In this document: positions 1 to 64,000 of the stretch, piece after piece
Layout of the letters: each line of letters begins with the position of its first letter
Numbering within the stretch: the first letter of the stretch is position 1
Assembly: GCF_025989185.1 (NCBI RefSeq)
Contig: NZ_JAPDNT010000001.1
Coordinates: 558,001 to 622,000 of the forward strand
Direction: 5' to 3'
From: Limobrevibacterium gyesilva
GTDB taxonomy: Bacteria; Pseudomonadota; Alphaproteobacteria; Acetobacterales; Acetobacteraceae
DNA length: 64,000 nt
Position numbers and translations under genes: made by a program
Notes under the pieces: model-generated
Told to the model about the DNA's origin: nothing
What the model saw: the letters and a program-made list of their open reading frames with translations, nothing else
Database searches by the model: none

Positions 1-1676
1 TGCGGCAGCCTGAGGTCCACCAGAAGATCGGGCCGGTCCGATGCCGGGAAGAACTGCCGCGGCACCAGCGGCAGCGCCAGGATGGCCGCTACGAAGCAGG
101 CAAGCGTGATCCCGATGGTGATCCAGCGCAACCGCATGGCCCCCACCAGGACCGAGCGGAACGCAGTCATGAGCCGGCCAGGCTCGCCCAACGGCTTGGG
201 CTTCAGCAGCGCCACGCCAAGCAGGGGCATGAAGACAACGGCAACGAGCCAGGAGACGATCAGCGTGATGCCGACGACGGCGAAGATGGAAAACGTGTAT
301 TCGCCCGCCGAGCTCCTCGCGAACCCGATCGGAACGAAGCCCGCGGCGGTGACGAAACTCCCGGTCAGCATGGCGAAGGCGAGGGTACGGTAGGCGAAAG
401 TGGCCGCCGCCTCCTTGCTGTCGCCCAGGGAGAGCCGGGTGGTCATGACGTCGATCGTGGTCATTGCGTCGTCGACGAGCAGCGCCAGGGCGATGATCAG
501 CGCGCCCAGTGAGATGCGCTGCAAGTCGATCCCGAAGAACTCCATGATCGGGAAGGTGATGGCGAGCGTGAGCGGGATGGAGAGCGCGACGACGGTGCCC
601 GCCCGGACTCCGAGGCTGATGAAGCTCACCGCCATGATGATAGCAATCGCCTGCCACAGCGACTCGGTGAACTCGCTGATGGCCTCGTCGACAACGTCGG
701 ACTGGTTGGCAACCAGGATCGGCTCGATGCCGACCGGAAGGTCGGCGGTGATCTCGCGGACTGCGCGCTTGAGATTGCGGCCGAGGGCAAGGATGTCGCC
801 CCCTTCCCGCATTGCGATGGCCAGGCCGATCGCCGGATGTCCGTTCACACGGAACAAAGGCTGCGGCGGATCCACGAAGCCGCGATGCACCTGGGCAATG
901 TCGCGAAGGCGGATCAGGCGGCCGTTGGCGACGAAGTTGACGGCGAGAAGGTCCTGCTCGGAATTGAAGGCGCCGGTGACGCGCAGCAACAACCTTTCAT
1001 TGCCGGTCAAGATCGTCCCGGCCGGGCTGACGATATTCTGCGCCTGCAGCGCCGAGAGCAGGGTCGCCCGGTCGATTCCGAGTGTCGCCAGCTCCTGGAT
1101 CGAGAATTCCACGAAGATGCGCTCGTCCTGCGCCCCGAGGATCTCAATCTTCGACACGTCGGGCACCTGCAGAAGCCGGGAGCGTATGTCCTCCACCTTG
1201 TCGCGCAGCTCCCGATGGGTGAACCCATCGGCGACGAACCCGTAGATGATCCCAAACGTTTCGCCGAACTCGTCGTTGAAGCCGGGGCCGATCACACCCT
1301 GCGGCAGCGTATGGCGCATGTCGCCGATGCTTTTGCGGACGTGATACCAGATGTCCGGGACTTCGCGGGCCGTGGTCTCCTGCTTCAGGTTGACGAAAAT
1401 GGTCGTCTGGCCTGGTGTCGTGTAGCTGCGCAGGAAGTCGAGGCTCGGGATCTCCTGAAGCGTGCGTTCCAGACGCTCGGTCACCTGGAGCAGTGTGTCG
1501 TTCAGGTTGGCTCCGGGCCAGGCGGCCTGCACAATCATCGTCTTGATCACAAAGGCAGGATCCTCGTTGCGCCCAAGGCGCGTGAACGAGGTGATGCCGG
1601 CAATGACCGCGACGATCATGCAATAGACCACGAACGGGCGGTGCCGAAGCGCCCAATCCGAAAGATTGAAGCCCAC
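1..1676 (-). CDS. RND efflux transporter, AcrB/MexB-like inner-membrane pump (3' end cut by window edge)
   Basis: Proton-driven inner-membrane pump of a tripartite efflux system. The visible 558 codons are the N-terminal half: TM1 near residues 12-30, the first periplasmic porter domain (about 40-330), then the TM2-TM6 bundle from about 340. The paired proton-relay aspartates of TM4 are present at about D402-D403 (context ALLVDDAM). The start is a GTG whose first G is the last base of the upstream adaptor's TAG stop, so the two genes are translationally coupled. The rest of the protein lies off the left edge. Substrate cannot be told; the HAE-1 or a related RND class is likely. No frameshift is seen in the part present. 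Confidence 0.93.
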   Translation of the reverse strand, partial: MGFNLSDWALRHRPFVVYCMIVAVIAGITSFTRLGRNEDPAFVIKTMIVQAAWPGANLNDTLLQVTERLERTLQEIPSLDFLRSYTTPGQTTIFVNLKQETTAREVPDIWYHVRKSIGDMRHTLPQGVIGPGFNDEFGETFGIIYGFVADGFTHRELRDKVEDIRSRLLQVPDVSKIEILGAQDERIFVEFSIQELATLGIDRATLLSALQAQNIVSPAGTILTGNERLLLRVTGAFNSEQDLLAVNFVANGRLIRLRDIAQVHRGFVDPPQPLFRVNGHPAIGLAIAMREGGDILALGRNLKRAVREITADLPVGIEPILVANQSDVVDEAISEFTESLWQAIAIIMAVSFISLGVRAGTVVALSIPLTLAITFPIMEFFGIDLQRISLGALIIALALLVDDAMTTIDVMTTRLSLGDSKEAAATFAYRTLAFAMLTGSFVTAAGFVPIGFARSSAGEYTFSIFAVVGITLIVSWLVAVVFMPLLGVALLKPKPLGEPGRLMTAFRSVLVGAMRLRWITIGITLACFVAAILALPLVPRQFFPASDRPDLLVDLRLP

Positions 1677-2767
1677 TACGACGGCCCCAGGAGGCGCACT
1701 TTCTGGCCGGGATGCAGCGCCTGTGCGCCGGCGGTCACCACGATGTCGCCAACGTCGAGTCCGTGGTCCACGACCACCATGCTCGGATCGAACCGCAGCA
1801 CCTCGACATTCCTCAGCGAAACGGTGAGCGCTGACGGGTCGACGATCCACACGGCAGGCTGATTGTTGGACGCGGTCAGCGCGCTTGCGGGAACTGCAAT
1901 GACCGGTGTGGATTCCAGCTCGACGCTGCCATTGACCGTCGAACCGAGGCGCATGACCGCCGGAGGATCAGTCAGGCCGACCCGTACCAGGAAGGTCCGT
2001 GTGACGGGGTCGGCCTGCGGCGCGACCTCTCGTACCCGCCCGGTCGCGTTGACGCTGGGGTCATCGGCCAGCGTGACCGCAATCGTCGGGTTGGCTGGCA
2101 CGGAACGCAGCAACTGCGCAGGCACATCGAAAACCGCATCGCGTCCGCCCTCGCGGGCGACCTGGAGGATCATCTGCCCTGCCTGCACCACCTCACCTGG
2201 CTCCGCGCCCCGTGCCGTCACCGTCCCCGGGGCGTCTGCCATCAGAATCGTGTGGCCGACACGATCGCCGGCAATCTTGAGTTGCGCTTCCGCATCATCG
2301 ACCTGCGATTGCGCGGTGCTCAGCGCTCGCTCGGCGATCTCGTATTGCCTGCGGGGCGTATGGCCCTGCGCCAGCAGCGTCCTCTGGCGCTCATATTCCG
2401 CCCGGGCCTGACGTAGCGCAGCGCGCGCCGCCGCGATGGCAGCGTCCGCCGAACGAAAGGCATTCACCTCGTCCTGCGGGTCCAGCTTCGCCAGCACCTG
2501 TCCCGCTTCGACACGATCGCCGACATTGACACGCCGTTCGATCATCCGCCCGCTGATCCGAAAGGCCATCGATGCTTCGTCCTCGGCCTGGATGTGCCCC
2601 GTAAGCACGATGGACTCGCCTGTATCGGTCTTCGTGGTGGTCACGGTCCGGACGGGCCGAGGGATTGGGGCGTCGACAGTGGTGGCGGGTTTGCACGCCG
2701 CCAGCCCAATCAAGGCGCCCAGGAAGCACAATGTGATCGTGATCGGACTATGTTGTCTCAAGGGCAT
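1676..2767 (-). CDS. RND efflux periplasmic adaptor (HlyD/AcrA-type membrane-fusion lipoprotein)
   Basis: Periplasmic adaptor joining the RND pump encoded just downstream to an outer-membrane channel. The 363-residue product begins with a lipoprotein signal ending in the lipobox LAAC (Cys about 25). A biotinyl-lipoyl-like half follows (about 60-95, with GDRVEAGQVLAKLDP), then an alpha-helical hairpin rich in Ala/Gln/Arg (about 100-165), the second lipoyl half and beta-barrel domains. The stop overlaps the GTG of the pump by one base. An HdeD-type gene lies 3 bases upstream on the same strand, so the three are probably one transcript. No outer-membrane factor gene is visible in the window. Confidence 0.93.
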   Translation of the reverse strand: MPLRQHSPITITLCFLGALIGLAACKPATTVDAPIPRPVRTVTTTKTDTGESIVLTGHIQAEDEASMAFRISGRMIERRVNVGDRVEAGQVLAKLDPQDEVNAFRSADAAIAAARAALRQARAEYERQRTLLAQGHTPRRQYEIAERALSTAQSQVDDAEAQLKIAGDRVGHTILMADAPGTVTARGAEPGEVVQAGQMILQVAREGGRDAVFDVPAQLLRSVPANPTIAVTLADDPSVNATGRVREVAPQADPVTRTFLVRVGLTDPPAVMRLGSTVNGSVELESTPVIAVPASALTASNNQPAVWIVDPSALTVSLRNVEVLRFDPSMVVVDHGLDVGDIVVTAGAQALHPGQKVRLLGPS

Positions 2768-2770
2768 CTC

Positions 2771-3334
2771 TCAGGCCGGACGCGGCGTCCGCCGGGCCCG
2801 GCGGTTCGCAAGGGCGATCGCGACATAGGCACAGCCGCCAACCAGCAACGCGACCCCGGCCATGGTCCCGGGTGTATAGAAACTCGTGTAGCGTAATTTC
2901 ATCGTCATCGCTGCGCAGACACCCAAGGCGACCAGCCCTGCGATGAGCAGCCAGCCCCATCCGGACTGCGGCTTCACCCGGAAGGCGAGCGCGATCTGCA
3001 TGACGCCCTGAATCAGGAAGACAATGCCGATCAACAGCGTGACCGCAAGCGCGCCCTTCAGCGGATTGAGATAGATCAGGATCCCGCCCACCACCTCAAC
3101 CGCCCCGATCAGGAGATGCCAGGTGGACCCCGCCCATTCCTTGACCTGCAGTGCCTCGATTATTTTCACGACGCCGGCGATGGAGAGCACGACGCCGAGC
3201 ACGGAGCTGACCGCAATGGTGGAGAGGACGGGCAGCATCACGGCCAGTACGCCGCACAGGATCAGGACGACGCCGAGCAGCAGAAACCAGGGCCATTTGC
3301 TCAATAGCAACTCGTGTGAGTCCCGGATCTGCAT
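2771..3334 (-). CDS. HdeD family (DUF308) membrane protein
   Basis: Small inner-membrane protein of the HdeD/DUF308 family, linked to acid and other stress in enterobacteria; its biochemical role is unknown. About 187 residues with six hydrophobic segments arranged as repeats (LLLGVVLILCGVLAV, SVLGVVLSIAGVVKI and so on). I chose the ATG at 3334 (MQIRDSHELL) over the longer frame from 3403: the extra residues are Cys/His-rich and unlike the family, and the family's WPWFLLLG segment follows shortly after. It ends 3 bases before the efflux adaptor gene and probably leads that operon. A truncated relative lies at about 7210-7425. Confidence 0.85.
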   Translation of the reverse strand: MQIRDSHELLLSKWPWFLLLGVVLILCGVLAVMLPVLSTIAVSSVLGVVLSIAGVVKIIEALQVKEWAGSTWHLLIGAVEVVGGILIYLNPLKGALAVTLLIGIVFLIQGVMQIALAFRVKPQSGWGWLLIAGLVALGVCAAMTMKLRYTSFYTPGTMAGVALLVGGCAYVAIALANRRARRTPRPA

Positions 3335-4133
3335 GGCGACGCAGGAGCACCCGTCAGGTTGCAGATGAACTGTTTCGCACCTACCGGCTGCCGGCCAGTG
3401 CATTATGTTATCCTACCACGACGGCGACGCAGGCCGCCGCTCCGATCGCTCCGTATATCGGCCTCATCGCACTGCAAATCTCCGTGTGCGCCTGATATTC
3501 GACACGCCGCCTGCCGGCGCTCCGCTACGGCCCCATGATCCACGTACCTACTTTTGGTCCGGTCGGTTCGCAGCGTTCGCGGCGGCGGACGTGGGTAGAG
3601 AATTCCAGAACTATGCCGAGATGTACAAGGAGGAAGCTGATTAAGGTCATCGGCATGAACAGCACCGGGATGCCGTTCGACGTGGCGACCGCCGGTATAA
3701 TCGGAAAGCTGCACAGAACCGTGCAAGGCAGCTTGACGTTTGTCTGCGTGAACGAAGATGAGATACCGCCCGCCATGTCGGTGGGCCGGCGGTGGTGGTG
3801 TGTATCGTGCTGCTGCGCTTCTCGCTGCGTGAACCATACTCAGCCTTGCGGCGGGCAATAGAGTGGGCCGTTCGTCCTTGCCCCTCGCCAGCATGTCTCC
3901 CTCGCCATGAAAAAGAGAATCAACTCAATGCCGATCTGGTAGCGAATGCCCGCCGCCTGCTAGTACAACTCGCCCCGTACCAAACGTCCCGAACAGCCGG
4001 CCTTCTACGCCGAATCACAGGCAAAGCCCGATAACAGGCTGGTTTCCCGCTTGCCGGAGCCCACGGGGACTGACGACCATGCAAGCGACGACGCGGCGTC
4101 GATCGTCTGCAGCAACACGGAGGACGTCATCGC
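3335..4133. other. about 800-bp intergenic region without a recognisable gene
   Basis: Divergent spacer between the HdeD-led operon (minus) and the AI-2E permease (plus). Open frames of 60-160 codons exist on both strands, but none has a recognisable motif, a family resemblance or a strong start. The sequence is less GC-rich than its neighbours. A good Shine-Dalgarno (AAGGAGG) near 3628 precedes only a short frame starting at 3655 that I cannot recognise. It may hold promoters for both flanking units or decayed coding DNA. Confidence 0.5.
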
Positions 4134-5177
4134 ATGACGGCGGACCGCGGCCTCAAGACCATGGTCGGTCTGCTCATGGTCGTGGCCCTGGCGGCTGCGC
4201 TCCACCAGGCAAGTTCGGTCTTCGCCCCGGTGGCGTTTGCCCTCTTGATCATTGCCCTCGTATGGCCGTTGCACCGCTGGCTTCAGTCCTGGCTGCCGAA
4301 GCTGCTCGCGCTTGCCGTCAGCGTTGCCGTTATCGTGTCCGTCTTCCTCGCCTTCGGTTCCCTGATCGTCTGGGGGTTTGGGCGGGTGGGGCGATGGCTT
4401 GTCGGCAACTCGGCACAGTTCCAAGCTGTTTATGACCAGGTCATGGCATGGCTCGAAGGGCACGGCGTCGCCGTTGCCGCCCCGTGGGCCGAACATTTCA
4501 ACGTCGGGTGGCTGATGCGCGCGGCGCAGGAGATCACGGGCCGCGTCAACACCGCAACGAGCTTCTGGCTCGTTGTCCTCGTCTACGTGCTCATCGGTCT
4601 CGCCGAGGTAGACGATATGGCGCGGAGGATCCGCGCCATCGAGAGTCCGATAGACGCACGGGTCCTGATGGATGGGGCCACGCAGACGGCAATCAAGCTT
4701 CGCAAGTATATGCTGGTAAGGACTGTGATGAGCGTCATCACAGGTGTACTCGTCTGGCTCTTTGCCCGGCTGACCGGGCTCCAGTTCGCCGCCGAATGGG
4801 GCGTCATCGCGTTCGCCCTGAACTATATCCCGTTCATCGGTCCCTTCTTCGCTACCGTCCTTCCGACTCTTTTCGCCATCGCGCAGTTCGAGACGTGGCA
4901 GGACGCGCTGGGGATCTTTCTGTGCCTCAACGCCATCCAATTCCTGGTCGGCAGCTATATCGAACCCCGGGTCGCCGGTCGGGTGCTTTCGATCTCGCCC
5001 TTCGTCGTGTTGTTCGCGGTATTGCTGTGGGCCTTCCTGTGGGGACTGTTCGGCGCCTTCATCGGCGTGCCGATCGTCATCGCCGTGATCACTTTCTGCG
5101 CGCAGCATCCTTCGAGCCGCTGGCTGGCTGGCCTGCTCGGCGGCTCTCCCCGCGCATCGACGGAGACCGGCGGATAG
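4134..5177 (+). CDS. AI-2E family transporter (PerM/YdiK-like permease)
   Basis: Multi-spanning inner-membrane protein of the AI-2E exporter superfamily, whose members export autoinducer-2 or act as Na+/H+ antiporters; the substrate cannot be read here. 347 residues, the usual length. Two N-terminal TM helices (about 12-60) are followed by a third, then a soluble helical stretch (about 95-140) and a C-terminal bundle with the family's conserved run around NYIPFIGPFFATVLP (about 235-250) and GSYIEPRVAGR (about 277-287). GGAGG lies 9 bases before the ATG. Its stop faces the stop of the metallophosphoesterase with two bases between, so it is convergent. Confidence 0.9.
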   Translation: MTADRGLKTMVGLLMVVALAAALHQASSVFAPVAFALLIIALVWPLHRWLQSWLPKLLALAVSVAVIVSVFLAFGSLIVWGFGRVGRWLVGNSAQFQAVYDQVMAWLEGHGVAVAAPWAEHFNVGWLMRAAQEITGRVNTATSFWLVVLVYVLIGLAEVDDMARRIRAIESPIDARVLMDGATQTAIKLRKYMLVRTVMSVITGVLVWLFARLTGLQFAAEWGVIAFALNYIPFIGPFFATVLPTLFAIAQFETWQDALGIFLCLNAIQFLVGSYIEPRVAGRVLSISPFVVLFAVLLWAFLWGLFGAFIGVPIVIAVITFCAQHPSSRWLAGLLGGSPRASTETGG

Positions 5178-5179
5178 AC

Positions 5180-6928
5180 TCAGCGCGCGGCGGGAGCGCC
5201 CGGAATTGTGATCCGTTCCGCCGCAGACAGGCACAGCAGCCCATCGGCGCCGGCCGCGAAGGAGTGGACGTGGAAGTGGCTCTCCGCGTCACCAACAGCG
5301 CCCATGACGGGTGACGGCGCCGAGATGATACGCAGATCGCCGCAGCCGCCGATCCAGTCGATGTGCCGATGACCGTGCATCGCCACGACGCGCCTGCCGA
5401 GCGGCCGGAACTGGCGCACGAACCACGTCCCGTTGATCAGCGCCGTGCCGATTCGCTCCGAAAAGGCCTTTGCGGGCTTCGGATATTCCACGAGGTGGTG
5501 GTGGAGCGCCACGATCCAACATGCGCGGGGAAACTGGTGGATCACGGCTGCGACGGCGCGCGCCTGCTCGACTGGAATCAGGCCAAGGGCGTTGGTGAAC
5601 GAGAAATGGGTCTCGGCGTTCGAATTGAGCAGGAGAGTGCCAAGCCCGTCCTCGGCCTCGGGCGGCAGTACCATCGGGAAGGCCGCGTCCCAGACACGCC
5701 GCAACCTGATGGCGTGCCGGAGGCCGCCGGCGTCAGCAAAGGCGACGATTTCCTGACGATGCGGCGCAAGCGCCTCCGACAGCGTCTTCCCGAGGCGACC
5801 AGTGGCGGGATCGACGAGACGGACCCTCTCGCCCTGCACTTCCGCGATTGCCGAAAGCGCCCGCATCTGGCGCAGCCGCTTGCCCGGGCTCCCCGGCAGG
5901 TCGAGCCTCGCGGGATTTGCCTTGTCCACGACGTTGACATCGTGGTTACCGGGCAGGATCAGCATCCGCTTGGCGAGGAGCGGATACCGGGCGACAATGT
6001 CCAGGAACTCCGCCCATTCCGCCGGTCGGCCTGAATCGGTCATGTCTCCGGTAACCAGGACGAGATCGAGCGGTGCCACAGCATGCACTTCCGCCAGCCG
6101 CGACATGGCACGTTCCAGCCGGTCGTTGCCCCGAGGGCCGGCGCGCCCGCTCTCGATCCGGAAGCCGTAGCGCTCGCCGACCACATGAAGGTCCGAAAGA
6201 TGCGCGATCCGCCACTGGCGACCGCCCGGCGGCGGCGGATCGAAGGCCACGAGGTCGAAGGCCTGGTCCATGGAGGCGTCTGCCAGCCCCCAGGCGAGTG
6301 CGGCCCCCGCCAGATAAGCGCCCATGAGAACGACCGCATTTGCCAACGCGGGGACCACGAGCCGATGCGGCGCCACGATGTCTGCGGCCTGTCCGATCCA
6401 TCGTGTGTGCGGCCAGGCAAATGCGACCGCCAACAGGGCGATGCCGCACGCGATGACGCCAGCTGCGAGGGACGCGGCGGCGCGCAGGCGCGCCCGGCGT
6501 GCGGCCTCTGCCGTCTGCGACACATGAAAGTCCATCAAGTGCCGCAGCCCCTCACGGCACAGTGCATAGAGGGGCTGCACGGCGAGCGCGTTGAGCGCCC
6601 AGAAGTTACGCTCGCCCGCACGCAAGGCGGGCCGGCCCCCGATCCAGCCCGCCGCAAGAATCGCAAGGACAAGTAGAAACGACCAGATACCGACGAACAG
6701 GTCGTACGTCGTGCGCGGCAGCATCCCGATCCAGGCGGACGCGACGAGCGGAACAAGCCCAAGCACCACGCCGGGCACCAATACGAGAAGCGTGAACGCG
6801 ACCGTGAGCTTCGGGATGCTGACTTCGGCGAGCAGGGTGCCGGCGATGGCAAGCAGGGAGCGTGCCTTGGTGCTCGACGCATCGTCGCCGATGTCGCCGC
6901 GGCGTGGATCGAGAAGCGGTGTCATCAT
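5180..6928 (-). CDS. membrane-anchored calcineurin-like metallophosphoesterase
   Basis: Metal-dependent phosphoesterase with a membrane-anchored N-terminus; substrate unknown. 582 residues. The N-terminal third has four hydrophobic helices (about 35-60, 70-95, 150-175, 190-215). The catalytic domain starts near residue 235 and shows all five family motifs in order: SDLH, GDMTDSGR, GNHD, HHH and HGHRH, giving the Asp/His/Asn ligands of the dinuclear metal site. The C-terminal part ends shortly after the last motif. It starts with two consecutive ATGs (6928 preferred). The gene is convergent with the AI-2E permease. Roles in lipid-headgroup (UDP-diacylglucosamine-like) or nucleotide cleavage are possible but not shown. 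Confidence 0.9.
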   Translation of the reverse strand: MMTPLLDPRRGDIGDDASSTKARSLLAIAGTLLAEVSIPKLTVAFTLLVLVPGVVLGLVPLVASAWIGMLPRTTYDLFVGIWSFLLVLAILAAGWIGGRPALRAGERNFWALNALAVQPLYALCREGLRHLMDFHVSQTAEAARRARLRAAASLAAGVIACGIALLAVAFAWPHTRWIGQAADIVAPHRLVVPALANAVVLMGAYLAGAALAWGLADASMDQAFDLVAFDPPPPGGRQWRIAHLSDLHVVGERYGFRIESGRAGPRGNDRLERAMSRLAEVHAVAPLDLVLVTGDMTDSGRPAEWAEFLDIVARYPLLAKRMLILPGNHDVNVVDKANPARLDLPGSPGKRLRQMRALSAIAEVQGERVRLVDPATGRLGKTLSEALAPHRQEIVAFADAGGLRHAIRLRRVWDAAFPMVLPPEAEDGLGTLLLNSNAETHFSFTNALGLIPVEQARAVAAVIHQFPRACWIVALHHHLVEYPKPAKAFSERIGTALINGTWFVRQFRPLGRRVVAMHGHRHIDWIGGCGDLRIISAPSPVMGAVGDAESHFHVHSFAAGADGLLCLSAAERITIPGAPAAR

Positions 6929-7726
6929 GGGATACGCCGGCCGGACCCATCGGCATGGAAGCGATTTGATCCTGTCTCGATCGCGAGAGATCGCTCGTGA
7001 TCCATCTCGTCAACGCCGTCAGTGTCCTGCAGCCGAGAATACATGCAGTACGACATCTCGCGAGTTTGGTGCTTGGGCGCGATATACGACCGTATACCGG
7101 CGTTCGGGCATGTTGCCAAAAACGGGGCATCACACCGTCTTCTTGCAGAATCGTCCTCGTCGGCATTTTGTGCGTGGACGGCTGCCCAGGGAAAATCGTC
7201 GAGCCCGAGCCCATCACCAACAGGACTGAGACCCGGCAATCCTTTGGAGACGCATCGAAACTCGGACGACTGTGCGCCAAAAGGGATTGGATCGCCACAC
7301 TTGGCATCATCAATGTGATCATCGGGCTGATCGCGCTCGGCGGCGCCGCTGCGACAATGGTCGCGAGCATCTTCGTCGTTGGTGTCATGATGCCCTCGGC
7401 GCGAAGCGACGCGCGTAAGCGGTAGCGCCCCGAGTTCGCCATCCACCCTTCCGGTCTCAAAAAAGCAACCGCCATGCGCGGGGTTCACGTCACCGCTATC
7501 ATCTTGTTCGCGGCCGAGATCGTTGTGGTCGACATTCAGAATCTTGATATCGTCGCGACGTCCTGCTTCGGACCCAATACCCGCGTCCCGCTCGCTCATA
7601 TGACCGTGATCGTTTCTCGCCTCGGTGCGGCATCGGGCGGCGGCCTATCCGCTTTGCCGCCCCGGCCAGTCGAGGGATCCGGAGCAAGGCGGATTGTGAC
7701 ACCTTAGCGGCACTGGACCCAACGCC
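6929..7726. other. about 800-bp spacer holding only a truncated HdeD-like fragment
   Basis: Divergent region between the metallophosphoesterase (minus) and the patatin gene (plus). The only recognisable content is the HdeD-like remnant described separately (about 7210-7425). Overlapping open frames on either strand have low-complexity or acidic composition and resemble nothing I know. Promoters for both flanking genes must lie here, but I see no convincing -35/-10 pair. Confidence 0.5.
7210..7425 (+). pseudogene. truncated HdeD (DUF308) family remnant
   Basis: In the plus frame ending at the TAG near 7425, the peptide reads FGDASKLGRLCAKRDW followed by one hydrophobic helix, TLGIINVIIGLIALGG, and a partial second (VASIFVVGVMM). 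This matches the start of HdeD proteins of alphaproteobacteria: a cytoplasmic lead, a Trp, then paired helices. The frame then runs into a charged tail and stops, so only about one third of a normal 180-200 residue HdeD remains. No start codon with a ribosome-binding site is evident. An intact HdeD gene lies at 2771-3334. I judge this a decayed copy; a short functional protein is less likely. Confidence 0.45.
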
Positions 7727-8746
7727 ATGAACCGGGATGCACTTCTGATCGACCTGGCGCTTCAGGGTGGCGGCTCCCACGGCGCGTTCACCTGGGGCGT
7801 GCTCGACCGGCTTCTCGAAGAACCATGGCTTCGCATCGACGGCATTTCCGGCACGTCGGCCGGCGCCATGAATGCCGCGGTTCTGGTGCATGGCTATCTC
7901 GACGGCGGCGCCGCGGGCGCTCGCGCTGCACTGGAAACATTCTGGTGGAAGGTGTCGCGGGCGGCGCTCTTCAGTCCGTTCCAGCGCGGACCGCTCGACG
8001 TGCTGCTTGGCCGCTGGACGCTCGATCACTCGCCGCTTTTCGTGGCGATGGACATGATGGCACGCGTCGTGTCGCCCTACGAACTGAACCCGATGGGCGC
8101 CAACCCGTTGCAATCCATTCTGGCCGAGACGGTAGATTTCAGCCGGCTGGGCGAGAGCACCATAAAACTCTTCGTCACAGCGACGAATGTCCGCACCGGC
8201 CGGGGCCGCGTGTTCCGCAACAGTGATGTTACACCCGATGTTCTGCTCGCTTCCGCCTGCCTGCCGACCATGTTCCAGGCGGTCGAGATTGACGGTGAAC
8301 CCTATTGGGATGGCGGCTATTCCGGCAATCCGACCATCACCCCGCTGGTGCGCGACTGCGCCTCAGAGGACACGATCCTCGTGCAGATCAACCCCGTCGA
8401 ACGCCCCGGCACGCCCCGCTCCGCGCGGGACATCCTCGATCGGCTCAACGAGGTTTCGTTCAACGCCGTGCTCCTGAAGGAGCTCAGGATGATCGCGCTG
8501 CTGCGTAAGATGGCCCGTCCCGCGGAAGATGAGGGCGCGCGCTGGGCCGCCATGCGGATACACCGAGTGGCGAGCGACGCCATGCTCGACCTCGGGTACT
8601 CGTCAAAACTCAATGCGGAGTGGGCTTTCCTGACCATGCTAAGGGACGAGGGGCGCAAGGCAGCCGACGCGTTCCTGGCGGCCCATGACGAAGATCTCGG
8701 CCGGCGCTCGTCGTTCGATCTCGATGCGCTGCTGGAAGGGGTTTGA
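7727..8746 (+). CDS. patatin-like phospholipase (RssA/YlbK type)
   Basis: Serine acyl hydrolase using a Ser-Asp dyad. 339 residues. The glycine-rich oxyanion loop GGGSHGAFTWGVLD lies at about residues 13-26, the nucleophile elbow GTSAG at about 43-47 and the catalytic aspartate motif DGGYSGNP near residue 194. No signal peptide, so it is probably cytoplasmic or peripheral. It ends 3 bases before a GntP-family permease, so the two form an operon. In other proteobacteria patatins of this group often sit beside 3-hydroxybutyrate genes; that link is an inference here, since no dehydrogenase is present. Confidence 0.92.
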   Translation: MNRDALLIDLALQGGGSHGAFTWGVLDRLLEEPWLRIDGISGTSAGAMNAAVLVHGYLDGGAAGARAALETFWWKVSRAALFSPFQRGPLDVLLGRWTLDHSPLFVAMDMMARVVSPYELNPMGANPLQSILAETVDFSRLGESTIKLFVTATNVRTGRGRVFRNSDVTPDVLLASACLPTMFQAVEIDGEPYWDGGYSGNPTITPLVRDCASEDTILVQINPVERPGTPRSARDILDRLNEVSFNAVLLKELRMIALLRKMARPAEDEGARWAAMRIHRVASDAMLDLGYSSKLNAEWAFLTMLRDEGRKAADAFLAAHDEDLGRRSSFDLDALLEGV

Positions 8747-8749
8747 TCG

Positions 8750-10204
8750 ATGGGACTCATCGGCATCCTGGTCGGCCTTGGTCTCCTCATATGGCTTGCG
8801 TTCCGGGGCTGGAGCGTTCTTCTCCTCGCGCCAATCGCGGCGCTTGTCGCCGCGCTCTTCAGCGGCGAGCCGCTCTTGGCCCACTGGACACAGACCTTCA
8901 TGGGCAGCGCCGCGCGCTTCCTCGGACAGTTCTTTCCGTTGTTCCTCCTTGGCGCACTCTTCGGCAAGCTGATGGAGGACAGCGGGGCGGTGTCCGCCAT
9001 TGCAGGTTTCATGATGCAAAGGCTCGGAGAGCGGCGTGCCGTTCTGGCCGTGGTGCTCGCTGGCGCCCTGGTCACCTATGGCGGCGTCAGCCTCTTCGTA
9101 GCCTTCTTCGTGCTCGTGCCGATGGCGCAGGCGATGTTCCGGTCGGCCGGGATCCCCCGGCGCCTGATGCCGGCAACGATCGTGCTCGGAACATCGACAT
9201 TCACGATGTCGGCGCTGCCCGGCACGCCGTCGATCCAGAACGCCATCCCGATGCCCTTTTTCGGCACGACGCCCTTTGCTGCCCCCGGCCTCGGCATCCT
9301 GGCCTCGGCCATCATGCTCGGCTTCGGCTTATGGTGGCTGCGCCGCGAGGAGAACGCGGCGCGCAAGGCGAGCGAAGGTTTCGGCGAAGGCGAACCCTTA
9401 TCAGCGAAACGTGTTGCCGAGGACGAGATGTTGCGCGAGCGCGCGACGACCGGACGCGAGTTCGACCCGGCCGAGATCGTCCATGGTCGCCCCGCGGAGT
9501 CCCCGCCGCCCATCTTCTGGGCCGCGCTGCCGCTCGCCGTGGTCATGATCGTAAATCTCAGCATGTCCCTGGTGATCCTGCCTTCACTCGATGTCGGCTT
9601 CCTGGCGGAACCTCGTTGGGGCGGCACGTCCCTGTCCGCCGTCGGCGGCGTCTGGGCGGTTGTCACGGCGCTCGCCTGCGCGATCGCGATGGCTGTCGCA
9701 CTCAACTACCGGCGGCTGCCCGCGTTCCGCGAGACAATGGATGCCGGCGCCAATGCGTCGGTCCTGCCGGCTGTGAGCGTGGCGAGCCTGGTCGGCTTCG
9801 GCGCGGTGGTTGCCGCGATGCCTGCCTTTGGCGTCGTGCGCGAGTGGGTGCTCGGCATCGGCGGCGGGCCGCTTGCGTCGCTGGCTGTGTCGACGAACGT
9901 ATTGGCCGCGCTCACCGGCTCGGCGTCGGGCGGCCTGACGATCGCGCTCGATGCGCTCGGCAGCACCTATATGGCGCGCGCGGCCAATATCGGCCTGGAT
10001 CCCGCCCTCCTGCATCGCGTCGCCGTCATCGGATCGGGGACACTCGACAGCCTGCCGCACAACGGCGCCGTCGTTACTCTGCTTGCAGTTTGCGGGGCGA
10101 CCCACCGCGAAAGCTATCGCGACATCGTCATGGTCGGAATCGTCGGCGCCATGGTTGCGCTGGTGGCCGTGATCATCCTGGGTTCGACTCTCGGCTCGTT
10201 CTGA
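8750..10204 (+). CDS. GntP-family permease (gluconate / hydroxycarboxylate transporter)
   Basis: Inner-membrane secondary transporter of the GntP family, which moves gluconate and other small hydroxycarboxylates with protons. 484 residues with roughly 12-14 hydrophobic segments. The family's inner core is clear: GKLMEDSGAVSAIAGF (about 77-92), YGGVSLFVAFFVLVP (about 108-122), and PGTPSIQNAIPMPFFGT (about 160-176). A charged cytoplasmic loop lies at about 205-240. It follows the patatin gene by 3 bases. The pairing suggests 3-hydroxybutyrate or a related acid as cargo, but sequence alone cannot distinguish this from gluconate or lactate. It is followed by a transposase remnant rather than a metabolic partner. 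Confidence 0.88.
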   Translation: MGLIGILVGLGLLIWLAFRGWSVLLLAPIAALVAALFSGEPLLAHWTQTFMGSAARFLGQFFPLFLLGALFGKLMEDSGAVSAIAGFMMQRLGERRAVLAVVLAGALVTYGGVSLFVAFFVLVPMAQAMFRSAGIPRRLMPATIVLGTSTFTMSALPGTPSIQNAIPMPFFGTTPFAAPGLGILASAIMLGFGLWWLRREENAARKASEGFGEGEPLSAKRVAEDEMLRERATTGREFDPAEIVHGRPAESPPPIFWAALPLAVVMIVNLSMSLVILPSLDVGFLAEPRWGGTSLSAVGGVWAVVTALACAIAMAVALNYRRLPAFRETMDAGANASVLPAVSVASLVGFGAVVAAMPAFGVVREWVLGIGGGPLASLAVSTNVLAALTGSASGGLTIALDALGSTYMARAANIGLDPALLHRVAVIGSGTLDSLPHNGAVVTLLAVCGATHRESYRDIVMVGIVGAMVALVAVIILGSTLGSF

Positions 10205-10245
10205 AGGCCGATCGCGGCGACGAGTGCACGTCGGATATTGACGAG

Positions 10246-10320
10246 CAGACCGGGCCGCTGTTCAGCGATCTGAGCCCCGAGGCACTGGCGCCAGCGGATC
10301 ATCCGCTGCGAGCGGCCCGC
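10246..10320 (+). mobile_element. remnant of an IS transposase N-terminus
   Basis: After the permease stop, a plus-strand frame reads TGPLFSDLSPEALAPADHP then LRAAR. This resembles the N-terminus of IS5/IS1182-type transposases (typically ...LFxYxxLExRVPADHPLRxIR). The similarity stops after LRAAR, 15 bases before the stop codon of aapP on the other strand. No terminal inverted repeats or target duplication are visible. It is too short to be functional. It marks a probable old insertion or recombination junction between the left block and the aap operon. Confidence 0.5.
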
Positions 10321-10334
10321 ATTTCCGCAGCGTG

Positions 10335-11114
10335 CTAGTGCCCGCGCAGGATCTGCGACAGGAACAGTTTCAGGCGGTCGGTTTGGGGGTCCTCGAACAT
10401 GCGGACGGGGGTGCCGCTTTCGACGATTTCGCCGCGGTCCATGAACACCACGCGGTCGGCCACCCGGCGGGCAAAGCCCATTTCGTGGGTGACGCAGACC
10501 ATGGTCATGCCGGACTCCGCCAGCTCGATCATGGTGTCCAGCACTTCCTTGATCATTTCGGGATCGAGTGCCGAGGTCGGTTCGTCGAACAGCATGATCT
10601 TCGGTTTCATGCACAGCGCGCGCGCGATCGCCACGCGCTGCTGCTGGCCGCCGGAGAGCTGCCCTGGGTATTTCTTCGCCTGCTCGGGGATCTTCACCCG
10701 GGTCAGGTAGTTCATCGCCAGTTCCTCGGCATCGTTCTTGGGCATCTTGCGTACCCAGATCGGCGCCAGCGTGCAGTTCTCGAGAATGGTCAGGTGCGGG
10801 AACAGGTTGAACGACTGGAACACCATGCCAACCTCGCGGCGAATCGTGTCCAGCGCGCGCAGGTCGTCGGTGAGCTCGGTGCCGTCGACGAGGATGCGCC
10901 CTTCCTGATGGCTCTCAAGCCGGTTGATGCAGCGGATCATCGTGGACTTGCCGGACCCGGACGGTCCGCAGACGACAACGCGCTCCTTCTGCGCCACCGT
11001 CATGCTGACGTCGCGCAGCACGTGCAGGGTGCCGTACCACTTGTTCACCTTGTCCAGCACAATGGCGGGCGCTTCGATGCTTGCGGCACGAGACAGTTCG
11101 GCGGCTTCGCTCAT
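10335..11114 (-). CDS. aapP: general L-amino-acid ABC transporter ATPase AapP
   Basis: Nucleotide-binding subunit powering the Aap importer for L-amino acids. 259 residues. Walker [10 protein letters not shown] near residue 50, signature [15 protein letters not shown], Walker [15 protein letters not shown] and the switch histidine in [11 protein letters not shown] are all present. The start at 11114 ([10 protein letters not shown]) is chosen because the frame continues upstream only as an out-of-frame reading of aapM. It is the last gene of aapJ-Q-M-P, 14 bases after aapM. The C-terminus FLSQIL plus three residues is normal for AapP, so the adjacent transposase remnant has not truncated it. 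Confidence 0.95.
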
Positions 11115-11128
11115 GACTCGTTTTCCCC

Positions 11129-12268
11129 TCAGCGCCGGGCGGCCCGGCTGAATTCCTGTTCCAGCCCGCGGCTGTAGCGCGCCATGCACCAGCAGAAGAT
11201 GAAGTAGATGATGGCCAATACGATGTAGACCTCGGAGCTGTAGCCCTGCCAGATCGGCTCCGCCAGCGCCACTTTCCCCGAGGTGAGCAGATCGAAGATG
11301 CCGATGATCAGCACCAGCGACGTGTCCTTGAAGAAGCCGATGAAGGTGTTCACCAGCGGCGGGATCACGAGGCGCAGCGCCTGCGGCATGATGATCAGGC
11401 CGGTCTTCTGCCAGTAGGACAGGCCCAGCGCGTCGGCGGCCTCGTACTGGCCTTTCGGCAGCGCCTGCAGTCCGCCGCGCACCACCTCGGCCAGATAGGC
11501 GGCGGCGAACAGGATGATGGCGACCTGCGCGCGCAACAGCTTGTCCGGATTCATGCCCACGGGCATGAACAACGGGAACATCACGCTGGCCATGAACAGC
11601 AGGCTGATCAACGGCACGCCGCGGATCAGCTCCACGTAGACCACGCAGAGCATCCTCACTGCCGGCAGCTTGGTGGACCGGCGGCCGAGCGCGACGAGGA
11701 TCGCCAGCGGGAAGGCGAAGGCCAGGCCGAACGTGGCCAGAATCAAGGTGATCGGCAGGCCGCCCCAGGTGTCCTGCGGCACGTAGGGCATGCCGAGCAC
11801 GCCGCCCCACATCAGCACGCCGATCACGGTCAGCATCGCGATCCAGATCAGCGCCAGTTCCTTGCGCCAGAACCGCCGCATGGCGGACATGACGTAGAGC
11901 GCGATGAACAGCACGATGCAGATGGCCGGCCGCCACTGCTCGTCGTACGGATAGCGGCCGAACAGGATGAAGCGATACTTGTCGCCGATCACGGCCCAGC
12001 AGGCGCCGATCTCCTTGGCGTTGCGGCAGGGCGTGGGGTCGAGCGTGCCCTGCGGCGTGGTGGGTACCGTCCAGACGGCGTTGACGAAGGCCCAGTCGAT
12101 GAAGCCGACGGCCCATTTCACGAGCAGGTAGATCAGCGCCAGCGTGACGGCGGTGGACCACCAGGAGTTGAACAGGTTGGCGCGCGCCCAGGCGATCGGG
12201 CCATAGACCATGGCCGGCGGCCGTTCGCGCTCGGGTACGGCGGCATGGGTGGTGGTGGTCGTGCTCAT
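11129..12268 (-). CDS. aapM: general L-amino-acid ABC transporter permease AapM
   Basis: Second membrane subunit of the Aap importer. 379 residues, the normal AapM length. A Thr-rich N-terminus ([10 protein letters not shown]) precedes TM1 (about 38-60). A long periplasmic insert containing a Cys pair ([12 protein letters not shown], about 78-90) is followed by the HisM-type core, with the EAA-like loop [24 protein letters not shown] at about 285-305. It lies 3 bases after aapQ and 14 before aapP, so translation is probably coupled. Confidence 0.95.
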
Positions 12269-12271
12269 GGA

Positions 12272-13483
12272 TCAGCGCTCCACCAGGGCGATGCGGGCGT
12301 TGTACCAGTTCATGAACAGGCTGATCGACAGGCTGATGGTCAGGTAGACCACCATGATCAGGGCGATCCCTTCAATGGCCTGGCCGGTCTGGTTCAGCGT
12401 GGTGTTGGCGATCGACACCACGTCCTGATAACCGATGGCGACCGCCAGCGAGCTGTTCTTGGTGAGGTTCAGGTACTGGCTGGTCATCGGCGGGATGATC
12501 ACGCGCAGCGACTGCGGCAGCACGATCTGGCGCAGGATCGTGCCATGGCGCAGGCCCAGCGCGCCGGCGGCCTCCCACTGCCCGATCGGCACGGCCAGGA
12601 TGCCGGACCGCACGATCTCGGCGATATACGCGGCGGTGTAGAGCACGAGGCCCAGCGTCAGCGCGCCGTATTCCGGGCTGACGGTGCCGCCGCCCTGGAA
12701 ATTGAAGCCGCGCAGGACGGGTATTTCCGGCTTGAAGGGGCTCCCCAGCGCCGCCCAGACCAGCAGGGGAAAGGCGATCATCAGGCCCAGGCCGACGGGC
12801 CAGACGCGCGGGCGGATGCCGGTTGCCTCCTGCCGCCGATGGGCCGCGCGCGACCAGGCGATGGTGCCGATCCAGCCCAGCACGAAGGCGGCCAGCATCC
12901 ACCAATAAGCCGGGTCCCATTCGAGCAGCGGCACCTTGATGCCGCGGTTGGACAGGAACACGCCGGTGGCGGGGTTGAAGGCCTGGCGCGGCGCCGGCAG
13001 GTTCTGCAGCAATACGTACCAGAACAGCAGTTGCAGCAGCAGCGGGATGTCGCGCACCACTTCGACATAAGTGGCGGTCAGCTTGGCCAACAGCCAGTTC
13101 TTCGACAGCCGCGCGACGCCGATCACCGTGCCCAGGAAGGTCGCCAGCACGATGCCGACGACAGCGACCTTCAGCGTGTTCAGCACGCCGATCCACATGG
13201 CGCGGCCATAGGTGTGAATGGCGGGGTCGTAGGGGATCAGGGATTCGCCGATCGGGATGCCGGCCACGCGGCCAAGGAAGTCGAAGCCGGTGGCGATGCG
13301 CCGCGCCGCCAGGTTCTGCGAGGTGTTCGACACCAGGTACCAGCCGATCATCCCCACCGCGCCGATGATGACCACCTGCCAGACGATGCTGCGCAATCTC
13401 GGGTCGCTCCAGCTCAGCGTCATGCCTTTGCTGGGCGGCCTGCGTGCGCCGATCTGGCGGGGGTCGGTGGTGGATCCGGACAT
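12272..13483 (-). CDS. aapQ: general L-amino-acid ABC transporter permease AapQ
   Basis: First membrane subunit of the Aap importer. 403 residues from the ATG at 13483 ([10 protein letters not shown]). The frame stays open to 13609, but that extension is Ala/Arg-rich and unlike AapQ proteins, whose first TM (here [13 protein letters not shown]) lies 25-45 residues in. Features: TM1, a periplasmic domain, then the inner-membrane core, with the EAA loop [24 protein letters not shown] near 315-340. A strong minus-strand terminator stands between aapJ and this gene, so the permease genes are probably expressed at a lower level than the binding protein. Confidence 0.94.
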
Positions 13484-13630
13484 CGTTCGGGTTTGGCCCC
13501 TTGAGTTCTCGTTCAGGCTGGCGCGACCAAGCAATAAGCAGGCCGCCAGCGCTGCGGCAGATGCAGCCCTGAAGCGATCACTCTGCGTCAAACCTTCACG
13601 ACAGATCAATCCCGTGAAACGGGCGATAAC

Positions 13631-13665
13631 AAAGAAAAAGGCCGCCCCGGCATCCCGGGGCGGCC
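13631..13665 (-). terminator. rho-independent (partial) terminator between aapJ and aapQ
   Basis: On the minus strand, GGCCGCCCCGG (13665-13655), a 4-base loop and CCGGGGCGGCC (13650-13640) form a perfect 11-bp GC stem. A T-rich run, TTTTTCTTT, follows directly. It lies 40 bases after the aapJ stop and before aapQ, so it should end most aapJ transcripts while letting some read through into the permease and ATPase genes. Confidence 0.8.
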
Positions 13666-13705
13666 CTTCAGGCCCGTCTAGGCGGCGATTTCAGCGCATC
13701 CGTGA

Positions 13706-14746
13706 TCAGCGCATGGGGGGCGCGTATTGCAGGCCGCCCTTGTTCCACAGGTTGTTGATGCCGCGGGGGATGCCCATCGGGGTGATGTTGCGGTCCCAGA
13801 TCTCGCCGGCGTTGCCGACCTGCTTGATGACGTTGTAGGCCCACTTGTTGTCGACGCCGAGCGCCTTGCCCATGTCGCCTTCCAGGCCCAGCAGACGCCG
13901 GATCTCCGGGATGTTGCTGGACATGAACGTATCGACGTTCTTGCTGGTGATGCCGTATTCCTCGGCGATCAGGGTGGCGAAATAGGTCCAGCGGACCAGG
14001 TCGAACCACTTGTCGTCGCCCTTGCGCACCATCGCGCCGAGCGGCTCCTTGCTGATGATCTCAGGCAGCAGCACGTGGTCGGTCGCCTTGTCACCCTGCT
14101 GGAAGCGGAATGCCGCCAGGGCCGACGCGTCGGTCGAATAGGCATCGCAGCGGCCAGACAGATAGGCGTTCTGGATCTCCGCGAGGTCCTGGATCAGGAT
14201 CGGCGTGAATTTCAGGTTGTTCACCCGGAAATAGTCGGCGATGGCGAGTTCGGTGCTGGTGCCCGGCTGCACGCAGATGGTGGCGCCGTCCATCTCCTTC
14301 ACCGACTTCACGTTGGTGGCCTTCTTCACCAGGAAGCCCGTGCCGTCATAGAAGTTGATGCTGGCGAACAGGCCGCCCAGGTTGCCCTCGCGGCCGAGGG
14401 TCCAGGTGGTCGAGCGGTACAGCATGTCCACCTCGCCCGACTGCAACGCCGTGAAGCGGTTGGTCGTCGTGGTGGGAACGAAACGGATCTTGCCGGCGTC
14501 GCCAAGGGCCGCAGCGGCGACGGCGCGGCAGCTGTCGGCGTCGATTCCGCGCATCACGCCCTGGCTGTCCGGCAGCGAGAAGCCGGCCGTCGAGCCGGCA
14601 ACGCCGCACACCAGCTGGCCGCGCTTGGCAACGGCATCGAGCGTGGCGGACCCGGTACCCTGAGCAAGCGCCGCGGTCGCGGAGACGGCGAGCAGGACGC
14701 CTGCGAACAGGAACCCGGCCCCTGCGGAGGTCGGTCGTATCATCAT
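13706..14746 (-). CDS. aapJ: general L-amino-acid ABC transporter substrate-binding protein AapJ
   Basis: Periplasmic binding protein (SBP_bac_3 family) that captures L-amino acids for AapQMP. 346 residues. The signal peptide runs through FLFAGVLLAVSATAALA with cleavage after ALAQ (about residue 28). The mature domain shows the family's DAVAKRGQLVCGV opening, GIDADSCRAVAAA, and TTTTNRFTALQSGEVDMLYR, typical of AapJ. Of the two adjacent ATGs I chose the first (14746), because GGGAG lies 5 bases upstream. The frame extends to 15097 but without family similarity. First gene of the operon; a terminator 40 bases downstream partly separates it from aapQMP. Confidence 0.95.
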   Translation of the reverse strand: MMIRPTSAGAGFLFAGVLLAVSATAALAQGTGSATLDAVAKRGQLVCGVAGSTAGFSLPDSQGVMRGIDADSCRAVAAAALGDAGKIRFVPTTTTNRFTALQSGEVDMLYRSTTWTLGREGNLGGLFASINFYDGTGFLVKKATNVKSVKEMDGATICVQPGTSTELAIADYFRVNNLKFTPILIQDLAEIQNAYLSGRCDAYSTDASALAAFRFQQGDKATDHVLLPEIISKEPLGAMVRKGDDKWFDLVRWTYFATLIAEEYGITSKNVDTFMSSNIPEIRRLLGLEGDMGKALGVDNKWAYNVIKQVGNAGEIWDRNITPMGIPRGINNLWNKGGLQYAPPMR

Positions 14747-14908
14747 GGAGTCTCCCTCTCTTCGGCGGGTTCCGCCCCGCCCGAAGCCGTGACAATGCTT
14801 CGCCGCCGCCCCGAGATCAATGGCCCCGTCCCGATCCGCGCCGCCGCTTGCCCCGGGCCCGCCGCCTGTTAGCCTGCCCGGACAACCATCAGACCACGGC
14901 ACCAGCAC

Positions 14909-16135
14909 ATGCAGATCCTGTTCACCAACGCCCGCATCGTCGACGCCACCATGGCCGAACCTGTCGAGGGCCACGTGCTCGTCGAGGACGGCGTGATCCG
15001 CGACCTCGCGGCCCGCCCCATCGCGGCCCCGGACCGGCTGGTGCTGGACCTGAAGGGTCGCACGCTGGTGCCCGGACTGATCGACTGCCACGTGCATGTG
15101 GTCGCCAGCATGATGAACCTGGGCGCCAACGCGCAGTTGCCGGACGCGACCGCCGTGTTGCGCAGCCTGCCGATCATGAAGGGCATGCTGGACCGCGGCT
15201 TCACCACGGTGCGCGACGTCGGCGGCGCCCCGTTCTCATTGGCCGAGGCTGTGGAGCAGGGTCTGGCGGTCGGCCCGCGGCTGATCGTGTGCGGCAAGGC
15301 GCTGTCCAAAACCGGTGGCCATGTCGACCTGCGGCCGCGCCACGACTGGCACGACGCCAGCCGCTGGGCGCGCAATTTCGGCGCCCTCGGCCGTGTGGCC
15401 GACGGCGTGGACGAGGTGCGCCGCGCCGCCCGCCAGGAGCTGCGCGAAGGGGCCGCCTTCATCAAGATCATGGCCAATGGCGGCGTCGCCAGCCCGACCG
15501 ACCCGATCGCCTGGCATGGTTATTCCGTCGACGAAATTACCGCCGTGGTGCAGGAGGCGGCGGACGCGCAGACCTATGTGTCCGCGCATCTCTACACCGC
15601 CGAGGCGATCGCGCGGGCCGTGCGCTGCGGCGTGCACAGCCTGGAGCATTGCAACCGGATCGACGCGCCCACCGCGAAGCTGGCGGCCGAGGCCGGCTGT
15701 GTGGCGGTGCCGACGCTCGTGACCTACGAGGCGCTGGCCAGCGACGGGCCGAAGCTCGGCCTGCCGCCGGCCTCCATCGCCAAGATCGAGGGCGTGCGCA
15801 GCGCCGGCTTCGAAAGCCTGTCGATCCTGCGCGAGGCCGGCGTCACCATGGCCTATGGCAGCGACCTGCTGGGCGAGACGCATGTGCGCCAGAGCGAGGA
15901 ATTCGCCATTCGCGCCCGCGTGCTGCCGAGCCGCGAGATCCTGGCCAGCGCCACCACCATCGCCGCGAAGCTGATCGGCATGCAGGGACGGCTGGGCGTG
16001 GTGACGCCGGGCGCGATCGCCGACCTGCTGGTGGTCGATGGCAACCCGCTCGATGACGTCTCCATCCTGTCCATGCCGGAGCGGCATATCCGCACGGTGG
16101 TGAAGGCGGGTGTGGTGCATCGTACGGCCGGATGA
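14909..16135 (+). CDS. metal-dependent amidohydrolase (prolidase/imidazolonepropionase-like, COG1228)
   Basis: Binuclear-metal hydrolase of the amidohydrolase superfamily. 408 residues without a signal peptide. Metal and catalytic residues are in place: HVH (about 64-66, in GLIDCHVHV), the bridging lysine in FIKIMANGG (about 186-194), histidines in SAHLYT (about 229) and HSLEHC (about 249), and the catalytic Asp in YGSDLLG (about 318). The C-terminal GVVTPGAIADLLVVDGNPL is the usual urease-like beta-strand closure. The FIKI lysine and overall length resemble the Sgx9260-like carboxypeptidase/prolidase group, so a dipeptide or N-acyl amino acid is a plausible substrate. It lies divergent from aapJ, which fits amino-acid scavenging. 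Confidence 0.88.
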   Translation: MQILFTNARIVDATMAEPVEGHVLVEDGVIRDLAARPIAAPDRLVLDLKGRTLVPGLIDCHVHVVASMMNLGANAQLPDATAVLRSLPIMKGMLDRGFTTVRDVGGAPFSLAEAVEQGLAVGPRLIVCGKALSKTGGHVDLRPRHDWHDASRWARNFGALGRVADGVDEVRRAARQELREGAAFIKIMANGGVASPTDPIAWHGYSVDEITAVVQEAADAQTYVSAHLYTAEAIARAVRCGVHSLEHCNRIDAPTAKLAAEAGCVAVPTLVTYEALASDGPKLGLPPASIAKIEGVRSAGFESLSILREAGVTMAYGSDLLGETHVRQSEEFAIRARVLPSREILASATTIAAKLIGMQGRLGVVTPGAIADLLVVDGNPLDDVSILSMPERHIRTVVKAGVVHRTAG

Positions 16136-16143
16136 AGAGGCGG

Positions 16144-16172
16144 CGCAGGGAGCTACTTGATGGCTCCCTGCG
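16144..16172. terminator. palindrome at convergent gene ends, possible bidirectional terminator
   Basis: CGCAGGGAGC (16144-16153) and GCTCCCTGCG (16163-16172) form a perfect 10-bp stem with a 9-base loop. It sits just past the amidohydrolase stop (plus) and includes the stop and last codons of the permease gene (minus). There is no T-tract on either side, so termination would be weak or Rho-assisted; an mRNA-end stabilising role is equally possible. Confidence 0.45.
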
Positions 16173-16983
16173 TCATCCCGGCAATGAACTGCCGCGACAG
16201 CACGATATAGACCAGCGTGATCGGCAGCGCCGCCAGCGTCAGCCCCGCGAACAGCACGCCCCAGTCGGTGTTGTATTCGCCCATGAACACCGTGAGCCCC
16301 TGCGGCAGGGTCTTCAGCGCGTCAGTCGTGATGAACACCAGGGGGAAGAAGAAGTCGTTCCAGATCGGCACCGCGTTCTGGATCCCCGTGATCACCAGCG
16401 CCGGGCGCGCCAGCGGCAGCATGATCGACAGCATCACCCGCGCCTCGCTCGCTCCTTCGATGCGCGCGGATTCTTCGAGCTCGCCCGGCAGCGTGCGCAG
16501 GAAGCCGGTCATGATGAACACCGCCGACGGCAGGCCCATGGCGATGTAGACCAGCACCAGCCCGGCGCGCGTGTCGATCAGCCCCATGGCGCCGAGCTGG
16601 ATGAACAACGGAATGATCGCGAGCTTCAGCGGCACCATCAGCCCGGACAGGAAGAACAGGAACACCGCCGACCGGCCCGGGAACGGATAGCGCGCGATGG
16701 CATAGGCGGCCATGGTGCCGAACACCAGGATGCCCGCGATCGCGGCCGCGGTGACGAGCGTCGAGTTCAGCAGATAGCGGACGAAGCTGGTCTCGTTCCA
16801 CACCCGCGCGGCGTTGGTGAACGCGAAGCTCTCAGGCAAGGCAAAGGGCGATGCGAACAGCTCGGCGTTCGACTTGAACGCCGACAGCACCATGACGACC
16901 AGCGGATACAGCATCACCACCGCGTTGATCGCCAACAGCAGCTGGATCAGGCCGTGCTTGGCCCGTTCGCCACGCTCGACCAT
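16153..16983 (-). CDS. carbohydrate ABC transporter permease (MalG/UgpE-like)
   Basis: Second membrane subunit of a CUT1-type sugar importer. 276 residues with six TM segments; TM1 (LLLAINAVVMLYPLVVMVLSAF) is near 15-36. The EAA loop that contacts the ATPase reads EESARIEGASEARVMLSIMLPLARPA, at about 178-203. The stop lies within a 10-bp palindrome at the convergent end with the amidohydrolase. It follows the MalF-like gene by a single base and is the last gene of a binding protein-permease-permease operon that lacks an ATPase. Confidence 0.92.
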   Translation of the reverse strand: MVERGERAKHGLIQLLLAINAVVMLYPLVVMVLSAFKSNAELFASPFALPESFAFTNAARVWNETSFVRYLLNSTLVTAAAIAGILVFGTMAAYAIARYPFPGRSAVFLFFLSGLMVPLKLAIIPLFIQLGAMGLIDTRAGLVLVYIAMGLPSAVFIMTGFLRTLPGELEESARIEGASEARVMLSIMLPLARPALVITGIQNAVPIWNDFFFPLVFITTDALKTLPQGLTVFMGEYNTDWGVLFAGLTLAALPITLVYIVLSRQFIAGMTQGAIK

Positions 16984-16984
16984 C

Positions 16985-17893
16985 TCAGGCCTCGATCTCG
17001 CGCCGGCGCAGCACGCGCAGCGCCAGGGCGGAGACCACGGCGATGAAGACGAACATCAGCACCGCCAGCGCGCTGCCATGACCGAAATCCTGCAGGCCGG
17101 AGCTGACGTTGCCGAAGGCCGTGCGGTAGAAATACAGGCCCAGCACGTCGGTGGCGCCGCCCGGCGATCCGCTCAGCCCGGCCATCACGTAGGGCAGCTC
17201 GAACCAGTTGAAGCTGCCGATGAACGTCAGGATGACCACGATCGTCGTGCTCGGCGCCACCAGCGGCCAGATGATGCGCGTCATCAGCACGCGGTCGGTC
17301 GCACCGTCGATGCGCGCGGCCTCCAGCGTCTCGCGGGAGATGCGCTGCATGCCCGCGAGGAAGATCAGCGCCGGGAAGCCCATCCAGTGCCAGGCATTGG
17401 TGAAGATGATGCTGCCCAGTGCGGTGGATTCGTCGCCCAGCCAGGGCGGACCATGGATGCCCACCAGCAGCAGCGCCTGGTTCACCAGGCCGAACAACGG
17501 ATGCAGGAACAGCTTCCACAAGAAGCCCACGATCACCGCCGACAGCACCACCGGCAGGAACACGATCACCTGGTGCACGCGGTGCCCCGGCAGCGTCTTC
17601 AGCAGCGCGAAGGCGATCAGATATGCCAGCCCGTTCTGCGCCACCATCAAGACCGTGAACACGATGACGTTGTGCTGGAACGCCCGCCATGTCCAGGCGG
17701 CGAACGGCGCCTCCGTCAGGACTTCACGGAAATTCTGCAGCCCCACAAACTGGGCGGCCGCCAGTCCGTTGAAGCCGTAGAAGGCGTAGCGGAACGCCGC
17801 CAGCAGCGGCCAGGCGACGAACAGCGTCATTACTACGAGCGCCGGCGCCAGCAGGAAGGCGATCCAGACGGCGCGCCGCCGGGCGGCGGTCAC
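16985..17893 (-). CDS. sugar ABC transporter permease (MalF/UgpA-like)
   Basis: First membrane subunit of the CUT1 sugar importer. 302 residues. TM1 (FLLAPALVVMTLFVAWPLLAAF) is near 13-34. The EAA loop ETLEAARIDGATDRVLMTRIIWPLVAPS lies at about 192-219. It sits between the binding-protein gene (22 bases upstream) and the MalG-like gene (1 base downstream), so the order is binding protein, MalF, MalG. No substrate can be assigned from the permease. Confidence 0.92.
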   Translation of the reverse strand: MTAARRRAVWIAFLLAPALVVMTLFVAWPLLAAFRYAFYGFNGLAAAQFVGLQNFREVLTEAPFAAWTWRAFQHNVIVFTVLMVAQNGLAYLIAFALLKTLPGHRVHQVIVFLPVVLSAVIVGFLWKLFLHPLFGLVNQALLLVGIHGPPWLGDESTALGSIIFTNAWHWMGFPALIFLAGMQRISRETLEAARIDGATDRVLMTRIIWPLVAPSTTIVVILTFIGSFNWFELPYVMAGLSGSPGGATDVLGLYFYRTAFGNVSSGLQDFGHGSALAVLMFVFIAVVSALALRVLRRREIEA

Positions 17894-17915
17894 GCCGCCC
17901 TCGCGCGCGCGGGAC

Positions 17916-19166
17916 TCATTTCTTCTGGAACGGCACGTAGTAGCGGGCGATGCCCTGGGTGACTTCGGCGCCCACCTGCTGCGGCGTCAGGTTGCCCGCC
18001 AGCATGCGCTGCACGGCGCCTTGCAGCAGTTCGGAACCGGTCGGCGATTCGTAGCGGAAATGCACTGCCATGATGTACGGCATCGACACGTCGTTCAGCT
18101 TCGCCACCTGCGCCAGCAGCGGGTCCTGGATCACCACGCCCTTGATCGGCGAAATATTGCCCAGCAGTGCCGAGAACTTGTCACCGTACTCCTTCGTGCC
18201 CATCCAGCGCACCAGCCTGGTCGCGTCGGCCTTGTTCGCCGCCTTCGCGTTGACGGCATAGCCGCCGTCGTAGAATTTCGACACGTAGCGGGGCTCACCG
18301 GCCTTCGGGGCCGGCGGGGCGATGAAGTCAAGCGCCAGCTTCGGGTTCTGCTTGCGAAAATTCGCGATCTCGAAGCTGCCGCCGGCGAACATCGCGGCGC
18401 GGCCGGACAGGAACAGTTGCTGCCCCGTTGCATAGTCGATGCCGGTGTAGCCGGGCGGCAGGAAGTCGCGCAGCTCCAGCAGGCGCCCGAGGGCGGCGAC
18501 GTAGCGCGGATCCTCGAAGGTGGCGCGTCCGGCCAGGATATCCTGCACGAACGCGGTGCCGAGGAATGGGCCGGTGAAGATGCCGGTGAACACCTCGTCC
18601 ATCCACGCCGTGGCGGTGCCGTTGGCGATGGGGATGATGCCTTTGTCCTTCAGCGTCCGGGACACCGACAGAAGCTGATCCCATGTCTCCGGCGGCTGCA
18701 CGCCCGCTTTGGCGAACACGTCCTTGTTGATCAGCAGGCCGAGCGTCTGCGAGGCGAAGGACACGGCGTAGACCTTGCCGTCGGCGCGCAGCGTCTCGGC
18801 GGCCTTGGCGTCGTCGGGCAGGTTGGCGAGCTCCGGCACCGTCTGGGGATCGAGCGGCATCAGGTAGCCGGCCTTGGCGAACTGCTCCAGCCCGCCATAG
18901 GCGCGCACATGCAGCACGTCGCCGCCGCGCCCGCCCGCCAGCGCCGCCGAAACGATGGTCGCGTAGTTCTCTGGCGCGAACGCCTCGAACTTCACGTGGA
19001 TGTCGGGATTGGCCTTGGTGAAATCGTTGAACAACTCGGTATAGGCGGCCTTGTCCTCCTGCCGCCAGGTCCAGAAGGTGATCTCGCCCGCCCGCGCCGC
19101 CGAGGCCGCGAGGCCCCAGGCTGCCGTGGCAGCAAGCACCAGCCGGCCGATCCGCTTTCCGCCCAT
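17916..19166 (-). CDS. extracellular sugar-binding protein of the CUT1 importer (SBP_bac_1)
   Basis: Periplasmic solute-binding protein feeding the two permeases downstream. 416 residues with a signal peptide (LVLAATAAWGLAASAARAG, cleavage near residue 26). The mature protein begins EITFWTWRQEDK, then the long SBP_bac_1 fold with FTKANPDIHVKFEAF (about 50-64) and AMFAGGSFEIANFR (about 250). This family binds oligosaccharides, sn-glycerol-3-phosphate and similar solutes. No ATPase, glycosidase or regulator is nearby to narrow the substrate. Confidence 0.92.
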   Translation of the reverse strand: MGGKRIGRLVLAATAAWGLAASAARAGEITFWTWRQEDKAAYTELFNDFTKANPDIHVKFEAFAPENYATIVSAALAGGRGGDVLHVRAYGGLEQFAKAGYLMPLDPQTVPELANLPDDAKAAETLRADGKVYAVSFASQTLGLLINKDVFAKAGVQPPETWDQLLSVSRTLKDKGIIPIANGTATAWMDEVFTGIFTGPFLGTAFVQDILAGRATFEDPRYVAALGRLLELRDFLPPGYTGIDYATGQQLFLSGRAAMFAGGSFEIANFRKQNPKLALDFIAPPAPKAGEPRYVSKFYDGGYAVNAKAANKADATRLVRWMGTKEYGDKFSALLGNISPIKGVVIQDPLLAQVAKLNDVSMPYIMAVHFRYESPTGSELLQGAVQRMLAGNLTPQQVGAEVTQGIARYYVPFQKK

Positions 19167-19270
19167 CGGAATCCTCCCGGCGACGCGCGCCGACGTGTTG
19201 TTGCAGAGTCATGAACCTAGGGAGGCAGCGTTTTGGCTGTCAAGGCGAGGGCCGCCGGTGCCTCGACGCC

Positions 19271-20368
19271 CTACCAGAGCGTGGCGAGGGCCGCGCGCGT
19301 GAAGTCGTGGAGTTGTTCGCTGCGGCCGTCACGGATCTTCGTAACCCACTGCGGGTCCGACAACAGCGCGCGGCCCACGGCGACCAGGTCGAAATCACCG
19401 CGCTCGAACCGGCGCACCAGATCGTCGAGGGGGCTCGGATGCGAGCTCTCTCCCTGGAAGGCCGCGATGAATTCGCCGGAGAGGCCGACCGACCCGACCG
19501 TGATCGTGGCCTTCCCGGTCAGCTTCTTCGCCCAGCCGGCGAGGTTGAGGTCGGACCCTTCGAACTCCGGCTGCCAGAAGCGCCGCTGCGAGCAATGGAA
19601 GATGTCCACACCGGCATCCGAGAGGGGTGTCAGCCAGGACGCCAGCTCTTCCGGGGTCTTGGCGAGCTTGACGGCGAAGTCCTGCGGCTTCCATTGCGAC
19701 AGCCGCAGGATGACCGGGAACGCCTCGCCGACCGCGGCGCGGACCGCTTTCACGACCTCTGCCCCGAAGCGGCTGCGCTCGGCCAGGCTCGCGCCGCCAT
19801 AGCGGTCGGTGCGCTTGTTCAGGCCGGCCCAGAAGAACTGGTCGATCAGGTAGCCGTGCGCGCCGTGGACCTCGACCGCGTCGAACCCGAGCCGCTTCGC
19901 GTCTGCGGCGGCGCGGCCGAAGGCGGCGATCGTATCGGCGATATCGGCCCCGCTCATCGCCACCCCACCGGATTCGCCCGGCACGACGAACCCGGACGGG
20001 CCTTCGAAAGGCGCGGAAGGAAGCCAGCCGGATTCGTGCGGGCGCATCACGCCCACGTGCCAGATCTGCGGCGCCATGACGCCTCCGGCCTCGTGCACGC
20101 CGTCGATCACCCGCTTCCACCCCGCCAGCGACTGCTCGCCGTAAAAGTGCGGAACATCCGGGTCGTTCGATGAAGCGGGCCGATCCACCACTGTCCCTTC
20201 CGAGATGATCAGTCCGACCTCACCCGCGCGCCGGCGATAATAGGCAGCGACCTCGGGCGTCGGCACGCCCGCCGGCGAGAACGACCGCGTCATCGGCGCC
20301 ATGACGAAGCGGTTCTTCAGGTTCAGCGACTTCAGGCTGAACGGCCGGAACAAAGCGTCCACATTCAT
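19271..20368 (-). CDS. NADH:flavin oxidoreductase, Old Yellow Enzyme family
   Basis: FMN-dependent ene-reductase of the Old Yellow Enzyme family, reducing activated C=C bonds with NAD(P)H. 365 residues forming a TIM barrel. It opens with LFRPFSLKSLNLKNRFVMAP, where the FMN-contacting region MAPMTR is at about 23-28. The substrate-anion-binding segment HGAHGYLIDQFFW is at about 172-184. C-terminal FMN-phosphate residues lie in VAVGRALLSDPQW (about 331-343). No Fe-S or C-terminal FAD domain is present, so this is a classical single-domain enzyme. It stands 133 bases from the binding-protein gene upstream and may be transcribed separately. Confidence 0.92.
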   Translation of the reverse strand: MNVDALFRPFSLKSLNLKNRFVMAPMTRSFSPAGVPTPEVAAYYRRRAGEVGLIISEGTVVDRPASSNDPDVPHFYGEQSLAGWKRVIDGVHEAGGVMAPQIWHVGVMRPHESGWLPSAPFEGPSGFVVPGESGGVAMSGADIADTIAAFGRAAADAKRLGFDAVEVHGAHGYLIDQFFWAGLNKRTDRYGGASLAERSRFGAEVVKAVRAAVGEAFPVILRLSQWKPQDFAVKLAKTPEELASWLTPLSDAGVDIFHCSQRRFWQPEFEGSDLNLAGWAKKLTGKATITVGSVGLSGEFIAAFQGESSHPSPLDDLVRRFERGDFDLVAVGRALLSDPQWVTKIRDGRSEQLHDFTRAALATLW

Positions 20369-20502
20369 GGCTGCTTCCAGTTGGTCATGTTGCCGAGACG
20401 TCGTTCAGGATCGCTGTTGGCGCCCTGCGGGAAGCACTGAACCTACGCGATCTTCCCGCCCTGCCGAATCAGAACCACGTCAACGGAGTCCCGGACGAGG
20501 CG

Positions 20503-22077
20503 CTAGCTTCGCCGCACGTTCCAGAACAGGGGCAGGCCGTCGAGCAGGCCGGTCAGGTCGGCGCGATAGGCCGTGGGGGTGATCGTTTGGCCCAGCGGAA
20601 TATAAGGCACATCCTGGAACGCCTGCAGTTGCAGTTGCTCGGCGATCTTCTGCTGCGCGGCGAGGTCGGGGGCCCGCAACCAGGCGTCGCGCAGTTCCTC
20701 GATTTTCGGGCTGGTCGGCCAACCGGGCGCGGCGTTGCGGCCATTGCCGCGCAGGAACACGTGGCCGGCGGGGTTGAACTGGTCGAGGCCGCTCCACGAC
20801 GTCTGGAAGATGCTCCAGCCGCCCTGGTCCACCGGGTCGGTCTTCACCCGGCGCTGCACGACGGTCGCCCAGTCCATCGCCTGGAAATCGAGGTTCATGC
20901 CCAGCCGCTTCAACAAGTCCGCCGTCACTTCGGCCAGCGCCTTGGTGCTGGGAATGTCCATCGGCCCCAGCAGCACGACCTTCTCGCCCTTGTAGCCGGC
21001 CGCCGCGAGGTTGCGCTTCACCTGGTCGAGGTCGCGCGGACCGGTCAGCGCCTCTATGCCGGCGTCGCTCGCCATGGGCGTGTTCGGGCAGAAATAGCCC
21101 ACATGGTCGCGCCACATGTCGGCGTTCTCGCCGTTCACGGCGGTCATGTAGTCGGCCTGCTTGATCGCCCCCAGCATGGCGCGGCGGATCGCCGGATTGT
21201 CGAACGGCGGCTGCAGATGGTTGAAGCGCATGGTGGCGATGGTGCCGGTGGGCACGATCACCTGGAGCTTCACGCCGGGAGCCTTCTTCAGCAGCGCCAG
21301 CAGGTCGGCCGGCGGCGTGTACCACCAGTCCACCTCGCCGCGCTGGATGGCCGACGCCACGGTGGACGTGTCCGGCATGATCGCCCATTCGATGCGGTCG
21401 AAATTCGCGATCTTGGCGCCGGCGGTGCGCGATGGTGCGTCCTCGCGGGGCACGTAATCGGGGTTGCGCTCCCACACCACGCGGGCGCCGGGCACCCGCT
21501 CGTCGGCCTTGTAGCGATAGGGGCCGCTGCCCACGGCCTCGGTCACCTGCTTGAACGGATCGGTCTCGGCCAGCCGCAGCGGCATGATCGGGCACATGCT
21601 CGGTGCCGTCTTGCTCAACGCCTCCGGCAGCAGCGGGAACGGGTATTTCAGGCGGAAGACGATCGTGCGGTCATCGGCGTGGAACAACTCGTCGGTGGCG
21701 GCCAGCAGGGCCTGGCCAAAGGTGTCGCGCTTACCCCAGCGCACGATGCTGGCCACGCAGTCGCGGGCCAGCACGCGCTCGCCGTCGTGAAACTTCAGCC
21801 CGGTGCGCAACGAGAGCTTCCAGGTCAGGCCATCGCTCTCGACCGCGGCGCCGTCCAGCATCTGCGGCTGCGGGCGGAACTGGCTGTCGCTGCCGAACAG
21901 CGTGTCGTAGACCATGAAGCCGTGGTCGCGGGTCTGGTAGCTGGTGGTCCAGACCGGGTCGAGCGACGCCAGGTCGGCGTCCGGCACGAAACGAAGCACC
22001 CGGCTGGCCTGCGCCCGGGCGATTGCAGGCAAAGCCAGGGCCGCGGCTGATCCGACGAGGAAGCGACGTCGTTGCAT
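20503..22077 (-). CDS. ABC transporter substrate-binding protein, SBP_bac_5 family (tandem copy 1)
   Basis: Periplasmic binding protein of the dipeptide/nickel type. 524 residues. A twin-arginine-like signal, [20 protein letters not shown], with cleavage near ARAQA, suggests Tat export. Mature motifs: [21 protein letters not shown] (start of the fold, about 34-54) and [20 protein letters not shown] (about 85-104). It has the same length and close identity with the upstream paralogue at 22141-23715, so the pair is a tandem duplication. The ATG at 22077 is chosen because it begins the Tat signal. Its AGGGAG Shine-Dalgarno lies inside a 15-bp hairpin. No permease or ATPase genes accompany the pair. 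Confidence 0.9.
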
Positions 22078-22078
22078 C

Positions 22079-22116
22079 GGTCCATACTCCCTGTCTCGCG
22101 GCAGGGAGTATGGACC
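22079..22116 (-). promoter_or_regulatory. 15-bp perfect hairpin masking the ribosome-binding site of the downstream binding protein
   Basis: GGTCCATACTCCCTG (22079-22093) and CAGGGAGTATGGACC (22102-22116) are exact inverse complements around an 8-base loop. On the minus strand the arm nearest the gene contains AGGGAG, 9 bases before the ATG at 22077; the structure ends one base before that ATG. In mRNA the Shine-Dalgarno would be fully paired. There is no T-tract, so it is not a standard terminator. A dyad DNA operator is the alternative. Confidence 0.65.
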
Positions 22117-22140
22117 AGTCCAACGGCGCGGCAAGTGGGA

Positions 22141-23715
22141 TCAGGTGCGGCGGATGTTCCAGAATACCGGCACGCCCTCGATCATGCCGGTAAGGTTGGC
22201 GCGATAGGCGGTCGGGTTGATCACCTGGCCGAGCGGAATGTAGGGCACGTCTTGGAACGCCTGCAGCTGGATCTGCTCGGCGATCTTCTTCTGTGCCTCC
22301 AGGTCCTGGGTGCGCAGCCACTGGATCCGCAGTTCCTCAATGCGTGGGCTGACCGCCCAGCCGGGGGCCGCATCCTTGCCGTTGCCGCGCAGGAACACGT
22401 GGCCGGCCGGATTGGCCTGGTCCGGGCCGGGCCAGTTCGTCTGGTACACGCTCCATCCGCCCTTATCCAGCGGGTCCGTCTTGGCACGGCGCTGCACCAG
22501 CGTGCCCCAGTCCATGACCTGATAGTCCAGGTTCAGACCCAGCCGCTTGTACAGATCGGCGGTCACGTCGGCGAGGATCTTGGCATAGGGCACGTCGGCC
22601 GGGCCCAGCAGCACCACGCGCTCGCCCTTGTAGCCCGCCTGCTCCAGAGCCCGCTTCGCGACGTCCACACTGCGCGGACCGGTCAGCGCCTCCATGCCGG
22701 CCTTGCTGGCCATCGGCAGGTCCGGGCAGAAATAGCCCACGCCGTCGCGCCAGCGCGTGCGGTCCTCGCCGTTCATGGCGATCATGTAGTCGGATTGCAC
22801 GATGGCCGGGAAGAAGGCGCGGCGGATCGCCGGGTTGTCGAACGGCGGCTGCGTCTGGTTGAACCGCATGCAGGAGATCGACCCGGTGGGCGAGATCACC
22901 CGCACCACCAGGTCCTTGCGCGCCCGCAGCGTGTTGACCAGGTCGGCATTCGGCGTCAGCAGCCAGTCAATCTCTCCGGCTTGCAGCGCGTTCGCGGCGG
23001 TCGACGCGTCCGGCATGATCGTCCATTCGACACGGTCGAAATAGGCGACCTTCGGGCCCGCGGTGCCGGCGGGCGTGCCGCCGCTGCGCGGGACATAGGC
23101 GGTGTTGCGCTCATAGACCACGCGGGCGCCAGGCACGCGCTCGTCGGCCTTGAACCGAAAGGGGCCGCTGCCGGTGGGGTCCGTCACCTGCTTGAACGGG
23201 TCCGTCTCGGCCAGCCGTTCCGGCATCATCGCGCAGACATTGGCGGTGGTCTTGCTCAGCGCGTCCGGCACCGGGAACGGGTATTTCAGGCGCAGCACGA
23301 TGGTGCGGTCATCGGCGTACCCGATCTCGTCGGCCGCGGCCAGAAGGGCCTGGCCGAAAGCGTCGCGCCTGGCCCAGCGGCGGATGCTGGCCGCGCAGTC
23401 GCGGGCCAGCACGCGCTCGCCATCATGCCATTTCAGGCCGTCGCGCAGGGTCAGCTTCCAGGTCTTGCCGCCGTCCTCGACGACATGGCCTTCCAGCATC
23501 TGCGGCTGCGGACGGTAGGCGGCGTCCTGCCCCCACAGCGTATCGTAGATCAGGAAGGTGTGCTGGGTGGTTTGCGACGCCGTGGTCCAGACCGGGTCCA
23601 GCACCGCCAGATCGGCCTCCGGGACGAAGCGGATCGTGCTCTTGGCCTGGGCGCGGCCCACCGAGGGCGCGGCCAGCGCAGCGGCGCTGCCGGTCAGGAA
23701 CGCACGACGTTTCAT
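22141..23715 (-). CDS. ABC transporter substrate-binding protein, SBP_bac_5 family (tandem copy 2)
   Basis: Paralogue of the gene at 20503-22077 and also 524 residues. The signal [20 protein letters not shown] is Tat-like, with cleavage near GRAQA. Shared landmarks: [55 protein letters not shown] and a C-terminal [19 protein letters not shown]. Start 23715 follows GGGAG by 6 bases; the longer frame to 23955 has no family similarity and would run into the divergent lhgO. It is the first gene of the pair, 87 bases from lhgO on the opposite strand. The ligand is unknown: peptide, opine or another solute. Confidence 0.9.
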
Positions 23716-23802
23716 AAGACTCTCCCGTTCGATGGCGTAGGCGCCGACGATCCCTCTTGCGCCGACTTCGTGCAAGGGGTTCGCTGCGCGCCGGAGGGCC
23801 GC

Positions 23803-24924
23803 ATGGAACAAGTGGACTGCGTGGTGGTGGGTGCCGGCGTCGTGGGGATCGCGGTCGCGCGCGCCCTGGCCCTGGCGGGGCGCGACGTGATCGTGCTGGA
23901 CGCCGCCGAGGGCATCGGCACCGAGACCTCCAGCCGCAACAGCGAGGTGATCCACGCCGGCATCTACTATCCCAAGGACAGCCTGATGGCGCGCTTCTGC
24001 GTGCAGGGGCGGCGGATGCTGTATGCCTACTGCACGGAGCGCGGCGTGCCGTTCAACAATTGCGGCAAGCTGATCGTCGCCACCACGGCCGAAGAGAACG
24101 AGAAGCTAGCGGGCATCAAGGCGCGCGCCGAGGCCAATGGCGTCGAGGGCATGCGCTTGCTCACCGCCGCCGAGGCGCAGGCGATGGAGCCGAACCTCGC
24201 CTGCACCGCCGCCCTGCTGTCACCCACCACCGGCGTGGTCGACAGCCACGCCTACATGCTGGCACTGCAGGGTGATGCCGAGAACGCCGGCGGCCTCTTC
24301 GTCTTCCACAGCCCCGTCACCAGCGGGCGCGTCACCGGCGATGGCGTGGAGATCGAGGTGGGGGGCGCCGATCCGATGGCGCTGCGCTGCAACCTGCTGG
24401 TCAACTCCGCCGGCCTGCACGCGCCGGCGCTGGCGCGCAGCATCACCGGGATTCCCAGCCAGCTCATTCCCAAGGAATATTTCGCCAAAGGCAACTACTT
24501 CACGCTGCAGGGCCGCTCGCCGTTCAGCCGCCTGATCTATCCGGTGCCGGTGCCCGGCGGCCTGGGTGTGCACCTGACCATCGATCTCGGCGGGCAGGCG
24601 CGGTTCGGCCCCGACGTGGAATGGGTGGACACCCTGGACTACGCCGTGGACCCCCGCCGGGCCGACAGCTTCTACGATGCGGTGCGCCGCTATTGGCCGG
24701 CGCTGAAGGACGGCGCGCTCCAGCCCGGGTACTCTGGCATCCGCCCGAAGATCGTGCCGAAGGGCGCACCCGGCCAGGATTTCGTGGTGCAAGGCGCGCG
24801 CGTGCACGGCATTCCCGGAGTGGTGAACCTGTTCGGGATCGAAAGCCCCGGCCTGACCGCGGCCATCGCCATCGCCGGCCACGTCCGCGACCTCGTGCAG
24901 GAACAGCGCGCGCTGGCCGCCTGA
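23803..24924 (+). CDS. lhgO: L-2-hydroxyglutarate oxidase/dehydrogenase-like FAD enzyme (LhgO)
   Basis: FAD enzyme of the DAO family that oxidises L-2-hydroxyglutarate to 2-oxoglutarate, passing electrons to oxygen or the quinone pool. 373 residues. The Rossmann dinucleotide motif [20 protein letters not shown] is at about 7-26. The LhgO hallmark [17 protein letters not shown], with the His-containing loop near the flavin, is at about 44-60, and the C-terminal FAD contact [13 protein letters not shown] at about 343-355. GGAGG precedes the ATG at 23803. It diverges from the tandem binding proteins, which may import the substrate or a precursor. A D-2-hydroxyacid dehydrogenase lies two genes on. 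Confidence 0.85.
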
Positions 24925-24946
24925 GCCCGGCCGAGGTAACCCCAGC

Positions 24947-26065
24947 CTAGATGATCGCGGAATGAACGAAGTTGCTCACCAGGTCCAGGCGCAGGCTGTG
25001 CCACGGATCGGGGATGCGGCAATTCGTCAGATAGGCAAAGGACACGCCGGAATCCGGGTCGCCCCAGCAATACGAACTGCCGACGCCGCCATGCCCGAAG
25101 GTGCGCGGCGAGGCGAAGCCGCCCAGGCCGCGGATGCCCTCGGTGGTGCCGCGCAGATGCGGGCCGATGCCGCGATGCATGGGCATGCCCATGTATTCGT
25201 CCACCATGTCACCGGTCCAGTTACGAATGGCATAGGACAAGGTGCGGGGCGCCAGCAGGCGCGTGCCACCCAAGGCGCCGCCGTTCACCATCATCTGGTA
25301 CAATGCCGCCATCGCCCGGGCGGTGGCATAGCCGCCGGCGCCAGGCAGGCCCGCCTTCTTCCAGGCCGGGGTGTTGTTCTCGGCGATCGGCCGCACGCCG
25401 TCCTCGGCCGGCTCGTGCATGTCCGCGGTGCGCGCCATCGCCGCTTTCGGCAGGCCCACCATCAGCTCGTTCTGCAGGCCCAGCGGCGCGATCACCGTCT
25501 CGCGGATCACCTCGCGGAAATCCTGGCCGGTCAGCGCTTCGATCAGCACCGCCGCCGTCCAGTGCGCGGACAGGCCGTGGTAGGCGAGCTTCGAGCCCGG
25601 CGTCCATTCCAGGCTGAAATCGCAAACCGTCTCCTTCAGCAGCGCATGGTCCTCCCACGCCTTCTGCGGCACCACGGCATTGGGGAACCCGCCGCGATGC
25701 GTCAATAGCTGCAGCACGGTCACGTCGCGCTTGCCGTTGCGGGCGAACGCCGGAACGTGGTCGCTGACGCGGTCGGTGAAGCGGAACAGGCCGCGCTCGG
25801 CCAGCACCCACAGCGCCGCCGCCGTCACCACCTTGGTGTTGGAGTACAGCAGCCACAGCGTGCGGTCGTCGGCCGGCCGGTCCAGCGTGGCATTGCCGAA
25901 GGTGCGAAACAGCGCCAGCGAGCCATGCCGGGCAATGGCGATCTGCGCGCCGGGATAGCGGCCCTCGGCGATATGGCGCTCGATCAGGGCAACCAGCCGG
26001 TCGATCTGCTCGGCGCGCAGGCCGGCGGCGGACAGGTCGCTCTGCGGCAGCGGAAAGCCGGTCAT
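24947..26065 (-). CDS. beta-lactamase-fold serine hydrolase (class C / family VIII esterase-like)
   Basis: Serine hydrolase with the penicillin-binding-protein fold. 372 residues, no signal peptide. The nucleophile motif SNTK (SxxK) is at about 91-94, the second-shell YHG in LAYHGLSAHW at about 163, and the C-terminal HGGVGSS (in place of KTG) at about 328. YHG instead of Tyr-x-Asn and HGG instead of KTG point to family VIII esterases or transesterases rather than a beta-lactamase. ATG 26065 (MTGFPLPQ) is chosen; the open frame upstream is Arg-rich and unlike the family. It is convergent with lhgO and divergent from the FAD-linked dehydrogenase. Confidence 0.88.
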   Translation of the reverse strand: MTGFPLPQSDLSAAGLRAEQIDRLVALIERHIAEGRYPGAQIAIARHGSLALFRTFGNATLDRPADDRTLWLLYSNTKVVTAAALWVLAERGLFRFTDRVSDHVPAFARNGKRDVTVLQLLTHRGGFPNAVVPQKAWEDHALLKETVCDFSLEWTPGSKLAYHGLSAHWTAAVLIEALTGQDFREVIRETVIAPLGLQNELMVGLPKAAMARTADMHEPAEDGVRPIAENNTPAWKKAGLPGAGGYATARAMAALYQMMVNGGALGGTRLLAPRTLSYAIRNWTGDMVDEYMGMPMHRGIGPHLRGTTEGIRGLGGFASPRTFGHGGVGSSYCWGDPDSGVSFAYLTNCRIPDPWHSLRLDLVSNFVHSAII

Positions 26066-26238
26066 GGCGTCCTCCGATGATGTTGCCGTCGAGGATCGAC
26101 CGGATTGCCGGCGGCGGCAAGCCACCCGGCGCCGCATCTGACCGCGAACGCGCTTGCGCCGCACGGACTGTTGCGCCAGCCTCCGGCGCGACAGGCGCCG
26201 CGCGCCCGATCCTGTCCCTTCCCGCCGGAGCATTGCCG

Positions 26239-27630
26239 ATGGACACGTCGATTTCCGTTCTCGCTGAGCTGCGCGGCGCCATCGGCGCCGACAGCGTGAT
26301 GGCGGGCGACGCCATGGAAGCGAAACATTTCGCCGACTGGGTGGTGAAGGCCGCCGAGGGCGCCGGCCCCATTGCCGTCGCCTATCCGCGCAGCACCGCC
26401 GACGTCTCGGCCATCCTGCGCGTCTGCCACGCGCACCGCATCCCCGTCGTGCCGCAAGGCGGGCTCACCGGCCTCGTCGGCGGCGCGACGCCGGTTGCCG
26501 GCTGCATCGCGCTGTCGCTGTCGCGCATGCGCGCGGTCGAGGAAGTGGACGCGGCCGCCGCCACCATCACCGTGCAAGCCGGGGTGCCGCTGCAGGTCGT
26601 CCAGGAAGCCGCCGATGCCGCCGGGCTGCTGTTCCCGCTGGACATCGGCAGCCGCGGCTCCTGCGTCATCGGCGGCAACGTCTCCACCAATGCCGGCGGC
26701 AACCGCGTGCTGCGCTATGGCATGACGCGCGAGCTGGTGCTGGGGATCGAGGTCGTTCTGGCCGACGGCACAGTGATGACCAGCCTGAACAAGATGCTGA
26801 AGAACAACGCCGGCTATGACCTGAAGCACCTGTTCATCGGCAGCGAAGGCACGCTGGGCGTGGTGACGCGCCTGGTGCTGCGCCTGTTCCCGAAGCCGGA
26901 AAGCGTCTGCACCGCCTTCTGCGCCCTGCCCGACTACGCCGCCGTGCTGGAGCTGCTGCGCCGGGCGCGCGGCAAGCTGGGCGGCGCCCTGTCGGCCTTC
27001 GAGGTGATCTGGCCCGAGTTCTACAAGCTGGCCACCACCGAGCACGGCGTGCGCCCGCCGGTCGGCGCCGCGGCCGGCGTCTACGTGCTGATGGACAGCC
27101 TTGGCTCCGATCAGGAACAGGACACCGCGATATTCAGCGCCCTGATCGAAGCCGCACTGGAGGATGGGGTGGTGGATGATGCCGTCATCGCACAATCCTA
27201 TCGCGAGAGCCGGGAATTCTGGTCGCTCCGCGATTCCGTCGCGGAATTCCAACGAACCTTCGACCCGCATGTCGGCTTCGACGTCAGCGTGCCGATCGGG
27301 CGCATGCAGGAGTTCATCGACGACTGCCGGGCGCATCTCGTGGCCCGCTACGCGCCCGTGCGCGCGCTGTGGTTCGGCCACATCGCCGACAGCAACCTGC
27401 ATATCTGCGTGAAGCAGGAACCGGACGGGCCGACGAAGAAGGAGATCGACCAGATCGTCTATGGCCGCGTGCGCGCCTTCGGCGGCTCGGTCTCGGCCGA
27501 GCACGGCATCGGGCTGCTGAAGAAGCCCTATCTCGAATATTCGCGCTCGCCGGTCGAGCTCGACGTGATGCGCCGGGTGAAGGCAGCGCTCGATCCCGAG
27601 GGAATCCTCAATCCCGGCAAGGTCTTCTGA
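26239..27630 (+). CDS. FAD-linked D-2-hydroxyacid dehydrogenase (GlcD / D-2-hydroxyglutarate dehydrogenase-like)
   Basis: Flavoenzyme of the VAO/PCMH family oxidising D-2-hydroxyacids such as D-2-hydroxyglutarate, D-lactate or glycolate. 463 residues. The FAD-binding PCMH segment includes VVPQGGLTGLVGGATP (about 72-87) and GGNVSTNAGGNRVLRYG (about 146-162). The cap domain carries FGHIADSNLHI (metal-binding histidines, about 379-389) and the C-terminal SAEHGIGLLKKPYLEYSR (about 418-435). ATG 26239 (MDTSISVLAEL) is chosen because the frame upstream is low-complexity and overlaps the serine-hydrolase promoter. With lhgO nearby, both enantiomers of 2-hydroxyglutarate could be recovered. Confidence 0.9.
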   Translation: MDTSISVLAELRGAIGADSVMAGDAMEAKHFADWVVKAAEGAGPIAVAYPRSTADVSAILRVCHAHRIPVVPQGGLTGLVGGATPVAGCIALSLSRMRAVEEVDAAAATITVQAGVPLQVVQEAADAAGLLFPLDIGSRGSCVIGGNVSTNAGGNRVLRYGMTRELVLGIEVVLADGTVMTSLNKMLKNNAGYDLKHLFIGSEGTLGVVTRLVLRLFPKPESVCTAFCALPDYAAVLELLRRARGKLGGALSAFEVIWPEFYKLATTEHGVRPPVGAAAGVYVLMDSLGSDQEQDTAIFSALIEAALEDGVVDDAVIAQSYRESREFWSLRDSVAEFQRTFDPHVGFDVSVPIGRMQEFIDDCRAHLVARYAPVRALWFGHIADSNLHICVKQEPDGPTKKEIDQIVYGRVRAFGGSVSAEHGIGLLKKPYLEYSRSPVELDVMRRVKAALDPEGILNPGKVF

Positions 27631-27640
27631 ACCGGCGCCC

Positions 27641-29353
27641 CTACAGGTGCGGCAGCCACACGTCCAGCACTGCCGCCCGCCCTTCCTCGCGCACCGCCTT
27701 CAGGGCTGCATCCAGAGCCGGCTCCACGACCTCCGGTCGGTGCAGCGTTAGCGCCAGGGCGCCGCCGGCGGCCGCGGCAATGCCCGCGTAATCCGGCGGC
27801 GGATCGAAGCTCACGCCAATATCGTTGGCGCGGCTGGCGTAGCTGTCGGGATGCACCGCCAGCGCCGACAGCTTCGGCGACTTCCAGCCGCGGTTGTTGT
27901 AGACGACCTGCAGGAATGGTGTCTTGTACTGCCGCGCCATCCAGTGCACCGTCGACGGCACCGAGAACATGTAGGAGCCGTCGCCGCCCAGCGCCATGAC
28001 GGTGGCCTCGGGGTGCGCCAGCTTTGCGCCGATCGCCGCCCCGCCGTTCCAGCCGAGTGATCCGCCGCCGCTGGTGAACATGCTGCCCGGGCGGGTGGAC
28101 ATCAGGTGGTCGATGATCGTCTTGTAGTTGGAAATTCCCTCGTTCAGCACGATGGTGTTCGCATCGACGCGGGCGCGGATGCACGCCGTGAGGTATTCCG
28201 GCGTGATCGCCGCACCGTTCGGCTGTTCGCGCGACCGCAGCGCCTCGATCCGGTCGGCATGGCGCCTGCGGTAGTGCGCCATCCGGGCCGCGACCGCCGG
28301 CGCATCGATCGTCGCCTGGTCCAGCCGTGCGTTCACCTGGCGCAACGCGGTCGCGACATCCGCGCGGAACACCCGGCGCGCGGCGATGTACCACAGCGGC
28401 ATCTGCTGCTTCAGCGGATCGGTGTCGATATGGAAGATGGCGGCATCCGACCGCGGCCGGCTGACCGCGGAGATCCAGGGTACGTCGCTGTCCAGCACCA
28501 GCACCATATCGGCTTCCGCCAGCGCCTGGTTCTGGACAGGCTCGTTCCACTGGCACCCCTGGTACAGCGGATCGTCCGCCGGGAAATTCATGTAGTTCGG
28601 CACGCTTTCCAGCACGGCCACGCCCAGGCGCCGGCACAGCCGCACCAGTTGCTCCACCGCCTCGGCCTTGCGGCCAAGATAGGACGTCACCACCAGCGGC
28701 CGCCGCGCGCCCAGCAACGCGGCGACCAGGTCCTCCACCCCCTCCGGCGCCAGCGCGGCTGGGGCGATCGGCTGCCAGGCGGACAGGTCCGTTTCGACCC
28801 GGGGCACCTCCTCCTCCAGCACCTCGCGCGCGGCCATCAGATACACCGGGCCCCTGGGCTCGCTATACGCGAACTGCAAGGCGCGGTGGATCATCTGCTT
28901 GACGTTGCGGCCGGTGCGCAACTCGTTGTCGTAGCGCATGTAACCGCGCACCAGACCGCGCTGGTCGAACACATCCTGGATCCACTGGATGAATTCGTTG
29001 CGGCTGCCGCGCAACTCGCCCTCCTGGGTGAACGGCGAGCTGCCGGCGAAGATCAGCGCGGGAATGCGCCCTTTGGCCGCGTTGTGCACGGCACCGGCCA
29101 GCGCCTGCGTGCCGCATTCCACATGCACCAGCACGCATTGCGCCCGCCCGCCGGTCTGCGCGAAGCCGTGTGCCGCCGACAGCGCCACCATCTCGTTCGG
29201 GCAGGTGATCAGCGCGGGCACGCTCCGCCCGGTGGCCCGCGCTTCCGCCATCGCCTCCACGAGGCCCGGATGGTCGCTGCCGAGATTGGCGAAGATGTAG
29301 GACACCCCGGCCTCGCCGAGCGCTTCCAGGAAGGCCGTGCTGGCGGTGTACAC
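27641..29353 (-). CDS. thiamine-pyrophosphate-requiring enzyme (acetolactate synthase-like family)
   Basis: ThDP enzyme with the three-domain fold of acetolactate synthase and benzoylformate decarboxylase. 570 residues. The PYR domain keeps the catalytic Glu in CPNEMVALSAAHGFAQ. The PP domain has the ThDP motif GGDGSYMFSVPS ending at VVYNNRGW. I chose the GTG at 29353: GGGGGA lies 7 bases upstream and the family starts with TAxxFLEALxEAGVxYIFANLGSDHP. A TTG further up (29422) would add 23 atypical residues. This group is usually annotated only as a ThDP-requiring protein; substrate is unknown. It diverges from a Liv-type importer, suggesting a link to an imported branched acid. Confidence 0.85.
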   Translation of the reverse strand: MYTASTAFLEALGEAGVSYIFANLGSDHPGLVEAMAEARATGRSVPALITCPNEMVALSAAHGFAQTGGRAQCVLVHVECGTQALAGAVHNAAKGRIPALIFAGSSPFTQEGELRGSRNEFIQWIQDVFDQRGLVRGYMRYDNELRTGRNVKQMIHRALQFAYSEPRGPVYLMAAREVLEEEVPRVETDLSAWQPIAPAALAPEGVEDLVAALLGARRPLVVTSYLGRKAEAVEQLVRLCRRLGVAVLESVPNYMNFPADDPLYQGCQWNEPVQNQALAEADMVLVLDSDVPWISAVSRPRSDAAIFHIDTDPLKQQMPLWYIAARRVFRADVATALRQVNARLDQATIDAPAVAARMAHYRRRHADRIEALRSREQPNGAAITPEYLTACIRARVDANTIVLNEGISNYKTIIDHLMSTRPGSMFTSGGGSLGWNGGAAIGAKLAHPEATVMALGGDGSYMFSVPSTVHWMARQYKTPFLQVVYNNRGWKSPKLSALAVHPDSYASRANDIGVSFDPPPDYAGIAAAAGGALALTLHRPEVVEPALDAALKAVREEGRAAVLDVWLPHL

Positions 29354-29482
29354 GCCGATGTCCCCCGCGATGACTTGTTGCAGAACTATCGCCCGCCACG
29401 GAACGCCGGGCAACGGTCGCAAAGCACTTCCAGCGCGTGCGATGTGGTGTCTAAAATATGTTCAAAGCAGGGGATGAATCGA

Positions 29483-30640
29483 ATGTTCGGAAAGCTTCTG
29501 GGGGCGCTTGCTCTTGCCGCCGCGACCGTTGCATCGGCGCAGGCGCAGCCGGTGAAGGTGGGCGTCGTCACCACGCTCAGCGGCCCGGCGGCCACGCTGG
29601 GCCAACAATTGCGCGACGGGTTCGCGCTGGGCATCGAGAAGCTGGGCGGCAAGCTCGGCGGCATGCCGGTCGACGCCACCGTGCTGGACGATGAACTGAA
29701 GCCCGACGTCGCCGTGACCAAGGTTCGCGGCCTGCTGGAATCCGGCAAGGCCGATATCGTCGTCGGGCCGATCTTCAGCAACATCCTGCAGGCGATCTTC
29801 AAGCCCGTGACCGAATCCGGCGCCATCCTGATCAGCCCGAACGCCGGCCCTTCCACCTATGCCGGGCGTGCCTGTGCGAAGAACTTCTTCGTCACCAGCT
29901 ATCAGAACGACCAGCCGCACGCCGTCTCCGGCCAATACGCGCAGGACAGCGGCTACAAGCGCCTGTTCCTGCTCGCCCCCAACTACCAGGCCGGCCGTGA
30001 CGCGCTCGCCGGCGTGAAAAGCAAGTTCAAGGGCGAGATCGTCGGCGAGGAATACGTGCCGCTGACGCAGATGGACTTCCAGTCCGAGATCGCCAAGATC
30101 GCCGCCGCGAAACCGGACGCCGTCTACGCCTTCATGCCCGGCGGCCTGGGCATCGCGCTGGTGAAGCAATACCGTCAGGCCGGCCTCGCCAACATTCCCT
30201 TCCTGTCCGCCTTCACCGTGGACGAAAGCACCCTCCCCGCCCAGGGCGACGCCGCCATCGGCTTCTACAGCGGCGCCAGCTGGGCCCCAAACATGGACAA
30301 TGCCGCCAACAAGACCTTCGTCGCCGCGTTCGAGGCGAAATACGGCTACGTGCCCGGCAGCTACGCCGCCTACGCCTACGACACCGCCATGCTGCTCGAC
30401 GCGGCGGTCAAGAAGGCCGGCGGCGTGGCCGACAAGGCGAAACTGGCGGCCGCCATCGAAACCGCGGACTTCGCCTCCACCCGCGGCGCGTTCAAGTTCG
30501 GCGTGAACCACTACCCCGTGCAGGACTTCTACCTGGTGCAGGTGGTGAAGCGCGCAGACGGCAAGTACCAGACCGAAACCCGCAAGAAAGTCTTCACCGC
30601 CGACATCGACCCCTATGCTGCCCAGTGCAAGATGAACTGA
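29483..30640 (+). CDS. branched-chain-amino-acid-type ABC binding protein (LivJ-like)
   Basis: Periplasmic binding protein (Peripla_BP_6) feeding the LivHMGF-type importer that follows. 385 residues. A short signal, LLGALALAAATVASAQA, is cleaved near residue 22. The mature start PVKVGVVTTLSGPAATLGQ and the ligand-pocket region LISPNAGPSTYAG (about 117-129) are family hallmarks. Start 29483 has GGGG about 9 bases upstream; an ATG at 29474 is in frame but too close. A possible -10 (TAAAAT) sits at 29452-29457. Relatives of this group also bind aromatic and other organic acids, so leucine is not assured. A GC-rich hairpin separates it from the permease genes. Confidence 0.92.
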   Translation: MFGKLLGALALAAATVASAQAQPVKVGVVTTLSGPAATLGQQLRDGFALGIEKLGGKLGGMPVDATVLDDELKPDVAVTKVRGLLESGKADIVVGPIFSNILQAIFKPVTESGAILISPNAGPSTYAGRACAKNFFVTSYQNDQPHAVSGQYAQDSGYKRLFLLAPNYQAGRDALAGVKSKFKGEIVGEEYVPLTQMDFQSEIAKIAAAKPDAVYAFMPGGLGIALVKQYRQAGLANIPFLSAFTVDESTLPAQGDAAIGFYSGASWAPNMDNAANKTFVAAFEAKYGYVPGSYAAYAYDTAMLLDAAVKKAGGVADKAKLAAAIETADFASTRGAFKFGVNHYPVQDFYLVQVVKRADGKYQTETRKKVFTADIDPYAAQCKMN

Positions 30641-30667
30641 CGACGGTGCGTCAGGCGGAAAGGAAGG

Positions 30668-30686
30668 CCGGGGGTTTCACCCCCGG
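30668..30686. repeat. GC-rich palindrome between binding-protein and permease genes
   Basis: CCGGGGGT (30668-30675), loop TTC and ACCCCCGG (30679-30686) form a perfect 8-bp stem. It stands 28 bases after the binding-protein stop and 40 before livH. There is no T-tract. Its form, a run of Gs, a short loop and a run of Cs followed by GACCCCGG, resembles dispersed extragenic palindromes of high-GC alphaproteobacteria. It may protect the binding-protein mRNA end and damp expression of the permease genes. Confidence 0.5.
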
Positions 30687-30725
30687 ACCCCGGACCAGGG
30701 CGGAAGCCCCGATCTTCCTCCCGTC

Positions 30726-31646
30726 ATGACACTCCTCGTCGTCCAGGCGCTGAACGGGGTGCAGCTTGGATTGTTGCTGTTCCTGATTGCGGCGGGGCTC
30801 ACGTTGGTGTTCGGGGTGATGGATTTCATCAACCTCGCGCATGGCGTTCAGTACATGCTTGGGGCCTATCTGGGCGTCGCGTTTGCGGGGCTCACCGGGA
30901 GTTTCTGGCTCGGGCTGCTGCTGGCGTCGGTGGTGGCGGGGGTGACCGGGATTGCCCTGGAGCGGCTGGTGTTCCGGCATTTGTATGGGCGCAGTCACCT
31001 GGATCAGGTGCTGGCGACGTTCGGGGTGATCCTGACACTGAACGAGGCGGTGCGGGTGCTGTGGGGGACGGCGCCGTTGCAGATGCCGATGCCGGACGCG
31101 CTGTCGGGGTCGTTCCAGTTGATGGAGGGGTTGCGCTATCCGGTGTATCGGGTGGCCTTGATCGTGGCAGGGCTGCTGGTAGCGGTCGGGCTGGCCTGGG
31201 CAGTGAATTGCACGCGGGCGGGCATGCTGATCCGGGCCGGCGCCAGCAATGCGGCGATGGTGTCGGCGCTGGGTGTGGATATCGGCCGGCTGTTCACGTT
31301 GGTGTTCGGGATTGGCGCGATGCTGGCGGGCTTCGCCGGGGTGATGGCGGCACCGCTGGTTTCGGTCGAGCCGTCGATGGGCGACAACCTGCTCATCCTC
31401 GCCTTTGTGGTGATCGTCATCGGCGGCGTCGGCGCCATCCGCGGCGCTTTCGTGGCGGCGCTGATGGTCGGGCTGGTGGACACGCTGGGCCGTACGATGG
31501 TGACCGATGCATTCAAGGCAGCGCTGGGCGCGTCCGCCGCCGCGCGGGTCGGGCCGGCGGTGGCGTCGATGCTGATCTACCTGGTGATGGCGGCGGTGCT
31601 GGCGATCCGGCCGGCCGGGTTGTTTCCGGCGGCGCGCGACGCATGA
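30726..31646 (+). CDS. livH: branched-chain ABC transporter permease LivH-type
   Basis: First membrane subunit of a HAAT-family importer. 306 residues, the usual LivH length, with about eight TM helices. The family opening LLLFLIAAGLTLVFGVMDFI lies at about 15-34 and NLAHGVQYMLGAY follows. The conserved C-terminal part includes VVIVIGGVGAIRGAFVAAL (about 226-244). Its TGA stop overlaps the livM ATG by four bases (ATGA). The product should form a heterodimer with LivM in the inner membrane. Confidence 0.93.
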   Translation: MTLLVVQALNGVQLGLLLFLIAAGLTLVFGVMDFINLAHGVQYMLGAYLGVAFAGLTGSFWLGLLLASVVAGVTGIALERLVFRHLYGRSHLDQVLATFGVILTLNEAVRVLWGTAPLQMPMPDALSGSFQLMEGLRYPVYRVALIVAGLLVAVGLAWAVNCTRAGMLIRAGASNAAMVSALGVDIGRLFTLVFGIGAMLAGFAGVMAAPLVSVEPSMGDNLLILAFVVIVIGGVGAIRGAFVAALMVGLVDTLGRTMVTDAFKAALGASAAARVGPAVASMLIYLVMAAVLAIRPAGLFPAARDA

Positions 31647-32563
31647 ACCGGCTGGTTCCGCTGCTCGCATTCGCGGCCCTGGCCGCGGTGCCGTTCATCC
31701 CGTTCGGACGCGAGGGCGGCTACGTGCTGCTGCTGGTCTCGCGCGTGATGGTGTTCGCCCTGGCCGCGATCAGCCTCGACCTGCTGCTGGGCGGGGGCGG
31801 GATGGTCAGCTTCGGCCATGCCGCCTATCTGGCCATCGGCGCCTATGCGGTGGCGATCCTGGATGCGAACGACGTGTCGGAGGCGTGGGCGGTGCTGGCG
31901 GCGGCGCTGGGCGCGGCCGCGCTGTTCGCGGCCGGCACCGGGGCGGTGGCGCTGCGCACGCGCGGCGTGAACTTCATCATGATCACGCTGGCCTTCGCGC
32001 AGATGGTGTATTTCGCCGCCGGCTCGCTGGCTGCCTATGGCGGCGACGACGGGTACTCACTGATCGCCCGCACCGAGTTGTTCGGCTGGCCGGTGTTGAA
32101 GGGGCGCGGATTCTACGCCACCGCCTTCGTGCTGCTGCTGGCCGGATACCTGTTGTGCCGCATGCTCGTGGCCTCGCGTTTCGGGCGGGTGCTGCGGGCC
32201 ATCCGCCAGAACCGCCAGCGTGTGCAGGCCATGGGCTTCAACCCCTTCACGGTGCAACTGACGGCAATGGTCATCGCCGGCATGCTGTGCGCCGTCGCCG
32301 GCGTGCTGCTGGCCAACCTGTCCGAGTTCGCCTCCCCTGCCTACGCGACCTGGCAGCGCTCCGGCGACCTGCTGATCATGGTGATCCTCGGCGGCGCCGG
32401 CAGCCTGCATGGCGCACTGCTCGGCGCCGCCTTCGTGGTGCTGCTGGAGGAGGCGCTGGGCCGCCTGACCGAGCATTGGCGGCTGATCTTCGGCCCGCTG
32501 CTGGTGCTGTCGGTGCTGTATTTCCGCGGCGGGCTGGCCGGCATCGGGGCGAAGCGTGACTGA
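31643..32563 (+). CDS. livM: branched-chain ABC transporter permease LivM-type
   Basis: Second membrane subunit of the importer. 306 residues. Typical LivM runs: AAISLDLLLGGGGMVSFGHAA (split by TM2, about 37-57), RTRGVNFIMITLAFAQM (about 108-124), and the cytoplasmic ATPase-contact loop RFGRVLRAIRQNRQRVQAMG (about 179-198). The start overlaps livH by four bases, and the end overlaps livG by eight. This is tight translational coupling within the cassette. Confidence 0.93.
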   Translation: MNRLVPLLAFAALAAVPFIPFGREGGYVLLLVSRVMVFALAAISLDLLLGGGGMVSFGHAAYLAIGAYAVAILDANDVSEAWAVLAAALGAAALFAAGTGAVALRTRGVNFIMITLAFAQMVYFAAGSLAAYGGDDGYSLIARTELFGWPVLKGRGFYATAFVLLLAGYLLCRMLVASRFGRVLRAIRQNRQRVQAMGFNPFTVQLTAMVIAGMLCAVAGVLLANLSEFASPAYATWQRSGDLLIMVILGGAGSLHGALLGAAFVVLLEEALGRLTEHWRLIFGPLLVLSVLYFRGGLAGIGAKRD

Positions 32564-33305
32564 GCCCCTGCTGGAGATAAGCGGCCTGATGAAGCGCTAT
32601 GGCGCGCTGCTGGTCACCGACAGCGTGGACCTCGCGGTGCTGCCCGGCACCATCCATGCTATCATCGGCCCGAACGGCGCCGGCAAGACCAGCCTGATCC
32701 ACCAGATTTCCGGCATCGTCGCCTCGGACGCCGGGCGCGTCCTGCTGGCCGGCCGCGATATCACGCATCTGCCTTTGCACCGGCGCGCGCGGCGCGGGCT
32801 GGCGCGTGGCTTCCAGATCACCTCGGTCCTGCCCGAATTCTCCGTACTCGAGAACGTGGCCCTGGCGGTCCAGGCAACGGCCGGATCGTCTTTCCGCTTC
32901 TTCCGCCCCGCGGCCACCGAGGCCGCGCTCAACCAGCCGGCCGTGGCCGCCCTCGCCCGCGTCGGCCTGGAGGCGCGGGCCGCCGACCCGGCGCGCCGGC
33001 TCAGCCACGGCGAGAAGCGGCAACTCGAACTTGCCATCGCGCTCGCCGCGAAACCCAGGGTGCTGCTGCTGGACGAGCCTCTGGCCGGCGCGGGGCCGGA
33101 CGAGACGGCGCGCCTGGTGGCGTTGCTCGACAGCCTGCGCCGCGATTGCGCCATCGTGTTGGTGGAGCACGACATGGAGGCGGTGTTCGCGCTCGCCGAC
33201 ACCATCAGCGTGCTGGCCCAGGGCCGCCTCATCGCCAGCGGCGGGCCGGATGCGATCCGTGCCGATGCCGGTGTGCGCACCGCCTATCTCGGCGAGGCAG
33301 CCTGA
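32556..33305 (+). CDS. livG: branched-chain ABC transporter ATPase LivG-type
   Basis: First nucleotide-binding subunit. 249 residues. Walker A GPNGAGKTS near residue 35, signature LSHGEKRQLELAIAL (about 148-162), Walker B VLLLDEPLAG (about 169-178) and the switch His in VLVEHDMEAVF (about 203). The C-terminus (DAIRADAGVRTAYLGEA) is the standard LivG ending. It overlaps livM by eight bases and shares one base with livF (TGATG). Confidence 0.94.
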   Translation: MTEPLLEISGLMKRYGALLVTDSVDLAVLPGTIHAIIGPNGAGKTSLIHQISGIVASDAGRVLLAGRDITHLPLHRRARRGLARGFQITSVLPEFSVLENVALAVQATAGSSFRFFRPAATEAALNQPAVAALARVGLEARAADPARRLSHGEKRQLELAIALAAKPRVLLLDEPLAGAGPDETARLVALLDSLRRDCAIVLVEHDMEAVFALADTISVLAQGRLIASGGPDAIRADAGVRTAYLGEAA

Positions 33306-33991
33306 TGCTGGAGCTGCGCGCCCTGCAATCGGGCTATGGCGAGACGCAGGTCCTGTTCGACGTGTCGCTGTCCGTTGCCGCCGGCGAGGTGGTCGCGCTG
33401 CTGGGCCGCAACGGCATGGGCAAGACGACGACCATTCGCGCCATCATGGGCCTGCTGCCTGTGCGCGGCGGGCAGCTTGCGGTGGACGGCGCCTCGGTCG
33501 CCGGGCTGAAACCGTTCCAGATCGCGCAAATGGGCCTGGGCCTGGTGCCCGAAGGCCGCCAGGTGTTCCCGACCCTGACGGTGGAAGAAAACCTGGTCGC
33601 CACCGCCCGCGCCGGGCGCTGGACGCTGGCAGACGTGTTCGCGCTGTTTCCTCGGCTGCAGGAACGCCGCCGCCAGCTCGCGCGGCTGCTGTCGGGCGGG
33701 GAACAGCAGATGCTGGCGATCGGGCGCGCGCTGATGACCAATCCGCGCCTGCTGATCCTGGACGAGGCCACCGAGGGCCTGGCCCCGCTGATCCGCGCCG
33801 AGATCTGGGCCTGCCTCGCGCGCCTGAAAGCCGAGCGGCTCGCCATCTTGTTGATCGACAAGACGCTCGATGCGCTGATGAAACTTGCCGATCGCCACGT
33901 GATCATCGAGAAAGGCGTCACGGTGTGGTCGGGCAACTCGGCCGAACTCGCGGCCGCGCCGGACATCCGCGCGCGGTATCTGCATCTGTAG
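33305..33991 (+). CDS. livF: branched-chain ABC transporter ATPase LivF-type
   Basis: Second nucleotide-binding subunit. 228 residues, slightly shorter than the usual 233-240. Walker A GRNGMGKTT near residue 37, signature LSGGEQQMLAIGRAL (about 131-145), and Walker B LLILDEATEGLAP (about 151-163), whose Glu-Ala-Thr-Glu-Gly run is typical of LivF. The H-loop position reads IDKTLDALM, so the usual switch histidine (VEQN/VEHN in relatives) is not obvious; LivF proteins commonly have Glu-Gln there. The start shares a base with the livG stop. A cupin gene follows 18 bases downstream in the same direction. Confidence 0.92.
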   Translation: MLELRALQSGYGETQVLFDVSLSVAAGEVVALLGRNGMGKTTTIRAIMGLLPVRGGQLAVDGASVAGLKPFQIAQMGLGLVPEGRQVFPTLTVEENLVATARAGRWTLADVFALFPRLQERRRQLARLLSGGEQQMLAIGRALMTNPRLLILDEATEGLAPLIRAEIWACLARLKAERLAILLIDKTLDALMKLADRHVIIEKGVTVWSGNSAELAAAPDIRARYLHL

Positions 33992-34009
33992 AGGGGAAGG
34001 AAAACGACG

Positions 34010-34453
34010 ATGGCGCTGCTGAAACCGGGAATCACGCCGCCAGGCCAGGGCGACGGCGGCACGGTATGGAACATCCTCGGCCAGACATACTACCTGAAGG
34101 AAAGCTGCGACTCCTCCTTCGCGTTCGAGGTCGTGGGCGACCCCGGCACCTTCGTCCCCCCGCATATCCATCCCACGCAGGACGAGTTCATCTACCTGAT
34201 CGACGGCACGATGGAGCTCACGCTGGATGGCGCGCTGCACACGCTGGCCGCCGGCGGCATGGCGCGCATGCCGATGGGCATCCCCCACGGCTACAAGAAC
34301 GTCGGCGACAAGACCGTTAGGGCGCTGTTCTGGGTGTCGCCCGCGCGCAAGCTGCACGAGCTGTTCAGCCGCATCCACAATGTGCCGGATCCGATGGAAG
34401 TGGTTCGCATCTCCGCAACCTGCGAAGTCAACTTCCTGCCGCCACCCGGCTGA
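34010..34453 (+). CDS. cupin-domain protein
   Basis: Single-domain cupin of 147 residues, cytosolic. The first cupin motif holds metal-ligand candidates in PPHIHPTQDEFIYLIDG (His about 46 and 48, Glu about 53). The second motif reads PMGIPHGYKN with a third His at about 90. This fits a small metal-binding dioxygenase, isomerase or sensor; the reaction is not identifiable. GGGGAAGGAAAA precedes the ATG. It lies 18 bases after livF and is probably the last gene of the liv-like operon, so it may act on, or sense, the imported compound. Confidence 0.85.
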   Translation: MALLKPGITPPGQGDGGTVWNILGQTYYLKESCDSSFAFEVVGDPGTFVPPHIHPTQDEFIYLIDGTMELTLDGALHTLAAGGMARMPMGIPHGYKNVGDKTVRALFWVSPARKLHELFSRIHNVPDPMEVVRISATCEVNFLPPPG

Positions 34454-34540
34454 CGACGGCCGTGTGAGGGCGTGGATGCTGGAGCACGCACGGCATCCAG
34501 TCCGGCGCCTTCACCCTGCCTGCACGGGCTGCGGTTCCGG

Positions 34541-35761
34541 CTACACCTTCGCGAAGCCGGCGGTGACGGCATAGCCGCCTGCGATGGCGGCCAGCTCCTC
34601 GCGGCTGATCACGTCTTCCAGGCGGTCGAAACCGTCGGGCGCGCGGGCGGATACGACGTCGACGACCCGTTCCGGTCCGCCCATGCGGTTGAGCCGGACG
34701 ATCTCGGCCGTCTTCGGCAACCGGTCGGCTTCGTAGGCGGCGAGGGCGGCGGGAGCGTCGGCTTCGTCCAGCAGCCGGGCCAGCAGCCTGGCGTCGAGGA
34801 TCGCCTGGGAGGCGCCGTTGGACCCCACAGGATACATCGGGTGCGCGGCGTCGCCCAGCAGGGTCACGCGCCCCTGGGTCCACCAGGGCAGCGGATCGCG
34901 GTCGCACATGGGGTATTCGAAGAATTCCGGCGTGGCCCGCACCAGCGCCTCGATGTCGAGGAACGGCAGCCGGAACCGGCGCACGGTGGGCAGGATGTCG
35001 TCGAGCGCGCCGACGCGGCTCCAGTCCTCGCGCCGCGGCGGCGGCGTGCTGCCGTCGCCGGCCTTGATGCAGACAACCCAGTTGGTCAGGCGCCTTCCGT
35101 CGGCCGCGCGGGCGATCGGGTAGAGGACCAGCTTCTCCTGCATGTCGCCGGCGATGACCATGGAATCGCCGTCGAGGAACCGCGCGGCGTCGATGGCGCC
35201 GCGCCACATCATGATGCCCTGCCAGCGTATGCCGGGATCTTCCGGGTGCAGGATGGCGCGCGCGGCGGAGTGGATGCCATCGGCCGCCACCAGGGCGGCA
35301 CCGCGCTCGGTCGCCACCGTGTTGCCGGCGCGGTCGGTGAAGGTAGCCGTGATGCCATCGGCGTCCTGGGTGAAGCCGGACAGATGGTGGCCGGTGCGCA
35401 GCGTTCCCGCGGGCAGCCGCTCGGCCGCGGCCTGCCATAGCACGCCCTGCAGGTGGCCGCGGTGGATGGAGAATTGCGGGACACTGTGCCCCGCATGCAG
35501 GCCCCGCTTCTCGCGCCACACCTCCTGGCCGAAGCGGTTCACGTAGATCAGTTCATGCGTCCGGATGCCCACCGCATCGAGCGCCGGCAGCAGGCCGAGG
35601 TCGGCGAGTTCCTTGATGGCGTGCGGCAGCGTGTTGATGCCCACGCCCAGCGGCCGCAGCTGGTCGGCCTGCTCGAACACGATGCAGGGGATGCCGCGCT
35701 CATGCAGCGACAGGGCCAGCGTCAGCCCGCCGATCCCGCCCCCGGCGATCAGGATGGTCAT
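34541..35761 (-). CDS. FAD-dependent aromatic monooxygenase (salicylate hydroxylase-like)
   Basis: Flavoprotein hydroxylase of group A, using NAD(P)H and O2. 406 residues. The N-terminal dinucleotide motif AGGGIGGLTLALSLHERG is at about 5-22. The second FAD motif RVTLLGDAAHPMYPVGSNGA (GD motif plus a proline-rich flavin loop) is at about 281-300. The DG region reads LVAADGIHSAAR (about 151-162). ATG 35761 is preferred; a GTG four codons upstream is possible. The stop of the alpha/beta hydrolase gene lies 37 bases upstream, so the two are likely cotranscribed. Substrate is probably an aromatic acid, but this is not determined. Confidence 0.9.
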   Translation of the reverse strand: MTILIAGGGIGGLTLALSLHERGIPCIVFEQADQLRPLGVGINTLPHAIKELADLGLLPALDAVGIRTHELIYVNRFGQEVWREKRGLHAGHSVPQFSIHRGHLQGVLWQAAAERLPAGTLRTGHHLSGFTQDADGITATFTDRAGNTVATERGAALVAADGIHSAARAILHPEDPGIRWQGIMMWRGAIDAARFLDGDSMVIAGDMQEKLVLYPIARAADGRRLTNWVVCIKAGDGSTPPPRREDWSRVGALDDILPTVRRFRLPFLDIEALVRATPEFFEYPMCDRDPLPWWTQGRVTLLGDAAHPMYPVGSNGASQAILDARLLARLLDEADAPAALAAYEADRLPKTAEIVRLNRMGGPERVVDVVSARAPDGFDRLEDVISREELAAIAGGYAVTAGFAKV

Positions 35762-35798
35762 GCGATCCGCCACTCCGTTCCGCTCCGATTTCGTGTTG

Positions 35799-36596
35799 CT
35801 ATGGTAGCAGATCGCGCGCCTTGCGCACCATCGCCGAGCCGGGATCGGCGAGTTGCCCGACGATGGTGAAGTGGTTGTGGCCGGGCAGCGCCTCCCACGT
35901 GCCGCCCCAGGCTTCGGCGATGCCACGCGACTGGCGGAGGTACTCCGCGCCCTCGTCCGCGCCGACAATGGCATGGATACGCCCGCCCGGGTGCGGCATG
36001 AACATCGGCGACAGGCGCCGCGCCTCGGCCTCATCGAGACGCAGGGCCGCGTTGACGCTGGTACGCATCAGCGGCGGCAGGTCGAACAGCCCGCTGATCG
36101 GCAGCCCCGCCGGTACCAGGTCCGCCGGCAGGCCGCGCGCCGGCCAATCAGTCGCCATCAGCATGGCCGCCAGGTGGCCACCGGCGGAATGGCCGGTGGC
36201 CAGCAGGCGCCTTGCGTGCCGGCGGTGCAGGAAGGCCACGGCATCGCGCAACTGTTCGGTGAGCTCGGTGAGCGTAACCTGCGGGCACAGGTCGTAGGAC
36301 GGCACCGCCACTGCCACGCCGTGCGCCAACAGGCCGCGTGCGAGGTGGCTGAACATCGACTTGTCCAGCGCCTGCCAGTAGCCGCCATGGATGAACAGCG
36401 CGATCGGCGCATCGTGCGTCGCTCCTGGCCAGAACAGGTCCATAGCCTGGCGCGGCGTAGGACCGTAGCTCAGATCGAGCTCGGCATGGGCCTGCGCCGC
36501 GCGGAAAGCGGCGGCATCGCGCGCCCATCCAGCCATGATTGCGGGATGCTCGGGAACCTTCGCCCGGTTGTTGTACTCGGCCTCGTTGTCCGTCAT
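35799..36596 (-). CDS. alpha/beta hydrolase, kynurenine-formamidase/BD-FAE-like
   Basis: Serine hydrolase of 265 residues. The oxyanion motif HGGYW is at about 71-75 (ALFIHGGYWQALDKS), the nucleophile GHSAGGH at about 136-142, and a late catalytic His in PGHNHFTIV near 240. HGGYW is characteristic of BNA7-type kynurenine formamidases and related arylformamidases. The next gene is an FAD aromatic hydroxylase. The pair could process a formylated or esterified aromatic compound; no kynureninase or tryptophan dioxygenase is present to prove it. ATG 36596 (MTDNEAEYNNRA) starts at the family's usual N-terminal helix. Confidence 0.85.
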   Translation of the reverse strand: MTDNEAEYNNRAKVPEHPAIMAGWARDAAAFRAAQAHAELDLSYGPTPRQAMDLFWPGATHDAPIALFIHGGYWQALDKSMFSHLARGLLAHGVAVAVPSYDLCPQVTLTELTEQLRDAVAFLHRRHARRLLATGHSAGGHLAAMLMATDWPARGLPADLVPAGLPISGLFDLPPLMRTSVNAALRLDEAEARRLSPMFMPHPGGRIHAIVGADEGAEYLRQSRGIAEAWGGTWEALPGHNHFTIVGQLADPGSAMVRKARDLLP

Positions 36597-36976
36597 GACT
36601 TCGTCCGCTCCACCCACCGGCTCTTCACGCGCCCTGCATTCTGCCGGGTCCAGAACGAACCGGCCAGATGGCCGCATCTGTGCATCGCCGGCTGCTGTCA
36701 GCACGTGATCGTGCCGACCGCTGTGAGCGGCACATCGAAGAGCAGGCGTGGCGGCCGTTCCAACAACTTGCCGTGAGACGGACGATTCCCCTCTCCTGCA
36801 GCAAGCGACGCGATACAATTCCCCACGGGTTGCGTGGCGCGCGGCATCGCTAGGCGGCCCGTGTTCCAGTGTGCGCAGTGACGTGACGCCGCCGGACCCG
36901 TTCGGCGGCCAAGCACCATTCGGCCGGCGCAAAATGCGCTTCGCAGGACTGCACAACAATAAGACTGGAGGACATC
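36597..36976. other. divergent intergenic region upstream of the PQQ dehydrogenase
   Basis: 380 bases between the hydrolase (minus) and the PQQ dehydrogenase (plus). No coding sequence is evident. A 7-bp hairpin (GCCGCCG / CGGCGGC, 36888-36909, 8-base loop) lies 67 bases before the GTG start and could be a leader structure. The last 15 bases carry a strong Shine-Dalgarno, GGAGG. Promoters for both directions should lie here, but I see no clear consensus. Confidence 0.5.
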
Positions 36977-38695
36977 GTGTCCAAGAAACCGAATCTGCTC
37001 GCGGCTTCCATGCTCGCGACCCTGGGTGCCGCCGTGACGCCAGCCGTCCATGCACAGCCCGTCGACACAGCGCGTATCGAGGCGGGCAGCCCCAATGATT
37101 GGCTGACCTATCACGGCTCTTACAAGTCCTACCACTACAGCGGCCTCAGCCAGATCAATGCAGACAACGTCAAGGATCTGGGCGTCGCGTGGATCCATAT
37201 TCCGGGCCGGTCGACGCGCGGACTGCAGTCGATGCCCGTGGTGGCGGATGGCGTGCTGTACTACACCGGCTCGTACAGCCGCACCTTCGCGTTGAACGGC
37301 GCGACGGGCGACGTGATCTGGTCCTATTTCCCCGAGCTGGACGACGCACTGGTCGCGCGGCAGACGCATTCTCCGTACAACCGTGGCGCGGCGATCGGCG
37401 ACGGCCGCGTCTATGTCGGCACGGTGGACGGGCGCCTCATCGCGCTGGACATGAAGACCGGCAAGCCGGCATGGGACACCAAGCTCATCGATTCGCAAAA
37501 ACTCACGGTCGGTTTCACCGGCGCCCCGCTCTATGCCAAGGGCACGGTCGTCATCGGCGCGCAAGGCGGCGAGTGGCCGGGCCGTGGCCCGATCTTCGGC
37601 GTTGACGCCGCCACCGGAAAGAAGAAGTGGGAGTTCCTGACCGTCGCCGGAACGGAGGACGCGAAGCAGAGCTGGGGCAACGAGTCCTGGCGCACGGGCG
37701 GCGGTGGCGGATGGATGCCGGGCACCTATGATTCGGAAACAGGCACGATCTGGTGGGGAACGGCCAACCCCGCGCCGCTGTATGACTGGTCCGGCCCCGA
37801 CTACAAGACGTCCGGCGCACGGCCGGGCGACAACCTCTACACCTCGTCGGTCATCGGGCTCGACGTCGATACCGGCAACCTGAAGTTTTTCCATCAGGAA
37901 CTGCCGCACGACACCTGGGACTTCGACAGCGCCGTGGGTGAGTTCGTGATGCTCGACCGTGACGGGCAGAAACTGGTCGTTCACCCCAACAAGAGCGGCT
38001 TCATCTTCGTCTACGACCGCGCCGCCAAGCTGCAGAACGTCTGGCCGATCGCCCAGAACATCAATTTCGTGAAGAGCATCGACCCCAAGACGGGTGAGTT
38101 GATCGGCCGGCGCGACTTCTCCGCGGGAAAGGTCAGCGAGCCGCTCTGCCCGCACATCTCGGGTGGTGTAAGCTGGAACTCTGGCTCCTACAGCCCGGCG
38201 ACCGGGCTCTACTACAAGCTTGGCCAGGAGTGGTGCATGCGGCTGGAAGTCGTGAAGACGACGCCGGTCACGCAGCCGCAGGTGCAGCTGAACATCGGCG
38301 CGAACTTCACGATTGCGCCGCCACCCGGCGGCGAGATCTACGGCCATCTTGACGCGCGCGACCCGGTGACGGGCGCGAAGAAATGGGAGGTCCGCTACCC
38401 CGAGCCGCCGCTGGCCAGCGTTCTGTCCACCGCCGGCAACCTCGTGTTCGTGCCGGATTCGCGCGGCATCCTGCATGCCTACAACGCGCAGACGGGCGCC
38501 GAGCTCTGGAGCCATTCCGACGGCACCGGCCATCAGGGCGGCATCGTCAGCTACTTCGCCAACGGCAAGCAATACGTGGCCGTAACGGCGGGCTTCGGCG
38601 GCATGGCGACCGACGACTACGCGCCGACATTCGGCGGGCCGTACAAGAGCATGTCGCGCGATGACGGCGCGCTCGTCGTCTACAGCCTGAAATAG
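36977..38695 (+). CDS. PQQ-dependent alcohol dehydrogenase (XoxF/ExaA family) with lanthanide-type Asp-Phe-Asp motif
   Basis: Periplasmic quinoprotein oxidising alcohols and passing electrons to cytochrome c. 572 residues. Signal peptide to about residue 26 (AVHAQ), then an eight-bladed propeller with tryptophan-docking repeats (e.g. GATGDVIWSYF). Metal/PQQ ligands: E199 (GGEW), N264 (GTANPAP), catalytic D315 and D317 in TWDFD. An Asp two residues after the catalytic Asp marks lanthanide-dependent enzymes; calcium enzymes have Ala or Ser there. The vicinal Cys-Cys that normally precedes VNRG is replaced by T130-H131 (THSPYNRGAA). K339 stands where methanol dehydrogenase has Arg331. The start is GTG with GGAGG 6 bases upstream. 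Cytochrome c and MxaJ-like genes follow. Confidence 0.92.
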   Translation: MSKKPNLLAASMLATLGAAVTPAVHAQPVDTARIEAGSPNDWLTYHGSYKSYHYSGLSQINADNVKDLGVAWIHIPGRSTRGLQSMPVVADGVLYYTGSYSRTFALNGATGDVIWSYFPELDDALVARQTHSPYNRGAAIGDGRVYVGTVDGRLIALDMKTGKPAWDTKLIDSQKLTVGFTGAPLYAKGTVVIGAQGGEWPGRGPIFGVDAATGKKKWEFLTVAGTEDAKQSWGNESWRTGGGGGWMPGTYDSETGTIWWGTANPAPLYDWSGPDYKTSGARPGDNLYTSSVIGLDVDTGNLKFFHQELPHDTWDFDSAVGEFVMLDRDGQKLVVHPNKSGFIFVYDRAAKLQNVWPIAQNINFVKSIDPKTGELIGRRDFSAGKVSEPLCPHISGGVSWNSGSYSPATGLYYKLGQEWCMRLEVVKTTPVTQPQVQLNIGANFTIAPPPGGEIYGHLDARDPVTGAKKWEVRYPEPPLASVLSTAGNLVFVPDSRGILHAYNAQTGAELWSHSDGTGHQGGIVSYFANGKQYVAVTAGFGGMATDDYAPTFGGPYKSMSRDDGALVVYSLK

Positions 38696-38726
38696 GGCCG
38701 CGCGGGCGATCGCGCAGCCACGGCCC

Positions 38727-39074
38727 ATGTTCGGGACGACGCTCCCGGCGGTGGCCCTGCTGGCCGGACTGGCGTGTGTGATGCCAGGGACGGTCCGCAT
38801 GGCCACCGCCCAAGGGGCGCCGGCGCAGGAAGGCGGGAAGCTGGATGTGAACCAGCTTTTTGCCGGCACCTGCGGTTGGTGCCATAGCGATGGCGGCCGC
38901 GTCGCCGGTAAGGGACCGAAGCTGATGGACACGGAGCGCAGCGACGAGTTCATTCGCAACCGCATCCGCAATGGCAAGGAGGGCGCGATGCCAGCGTTCG
39001 GTCAGATGTTCAGCGACGCGGACATCGACGCGATCATCAAATACATCCGCACCCTGAAACCCGACGAAGGATAG
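38727..39074 (+). CDS. periplasmic c-type cytochrome, probable electron acceptor of the PQQ dehydrogenase
   Basis: Small monohaem cytochrome of 115 residues. Signal peptide LLAGLACVMPGTVRMATAQG is cleaved near residue 29. One haem motif, CGWCH (49-53), and the axial Met in AMPAFG (about M88) define a class I cytochrome c. It sits 31 bases after the PQQ dehydrogenase and before an MxaJ-like gene, the arrangement of xoxF-xoxG-xoxJ. The gap is almost entirely self-complementary (GGGCCG at 38695-38700 pairs with CGGCCC just before the ATG), and no Shine-Dalgarno is visible, so translation may be coupled to the upstream gene. Confidence 0.9.
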   Translation: MFGTTLPAVALLAGLACVMPGTVRMATAQGAPAQEGGKLDVNQLFAGTCGWCHSDGGRVAGKGPKLMDTERSDEFIRNRIRNGKEGAMPAFGQMFSDADIDAIIKYIRTLKPDEG

Positions 39075-39103
39075 GAACGACAGCGACAAGGAGGGGCGTG
39101 CCG

Positions 39104-39889
39104 ATGCGCAAGTCCGTGATGAAGCCGCGCCTGCTGGCAGTGCTGCTGGCCGCGGCAACTCTCCTTGCAACCCACGCCTCGGCACGTTCGCTGGACGGGA
39201 TCCGCCAGCGCAGGGCGCTCGGCCTCTGCGCCCATCCCAATTCCCTGCCCTTCGCCAGCAAGGCCGCGGAACCGCCGGGATTCCAGATCGAGATGGGTCG
39301 CGCCCTGGCCGGCCAACTGGGGGTTTCGCTGGCCACGGACTGGATCATTTCGACTATCCAGATCCGGCGTGCCGATTGCGACATCGTGCTGGACGTGATC
39401 GCGGATCGCGAGGCGCAGGAAGAAAGCGGCCTTCGCATCTCCAAGCCCTATTACCGCACCGGCGCCGCGCTGACGGTGGACCCGGACAGTACGATCACCT
39501 CATTCCACAGCCTGAACGAACGCACGAAGGTCGGCGTCCAGGTCGGCTCCGCCGCCGCGATGGTCCTCGGCCGCAGGCATGTGGGGATATCGATCTTCGG
39601 CTTCGAGGATGACGCGCTGGATGCCTTGATCAATCATGAAATCGACGCCGCGACGGTAACGCCGGCAACGGCCGGCTATTACAATCTCAGGCATCCCGGC
39701 AGGACGGTCCGCGTGCTGGGCCTGGATGACAGCGACCCGATCCTGTCGTGGAACGTCGCGGTCGGCATGATGCGGCCGGACGAACGCCTCCGTGCCGCCA
39801 TCGATGAGGCGTTGGACAGCTTGCGCTCCGCGGGCACGATCGGGACGATCTACGGGCGGTACGGGATCACCCTGCTGTCGCCGCAATAG
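39104..39889 (+). CDS. MxaJ/XoxJ-like periplasmic binding protein
   Basis: Periplasmic protein of the SBP_bac_3 fold, 261 residues. A signal peptide, LLAVLLAAATLLATHASA, is cleaved near residue 26. The family start LGLCAHPNSLPFASK (about 41-55) parallels the RVCADPNNLPFSN run of MxaJ/XoxJ, and CDIVLDVIADREAQEESG lies near 92-109. MxaJ-type proteins assist maturation or activation of the partner PQQ dehydrogenase. Third gene of the module, 29 bases after the cytochrome. I chose ATG 39104 over GTG 39098, because GGAGGGG lies 7 bases before it. A free-standing amino-acid binding protein is a less likely alternative. Confidence 0.78.
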   Translation: MRKSVMKPRLLAVLLAAATLLATHASARSLDGIRQRRALGLCAHPNSLPFASKAAEPPGFQIEMGRALAGQLGVSLATDWIISTIQIRRADCDIVLDVIADREAQEESGLRISKPYYRTGAALTVDPDSTITSFHSLNERTKVGVQVGSAAAMVLGRRHVGISIFGFEDDALDALINHEIDAATVTPATAGYYNLRHPGRTVRVLGLDDSDPILSWNVAVGMMRPDERLRAAIDEALDSLRSAGTIGTIYGRYGITLLSPQ

Positions 39890-39905
39890 CGGCAGCCCGG
39901 CCGCA

Positions 39906-40913
39906 TCAGCCGCGCGCGCTCCGCCCCTCGATCGGATAGGCCGGATCGTTGTAACCCGGCGTGGACGGATGTCCGGGCGCCACCAGCCGGTCCACCAGCG
40001 CCTCGTCCTCGACGGTCAGGCGGTATGCCAGCGCGCCGACATACTCCTCCCACTGCGCCTCCGTTCGCGGGCCGGCAATGGCGCCGGTCACCAGGCTGTT
40101 GTTCAGCACCCAGGCCAGCGCGAACTGACCGGGCGTGATGCCCCGTGCGGCGGCGTGCCGGGCCAGCGCCTCGGCGATGTGCAGGCTTTCTTCCCGCCAC
40201 TCGGTTTCCAGAAGGCGCTTGTCCTGGCGGCCCGCCCGGGTGCCTTCGGGCGGCGGCGCGCCGGCGCGGTATTTGCCGGTCAGCACGCCCCGCGCCAAGG
40301 GGCTGTAAGGGAACACGCCCAGGCCGAGATGGGCGCATGCCGGCAGGTGTTCCACTTCCACCATGCGGTTGAGCGCGTTGTACAGGGGCTGGCTGACGAC
40401 CGGGCGGTCGATGCCGGCCTCGTCACACAGGCGGCAGATCTCCGCCACCCGCCAGGCCCGGTAGTTGGAAACGCCGAAATGGCGGATCTTCCCGGCACGC
40501 ACGAGGTCGGCGAGCGCGTGAACGGTCTCGGCCAGCGGCGTCGTGTGGTCTTCCTTGTGCAGGTACAGCACGTCGATCGTCTCCACGCCCAGGCGGCGCA
40601 GGCTCGCCTCCGCGGCGCACTGGACATGACGGCGTGAGGTGCCGCGGGAGTTCGGATCGCTGCCCGTCGGGTTGGCGAGCTTGGTGGCGAGGATCCACCA
40701 GTCGCGGTTCGCGGCGATGGCGCGGCCCACCACCTCCTCCGACCGACCTTCGTTGTAGGCGTCGGCGGTATCGATGAAGTTCACGCCCTGGGCGCGGGCG
40801 CGGGCGATGATGCGCAACGCGGTCGCCTCGTCGGTCGCGCCGCCGAACATCATGGCACCGAGGCACAGCGGCGACACCTTCAGGCCGCTGTGTCCGAGAT
40901 TGCGATATTCCAT
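39906..40913 (-). CDS. aldo/keto reductase
   Basis: NADPH-dependent oxidoreductase with a TIM-barrel fold. 335 residues. The catalytic tetrad is complete: Asp in FIDTADAYN (about D52), Tyr in the same run (about Y57), Lys in LATKLANP (about K83) and His in LYLHKEDH (about H125). The cofactor-binding C-terminal part includes AGPRTEAQWEE. It is closest in style to the YghZ/PhdYeaE group acting on small aldehydes. Convergent with the PQQ module (16 bases between stops) and divergent from the chromate-transporter genes. An aldehyde produced by the neighbouring dehydrogenase is a conceivable substrate. Confidence 0.93.
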   Translation of the reverse strand: MEYRNLGHSGLKVSPLCLGAMMFGGATDEATALRIIARARAQGVNFIDTADAYNEGRSEEVVGRAIAANRDWWILATKLANPTGSDPNSRGTSRRHVQCAAEASLRRLGVETIDVLYLHKEDHTTPLAETVHALADLVRAGKIRHFGVSNYRAWRVAEICRLCDEAGIDRPVVSQPLYNALNRMVEVEHLPACAHLGLGVFPYSPLARGVLTGKYRAGAPPPEGTRAGRQDKRLLETEWREESLHIAEALARHAAARGITPGQFALAWVLNNSLVTGAIAGPRTEAQWEEYVGALAYRLTVEDEALVDRLVAPGHPSTPGYNDPAYPIEGRSARG

Positions 40914-40986
40914 GATCCTCTCCCCCGCCCGTGGCGTCCGATGTTCGAGACTAGGCAGCATAACCCCGGGCGGCTTTGATGCACCC

Positions 40987-41535
40987 ATGGAACCGAAGCA
41001 CGAGACCGCACGGCCATCGCTGGCCGCCCTGGCCTGGGTGTTCATGTCGATCGGGATGCAAAGCTTCGGCGGCGGCATGTCCGCCTGGATCTGGCGCGAG
41101 GTCGTGCTGAGCCGGCGATGGCTGACCGAAGGGCAGTTCGTCGGCGGCATGGCGCTGTCGCAGATCACGCCGGGGGCGAACGGGGTGAACCTGGCGGTGT
41201 TCGTGGGCACCACGCTGCGCGGACCTGCGGGTGCGCTGGCGGCGCTGGCGGGCATGCTGCTGGTGCCGGTGATTGCCGTGCTGGTGCTGGGAGCCGCCTT
41301 CACCGAAGTCCGCGACGTGCCTGGCATCGGCTCCGCCATGGCCGGGCTGGGCGCGGCCGCCATCGGCATGACCGCGGCCAACGGCCTGCGCATGAGCCGC
41401 AACAACATCCGCGACATTCCGGGCGGCCTGGTGATGGCCACGACCGCCGCTGCTGTCGGGATCGGCGGGTTGCCGCTGCTGCCGGTGCTGCTGGCGATGC
41501 TGCCGGTCAGCCTGCTGTTGGCGTGGCGGCGATGA
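40987..41535 (+). CDS. chromate transporter, short-chain N-half (CHR family)
   Basis: One half of a split chromate ion transporter. 182 residues with six predicted TM helices. The CHR hallmark FGGGMSAWIWREVV is at about 27-40, and QFVGGMALSQITPGAN at about 50-65. Short-chain CHR proteins work as a pair, the two genes encoding homologous halves of opposite membrane orientation. The stop overlaps the next gene's ATG by four bases (ATGA). Known members export chromate or take up sulfate-like oxyanions; the cargo is not shown here. Confidence 0.92.
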   Translation: MEPKHETARPSLAALAWVFMSIGMQSFGGGMSAWIWREVVLSRRWLTEGQFVGGMALSQITPGANGVNLAVFVGTTLRGPAGALAALAGMLLVPVIAVLVLGAAFTEVRDVPGIGSAMAGLGAAAIGMTAANGLRMSRNNIRDIPGGLVMATTAAAVGIGGLPLLPVLLAMLPVSLLLAWRR

Positions 41536-42056
41536 TCGCCATTCTCCTGCAACTCGCCGGGCTGTTCCTGGTGCTGTCGCTGCTGGCGGTGGGCAGCGCC
41601 AACTCCGTGCTGCCGGACATGCAGCGTGCCGCGGTCCAGACCTATCATTGGATGACCGACCGGGAGTTCCTGGACCTGTTCGCCATCTCCCGCGTCGCCC
41701 CCGGCCCCGGGTCGCTGATCGTGGCGCTGATCGGCCAGAAGGCCGCGGGACTGCCGGGCGCGGCAGTGGCGACGGTGGCGATGTTCACGCCGTCGTGCCT
41801 GCTGGTGCATCTGGTCGCGCGCGTCTGGCACCGGTTGCGTGACGCCGCATGGCGTGAGCGGGCCGAAGCCGGGCTGGGCCCCGTCGTGGTCGGGCTGATC
41901 CTCGCCAGCGCCCTGGTGCTGGTGCGCGGAACCCAGCACGCGCTGCCCGCCTACGCCCTCACCGCCGCGGCAACGCTGGTGCTGACGGCGACCGAGTTGC
42001 ATCCGCTCTGGGTGCTGGGCGCCGGCGCCTTGGCCGGGTGGCTGCTGGGGCTTTGA
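41532..42056 (+). CDS. chromate transporter, short-chain C-half (CHR family)
   Basis: Second half of the split chromate transporter. 174 residues, about six TM helices. Family motif positions: LLAVGSANSVLPDMQR (about 17-32) and EFLDLFAISRVAPGPGSLIV (about 44-63), corresponding to the GGGMSAW and ALSQITPGAN runs of its partner. It overlaps the first half by four bases. It is followed by a 116-base gap and a small lipoprotein gene. Confidence 0.92.
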   Translation: MIAILLQLAGLFLVLSLLAVGSANSVLPDMQRAAVQTYHWMTDREFLDLFAISRVAPGPGSLIVALIGQKAAGLPGAAVATVAMFTPSCLLVHLVARVWHRLRDAAWRERAEAGLGPVVVGLILASALVLVRGTQHALPAYALTAAATLVLTATELHPLWVLGAGALAGWLLGL

Positions 42057-42172
42057 GTCCGGCTGGGCGTGGGCTGCAACACTCCGGAACACGCCGCCCT
42101 CATTTCGCCACCAATCCCACATGGCCGCGCCATTGGCCCGCGCCAGGCTGATGCCATCGGGAGGTTGACCCC

Positions 42173-42412
42173 ATGCGCATACTGGCTGCGATCGCTCTCT
42201 CCGCGTCCCTGCTGACGGCCGCCTGCACCACGCCCGACGGCCGCTTCGATGCCGGCAACACACTGGCGCTGACGGCGGGACTCGCAGCGCTGGGCGGCAT
42301 CGCCTACCTCGCCACCCGAGATGACGGCGACCGGCATCAGGGGTATGGGAATCGCCACGGCTATGGCCAGCGCTACGGCGGTGGCGGCCACATGCGGGGC
42401 CGCGGCTGGTAG
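42173..42412 (+). CDS. small Gly/His/Arg-rich lipoprotein
   Basis: 79-residue protein with a lipoprotein signal (MRILAAIALSASLLTAACTT, lipobox LTAAC, Cys18). A short second hydrophobic stretch follows, LALTAGLAALGGIAYLA (about 31-47), then a tail rich in Gly, His, Tyr and Arg (GYGNRHGYGQRYGGGGH). It has no recognisable family beyond a general resemblance to small outer-membrane-linked lipoproteins of alphaproteobacteria. GGGAGG stands before the ATG. Function is unknown; the His-rich tail might bind metal. Confidence 0.75.
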   Translation: MRILAAIALSASLLTAACTTPDGRFDAGNTLALTAGLAALGGIAYLATRDDGDRHQGYGNRHGYGQRYGGGGHMRGRGW

Positions 42413-42466
42413 GCGAGAATCGCAGTGCGTCAAATCGACGTGAAAGTCGGTTTTAACGCCGTAACC

Positions 42467-42481
42467 AATTGTTAAATTGTT
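42467..42481. repeat. AT-rich direct repeat upstream of the glycan locus
   Basis: AATTGTT occurs twice with one base between (42467-42473 and 42475-42481), inside an AT-rich patch (about 42448-42483) that contrasts with the GC-rich surroundings. It lies 117 bases before the giant glycosyltransferase start. It may be part of a promoter or a site for an AT-preferring regulator of surface polysaccharide genes; no -35/-10 pair is obvious. Confidence 0.35.
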
Positions 42482-42598
42482 CCACCTGGTGAATCTTCCC
42501 CCGCGAACACGATTTGGTGAGTAGCGGGGCGATCCCATGCCCGAAGATAATCGTCGCCGGAGCCTGCCGCCAGCCGCCGGCGGCACGGGTCGACGGCT

Positions 42599-45500
42599 GT
42601 GAACCTTTTGTCGACGCGCGGGATCTGGGGCGGCAGCGAGACCTGGTCTATCGACGAAGCGCTGGGCCTGTCGCTCGCCAGCGATCTTGCGATGTTGGCC
42701 GCCGGCGAACTGTTCGATGCCGCCTGGTACCTGGAGGCCAATCCCGATATCGCCGCAACCGGGCTGGAACCCGCCACGCATTTCGCGAGACATGGCTGGC
42801 GCGAAGGGCGCCGGCCGAACCTGTATTTCGACACAGCCTGGTATCTGCGGCAGAACCCCGACGTGGCCCGCATCGGCATCAATCCGGTGCTGCACTACAT
42901 GTCGGCCGGCGAGGCCGAAGGCCGGGCGCCGGCGGCGCATTTCGATCTCGCCTGGTATGCACAGCGCCACCAACCGGATCCGGGGTTGACGTTTCTCGCG
43001 CATTTCCTGCGCCGCCGCCGCACCGGCACGGTCAGCCCGCTGCCCGAGTTCGACCCCGACTTCTACCTGACGCGGTACCACGACGTGGCCGCGGCCGGCG
43101 TCGATCCGTTCGAGCATTATCTGCTGACCGGCTACAAGGAAGGCCGCGACCCCTCGGCGGAGTTCGACAGCAGGTTCTACCTGCGCCGCTATCTCGACGT
43201 CGATGCAACGCAGAATCCGTTGCTGCACTATCGCCAGCACCGGCACGCGGTGCGGCTGCATCCGCGGCAGCCGGCATCGGAAGTCGACGTGTTCCAGGAG
43301 GTACGCCGGTTCAGCCGCCCCGGCCCGGATTTCGAAGAGGTGGCGCCGCTGCCGCGCACCGCGCAGCGTCGCGCCAAGGTGCTGGCCTATTACCTGCCGC
43401 AATTCCACGCCGTGCCGGAGAACGATGCCTGGTGGGGCCGCGGCTTCACCGAATGGACCGCCACGGCACGGGGCATGCCGCGCTTCGCCGGCCACTACCA
43501 GCCCCGGATACCCCGCGACCTCGGGCATTACACGCTGGGCGGCCCGGCTGCCGACACCGCAACGATGCATCGCCAGGTGGCCATGGCGCGCGACGCCGGG
43601 CTGTTCGGCTTCGTCCAGTATTTCTACTGGTTCAACGGCCGGCGCCTGCTGGAACGCCCGCTGGAGGCATATCTTGCGGACGCGTCGCTCGATTTCCCGT
43701 TCTGCCTCATGTGGGCGAACGAGAACTGGACGCGCCGCTGGGACGGCTCGGACCACGAGGTGCTGATCTCGCAGGATTACGACGCCGCCGACGATCCTGC
43801 GCTGATCGACACCTTCGCCCGGCACTTCCGCGACCCCCGCTACATCCGCATCGGCGGCCGGCCGCTGCTGATGGTCTACCGCGCCCGTGAGATCCCGGAC
43901 ACCCGCGCCACGGTCGCGCGCTGGCGCCGCCTGTTCGCCCGGCGGCATGGCGAAAACCCGGTGCTGGTGATGTCGCAGAGCTTCGATGCAATCGATCCGC
44001 GCGACTGGGGCTTCGACGGCGCCATCGAGTTCCCGCCGCACAAGCTCGGCACCGGGCTGCAGCGCCGCAACGCCGAGCTGACCTATTTCGACCCCGGCGC
44101 CGACGGCCACGTGTTCAGCTACGACGACATCGTCGCCGCCTCCCTGGCCGAGGAGCCGCCTGCCTTCCCGCTGATCAAGACCGCAGTGCCGAGCTGGGAC
44201 AACGACGCCCGCCGGCAAGGCGCCGGACTGGTACTGCACGGCTCGACGCCGGCGAAATACCAGGCCTGGATGGAGGCGCTGGTGGAACGCGCGCGGGCGC
44301 ACCCGCTCATGGGCGAGCGGTTCGTGTGCGTGAACGCGTGGAACGAATGGGCCGAGGGCGCGTATCTGGAGCCCGACGTGCATTTCGGCGCCGCCTACCT
44401 CAACGCCACCGCCCGCGCCGTGACGCGCACCGGCCCCGACGAGGCCACGGCCAAGCTGTTGCTGGTCGGCCACGACGCCTTCCCCGCCGGCGCCCAGCAA
44501 TTGCTGCTGCGGCTGGCCCGCCAACTCCAGCGCGTTTCGGGCGTGCATGTGGAATACCTGCTGCTGGGCGACGGCAAGCTGGCGCCGGACTACGCCGCGA
44601 CCGCGCCGGGCGCCATGATCGCCGACCCCGCGCGCCAGCAGGCGCAACTCGCGGCACTGATCGCATCATGGGCGGGGCGCGGCTTCACCGCCGCCATCGT
44701 CAATACCGCCGCCGCCGCCTGGATCGTGCCGCAACTTCGCGCCGCCGGCATCGCGGCCACGCTGCTGGTGCACGAAATGCCACGGCTGATCCGCGAGAAG
44801 AACCTGCTTGAGGGCGCCCGCGTGGGGGCCGAGGCGGCCGAACGCATCGTCTTCCCCTCCGCCTTCGTGCGCGACCGTTTCGCCGAGCTGATCCCCTTCC
44901 CGCCGGCGCGCGCCGACGTGATGCCGCAAGGCGTCTATCGCATGGCCGCCTTCTCGGCCAAGGCGCGGCGCCGGCGGCGCGCGAAGCTCGGCATCGGGCG
45001 CGGCACCACGCTGGTGCTGGGCGCCGGCTATGCCGATCTGCGCAAGGGTTTCGACCTGTTCCTGCAGGCCTGGCGGGCCGCGCGCCGGCGCCGCGCGGAC
45101 GTGATGTTCTGCTGGATCGGCGACATCGATCCGCTGCTGCGCACCTATCTGGGCCACGAAATCAAGGCCGCCGAGGCAACCGGCAGCTTCCGCTTCGCCG
45201 GCTTCCAGGACGAGACCGCGAGCTGGTTCAGCGCCGCCGACGCCTTCGCGCTGACCTCACGCGAGGACCCCTTCCCCTCGGTGGTGCTGGAGGCGCTGGC
45301 GGCCGGCCTGCCAACCGTCGCCTTCAAGGGCAGCGGCGGCATCCCCGACATGCTCCGCGAGCACCGCTGCGGCAGCGTCGTCGCCATGGCCGACGCCGCG
45401 GCAATGGCCCGGGCGCTGCTGCGTGTGGCCGGCGATACCCGGGCGGCCCGCGGTCGGGCTCGGCTGGCTGCCCTCGCCCGCACGCACTTCGCCTTCGACC

Positions 45501-46396
45501 GTTACGCCGACGCGCTGCTGCGCACCGCGCACCCGGGCATCGTGCCCATCTCGGTCGCCGTGCCCAGCTACAACTATGCCGGCTACCTCGAGCAGCGGCT
45601 GACCTCGGTGTTCGCCCAGACCTATCCGGTGACGGAGGTCCTGCTGCTCGACGACGCCTCCACCGATGCCAGCGTCGCAGTGGCCCGCCGCATGGCCGAG
45701 GACTGGAAGCGCGACATGGCGGTGCACGTGAATTCCGCCAATTCAGGCTCGGTGTTCCACCAGTGGCGGCGCGCAGCCGAGCTGGCGCACGGCGACTACA
45801 TCTGGATCGCCGAGGCCGACGACGACGCCGACCCCGCGCTGCTGGCCAACCTCGCCGCCCTGCTGAGCAGCATGCCGGACATCGAGCTCGCCTTCTGCGA
45901 CAGCCGCGCGATCGACGGCGACGGCCAGCCGCTCTGGCCCAGCTACCGCGCCTACTACGCCGAGAGCGGTGCGCCGGCCCTGGCCCAGGACGGCATCTTC
46001 CCGGCCCGCGACTTCGCCCGCCAGTTCCTCAGCGAGCGCAACCTGATCCTGAACGCCAGCGCGGTGGTGTGGAAACGCGAGGCCCTGCTAGCCGCGCTCG
46101 ACCGTTGCGGCGACGAGCTGGCCGGCTTCCGTGTCGCCGGGGATTGGCGGATCTACATAGAACTAATGCACGCCAGCACAGGCCATGTCGCCTATGTCGC
46201 GACACCGCTGAACGCACACCGCCGGCACGACGCCAGCGTGACCCATGCCCTGCACGGCGCGGCCCATGTGGACGAGATCGCGCGCATGCACAAGGTGATC
46301 CGCGCCCGCCTGGACCCGGACCCAGCGACGCTCGCACGCCAGGCGACCTACCTGCGATCGGTGTCGCGGCAATTCGAACTGGACGCGGCGGCGTAG
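42599..46396 (+). CDS. multidomain glycosyltransferase: repeats, WbsX (GH99-like), GT4 and GT2
   Basis: 1265-residue cytoplasmic protein of surface-polysaccharide synthesis. In order: four or five copies of a roughly 40-residue repeat (about 38-225), consensus FDxxYLxxNPDVAxxGxxP then HYxxxGxxEGR; a WbsX/GH99-like domain (about 258-600; YYLPQFHAVPENDAWWGRGF, FVNAWNEWAEGAYLEPD); a GT4 domain (about 620-975; TSREDPFPSVVLEALAAGLP); and a GT2 domain (about 980-1265; VPSYNYAGYLEQRL, DDASTD). The start is a GTG without a good Shine-Dalgarno, so an ATG at codon 32 is possible. WbsX-containing proteins occur in O-antigen and rhamnan loci; the exact linkages are unknown. rmlBACD lies about 8 kb downstream. 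Confidence 0.9.
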   Translation: MNLLSTRGIWGGSETWSIDEALGLSLASDLAMLAAGELFDAAWYLEANPDIAATGLEPATHFARHGWREGRRPNLYFDTAWYLRQNPDVARIGINPVLHYMSAGEAEGRAPAAHFDLAWYAQRHQPDPGLTFLAHFLRRRRTGTVSPLPEFDPDFYLTRYHDVAAAGVDPFEHYLLTGYKEGRDPSAEFDSRFYLRRYLDVDATQNPLLHYRQHRHAVRLHPRQPASEVDVFQEVRRFSRPGPDFEEVAPLPRTAQRRAKVLAYYLPQFHAVPENDAWWGRGFTEWTATARGMPRFAGHYQPRIPRDLGHYTLGGPAADTATMHRQVAMARDAGLFGFVQYFYWFNGRRLLERPLEAYLADASLDFPFCLMWANENWTRRWDGSDHEVLISQDYDAADDPALIDTFARHFRDPRYIRIGGRPLLMVYRAREIPDTRATVARWRRLFARRHGENPVLVMSQSFDAIDPRDWGFDGAIEFPPHKLGTGLQRRNAELTYFDPGADGHVFSYDDIVAASLAEEPPAFPLIKTAVPSWDNDARRQGAGLVLHGSTPAKYQAWMEALVERARAHPLMGERFVCVNAWNEWAEGAYLEPDVHFGAAYLNATARAVTRTGPDEATAKLLLVGHDAFPAGAQQLLLRLARQLQRVSGVHVEYLLLGDGKLAPDYAATAPGAMIADPARQQAQLAALIASWAGRGFTAAIVNTAAAAWIVPQLRAAGIAATLLVHEMPRLIREKNLLEGARVGAEAAERIVFPSAFVRDRFAELIPFPPARADVMPQGVYRMAAFSAKARRRRRAKLGIGRGTTLVLGAGYADLRKGFDLFLQAWRAARRRRADVMFCWIGDIDPLLRTYLGHEIKAAEATGSFRFAGFQDETASWFSAADAFALTSREDPFPSVVLEALAAGLPTVAFKGSGGIPDMLREHRCGSVVAMADAAAMARALLRVAGDTRAARGRARLAALARTHFAFDRYADALLRTAHPGIVPISVAVPSYNYAGYLEQRLTSVFAQTYPVTEVLLLDDASTDASVAVARRMAEDWKRDMAVHVNSANSGSVFHQWRRAAELAHGDYIWIAEADDDADPALLANLAALLSSMPDIELAFCDSRAIDGDGQPLWPSYRAYYAESGAPALAQDGIFPARDFARQFLSERNLILNASAVVWKREALLAALDRCGDELAGFRVAGDWRIYIELMHASTGHVAYVATPLNAHRRHDASVTHALHGAAHVDEIARMHKVIRARLDPDPATLARQATYLRSVSRQFELDAAA

Positions 46397-46447
46397 CGGA
46401 TCACAGCCACGGATTCCGGCATAGCAACGGACCCGACGGTGCCTGGT

Positions 46448-47974
46448 TCACCGCGATCCGTCCGCAGTCAAAACCCGATGAAACAGCGCCGGCGCCTCGA
46501 TCTCCTGTAGTTTGCCGCCTTCGATCAGCAGGAACCGCGTGCCGATCGCCTTTACGAAGCTGCGATCATGGGAGACCAGGATGCAGGTCGCCCGGTGCGC
46601 CAGGATCTCCGCCTCCAGCTTCTCCTGCCCGGCGATGTCGACATGGTTCGTCGGCTCGTCCATCAAATAGAGGTTCGGCTCGGCCAACCGCAGCGCCAGC
46701 AAGCCAAGCCGTGCCTTCTGGCCCGACGAAAGGCGCGCGATGACCTGGCGCTGCATGTCCGCCGGAAAGCCCGCGCCCGCCAGCAGGCTGACGCTACGCT
46801 GGTCACCAAGCCGGAACCTGCCGCTGATGAGGCCAAGCGGGGTTTCCTTGCCCGGAAGCTGCGACATCTGCTGGTCCACATACCCTGGCACGACCGTTGC
46901 GCTGATCCGCACACCTGGCACCGTTTCGCGCTCCGTCAGTGCCCGGCTCAGCAGGGCCACGAATTGCGACTTGCCCACGCCGTTACGGCCGAGCAGAACG
47001 ATGCGGTCCTGCTGGAACACATCCAGCTTCTCCACGCGGAACAGTGTCCGGTGATCCGGCGCGTGGACAGTAAGATCAGCCAGCGCGATCAGCACCCGCG
47101 CATGCGTGCCGCGATTGGCAAGGCGGATGTCGCCGGGCTTGTCCGCATGCACCGGCCGCAGCTGCTGTTCGAGGCCCTCGGCGCGCCGCACCATCTGCAT
47201 GGATTTCTTCAAGGCCGCATCACTGTGGCTGTTGATGCCGATGTTGCGCAGGGCATTCGCACTGCGGCGCAGACGCCCGGCCTCGCTTGTGTCCTTCGCA
47301 AGCCTCGCCGCCTGCGCCGCGTCGTCCTCTGCCAGCAGGCTCCTGGCCCGGGTATAGGGATGGGCATAGAGCCGCGACAGATCCGGGCGCAGAAACAATG
47401 TCCTGGTCGTGCAGGCATCGAGGAACTGACGGTCATGGCTGGCGACCACCAACGGGATCTGCCGCGCGGCCGATTTGAGCCAATCTTCCAGCAGCTGGAT
47501 CTTCTCCAGGTCCAGATGATTGGTCGGCTCGTCGAGCAGAAGCGCGTCGGGATCGCAGACCCAGGCCCGGGCGATGAGGGCGAGCCGCTGCCAGCCGCCG
47601 CTCAGCGCCCGAATGGGCTGGTCACGCATCTGAGTGGACGCTGCGAATTCGTCGAGCACCATATCGACCCGCCAGGCCTGGGCGTCCCGCTCCAAGGGCG
47701 GGATGGCGCGTCGGACCGCCTCCGCGAACGGAAGATCCAGCAAGTTGGCTGCGACTTCCTGTTCCACCAGTCCAACGCGCAGGCCGCGCGAGCGAGTGAT
47801 CTCGCCGGTGGTTGGCTCCATCAGGCCGGCCAGGCATTTGAGCAGAGTGGATTTGCCGGCGCCATTGCCGGCTACCAGGCCGATACTGTCGGCCTCGCCA
47901 ATGATGATATTCAGACCCTGGAACAGCGGTCGGGTGGCCAGGAAACCCACGTCACGCAGAGCGATCGAGCCCAT
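46448..47974 (-). CDS. ABC-F family ATPase (duplicated ATP-binding cassettes)
   Basis: Cytoplasmic ABC-F protein with two cassettes and no membrane domain; members act on ribosomes in translation or antibiotic protection. 508 residues. First cassette: Walker A GNGAGKST (about 37), signature LSGGWQRLALIARAW, Walker B LLLDEPTNHLD. Second cassette: GRNGVGKS (about 325), LSSGQKARLGLLAL, LMDEPTNHVD. Both Walker B motifs end with Asp-Glu. The linker (about 205-290) is charged, as in the P-tether of the family. It sits between glycan genes but is transcribed against the preceding giant glycosyltransferase; a direct role in glycan synthesis is unlikely. Confidence 0.92.
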   Translation of the reverse strand: MGSIALRDVGFLATRPLFQGLNIIIGEADSIGLVAGNGAGKSTLLKCLAGLMEPTTGEITRSRGLRVGLVEQEVAANLLDLPFAEAVRRAIPPLERDAQAWRVDMVLDEFAASTQMRDQPIRALSGGWQRLALIARAWVCDPDALLLDEPTNHLDLEKIQLLEDWLKSAARQIPLVVASHDRQFLDACTTRTLFLRPDLSRLYAHPYTRARSLLAEDDAAQAARLAKDTSEAGRLRRSANALRNIGINSHSDAALKKSMQMVRRAEGLEQQLRPVHADKPGDIRLANRGTHARVLIALADLTVHAPDHRTLFRVEKLDVFQQDRIVLLGRNGVGKSQFVALLSRALTERETVPGVRISATVVPGYVDQQMSQLPGKETPLGLISGRFRLGDQRSVSLLAGAGFPADMQRQVIARLSSGQKARLGLLALRLAEPNLYLMDEPTNHVDIAGQEKLEAEILAHRATCILVSHDRSFVKAIGTRFLLIEGGKLQEIEAPALFHRVLTADGSR

Positions 47975-48370
47975 TTCCGTCTCACTTGGGTCACGCCGGG
48001 CGAGTCGGCGTTCGTGCCGAAAGGGAAGACGTGTGCGCCTGGCAGCGATACGCCGCCGGCGCCGGGATCGTTCAAGGCAAGCCTAAGGACTCTGAGTTCG
48101 CAGGCGCGTCAGGTCCGACTGATGGCCAGCCCCACGACGTCCCGTCGCGGGGCGGCCAGAGGGCCGCGCGGATGATGCTGGTTGTATGCCATCACTGCAG
48201 CCCTCCTTCGGTCGACGATGAACCCGGCCGGACCGTAGCGGGGCATCGGTATTCGTTGCAAGTGCGCGGAACGGCGCGATCGCCGTGTGCCACACAGGCT
48301 CCGTGGCCGGGTCTGCGTCCACTCCGGCATCGGTTACCGATCGGCGGTCGTCTTGCGCCGCTCGGCCCGC
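47975..48370. other. about 400-bp intergenic region without a recognisable gene
   Basis: Lies upstream of the ABC-F gene and beyond the 3' end of the GT4 gene, both on the minus strand. Short open frames on both strands have Arg/Pro/Ser-rich composition typical of random high-GC frames. It should carry the ABC-F promoter and perhaps a leader peptide, as some ABC-F genes have; I could not identify one. Confidence 0.5.
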
Positions 48371-49579
48371 TCAGGCCGCCACGCCGCTCCGGCTGGCAAC
48401 CTTGCGGCGGGTCGGCTTGCCCGCGCTCACCGTCGGCGCGAATTTCGGGCTTTCCGCCGCGATCTCCCCCAGCCGGGCTAGCACGCGCAGCCCGACAGCA
48501 CGATTGCCGTGGGTGCGCAGCACATCGGCCTGACCGCGCCGTGCGATACAGCCGCCGCGGGCGGGATCGTCCAGCACCGGGCGCAGCAGCGCGAAGGCGT
48601 GGTCAACGTCCGGGTTGGCCCAGGACTGGCCTTTCCAGTGCGGATAATCGTCGCGCTTCAGCCGGACCATGTCGTGCCGCACCAGCAGCGAATTCTCGGC
48701 GGTCATGAAATCGACATTGCCCGACCAGCCCGTTCCTAGCACCAGCTTGCCCAACGCCATCGCTTCGCCCAGCCCGCGGCCGAACCCTTCGGCACGATGC
48801 AACGAGACGAAACAGTCGCACGCGTTGATGAGACTCTTCACGGCGAACGTGTCGAGCGGGGTGGAGATCACCTTGATCTGCGGATCGGTCTTCAGCTCGG
48901 CGGCCCACTCCTCGGCGCCGCGCTCGCCGTTCTTGACCTTCAGCACCATCTGCACGTCGCGGAACGGCGACTCCGCACGGATCCGCTCCAGTAGCGCGCG
49001 CACCGCCTCCGGGTTCTTGCGGGTGGCGTAGGAGGACAGGTCGAAGAAGTTCAGCAGCACGAAAGCGGATTCGCGGATGCCGAAATGGCGCCGTGGCAGG
49101 CAGGGCCCCGGCTCCATCTCCACCGCCTGGCCGATCAGGTGGCTGCGCAGGCCAGAGGTCGTCAGGCTGTCGCCGATGAAGCGCGACAGCGCCCAGACCT
49201 CGTCGAATTTCTGCAGCTGCGGCGCCCATTCCTTGGGATAGGCCGGCAATTCCCAGGCCGGGACGATGATGTTGTAGCCATCGGCGAAGCTGTTCCCGCG
49301 CGCCTCGAAGGCGGCGATCACGCGCTCCACCTCGTCGCCGTTGATGTGGAATATGCGGATGCCCGGCGGCACGTCATCGCGTTCCAGCGTGCCGATGATG
49401 CGCGCATGCGTGGCATCGGTGCGCTGGGCGTAGCGGAAGATGTCGAACACCCGGTGATGCAGGAGCACGGCGGTGCAGGCCTGGATGTGGCTGCGCAGCT
49501 GCTCGCCCATGCCGATCGGCGCCCAGGGATGGCCGATGATGGTGATGGGGATATCGTCGAGGTTGCGGGCGTCAGCCAT
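48371..49579 (-). CDS. glycosyltransferase, GT4 type
   Basis: Glycosyltransferase of the GT-B fold, 402 residues. The C-terminal nucleotide-sugar region is clear: SLHRAEGFGRGLGEAMALGK (Glu of the EX7E-like motif, about 262-281), then LGTGWSGNVDFM and ENSLLV. The N-terminal half has DGYNIIVPAWELPAYPKEW, common in the GT4 group found next to WbsX proteins. A basic tail (KPTRRKVASRSG) ends the protein. It is 42 bases downstream of the 918-residue GT2-WbsX gene and is probably last in that operon. Sugar and linkage are unknown; a mannosyl- or rhamnosyltransferase would suit the rml locus. Confidence 0.88.
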   Translation of the reverse strand: MADARNLDDIPITIIGHPWAPIGMGEQLRSHIQACTAVLLHHRVFDIFRYAQRTDATHARIIGTLERDDVPPGIRIFHINGDEVERVIAAFEARGNSFADGYNIIVPAWELPAYPKEWAPQLQKFDEVWALSRFIGDSLTTSGLRSHLIGQAVEMEPGPCLPRRHFGIRESAFVLLNFFDLSSYATRKNPEAVRALLERIRAESPFRDVQMVLKVKNGERGAEEWAAELKTDPQIKVISTPLDTFAVKSLINACDCFVSLHRAEGFGRGLGEAMALGKLVLGTGWSGNVDFMTAENSLLVRHDMVRLKRDDYPHWKGQSWANPDVDHAFALLRPVLDDPARGGCIARRGQADVLRTHGNRAVGLRVLARLGEIAAESPKFAPTVSAGKPTRRKVASRSGVAA

Positions 49580-49621
49580 GCCGGAAGCCTCCGCAGAGCG
49601 TCTCAGGAGCGCCGCGCCGCA

Positions 49622-52378
49622 TTACGCCCACGCCTTCGCCGCCACGGCATCGCGCAGCGCCTCAAGCCAGCGATGCCCGTACCCCGTGTCCGGCTCCAGA
49701 TGCGCGCCCTCGGCCCATTCGTTCCAGGCGTTGACGAACAGCATCCGCTCGTCGCCCATCAGGAACTGGCGGATCTCCTCGATCTTCTCTTCGACATAGA
49801 CGCGGAACGCCTCCGGGCTGATGCCGTCGAAGCTGGTGCCCTTCATCGGCTGGCGCGGCGTGTTGTCCCAGCTCGGGAACACCGCCGGATAACGCGGATA
49901 GGGCACGGAGCCGCGCTTGACGAAGGCCGATACGGTGGAGGGATAGTCATAGCGATAGCCGCTCCAGCCTTCCTTGACGATGTCGGCCGCGGCCTCCGTG
50001 GGCACGGCGCGGCCATGCGGTGGAAATTCCACGCTGGCATCGAAGCCCAGATCGGCCGGGCGGACGGTCTGGTCCACCGCCTCCATGCCCTCGACATACA
50101 CCAGGTGCACGCCCGGATGGCCGGCGGCCGCGAAGGCGGCGCGACAGGACGCGGCGAAGCCCTGCGGGTCCGGCAGCAGCAACGGGCGGTAAACCAGGAA
50201 CATCGGCTTGCCGTCCACGCGGATGTAGCGGGGGTCAGCGGCGTCGGCCACGGCGTCGGCGATGATGCTGTCGAGCGTTGCCTGGTCATAGCTCTGCTCC
50301 AGCAGGATCTCCTTGTCGCCGCCGTCCCAGTGCTTGGTCCAGTTCTCGTTGGCCCAGCACAGGCACCAGTTGAACGGGATGTCCGGGTTCGCCCGCACCA
50401 CCTCCAGCGGCTGCGACAGCACCCGGCGGCTGCCGAAATTGTAGTAGTAGACGCAGAAGCCTTCGACGCCGTAGCGCGCTGCCATCTCCGCCTGAAGCTG
50501 CAGCGCCGCGCGCGTGCGCAGGTCGTAGAAGCCGAGATCCGCCGGCAGATGCGGCTGGTAGTGGCCGGCGTAGCTGGGCTGCGCCTTGGCCACGTTGGTC
50601 CATTCGGTGAAGCCCTTGCCCCACCACAGGTCGTTCTCCGGCGTGGGATGGAACTGCGGCAGGTAGAAGGCCAGCACGCGCACACGGTCCATCCGGCGGA
50701 TCAGCTCGCCCCAGCGCTCGACTAGCTTGTGCTGGTTGGCGGTGATGGTGCGCAACTTCGCGGTCATGGAATGGCGATTCGTGGAGACGCTGAGGTGGTG
50801 CACGACCACCGCCTCGTGCAGGTAGCGCACGCGCTGGCCGGCGGCCTGGAAGCGCAGGCACAGGTCGGCATCCTCGCAATAGGCCGGGCGGAACATTTCG
50901 TCGAACAGCGTGGCTCCAGCACAGGCGCGGCGGAACATCAGCGCGGCACCCGAGCAATAGGCCACGTCGCGGTCGTAGCAGAACCCGCCCTCGTCCGGAT
51001 CGCGGAACAGCCCGATCATGCCGCTTTCGCCGTTCGGACGGAGGAAGCACCCGGCCTCCTGCAGCCGGCCGTTCGGGTAGATGATCTTGGGGCCGACCGC
51101 GGCCAGCCCGTCGTCGGCGTCCAGGGCGGCCACCATGCGGCCGATCGCGCCGGGCATAAGCTGGGCATCGTTGTTCAGCAGCAGCACGTATTCGCCGCGG
51201 CAGCGTGCGAAAGCGGCGTTGCAGTTGCGGATGAAGCCCTGGTTCTCCGCCTGGCGCAGCAGCACGAGGTTCGGCACCTCGGCCAGCAGCGCTGCGTCGG
51301 GATCGGTCGAGCAGTCATCCGCCAGCACCACCTCGAAGGGCAGGCCGGGCGCATCCCGCTCGATGGAGAGCAGGCAGTCCACCGTGTAGTCGATCTCGTT
51401 GTAGACAGGAATGAGGATCGACAGGCGCGGCGCCGCGACATGGGGGAGCCGCAACCCTGCGATGGCGGACGCCACGTCCTCGGTGCGGATCAGCTCGGGC
51501 GGCGTGACCGCGACCGCCTCCTTGAGGCGCTGACGCTCCTCCTCCACCCGGGCGCGCATGTCGCCATAGGCTTGCTGCACGGCCTCGGGGTCGACGGGCA
51601 GCGGCAAGCCCACGGCAGCGCCCTGCGGGGCAGGTCCAGTGCCGCTGGGCGTGCGCTCCACCGGCAACTGGCGTCCTTCGTGGCGGCCATGCAGCAGGTA
51701 GTGGCGCAGCGGCGGCACGCCGGCCGCCGCCACATCGGGATAGCGGGCGCGGTAGAGCTGGCCGTCGAACGTCAGGCTGGCGGTCCGTCCTTCGATATCC
51801 CCCAGCATGATGAAGTGCCGCAGCGCGCCATAGACGTCGTCGGGCACGTCGCTGTACTGGCCGGCGTACCAGACGGTATCGAGATAAGGGGTCGATGCCA
51901 CCCCCGAATAGAGGCCGAGGCTGAGGAAATGGCGCAGCATCCCGTTGGACGGCGCCGCATCACCCAGCCGGTCGCGGTATTCCTGCGGATCGAAATACGG
52001 GCTGGGCGGCGCCAGATCGTATTCCAGCAGCTCCAGCAGCGCGTCCAGCCGCGGCGTCTGGCCGAGGATGGACGGATCCTCCGCGGCGATGAAGCGCAGA
52101 TCCACCAGCGGATGCGGCGAGCGCAGCTCCGCGATCCCGGTTTCGATGAAGTGCAACAGCGGGTCGGCTCCCGCGTGGCTGACATCCGGATTGGTCGCCG
52201 CATAGAAGGCACGATCGAAATAGAACGACAGATTGGGCCGCTCCAGCGGCGGCATCTGCAGGTAGCGGGCGATGGTGCCGAGATCGGCGCGCCCGCCGCC
52301 CAGCGCATGACGAAACAGATCCTCGTTGACGAAGGCGGAGCACAGCAGCCGGTGCGCATGCATCAGGTCGTTCTTCAC
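49622..52378 (-). CDS. multidomain glycosyltransferase: repeats, GT2 and WbsX (GH99-like)
   Basis: 918 residues. N-terminal repeats of the same kind as in the 1265-residue protein (FYAATNPDVSHAGADPLLHF, about 58-77; RARYPDVAAAGVPPLRHYLL, about 214-233). A coiled region follows (about 265-290), then GT2 (about 315-530; SILIPVYNEIDYTVDCLLSI, LLLNNDAQLMPGAI, YCEDADLCLRF) and a C-terminal WbsX domain (about 575-915; FYLPQFHPTPENDLWWGKGF, FVNAWNEWAEGAHLEPD). The order repeat-GT2-WbsX differs from repeat-WbsX-GT4-GT2 in the other giant. The gene lies between the small repeat protein and the GT4 gene on the minus strand. Role: sugar addition during surface-glycan assembly. Confidence 0.9.
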   Translation of the reverse strand: MKNDLMHAHRLLCSAFVNEDLFRHALGGGRADLGTIARYLQMPPLERPNLSFYFDRAFYAATNPDVSHAGADPLLHFIETGIAELRSPHPLVDLRFIAAEDPSILGQTPRLDALLELLEYDLAPPSPYFDPQEYRDRLGDAAPSNGMLRHFLSLGLYSGVASTPYLDTVWYAGQYSDVPDDVYGALRHFIMLGDIEGRTASLTFDGQLYRARYPDVAAAGVPPLRHYLLHGRHEGRQLPVERTPSGTGPAPQGAAVGLPLPVDPEAVQQAYGDMRARVEEERQRLKEAVAVTPPELIRTEDVASAIAGLRLPHVAAPRLSILIPVYNEIDYTVDCLLSIERDAPGLPFEVVLADDCSTDPDAALLAEVPNLVLLRQAENQGFIRNCNAAFARCRGEYVLLLNNDAQLMPGAIGRMVAALDADDGLAAVGPKIIYPNGRLQEAGCFLRPNGESGMIGLFRDPDEGGFCYDRDVAYCSGAALMFRRACAGATLFDEMFRPAYCEDADLCLRFQAAGQRVRYLHEAVVVHHLSVSTNRHSMTAKLRTITANQHKLVERWGELIRRMDRVRVLAFYLPQFHPTPENDLWWGKGFTEWTNVAKAQPSYAGHYQPHLPADLGFYDLRTRAALQLQAEMAARYGVEGFCVYYYNFGSRRVLSQPLEVVRANPDIPFNWCLCWANENWTKHWDGGDKEILLEQSYDQATLDSIIADAVADAADPRYIRVDGKPMFLVYRPLLLPDPQGFAASCRAAFAAAGHPGVHLVYVEGMEAVDQTVRPADLGFDASVEFPPHGRAVPTEAAADIVKEGWSGYRYDYPSTVSAFVKRGSVPYPRYPAVFPSWDNTPRQPMKGTSFDGISPEAFRVYVEEKIEEIRQFLMGDERMLFVNAWNEWAEGAHLEPDTGYGHRWLEALRDAVAAKAWA

Positions 52379-52424
52379 CGGGATTCTCCCTGGGCGCCGC
52401 TCGTCCGTTCAGCCGCCCGGCCCG

Positions 52425-52880
52425 TCAGACCCGGGCTTCATCGCGCAGCACGGCGGCCCAGGACTCGACCAGCGCTTTCAGCTGGGCATTCGGGATGCGG
52501 CCCTCGGAAGCGCCGGACCGCTGGTAGTGCTCGGCGCCCGACTTCACGTCTCCGCGCTGCACGGCCGCGGCCACGTCCTTGTAAAGGCTGGTGTAGTACG
52601 CCTCGTCGACCGGCGCCGGCGCGCCCATGCGGCCCTCGAAGAAACCGAGCTCGACATAGTGGCGCTTCAGGTCCGGGATCTGCCCGGCCGCATAGGCCTC
52701 GGCGATGTCGGGATAGGTCTCGAGATAGAATTCCTCGGAGAATGGCGAGTCCGCCACCATGGTCTGAAGCAGAAACCGGAGCAACTTGGCGTCAATGGCG
52801 ATCTTCGACTTGCTGTTCAGCCGTTCACGATTGATTCGCAGGGCCTGAAGAAGAAGGTCGATATTCGGAAGGTACTCCAT
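52425..52880 (-). CDS. small protein consisting mainly of the glycosyltransferase-associated repeat
   Basis: 151 residues, no signal peptide. A helical lead (about 1-45) is followed by two repeats: YLETYPDIAEAYAAGQIPDL with RHYVELGFFEGR (about 51-83), and YYTSLYKDVAAA with EHYQRSGASEGR (about 93-127). The pattern (Y-x2-Y/N-PD-I/V-A, HY-x4-G-x2-EGR) matches the N-terminal repeats of the two giant glycosyltransferases in this locus. No catalytic domain is attached. It lies 46 bases upstream of the 918-residue gene and is first in that operon. It may be an adaptor or scaffold; this is inference. Confidence 0.75.
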   Translation of the reverse strand: MEYLPNIDLLLQALRINRERLNSKSKIAIDAKLLRFLLQTMVADSPFSEEFYLETYPDIAEAYAAGQIPDLKRHYVELGFFEGRMGAPAPVDEAYYTSLYKDVAAAVQRGDVKSGAEHYQRSGASEGRIPNAQLKALVESWAAVLRDEARV

Positions 52881-53022
52881 TGACGGCTCACTTCTCGGTC
52901 TGGTGTAGCATTACAAAAACGTGATGGCGGAATAATACAAGCACACCCGACCAATAGACAAGGCGCGGCATCGCCACAACCGCGGTTTTGCGCGAGCGCG
53001 CAGGCCGGCGCGAAACGACCGT

Positions 53023-53832
53023 TCACCGTTGCGTGAGCGCAGGCATCCCGATCGACTCCCGCTCGGCATCGGTCATGCCATAGGGATGGCGGCCCCAGCT
53101 GATACCCTCGCGAATCACCCGCCCTGGCGCTCCCGCCGCCACCACGCGCGGCGGCACATCCCCCTTCAGCATCGTCCTGGCGCCGACGATCGTGCCCATG
53201 CCCACCCGCTCGCAATGCAGCAGCAGCGAGTCCTGGCCCAGCCAGACATGCCGCTCGATCACCGTGTCGCAGGGTGGCCGATTGATCTGCGCGCCGGTGC
53301 GCAGGTCGTGCATCGCGTGCATGTCGTAGTTGCGGATCCAGACGCCGTTGGAGATCAGCGCATCGTCGCCGATCACGGTGCCGCGCTCGTTGCCCTCCAT
53401 CTCGATCGAGAGGCCGACGGCGGTGGCGCCGGTGCCCCAGAACAGGACCTGGCCGTTCGAGCGCATCAGCAGGTCCCCGATGGCGACATAGCCGTCGCCG
53501 ATGCTGTTGAACACCAGCAGACAGTCGGACCCCAGGATGCGGATGTTGGCGAAGCAGTTGCCGCCCCAGTTCTCGTTGTCGAAGAAGATCACGTTATTCT
53601 TACCGGCGGACTGGACGCGGATGTTGCCGAGCCTGCGGTTCGGGTCGGTGACGACGACGCTCAACTCCCCGCCGCCGGTGCAGTCGATGCCGAGCTTGCG
53701 CGCCTCGGGATCCTGCGCGGCCAGCAGGGTGAACGGGCGGACGACCAGAAGCTCGGGACGTAAGTCCGTGATTTCCGGCCGCAAAAACGACGCCAGCAGC
53801 GTCTCCGTTTCGGTCCCGATGCCAGGAATCAT
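53023..53832 (-). CDS. hexapeptide-repeat acyltransferase (LbH/WbbJ-like)
   Basis: Left-handed beta-helix O-acyltransferase, 269 residues. A non-repetitive N-terminal part (about 1-75) leads to hexapeptide coils with Ile/Val/Leu periodicity (FANIRILGSDCLLVFNSIGD, about 92-111). The C-terminal site IERHVWLGQDSLLLHCERVG and GARTMLKGDVPPRVVAAGAP (about 192-233) is typical of xenobiotic/serine acetyltransferase relatives. Probably acetylates a sugar of the surface glycan, given its place between the glycosyltransferases and rmlBACD. Start 53832 (MIPGIGTETE) is chosen; the frame upstream has no similarity. Confidence 0.85.
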   Translation of the reverse strand: MIPGIGTETETLLASFLRPEITDLRPELLVVRPFTLLAAQDPEARKLGIDCTGGGELSVVVTDPNRRLGNIRVQSAGKNNVIFFDNENWGGNCFANIRILGSDCLLVFNSIGDGYVAIGDLLMRSNGQVLFWGTGATAVGLSIEMEGNERGTVIGDDALISNGVWIRNYDMHAMHDLRTGAQINRPPCDTVIERHVWLGQDSLLLHCERVGMGTIVGARTMLKGDVPPRVVAAGAPGRVIREGISWGRHPYGMTDAERESIGMPALTQR

Positions 53833-54089
53833 CGTGTTCCAACGCCCTCCGCGGCGGCAATGATGCCGGTGCCGGCCGAAATGCCCGTCCGGACCCGTGT
53901 CTGGGCCTTCAGGGCCCCCTGGCCCACTTTGCCAGGGCGCCGTTTTCCAGAAGTTTACACACCACGTCAAACCGCAACGCCGGGGCCGATCGAGGGGCCG
54001 CCGATGTTGCGCTGCCGCACCGGCAGGATTGCCCTGATGGTCCGACACTGCCAAGTTAGGTCAGCGAACTTGGCGATGGCGAGGACTCG

Positions 54090-55166
54090 ATGCGGATTTT
54101 GCTGACCGGTGGCTGCGGTTTCATCGGCTCCGCCGTCATACGGCACGTCATCCGCGAGTGCGGCCATCACGTCGTCAACGTCGACAAGATGACCTATGCG
54201 GCGTCCGAGGATGCGCTGGAGGAGGCACGCGGCCACGACCGGCACGTGCTGGTGCGCGCCGACATCGCCGACCACGCCGCCATGCGCCAGGTGTTCGCCA
54301 CCCACCAGCCCGACGCGGTGATGCATCTGGCGGCGGAGACACATGTCGACCGCTCGATCGACGGGCCGGGGCCGTTCATCCACAGCAACGTGGTGGGCAC
54401 CTATACCTTGCTGGACGCCGCCCGCGAATACTGGACCGCGCTGCCGCCCGCCCGGCGGGCCGCATTCCGCTTCCACCACATTTCGACCGACGAGGTGTTC
54501 GGCGCGCTGGGCCCGCAGGATCCGCCGTTCACGGAAACCACGCCATACGACCCGCGCAGCCCGTATTCGGCCAGCAAGGCGGCCTCCGATCATCTGGTGC
54601 GGGCCTGGCATCACACCTATGGCCTGCCGACCATCGTCAGCAACACCGTCAACAACTACGGCCCCTGGCAGTTCCCGGAGAAGCTGATCCCGCTGGTGAC
54701 ACTGAACGCCCTGGAAGGCAAGCCGCTGCCGGTCTACGGCGACGGCTCGAACCAGCGCGACTGGCTGTTCGTGGACGACCACGCGGCGGCGCTCGTGCGC
54801 GTCATCGAGCAGGGCCAGGTCGGCGCCACCTATGCCATCGGCGGCCGCCAGCCGCGCAGCAACCTGCAGGTGGTGGACGCGATCTGTGCGGCGATCGACG
54901 CGCGCCTGCCCGACCCGGCCGGCCCCCGCGCGCGCCTGATCCGCTTCGTCAGCGACCGTCCGGGGCATGACTTCCGCTACGAAATCGACCCCAGCCGGGC
55001 CGAAGCGGCGCTGGACTGGAAGGCGCCGCACGATTTCGAGGCAGGGCTGGCACGGACGGTGGACTGGTACCTCGCCAACCGCGCCTGGTGGGAAGGCGTG
55101 CGCGCCGCCCGCTACGCCGGCCAGCGCCTCGGTCACGCCAAGACCCTCGCGACCGCCGGGGCCTGA
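54090..55166 (+). CDS. rmlB: dTDP-glucose 4,6-dehydratase RmlB
   Basis: Second enzyme of dTDP-L-rhamnose synthesis: converts dTDP-glucose to dTDP-4-keto-6-deoxyglucose with bound NAD+. 358 residues, normal length. Rossmann motif GGCGFIGS at about 7-14. The catalytic YSASKAASD (YxxxK) is at about 161-169. HISTDEVFG (catalytic Asp-Glu) lies at about 130-138, and [14 protein letters not shown] at about 188-201. First gene of the rmlB-A-C-D cluster; four bases separate it from rmlA. Confidence 0.97.
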
Positions 55167-55170
55167 CGCC

Positions 55171-56046
55171 ATGAAGGGTATTCTGCTCGCCGGCGGGTCC
55201 GGCACCCGGTTGCATCCCATGACGCTGGCGGCGTCCAAGCAATTGCTGCCGGTCTACGACAAGCCGATGGTCTACTACCCGCTGACGGTGCTGATGCTGG
55301 CGGGGATTCGCGACATCATGGTGATCTCCACCCCGGCCGACCTGCCGCAGTTCCGGCGCCTGCTGGGCGACGGCGCGCGACTGGGCGTCCGCTTCACCTA
55401 TGCCGAGCAGCCAAGCCCGGACGGGCTGGCGCAGGCCTTCCATATCGCCGCGGACTGGCTGGGCGGGCAGCCCTGCGCGTTGGCGCTGGGCGACAACCTG
55501 ATCTTCGGCGACCACCTCTCGGTGCTGCTGCGCGCCGCCTCGGCACGGCCGAAGGGGGCAACCGTTTTCGCCTACCAGGTGCGCGACCCCGAACGCTACG
55601 GCGTGGTGACCATGGACGGCGCCGGCAAGGCGCTGGAGATCGTCGAGAAGCCGGCGGCGCCGCAGTCCAACTGGGCGGTGATCGGGCTGTATTTCTACGA
55701 CGAGCGCGTGACCGACCTCGCCTTGAAAGTGAAGCCGTCGGCGCGCGGCGAGCTGGAGATCACCGACCTCAACCGCATGTACCTGGAAGAGGGCAGCCTG
55801 CATGTGGACCGGCTCGGCCGCGGCTGCGCGTGGCTGGACGCCGGCACGCCGGACAGCCTGCTGCAGGCGGCCACCTTCGTGCAGACCATCCAGTCACGTC
55901 AGGGCATGCTGGTGGGCTGCCCCGAGGAGGTGGCCTTCCGCATGGGCTGGATCGACGCCGCTACGCTGCGCGGCCATGCGCGGGCGCTGGGCAAGACCGA
56001 GCTGGGCCGCGTGCTCACCGAGCTGGCCGACGGCCAGCATGTCTGA
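55171..56046 (+). CDS. rmlA: glucose-1-phosphate thymidylyltransferase RmlA
   Basis: First step of dTDP-rhamnose synthesis: glucose-1-phosphate plus dTTP to dTDP-glucose. 291 residues. The nucleotide-binding signature [14 protein letters not shown] is at about 5-18, and [16 protein letters not shown] at about 23-38. ALGDNLIFG (metal-binding Asp) lies at about 108-116, and ELEITDLN and [14 protein letters not shown] complete the family set. Four bases after rmlB and 24 before rmlC; one transcript is likely. Confidence 0.97.
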
Positions 56047-56070
56047 GATGCCGCCGCGGAGCGCCGGACG

Positions 56071-56622
56071 ATGAAAGCCGAACGGCTGGCCATTCCCGAT
56101 GTGATCCTGGCGACCCCGCCACGCTTCGGCGACCGGCGCGGCTTCTTCTCGGAGACGTTCAACGCGGACCGTTTCGCCGCCGCCGGCATCGCCGGCCCCT
56201 TCGTCCAGGACAACCAGAGCCTGTCGTCGCAGCCGGGAACGGTGCGCGGCCTGCATTGCCAGATCGGGCCGAGCGTGCAGGGCAAGCTAGTGCGCGTCAT
56301 CAAGGGCGCGATCTGGGACGTGGCCGTGGACATCCGCCGGGGATCGCCGACCTACGGCCAGCACGTCGCGGCCGTGCTGAGCGCCGAGAACTGGTCGCAA
56401 CTCTGGGTGCCCGGCGGGTTCCTGCACGGGTTCTGCACGCTCGAGGCGGATACCGAGGTCATCTACAAGGTGACCGCCGCGTACGATCCCGCAGCGGAAC
56501 GCGGGGTGATCTGGAACGACCCCGCGCTCGCCCTGCCCTGGCCGGTGGCCGCGGATGCGGCGCAGCTGTCCGACAAGGACCGCAAGCTGCCGCTGCTCGC
56601 TGCCTGCGAGCCCTGGTTCTGA
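56071..56622 (+). CDS. rmlC: dTDP-4-dehydrorhamnose 3,5-epimerase RmlC
   Basis: Cupin-fold epimerase, third step of the pathway. 183 residues. GDRRGFFSETFNADRF is at about 20-35. The active-site run is VRGLHCQIGP, in which the catalytic His is kept; the usual Tyr of RGLHYQ is Cys here, a mild variant. QGKLVRVIKGAIWDVAVDIR (Lys and Asp of the active site) lies at about 70-89. The catalytic Tyr region is EVIYKVTAAYDP. It lies between rmlA and rmlD. Confidence 0.96.
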   Translation: MKAERLAIPDVILATPPRFGDRRGFFSETFNADRFAAAGIAGPFVQDNQSLSSQPGTVRGLHCQIGPSVQGKLVRVIKGAIWDVAVDIRRGSPTYGQHVAAVLSAENWSQLWVPGGFLHGFCTLEADTEVIYKVTAAYDPAAERGVIWNDPALALPWPVAADAAQLSDKDRKLPLLAACEPWF

Positions 56623-56636
56623 GGCAGGATCCGGCG

Positions 56637-57557
56637 ATGAAACCGGGCTTGATTCTCGTCACCGGCGGCCGCGGTCAGCTCGCCTGCGCGCTGGAGGAAG
56701 CGGCGGGCACGCGTCCGCTGCGGCGTGTCGGGCGGCCGGACTGGGATTTCGACCGGCCGGACGCGCTGCCGGCGCTGCTGCGCGCCGCCGCACCCGCATT
56801 GATCGTGAATGCTGCCGCCTACACCGCCGTGGACAAGGCCGAGAGCGACGCGGCCGCGGCCCTGCGCGCCAACCGCGACGGTCCGCGCATCCTTGCCGAA
56901 TACTGCGCCCAGGCCGGCATCCCGCTGATCCAGGTGTCCACCGACTATGTCTTCGACGGACTGAAGGGCGCCCCCTATACCGAGACGGACCCGACCAACC
57001 CCACCGGCGTCTACGGCGCCAGCAAGCTGGCAGGCGAGCAGGCGGTACTGGCCAGCGGGGCGCGGGCAATCGTGCTGCGGACGTCCTGGGTTTATGCGGC
57101 AAGCGGGAAGAATTTCGTCCTGACCATGCTCAATGCCGCGGCCCGGACCGACCGGCTGCGCGTGGTCGCGGACCAGTTGGGCTGCCCGACCGCGGCCCAG
57201 GACCTCGCCGCCGCCATCCTGGCCATCGCCGATCGGATTGCCGAGGGCGGCTGGCGCAACGAATACGCCGGCGTGTTCCATGCCGCCGGCGGCGGCAGCA
57301 CGAGCTGGCATGGCCTCGCCCACGCAATCTTCACGCAAGCCGCGCGCCACGGCGGACCGATGCCCGCCGTCGACCCGATCGCCACCGCCGACTGGCCGAC
57401 ACCGGCCCGGCGGCCGCCTGATTCACGCCTGAATTGCAACAAGCTGCAACAGGTGTTCGGGCTGCAGTTGCCGGATTGGCAGGATGCGCTGGCGAGGACG
57501 ATCGATCGGGTATTTTTCGCGCCGGCGCCGGCTTCAAGCAGCCGAGTACCGGTGTAG
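56637..57557 (+). CDS. rmlD: dTDP-4-dehydrorhamnose reductase RmlD
   Basis: Final step of dTDP-L-rhamnose synthesis: reduction by NAD(P)H. 306 residues. Nucleotide-binding ILVTGGRGQLA at about 6-16. Family run VNAAAYTAVDKAESD at about 57-71, STDYVFDG at about 100-107 and the catalytic YGASKLAGE (YxxxK) at about 124-132. RTSWVYAASGKNFV follows. Fourteen bases after rmlC and ten before a GT2 gene whose product may use the dTDP-rhamnose made here. Confidence 0.96.
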   Translation: MKPGLILVTGGRGQLACALEEAAGTRPLRRVGRPDWDFDRPDALPALLRAAAPALIVNAAAYTAVDKAESDAAAALRANRDGPRILAEYCAQAGIPLIQVSTDYVFDGLKGAPYTETDPTNPTGVYGASKLAGEQAVLASGARAIVLRTSWVYAASGKNFVLTMLNAAARTDRLRVVADQLGCPTAAQDLAAAILAIADRIAEGGWRNEYAGVFHAAGGGSTSWHGLAHAIFTQAARHGGPMPAVDPIATADWPTPARRPPDSRLNCNKLQQVFGLQLPDWQDALARTIDRVFFAPAPASSSRVPV

Positions 57558-57567
57558 TCTTCGGCGC
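57555..57567 (+). promoter_or_regulatory. possible -10 element directly ahead of the GT2 start (leaderless transcript candidate)
   Basis: TAGTCT (57555-57560) ends 7 bases before the ATG at 57568, preceded by TG. The stretch TGTAGTCTTCG recurs at the same distance before the iminopeptidase ATG at 61718. No Shine-Dalgarno is seen at either gene. A -10 hexamer at this distance would place transcription start at the ATG. The -35 region is not convincing. Confidence 0.35.
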
Positions 57568-58512
57568 ATGCTGCAACGCGTGCCAGACGCTCGTGTCGCC
57601 ATCCTGCTCTCGACGTACAATGGCGAGCGATTCCTGCGCGAGCAGCTCGACAGCCTGCTGACGCAATCCCATCCGCATTGGACATTATACTGGCGCGACG
57701 ACAGTTCCTCTGATGGAACGGTTGCCATCCTCGAGGAATTCGCGCGCTGCGCCGGCCAGGGACGCTGCGTGCATGTCCAGGGCCCGCCGGAGCGGCTGGG
57801 GCCCACGGTGAGCTTCCTGACCTTGCTCGCCGCCGTCAAGGACAGCCTGGGCAATGAAGATGTCGTTGCGTTCGCTGATCAGGATGATGTCTGGCTGCCG
57901 GAGAAGCTGGCCCGTGGCGTGGCGGCGCTGCGTGGCGCCAACACCGATGGCCCGGTGATCTATTGCGCCCGCCAGGTGCTGGTGGACGACGGGTTGCGGC
58001 GCATCGGCCTCTCGCGCGGGCTGGAGAAGCCGGCCGCGTTCCCGGCCGCGCTGGCGCAGAACGTCATCACCGGCTGCACGATCATGATGGACCGGCGCGC
58101 CGCCGCACTTGTCGCCGGCAGCATTCCCGCCTCGGCCACGCTGCATGACTGGTGGTGCTACCTGGTGGTGACCGCCGCCGACGGGCTGTTGCTGCACGAC
58201 GACGAGCCGGTGGTTCTGTATCGCCAGCACAACCACAATGTGGTGGGCGCCCCCCGGTCGATGGCGCGCCGCGCGGTGGGCGCGGTTCGGCGCGGGCCGA
58301 ACGTGTTCATGAACGTGCTGCGCCAGCACGTCGCCGCCTTGCAGGCGCAGCCGCATCTGATGTCGCCAAAGGCAAGGGCGCAGGTGGCGGCGATCGACCG
58401 GGCCCTGAAGGGCGGCCCCATCCGCCGGCTTGCCGCGCTGCGCATGCCCGGCCTGCACCGGCAGACCTGGCAGGAGAACGTCGGTTTCTGGGCCTGGTTC
58501 CTGATCGGCTGA
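57568..58512 (+). CDS. glycosyltransferase family 2 (rhamnosyltransferase-like)
   Basis: GT-A glycosyltransferase, 314 residues. N-terminal nucleotide-sugar region VAILLSTYNGERFLREQLDS is at about 10-29, and LYWRDDSSSDGT at about 40-51. The DxD-type motif lies in AFADQDDVWLPEKL (about 101-114). The acceptor region includes HDWWCYLVVTAADG (about 193-206). The DQDDVW run is typical of RgpB/RfbN-like rhamnosyltransferases, which suits its place right after rmlBACD. The C-terminus has hydrophobic and basic stretches that may touch the membrane. Convergent with the pseudouridine-synthase gene, three bases between stops. Confidence 0.9.
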   Translation: MLQRVPDARVAILLSTYNGERFLREQLDSLLTQSHPHWTLYWRDDSSSDGTVAILEEFARCAGQGRCVHVQGPPERLGPTVSFLTLLAAVKDSLGNEDVVAFADQDDVWLPEKLARGVAALRGANTDGPVIYCARQVLVDDGLRRIGLSRGLEKPAAFPAALAQNVITGCTIMMDRRAAALVAGSIPASATLHDWWCYLVVTAADGLLLHDDEPVVLYRQHNHNVVGAPRSMARRAVGAVRRGPNVFMNVLRQHVAALQAQPHLMSPKARAQVAAIDRALKGGPIRRLAALRMPGLHRQTWQENVGFWAWFLIG

Positions 58513-58515
58513 CGC

Positions 58516-59154
58516 TTACGCCCGGCCGCACATCGCCAGGGCCGCCACCATGTGCGGCGGCGGGGGCGCCGTCGCGTTCAGTGGCGGATCGAGCGGCAGC
58601 GATATGGCTCGCGCCAGCAAATGCAGCCGGCCTTCCCCGTCGCCGTACACCGGATCGCCCAGGATCGGGCAGCCCAGGGCAGCACAATGCGCCCGCACCT
58701 GATGGGTGCGGCCGGTGCGCGGATGCAGTTCCAGCCAGGCGATTCCCGCCGCGCGCCCGCGCAGGCGCCAGTCGGTGATCGCCGCCTGCCCGGCCGCGTC
58801 GACCACCATCCGCCAGCCCGCGCGGTCGCTGCGCTTCAGCAACGGGGCATCGACGGTGCCGGACTCGCCTGGCGGCGCACCGGCCACGACGGCCCAATAG
58901 GTCTTCTTCACCCGGCCGGCGGCGAACAGAAGCTGGGCCTCAAGCAACGCCACCCGGCGCAGCGCCACCACCAGGCAGCCGGCCGTGTCCGCGTCCAGCC
59001 GGTGCGCAAGCCACGGCCCGTCGCGGCGGCGCGAGAGCCGGGGAAAGACATCCTCCACGCTCGCACCGCCACGCGGCCCGGGATGCACGGGCAGGCCGGC
59101 GGGCTTGTTCAGCACAACGAAGCGGGAGTCCTGGTACAGGATCGGGATATCCAT
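58516..59154 (-). CDS. RluA-family RNA pseudouridine synthase
   Basis: Converts specific uridines in rRNA or tRNA to pseudouridine. 212 residues, the short RluA/TruC-like form without an S4 domain. Motif I LNKPAGLPVHPG is at about 15-26. The catalytic Asp motif HRLDADTAGCLV is at about 51-62 (family HRLDxxTSG). LHPRTGRTHQVRAHCAALG follows at about 145-163, then ILGDPVYG. ATG 59154 (MDIPILYQDSRF) begins the domain; the longer frame to 59736 has no similarity. Target position unknown. Confidence 0.9.
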   Translation of the reverse strand: MDIPILYQDSRFVVLNKPAGLPVHPGPRGGASVEDVFPRLSRRRDGPWLAHRLDADTAGCLVVALRRVALLEAQLLFAAGRVKKTYWAVVAGAPPGESGTVDAPLLKRSDRAGWRMVVDAAGQAAITDWRLRGRAAGIAWLELHPRTGRTHQVRAHCAALGCPILGDPVYGDGEGRLHLLARAISLPLDPPLNATAPPPPHMVAALAMCGRA

Positions 59155-59395
59155 GTCGCGGCAAGGTTGACAGGGCGGCGCGGGCAACGGAAGCCAGGGG
59201 CATGCAAGCCGACACCATCTGCCGCCGGAATTCCGTCGCCGTCCCGTCCGCCCGCCGCCCCCGGCCGCGCGGCCGTGCCGCGGGCCGGTCTGCCGGCGGC
59301 AGGTGCCCATCCCCGGCTCCGGCCGGCTACAAACAAGGCTGAAACGTGGCCCAGGCGGCCACCGATCTGCTGCACACATCACGCAAGTAGGAAAC

Positions 59396-60370
59396 ATGCG
59401 AATCCACATCCAGAACAGCCCCGGCGACGCCCTGTTTGCGGTTTCGCCGCAGCAATGGCAGGAGGCCGCTTCCCGCGCCGGCGAATCCGGGCATGAGGTG
59501 GCCTTCGGCGCCAGCGACGCCGACTTCGCCACTGGCGTGGCACGGGCGGACATCCTGATCGGGGCGACGAGCACCCTGGCGGGCCGCTTCCCCTGCCACG
59601 CCCCGGACCTGAAGATGATCTTCTGCATGTCTGCCGGCGTGGACCGGCTGCGGCCGTTCGACGCGCTGCCGGCCGGCGCCATCGTGGTGAACAACAGCGG
59701 CGTGCACGGCAGGAAGGCCGGCGAATACGCCGCCATGGCGCTGCTGATGCTGAACGCGCGCCTGCCCGCCGTTCTGGCCGCCCAGCGCGCCCAGGAATGG
59801 CGGCCGGTCTATGCGCCGTCGCTGCGCGGCCGCCGCGTCACCGTCATCGGCACCGGCGACCTCGGCAGCGCCGCCGGCCGCGCCGCGGCGCAGTTCGGCG
59901 CAGTGGTGACGGGCGTGCGTACCCGCGCCGTGCCGCACCCCGATTTCCACCGCGTCATTGCCGCCGACGCGCTGGATTCGGTGCTGCCGGAGTCCGAGTT
60001 CGTGGTGCTCGCCTGCCCGTTGACCGAGGCAACCCGCAACCTGCTCGACCGGCGCCGCCTGTCGCTGCTGCCCGCCGGCGCCGCCGTGGTGAATATCGGC
60101 CGTGGCGCACTGCTGGACCAGGAGGCGCTGTGCGACCTGCTCGACAGCGGCCACGTGTCCGGGGCCGTGCTGGACGTGTTCGTGCCGGAGCCGATCCCGA
60201 CAGGGCACCGGCTGTGGACCACGAAGAACCTGGTGGCCACGCCGCATGTCTCGGTGGACGACCCGCTGACCTACAACCCCGACAGCCTGGACATCTTCTT
60301 CCGCCACCTGCGCGCCTGGCGGGACGGCGGCGAGATGCCGAACCTCGTGGACCTGGGGCGCGGCTACTGA
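59396..60370 (+). CDS. D-isomer-specific 2-hydroxyacid dehydrogenase
   Basis: NAD(P)-dependent oxidoreductase of the 2-hydroxyacid dehydrogenase family. 324 residues. The Rossmann motif reads VIGTGDLGSAAGRAAAQFG (about 144-162). The catalytic triad appears as Arg in VNIGRGALLD (about 233), Glu in DVFVPEPIP (about 262) and His in ATPHVS (about 281). It resembles the glyoxylate/hydroxypyruvate-reductase group; the substrate is not fixed. The gene stands alone between the pseudouridine synthase (divergent, 241-base gap) and an RlmM-like gene (convergent). Confidence 0.9.
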   Translation: MRIHIQNSPGDALFAVSPQQWQEAASRAGESGHEVAFGASDADFATGVARADILIGATSTLAGRFPCHAPDLKMIFCMSAGVDRLRPFDALPAGAIVVNNSGVHGRKAGEYAAMALLMLNARLPAVLAAQRAQEWRPVYAPSLRGRRVTVIGTGDLGSAAGRAAAQFGAVVTGVRTRAVPHPDFHRVIAADALDSVLPESEFVVLACPLTEATRNLLDRRRLSLLPAGAAVVNIGRGALLDQEALCDLLDSGHVSGAVLDVFVPEPIPTGHRLWTTKNLVATPHVSVDDPLTYNPDSLDIFFRHLRAWRDGGEMPNLVDLGRGY

Positions 60371-60389
60371 ACCGCGCGCGGAGCGGTGC

Positions 60390-61289
60390 TTACCTGCTCC
60401 ACGCGAACGTCAGTTCGTGCTTGTTGTGGAACAGATGCATGACGCGTCCGCCGGGAACGGCCGCGAAGGCGGCGGCCGCGTCGTGGTCGGTTTCACCCTG
60501 GAACTTGATGGTGCAGACGATGCGCCTCGCGGCGTCGGCATCGATCCAGCGGCGCACCAGCGCCAGCAGCCGGTCGGGATAGGCGATGACGTCGCTGAAC
60601 AGCCAATGGACCGGTTCGGGCTGCAGGCCGAACGCGCTTTCGCTGCGCAGTGTCACCCTGGGCATCGCGACGACGCGGGGATCGAGGTCGGCCTTGTCGA
60701 CCGCGATCACGCTGGCGCCGAGCTTCGCGATCGCCCAGGTCCAGCCACCGGGTGCGGCGCCAAGGTCGAGGCAGGTGTCGCCGGGCTTCGGCCAGACGCC
60801 GATGCGGGTGCAGGCTTCCCAGAGTTTCAGGTAAGCCCGGCTGGGTGGCCCGATCCGGTCTTCCTCGAACCGGCATTCGCCATTCACGAAGGGGCTGGTC
60901 TTGGTCGGGCTGGCGAGCATCAGGTTCGGCGCCAGCAGCGTCCAGGCGCCGAGATGGCTGGACGGTGCGGGTTCGGGGAATACCAAAGGCCGGGCCTTCA
61001 CCGGCGGCAGGCGATCCGCGATCAAGGCCATGCGGCGGTGGTGCGCGACGGCGTATGCGGACCAGTTGCGCTGCAGCGCGCGCAGCGCGTCCGCCGCGGC
61101 TTTCACCGAGGCAACCGGGATCTCCTGCGGCGCGGTCCACACATCCAACGCCCAGGCGCTGGGGACGAGCGTGTCGGGCGAGAGGGCGAGCCGGCCATGC
61201 CACGCCGCGATGCCGGCACCCGCCCGGCGCAATTCCTCGGCCAGGGCCGCTTCCAGACCCTCCGGCGCCAGATAGGCGGCCTGGATCAT
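60390..61289 (-). CDS. rlmM: RlmM-like 23S rRNA 2'-O-ribose methyltransferase (FtsJ/RrmJ domain)
   Basis: SAM-dependent RNA methyltransferase. 299 residues, shorter than E. coli RlmM (about 366). The N-terminal part (about 1-150) is a reduced THUMP-like region. The Rossmann methyltransferase begins at TCLDLGAAPGGWTWAIAKLG (about 177-196). Catalytic tetrad candidates: Lys in RAYLKLWEA, Asp in LFSDVIAYPD and Lys in VCTIKFQGE (about 263-271). It ends with HLFHNKHELTFAWSR, typical of RlmM. ATG 61289 overlaps the DUF423 stop by four bases; rlmM and the DUF423 gene are also neighbours in gammaproteobacteria. Confidence 0.87.
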   Translation of the reverse strand: MIQAAYLAPEGLEAALAEELRRAGAGIAAWHGRLALSPDTLVPSAWALDVWTAPQEIPVASVKAAADALRALQRNWSAYAVAHHRRMALIADRLPPVKARPLVFPEPAPSSHLGAWTLLAPNLMLASPTKTSPFVNGECRFEEDRIGPPSRAYLKLWEACTRIGVWPKPGDTCLDLGAAPGGWTWAIAKLGASVIAVDKADLDPRVVAMPRVTLRSESAFGLQPEPVHWLFSDVIAYPDRLLALVRRWIDADAARRIVCTIKFQGETDHDAAAAFAAVPGGRVMHLFHNKHELTFAWSR

Positions 61290-61654
61290 TGTGTGCGGCG
61301 CAGGGCCGACAGCCCCAGCAGGGCCCAGCCGAGCATCAGCAGCATGCCGCCGATGGGCGCGACCGAAGCGAGGTGCAATCCGGCGAGCACCAGCGAATAG
61401 ACGGCGCCGCAGAACAGCAGCAGCCCCAGCGTGAACGCCGCGCCCGCGAGATTCACGAGGCGGCCGCCGCGCGGCGCCCACATCCCGGTGAACAGCAGCG
61501 CCAGCGCGTGCCAGCCCTGCATCTGCACGGCGTTGCGCAGCATTTGCAGCGCCGCCGGGTCGAGCCGGTCCGGCAATCCATGCGCGGCCGCAGCCGCCAT
61601 CGCCACGGCGGTCAACCCGGCCACGGCGCCGAACCCGATCCAGATCCTGTCCAT
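61286..61654 (-). CDS. DUF423 (YgdD-like) inner-membrane protein
   Basis: 122-residue membrane protein of unknown function, four TM helices. Family runs: AAAAHGLPDRLDPAALQMLR (HG motif after TM1, about 22-41), MQGWHALALLFTG (about 45-57) and the Gly-rich TM3 FTLGLLLFCGAVYSLVLAG. The C-terminal helix is PIGGMLLMLGWALLGLSAL. The length matches YgdD (about 130). Its stop overlaps the rlmM start (ATGA), indicating translational coupling. Confidence 0.9.
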   Translation of the reverse strand: MDRIWIGFGAVAGLTAVAMAAAAAHGLPDRLDPAALQMLRNAVQMQGWHALALLFTGMWAPRGGRLVNLAGAAFTLGLLLFCGAVYSLVLAGLHLASVAPIGGMLLMLGWALLGLSALRRTQ

Positions 61655-61704
61655 GCCCTATAGCTAATCCGCGCGGGCCAGTTTCGCCATGCGTCGCCCG
61701 CGTG

Positions 61705-61717
61705 TAGTCTTCGCCGC
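61705..61717 (+). promoter_or_regulatory. possible -10 element directly ahead of the iminopeptidase start
   Basis: TAGTCT (61705-61710) ends 7 bases before the ATG at 61718 and sits in the same TGTAGTCTTCG context as the sequence before 57568. No Shine-Dalgarno is present. It is consistent with a leaderless mRNA; the -35 element is weak at best. Confidence 0.35.
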
Positions 61718-62668
61718 ATGCCCAGAGGCGATCTGTTTCCCGAAATCGGCCCATTCGAGACCGGCTATCTGCCGTTGTCCGGCGGACATGTCATGTACTG
61801 GGAGCAGGTGGGCAACCCGCTAGGCCCCCCGGTGCTGTTCCTGCACGGCGGCCCCGGCGCCGGCGCCGGCACGGTGCACCGGCGCTTCTTCGATCCCGCC
61901 CATTGGCGCGTGGTGATCTTCGACCAGCGCGGCGCGGGGCGCTCGCGCCCGCTGGGCAGCCTGGAGGCCAACACGACCCCCGACCTCGTCTCCGACATCG
62001 AGGCGCTGCGCGCGCATCTGGGCATCGAGCGGTTCCTGCTGTTCGGGGGATCGTGGGGCTCCACCCTGGCGCTGGCCTATGCGCAGGCGCATCCGGACCG
62101 GGTCTCCGCCTGCGTGCTGCGCGGCGTGTTCCTGGGCCGGCCGCGCGAGGTCGACTGGTTCATGCACGGGCTCGCCACCATGTTCCCCGACGCGCATGCC
62201 GCCTTCGCCGGCTATCTGCCGGAAGCCGAGCGCGGCGACCTGCTGGGCAACTACCTGCGCCGCCTGACCGACCCGGACCCGACCGTGCACATGCCGGCGG
62301 CGCGCGCCTGGTCGGTCTACGAGGGCTCATGCAGCACACTGCTGCCGAGCCCCGATACGGTTTCCTCGTTCGCCCAGGACCGCACCGCGCTGGGGCTGGC
62401 ACGGATCGAGGCGCATTATTTCGCGCACGACCTGTTCCTGCCGCCGGAGGGCCTGCTGGGACGGATGGACCGGATCGCCCACATCCCGGCCGAGATCGTG
62501 CAGGGGCGCTACGACATGATCTGCCCGCCTTGCACCGCCTTCGAGCTCGCGGCCGCATGGCCCGCCGCGCGGATGACGGTGATCCCGGATGCCGGGCATT
62601 CGGCGCTGGAACCGGGGGTGCGGCGGTCGCTCGTGGCTGCCGTGGAGCGTTTCCGCCGCGAGCGCTGA
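61718..62668 (+). CDS. pip: prolyl iminopeptidase
   Basis: Cytosolic alpha/beta hydrolase removing N-terminal proline from peptides. 316 residues, the usual length. Oxyanion region FLHGGPGAGAG at about 43-53; FDQRGAGRSRP at about 67-77; nucleophile GGSWGSTLALAYAQAHP at about 109-125. The late catalytic Asp lies in VQGRYDMICP (about 262-271) and the His in DAGHSALEPG (about 290-299). All are standard S33-family positions. An LtnD-like gene follows 18 bases downstream. Confidence 0.95.
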   Translation: MPRGDLFPEIGPFETGYLPLSGGHVMYWEQVGNPLGPPVLFLHGGPGAGAGTVHRRFFDPAHWRVVIFDQRGAGRSRPLGSLEANTTPDLVSDIEALRAHLGIERFLLFGGSWGSTLALAYAQAHPDRVSACVLRGVFLGRPREVDWFMHGLATMFPDAHAAFAGYLPEAERGDLLGNYLRRLTDPDPTVHMPAARAWSVYEGSCSTLLPSPDTVSSFAQDRTALGLARIEAHYFAHDLFLPPEGLLGRMDRIAHIPAEIVQGRYDMICPPCTAFELAAAWPAARMTVIPDAGHSALEPGVRRSLVAAVERFRRER

Positions 62669-62686
62669 CACATCGGGAGAAACGGC

Positions 62687-63592
62687 ATGAAACTGGGCGT
62701 GATCGGCCTCGGGTCGATGGGAATGGGCGCGGCCCTGAATCTGGTGAAGCATGGCCACGACGTGCATGGCTGCGAACTGCGCGAGGCCGCGCGCGCCGAG
62801 CTGACCTCCGCCGGCGGCCACGCCGTGGGCCGCGCCGCCGATCTTCCCGCGGGACTCGACGCGCTGATCATCCTCGTGGTCAACGCCGCACAGGCGAACG
62901 ACGTGCTGTTCGGCCCGGACGGCTGTGCCGCGAAGCTGCCCAAAGGGGCCGTGGTGCTGTGTTGCACCACCATGGCCCCGGAAGCCGCGCGGGCGCTCGA
63001 CGCACGCCTTGCGGACGCTGGCCTGCTGATGCTCGACGCCCCGGTGTCCGGCGGCGCGGTCGGCGCGCGGGCCGGCAGCATGACGGTGATGGCATCCGGG
63101 CCGGAGGCTGCCTTCGCCAAGGTGCAGCCAGTACTGGATGCCATCGCCGGCAAGGTCTGGCGCCTCGGCGACGCGGCGGGCGTCGGCAGCACGGTGAAGA
63201 TGGTCAACCAGCTTCTCGCCGGCGTGCACATCGCCACCGCGGCCGAGGCGATGGCACTGGGCATCCGCGCAGGCGCGGACCCGCAGGCGCTGTTCGACGT
63301 GATCAGTACCTCCGCGGGCAGTTCCTGGATGTGGCAGAACCGCGTGCCGCACATCCTGGCCGGCGATGACACGCCGCTGTCGGCGGTGAACATCTTCGTC
63401 AAGGACCTCGGCATCGTGCTGGACCAGGCTCGCGCGCTCACCTTCCCGCTGCCGATGGCATCCGCCGCGCACCAGCTGTTTCTGGCAGCCGCCGCCGCGG
63501 GGCAGGGCGGCAAGGACGACGTCTTCGTCATCCGCGTCTGGCAGGCGCTGGCGGGGATTGCCCTGCCGGGCGAGGACAAGCCCGAGATCTGA
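62687..63592 (+). CDS. ltnD: 3-hydroxyisobutyrate-dehydrogenase family enzyme, L-threonate dehydrogenase (LtnD)-like
   Basis: NAD(P)-dependent beta-hydroxyacid dehydrogenase. 301 residues. Rossmann motif GVIGLGSMGMGAALNLVKHG at about 4-23. The substrate-binding run LDAPVSGGAVGARAGSM is at about 115-131. The catalytic Lys lies in GSTVKMVNQLLAG (about 165-177). The LtnD group oxidises L-threonate to 2-oxo-tetronate; the partner kinase and isomerase (otnK, otnI) are not seen here, so the exact substrate remains open. GGGAGA precedes the ATG. Probably cotranscribed with pip. Confidence 0.85.
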   Translation: MKLGVIGLGSMGMGAALNLVKHGHDVHGCELREAARAELTSAGGHAVGRAADLPAGLDALIILVVNAAQANDVLFGPDGCAAKLPKGAVVLCCTTMAPEAARALDARLADAGLLMLDAPVSGGAVGARAGSMTVMASGPEAAFAKVQPVLDAIAGKVWRLGDAAGVGSTVKMVNQLLAGVHIATAAEAMALGIRAGADPQALFDVISTSAGSSWMWQNRVPHILAGDDTPLSAVNIFVKDLGIVLDQARALTFPLPMASAAHQLFLAAAAAGQGGKDDVFVIRVWQALAGIALPGEDKPEI

Positions 63593-63644
63593 TGCCATGC
63601 GTGGCGCGCGGCCTTGTTGCACGCGCACGTCCTGGCCTGCTCCG

Positions 63645-64000
63645 ATGATCCGGCTTGCGGTCATCATGCTGCTCATCGGCGGCATGGCGGGCTGCGCCGG
63701 CCTGCCCCCGCCGCTCCCGGACGATGCGCGCAATGCGCCGGCCGTCGCGACCATCTACGTCGTCGAATACGGGTGGCACACGGACATCGTACTCCCGATG
63801 CGGCCGGTGACGGGCCCGCTGACCCGATTCCGCTCGATCTTCCCGGACGCCGAAGTCATCACCTTCGGTTTCGGCGAGCGCCAGTACATGCAGATCGAGC
63901 ATGTCGGTTTCGGGGACATGCTGCGGGCAGTGCTGCCGGGCCCCGGGATCATCATGGTGACGGCGATGCGCGCGCCGCCGATGAATGGCAAGGACTACGC
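63645..64000 (+). CDS. DUF2459 family lipoprotein (3' end cut by window edge)
   Basis: N-terminal 118 codons of a DUF2459 (TIGR02117-like) protein; function unknown. A lipoprotein signal, MIRLAVIMLLIGGMAGCAG, has Cys about 17. The domain start IYVVEYGWHTDIVLP (about 38-52) with its His and the following FGFGERQYMQ (about 75-84) are family landmarks. ATG 63645 lies 52 bases after the LtnD-like gene in the same direction. The frame is open to the window end without a stop. Confidence 0.82.
   Translation, partial: MIRLAVIMLLIGGMAGCAGLPPPLPDDARNAPAVATIYVVEYGWHTDIVLPMRPVTGPLTRFRSIFPDAEVITFGFGERQYMQIEHVGFGDMLRAVLPGPGIIMVTAMRAPPMNGKDY

Follow-up and report, generated by a model that had tools for sequence, protein, structure and literature searches.

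The dehydrogenase gene at 36977..38695 (forward strand) of the window, the whole stretch of 64,000 nucleotides of Limobrevibacterium gyesilva DNA analysed here, raises the question of how a quinoprotein with the metal ligands of a lanthanide enzyme may work when Thr-His occupies the place of the vicinal Cys-Cys. An Asp pair together with a Glu and an Asn binds the lanthanide in XoxF and PedH/ExaF, and the role of the vicinal disulfide in quinoprotein alcohol dehydrogenases (ADHs) is still discussed, either as electron transfer to cytochrome c or as positioning of PQQ. This disulfide lies over PQQ, and in ExaA it has been tied to the passage of electrons to cytochrome c550 (Mennenga 2009, as cited in PMC8546591 and PMC12997753). 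On the strength of sequence comparison, we give a probability of about 0.72 to the reading that the window protein is a periplasmic PQQ dehydrogenase of an apparently uncharacterised subfamily, which would most likely bind a lanthanide through E199, N264, D315, and D317 and would deliver electrons to an adjoining cytochrome c with no vicinal disulfide.

The window gene encodes a predicted exported PQQ dehydrogenase

The 572-residue frame opens with a GTG, five bases downstream of a GGAGG at 36967-36971, and its Sec-type signal peptide spans about residues 1-26 and ends in AHA-Q; the GGAGG and the signal peptide were read by eye. The product reaches 212.2 bits against Pfam PF01011 (gathering score 26.7), which places it in the superfamily, and its top NCBIfam model is TIGR03075 (PQQ-dependent dehydrogenase, methanol/ethanol family) with 442.6 bits, below the cut-off of 480.05. 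An AlphaFold model (mean pLDDT 86.7, pTM 0.89) predicts the eight-bladed PQQ propeller of the solved members and superposes on PedH (6zcw) with a Z of 47.0 and an rmsd of 2.1 Å over 517 residues. Since 25 other solved PQQ dehydrogenase entries match the model at Z 41.5 to 47.1, the fold by itself cannot pick among them.

Metal ligands and the vicinal position

Residues were placed by phmmer alignments of the window protein to five solved chains (1kb0, 1kv9, 6zcv, 6zcw, and 1flg). The sequence-only reading had assigned E199, N264, D315, and D317 to the metal site, and the alignments bear out both this set and its numbering: E199 (codon 37571..37573, forward strand) and N264 (37766..37768, forward) fall on the metal Glu and Asn of all five chains, and D315-F316-D317 (37919..37927, forward), which comprises the catalytic Asp and the additional Asp that lanthanide enzymes have, aligns with W-D-F-D of PedH. 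The position of D317 had been named beforehand as a point on which the reading could fail, and D317 lies on the additional Asp of PedH. Judged by alignment, the window dehydrogenase thus carries the lanthanide-type set in full, that is, Glu, Asn, catalytic Asp, and Asp two residues on. The same reading had treated K339 as a departure, a view that was dropped because Lys also stands at the aligned place in 1kb0 and 1kv9 and in 81/81 rows of the lineage; it is usual in the window lineage and in quinohemoprotein ADHs and is no special feature.

The replacement of Cys-Cys by T130-H131 (37364..37369, forward) was confirmed, as these residues fall on the Cys-Cys of the same five chains. A Cys pair displaced to a nearby position, another check set beforehand, is ruled out for the window protein, whose mature form contains two cysteines only, C391 (38147..38149, forward) and C420 (38234..38236, forward); the check came out the other way for a sister clade described below. 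C391 and C420 are the halves of an ordinary distant pair, which we take to be a disulfide as in methanol dehydrogenase and which is also found in the XoxF of the same genome and in some other reference rows. Model confidence in the T130-H131 loop is middling (block pLDDT 76 and 78); that H131 touches PQQ is accordingly a guess, although the imidazole probably packs against the cofactor.

Relation to known quinoproteins

PedH/ExaF (PQQ-ADH type 2b, lanthanide-dependent; 6zcw) resembles the window protein in fold, in its Glu/Asn/Asp/Asp ligands, and as a soluble single-domain enzyme. However, identity is 33-34%, PedH has Cys-Cys where the window protein has Thr-His and Arg where it has K339, and two reference rows taken as PedH-like from their residues (L101 and L106) lie on another branch of the tree. 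XoxF shares the D-x-D set and, in xoxFGJ, the series of dehydrogenase, cytochrome c, and XoxJ-like genes, but is 28-31% identical and retains Cys-Cys, including in the own-genome copy (L001) that forms with an annotated XoxF5 (L100) a 100/99 pair on a separate branch. The vicinal Cys pair over PQQ, by which XoxF and PedH/ExaF are both recognised, is lacking in the window protein. The quinohemoprotein ADHs 1kb0 and 1kv9 give the top phmmer scores and have Lys at the place of K339. Unlike the window protein, they have Cys-Cys, Thr for the additional Asp, and a C-terminal haem domain, which shows in the chain length.

A widespread clade with a fixed Thr-His

A pattern scan of an 84,980-species collection returned 114 stretches, 85 of which are relatives and 80 of which were kept. 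Plasmid records matching at 1e-100 or better numbered four, two from Rhodococcus qingshengii and two from Skermanella, and one of each was used. Seven of 200 genomes sampled from the same order match at 1e-150, the window's own counted, and among 385 genomes sampled from the class the window's own is the only match at 1e-140. Restricted to full or near-full rows, the alignment holds 54 members of the window's clade (clade I, window counted), 24 of a sister clade (clade II), and 3 outgroup rows.

Clade I has a branch support of 89/92 (86/87 in a reduced tree) and its members are 61-86% identical to the window dehydrogenase. Many Bradyrhizobium, Acetobacteraceae, and further alphaproteobacterial records belong here, together with the Rhodococcus plasmid gene and metagenome bins from the window's own family. 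Each of the 54/54 rows retains K339, the two cysteines C391 and C420, the four ligands, and the motif Q-T-H-S-P, and identity of T130, H131, E199, N264, D315, D317, C391, and C420 throughout is more than chance would give. The divergent PQQ dehydrogenase with a D-x-D set and no vicinal pair that had been proposed from the window letters is therefore supported by sequence and falls in a clade of its own, a real, widely spread, and apparently uncharacterised subfamily with D-x-D and a fixed Thr-His. From these alignments, what is unusual is the fixed Thr-His replacement more than the loss of the Cys pair. A partial literature search by title and abstract found no description of Thr-His at the vicinal-pair site, which is a weak negative. 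The frequency of this family in Bradyrhizobium gives it added relevance; one lanthanide-dependent, methanol-growing Bradyrhizobium is reported to carry another seven PQQ dehydrogenases whose function is unknown (PMC12628762).

Cys pairs do occur elsewhere in two clade I rows: the divergent L057 has one at residues 548-549, near the C-terminus and far from the canonical place, and L051 has one inside its signal peptide.

A conserved neighbourhood of cytochrome c and XoxJ-like genes

Downstream of the window dehydrogenase lie, on the same strand, a gene for a single-heme cytochrome c with a CGWCH motif (38727..39074; PF13442, 50.8 bits), the likely electron acceptor, and a gene for a XoxJ-like periplasmic binding protein (39098..39889), which matches PF00497 and has TIGR03871 as its best NCBIfam model. 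The gene order is that of xoxFGJ-type operons, though the XoxJ model score is 61.9 bits, below the cut-off of 212.15. Of the 53 clade I loci (window included), 48 extend at least 1.2 kb past the dehydrogenase and five are too short; with the window proteins as tblastn queries, both genes were found 3' of the dehydrogenase in all 48. In clade II, 24 of 27 loci have room, with the cytochrome in 22 and the binding protein in 0, and in the outgroup 2 of 3, with the cytochrome in 0 and the binding protein in 1; such zeros reflect limits of the search, since the Skermanella record among the outgroup loci carries an annotated cytochrome c.

The Rhodococcus qingshengii plasmid (L094, 7944-12189) has genes annotated consecutively for the dehydrogenase (64% identity), cytochrome c, a XoxJ-like protein, and a TonB-dependent receptor, and this gene row in a Gram-positive host looks as if it had been gained from a proteobacterium. 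In the window's own genome, a pqqE gene scoring above its cut-off stands just before the XoxF gene (L001, L108; contig C1, about 315345-318459), and the genome should thus make PQQ.

No common substrate gene was found near the clade loci. For the alpha/beta hydrolase, FAD monooxygenase, and cupin of the window, tblastn finds no counterpart in any of the 82 remaining loci, and for its aldo-keto reductase one in 5 of these 82, at scattered places. As window genes beyond the operon recur only in scattered loci, the substrate is not readable from the surroundings.

A sister clade with a Cys pair at another site

Clade II (L059-L080, L084, and L085; branch support 100/99) is 46-55% identical to the window dehydrogenase, likewise lacks the canonical Cys-Cys, and has the same ligands in 24/24 rows. 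In contrast to clade I, it has Phe, Ile, or Pro (position 130) and then Phe or Tyr (131) in place of Thr-His and, in 24/24 rows, a vicinal Cys pair four and five residues past the metal Glu. The loop reads Gly-Gly-Glu-x-x-Gly-Cys-Cys-Gly (for example in the gene at L060:7001-8725), so that Gly-Cys-Cys-Gly starts three residues past the Glu, and contains one inserted residue relative to clade I. A displaced pair, absent from the window protein, is therefore present next door on the tree. The structure model of one member (L068) has a mean pLDDT of 86.3. The outgroup rows (L086, L087, and L095), in 2 of 3 of which Asp stands at the place of E199, have neither the canonical nor the clade II pair, and on the simplest history clade II would have gained its pair.

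In XoxF1, backbone groups of the metal-Glu loop contact a PQQ carboxylate (PMC8546591), and the clade II cysteines could thus adjoin the cofactor. Two Ketogulonicigenium rows without the canonical pair (L096 and L097) have two cysteines that span the same loop. This hint of loop cysteines near PQQ in both groups is suggestive only. Title and abstract searching of part of the literature returned no description of the Gly-Cys-Cys-Gly pair, again a weak negative.

Loss of the canonical pair across the family

Candidate solved enzymes without Cys-Cys are sorbose dehydrogenase and a DON-detoxifying enzyme, and Ketogulonicigenium plasmid genes stood in for these structures in our sampling. Fifteen other PQQ dehydrogenases were picked by hand as references, 3 from the window's own genome and 12 from plasmids. 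D-x-D is present by alignment in 12 of them and the canonical pair in 9; the 6 without it are two from Ketogulonicigenium vulgare (L096 and L097), one each from Azoarcus KH32C (L102), Roseomonas (L107), and Deinococcus (L098), and a paralogue in the window's own genome (L004). Like the window protein, these six have no Cys-Cys before the N-R-G or R-G motif and five have D-x-D by alignment, but they are 29-36% identical to it, have other residues at the site, and lie on other branches. The paralogue L004 (contig C14) also has a shortened stretch before N-R-G and is one of those with D-x-D.

In a 46-row tree, 37 rows lack the pair and 9 have it, figures that are not frequencies, the rows being hand-picked and 31 of the 46 coming from the window lineage. 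Well-supported branches force at least three changes of state, and the minimum is again three in a 43-row tree freed of the longest branches by removal of one quinohemoprotein and both Ketogulonicigenium rows. According to a survey of Methylobacteriaceae (PMC8561711), nearly every orthologue has retained the pair, the exceptions being some minor members in three of the groups. A loss unique to the window protein was rejected in view of these changes and published exceptions. To call the disulfide nearly universal may be right for the methanol and ethanol dehydrogenases proper; for the family at large it goes too far, given 6 of 15 references without the pair and the exceptions in PMC8561711.

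Proposed mechanism and competing explanations

The enzyme that we propose would use E199, N264, D315, and D317 to bind PQQ and, most likely, a lanthanide ion, with D315 as the base that sets off alcohol or aldehyde oxidation. From PQQH2, electrons would then pass singly to the cytochrome c of the adjacent gene, and the XoxJ-like protein may have a role in assembly or activation, by analogy with what is proposed for xoxFGJ. PQQ would be held without a disulfide, with H131 (an aromatic residue in clade II) covering it, and electrons would reach the neighbouring cytochrome by a route other than the vicinal disulfide. The aligned ligand positions and the fold, the invariance of T130-H131 and of the ligands, the cytochrome and XoxJ-like neighbours, and pqqE were counted in favour of this PQQ/lanthanide explanation. 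Counted against it were Asp at the E199 place in 2 of 3 outgroup rows, the middling model confidence of the T130-H131 loop, the scores of TIGR03075 and of the XoxJ model under their cut-offs, and the D-x-D of a glucose dehydrogenase.

The enzyme could instead be an ordinary PQQ dehydrogenase working with Ca or with either metal, D-x-D being permissive and the absence of the Cys pair of little effect. This is the more serious competitor, at odds of roughly one in five in our estimation. D-x-D also occurs in a membrane glucose dehydrogenase of known biochemistry, which is counted as Ca-dependent and predicted by the authors to be facultative (PMC11996626), and the motif alone is thus not decisive for a lanthanide need. 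The canonical pair also seems dispensable, given its absence from 6 of the 15 hand-picked references and the minimum of three changes on the tree. Against this, all 78/78 rows of the two clades share the full ligand set, and the invariance of Thr-His itself in clade I speaks against neutrality. Far less probable, and in our view almost negligible, is a degenerate quinoprotein that neither binds PQQ nor oxidises alcohols, comparable with the acido-empty-quinoproteins (group A; TIGR04528). This model does match the window dehydrogenase, with 278.7 bits, but the score falls far short of the 650-bit cut-off and is lower than that of TIGR03075. Moreover, the ligands, R136, W238, W246, and K339 are invariant in 54/54 clade I rows, and a cytochrome gene stands beside the clade I dehydrogenase wherever downstream room exists.

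If the PQQ/lanthanide reading is followed further, the vicinal disulfide may be conceived as a replaceable module, for which Thr-His would hold PQQ and relay electrons in clade I and which clade II would have rebuilt in the metal-Glu loop, on a different side of the pocket; this remains a tentative idea drawn from the alignments, and we consider it rather doubtful. Clade I, with its ligands and cytochrome partner kept and its Thr-His fixed, stands beside a sister with the pair at another place, which makes the role of the disulfide directly testable, and it is the pair of clade II that poses the sharper question.

Other features of the loci

Two dehydrogenase frames are interrupted and are either broken genes or sequencing errors: that of Bradyrhizobium AS23.2 (L056) is shortened to 479 residues, and the outgroup gene at L086:7001-8566 has an internal stop. 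Four clade II dehydrogenases (L060, L061, L065, and L067; query locus counted) are followed, on the opposite strand, by a flavocytochrome c sulfide dehydrogenase-like gene, and a P450 gene lies near 2 clade I loci (query locus counted); neither number is large enough to support a conclusion.
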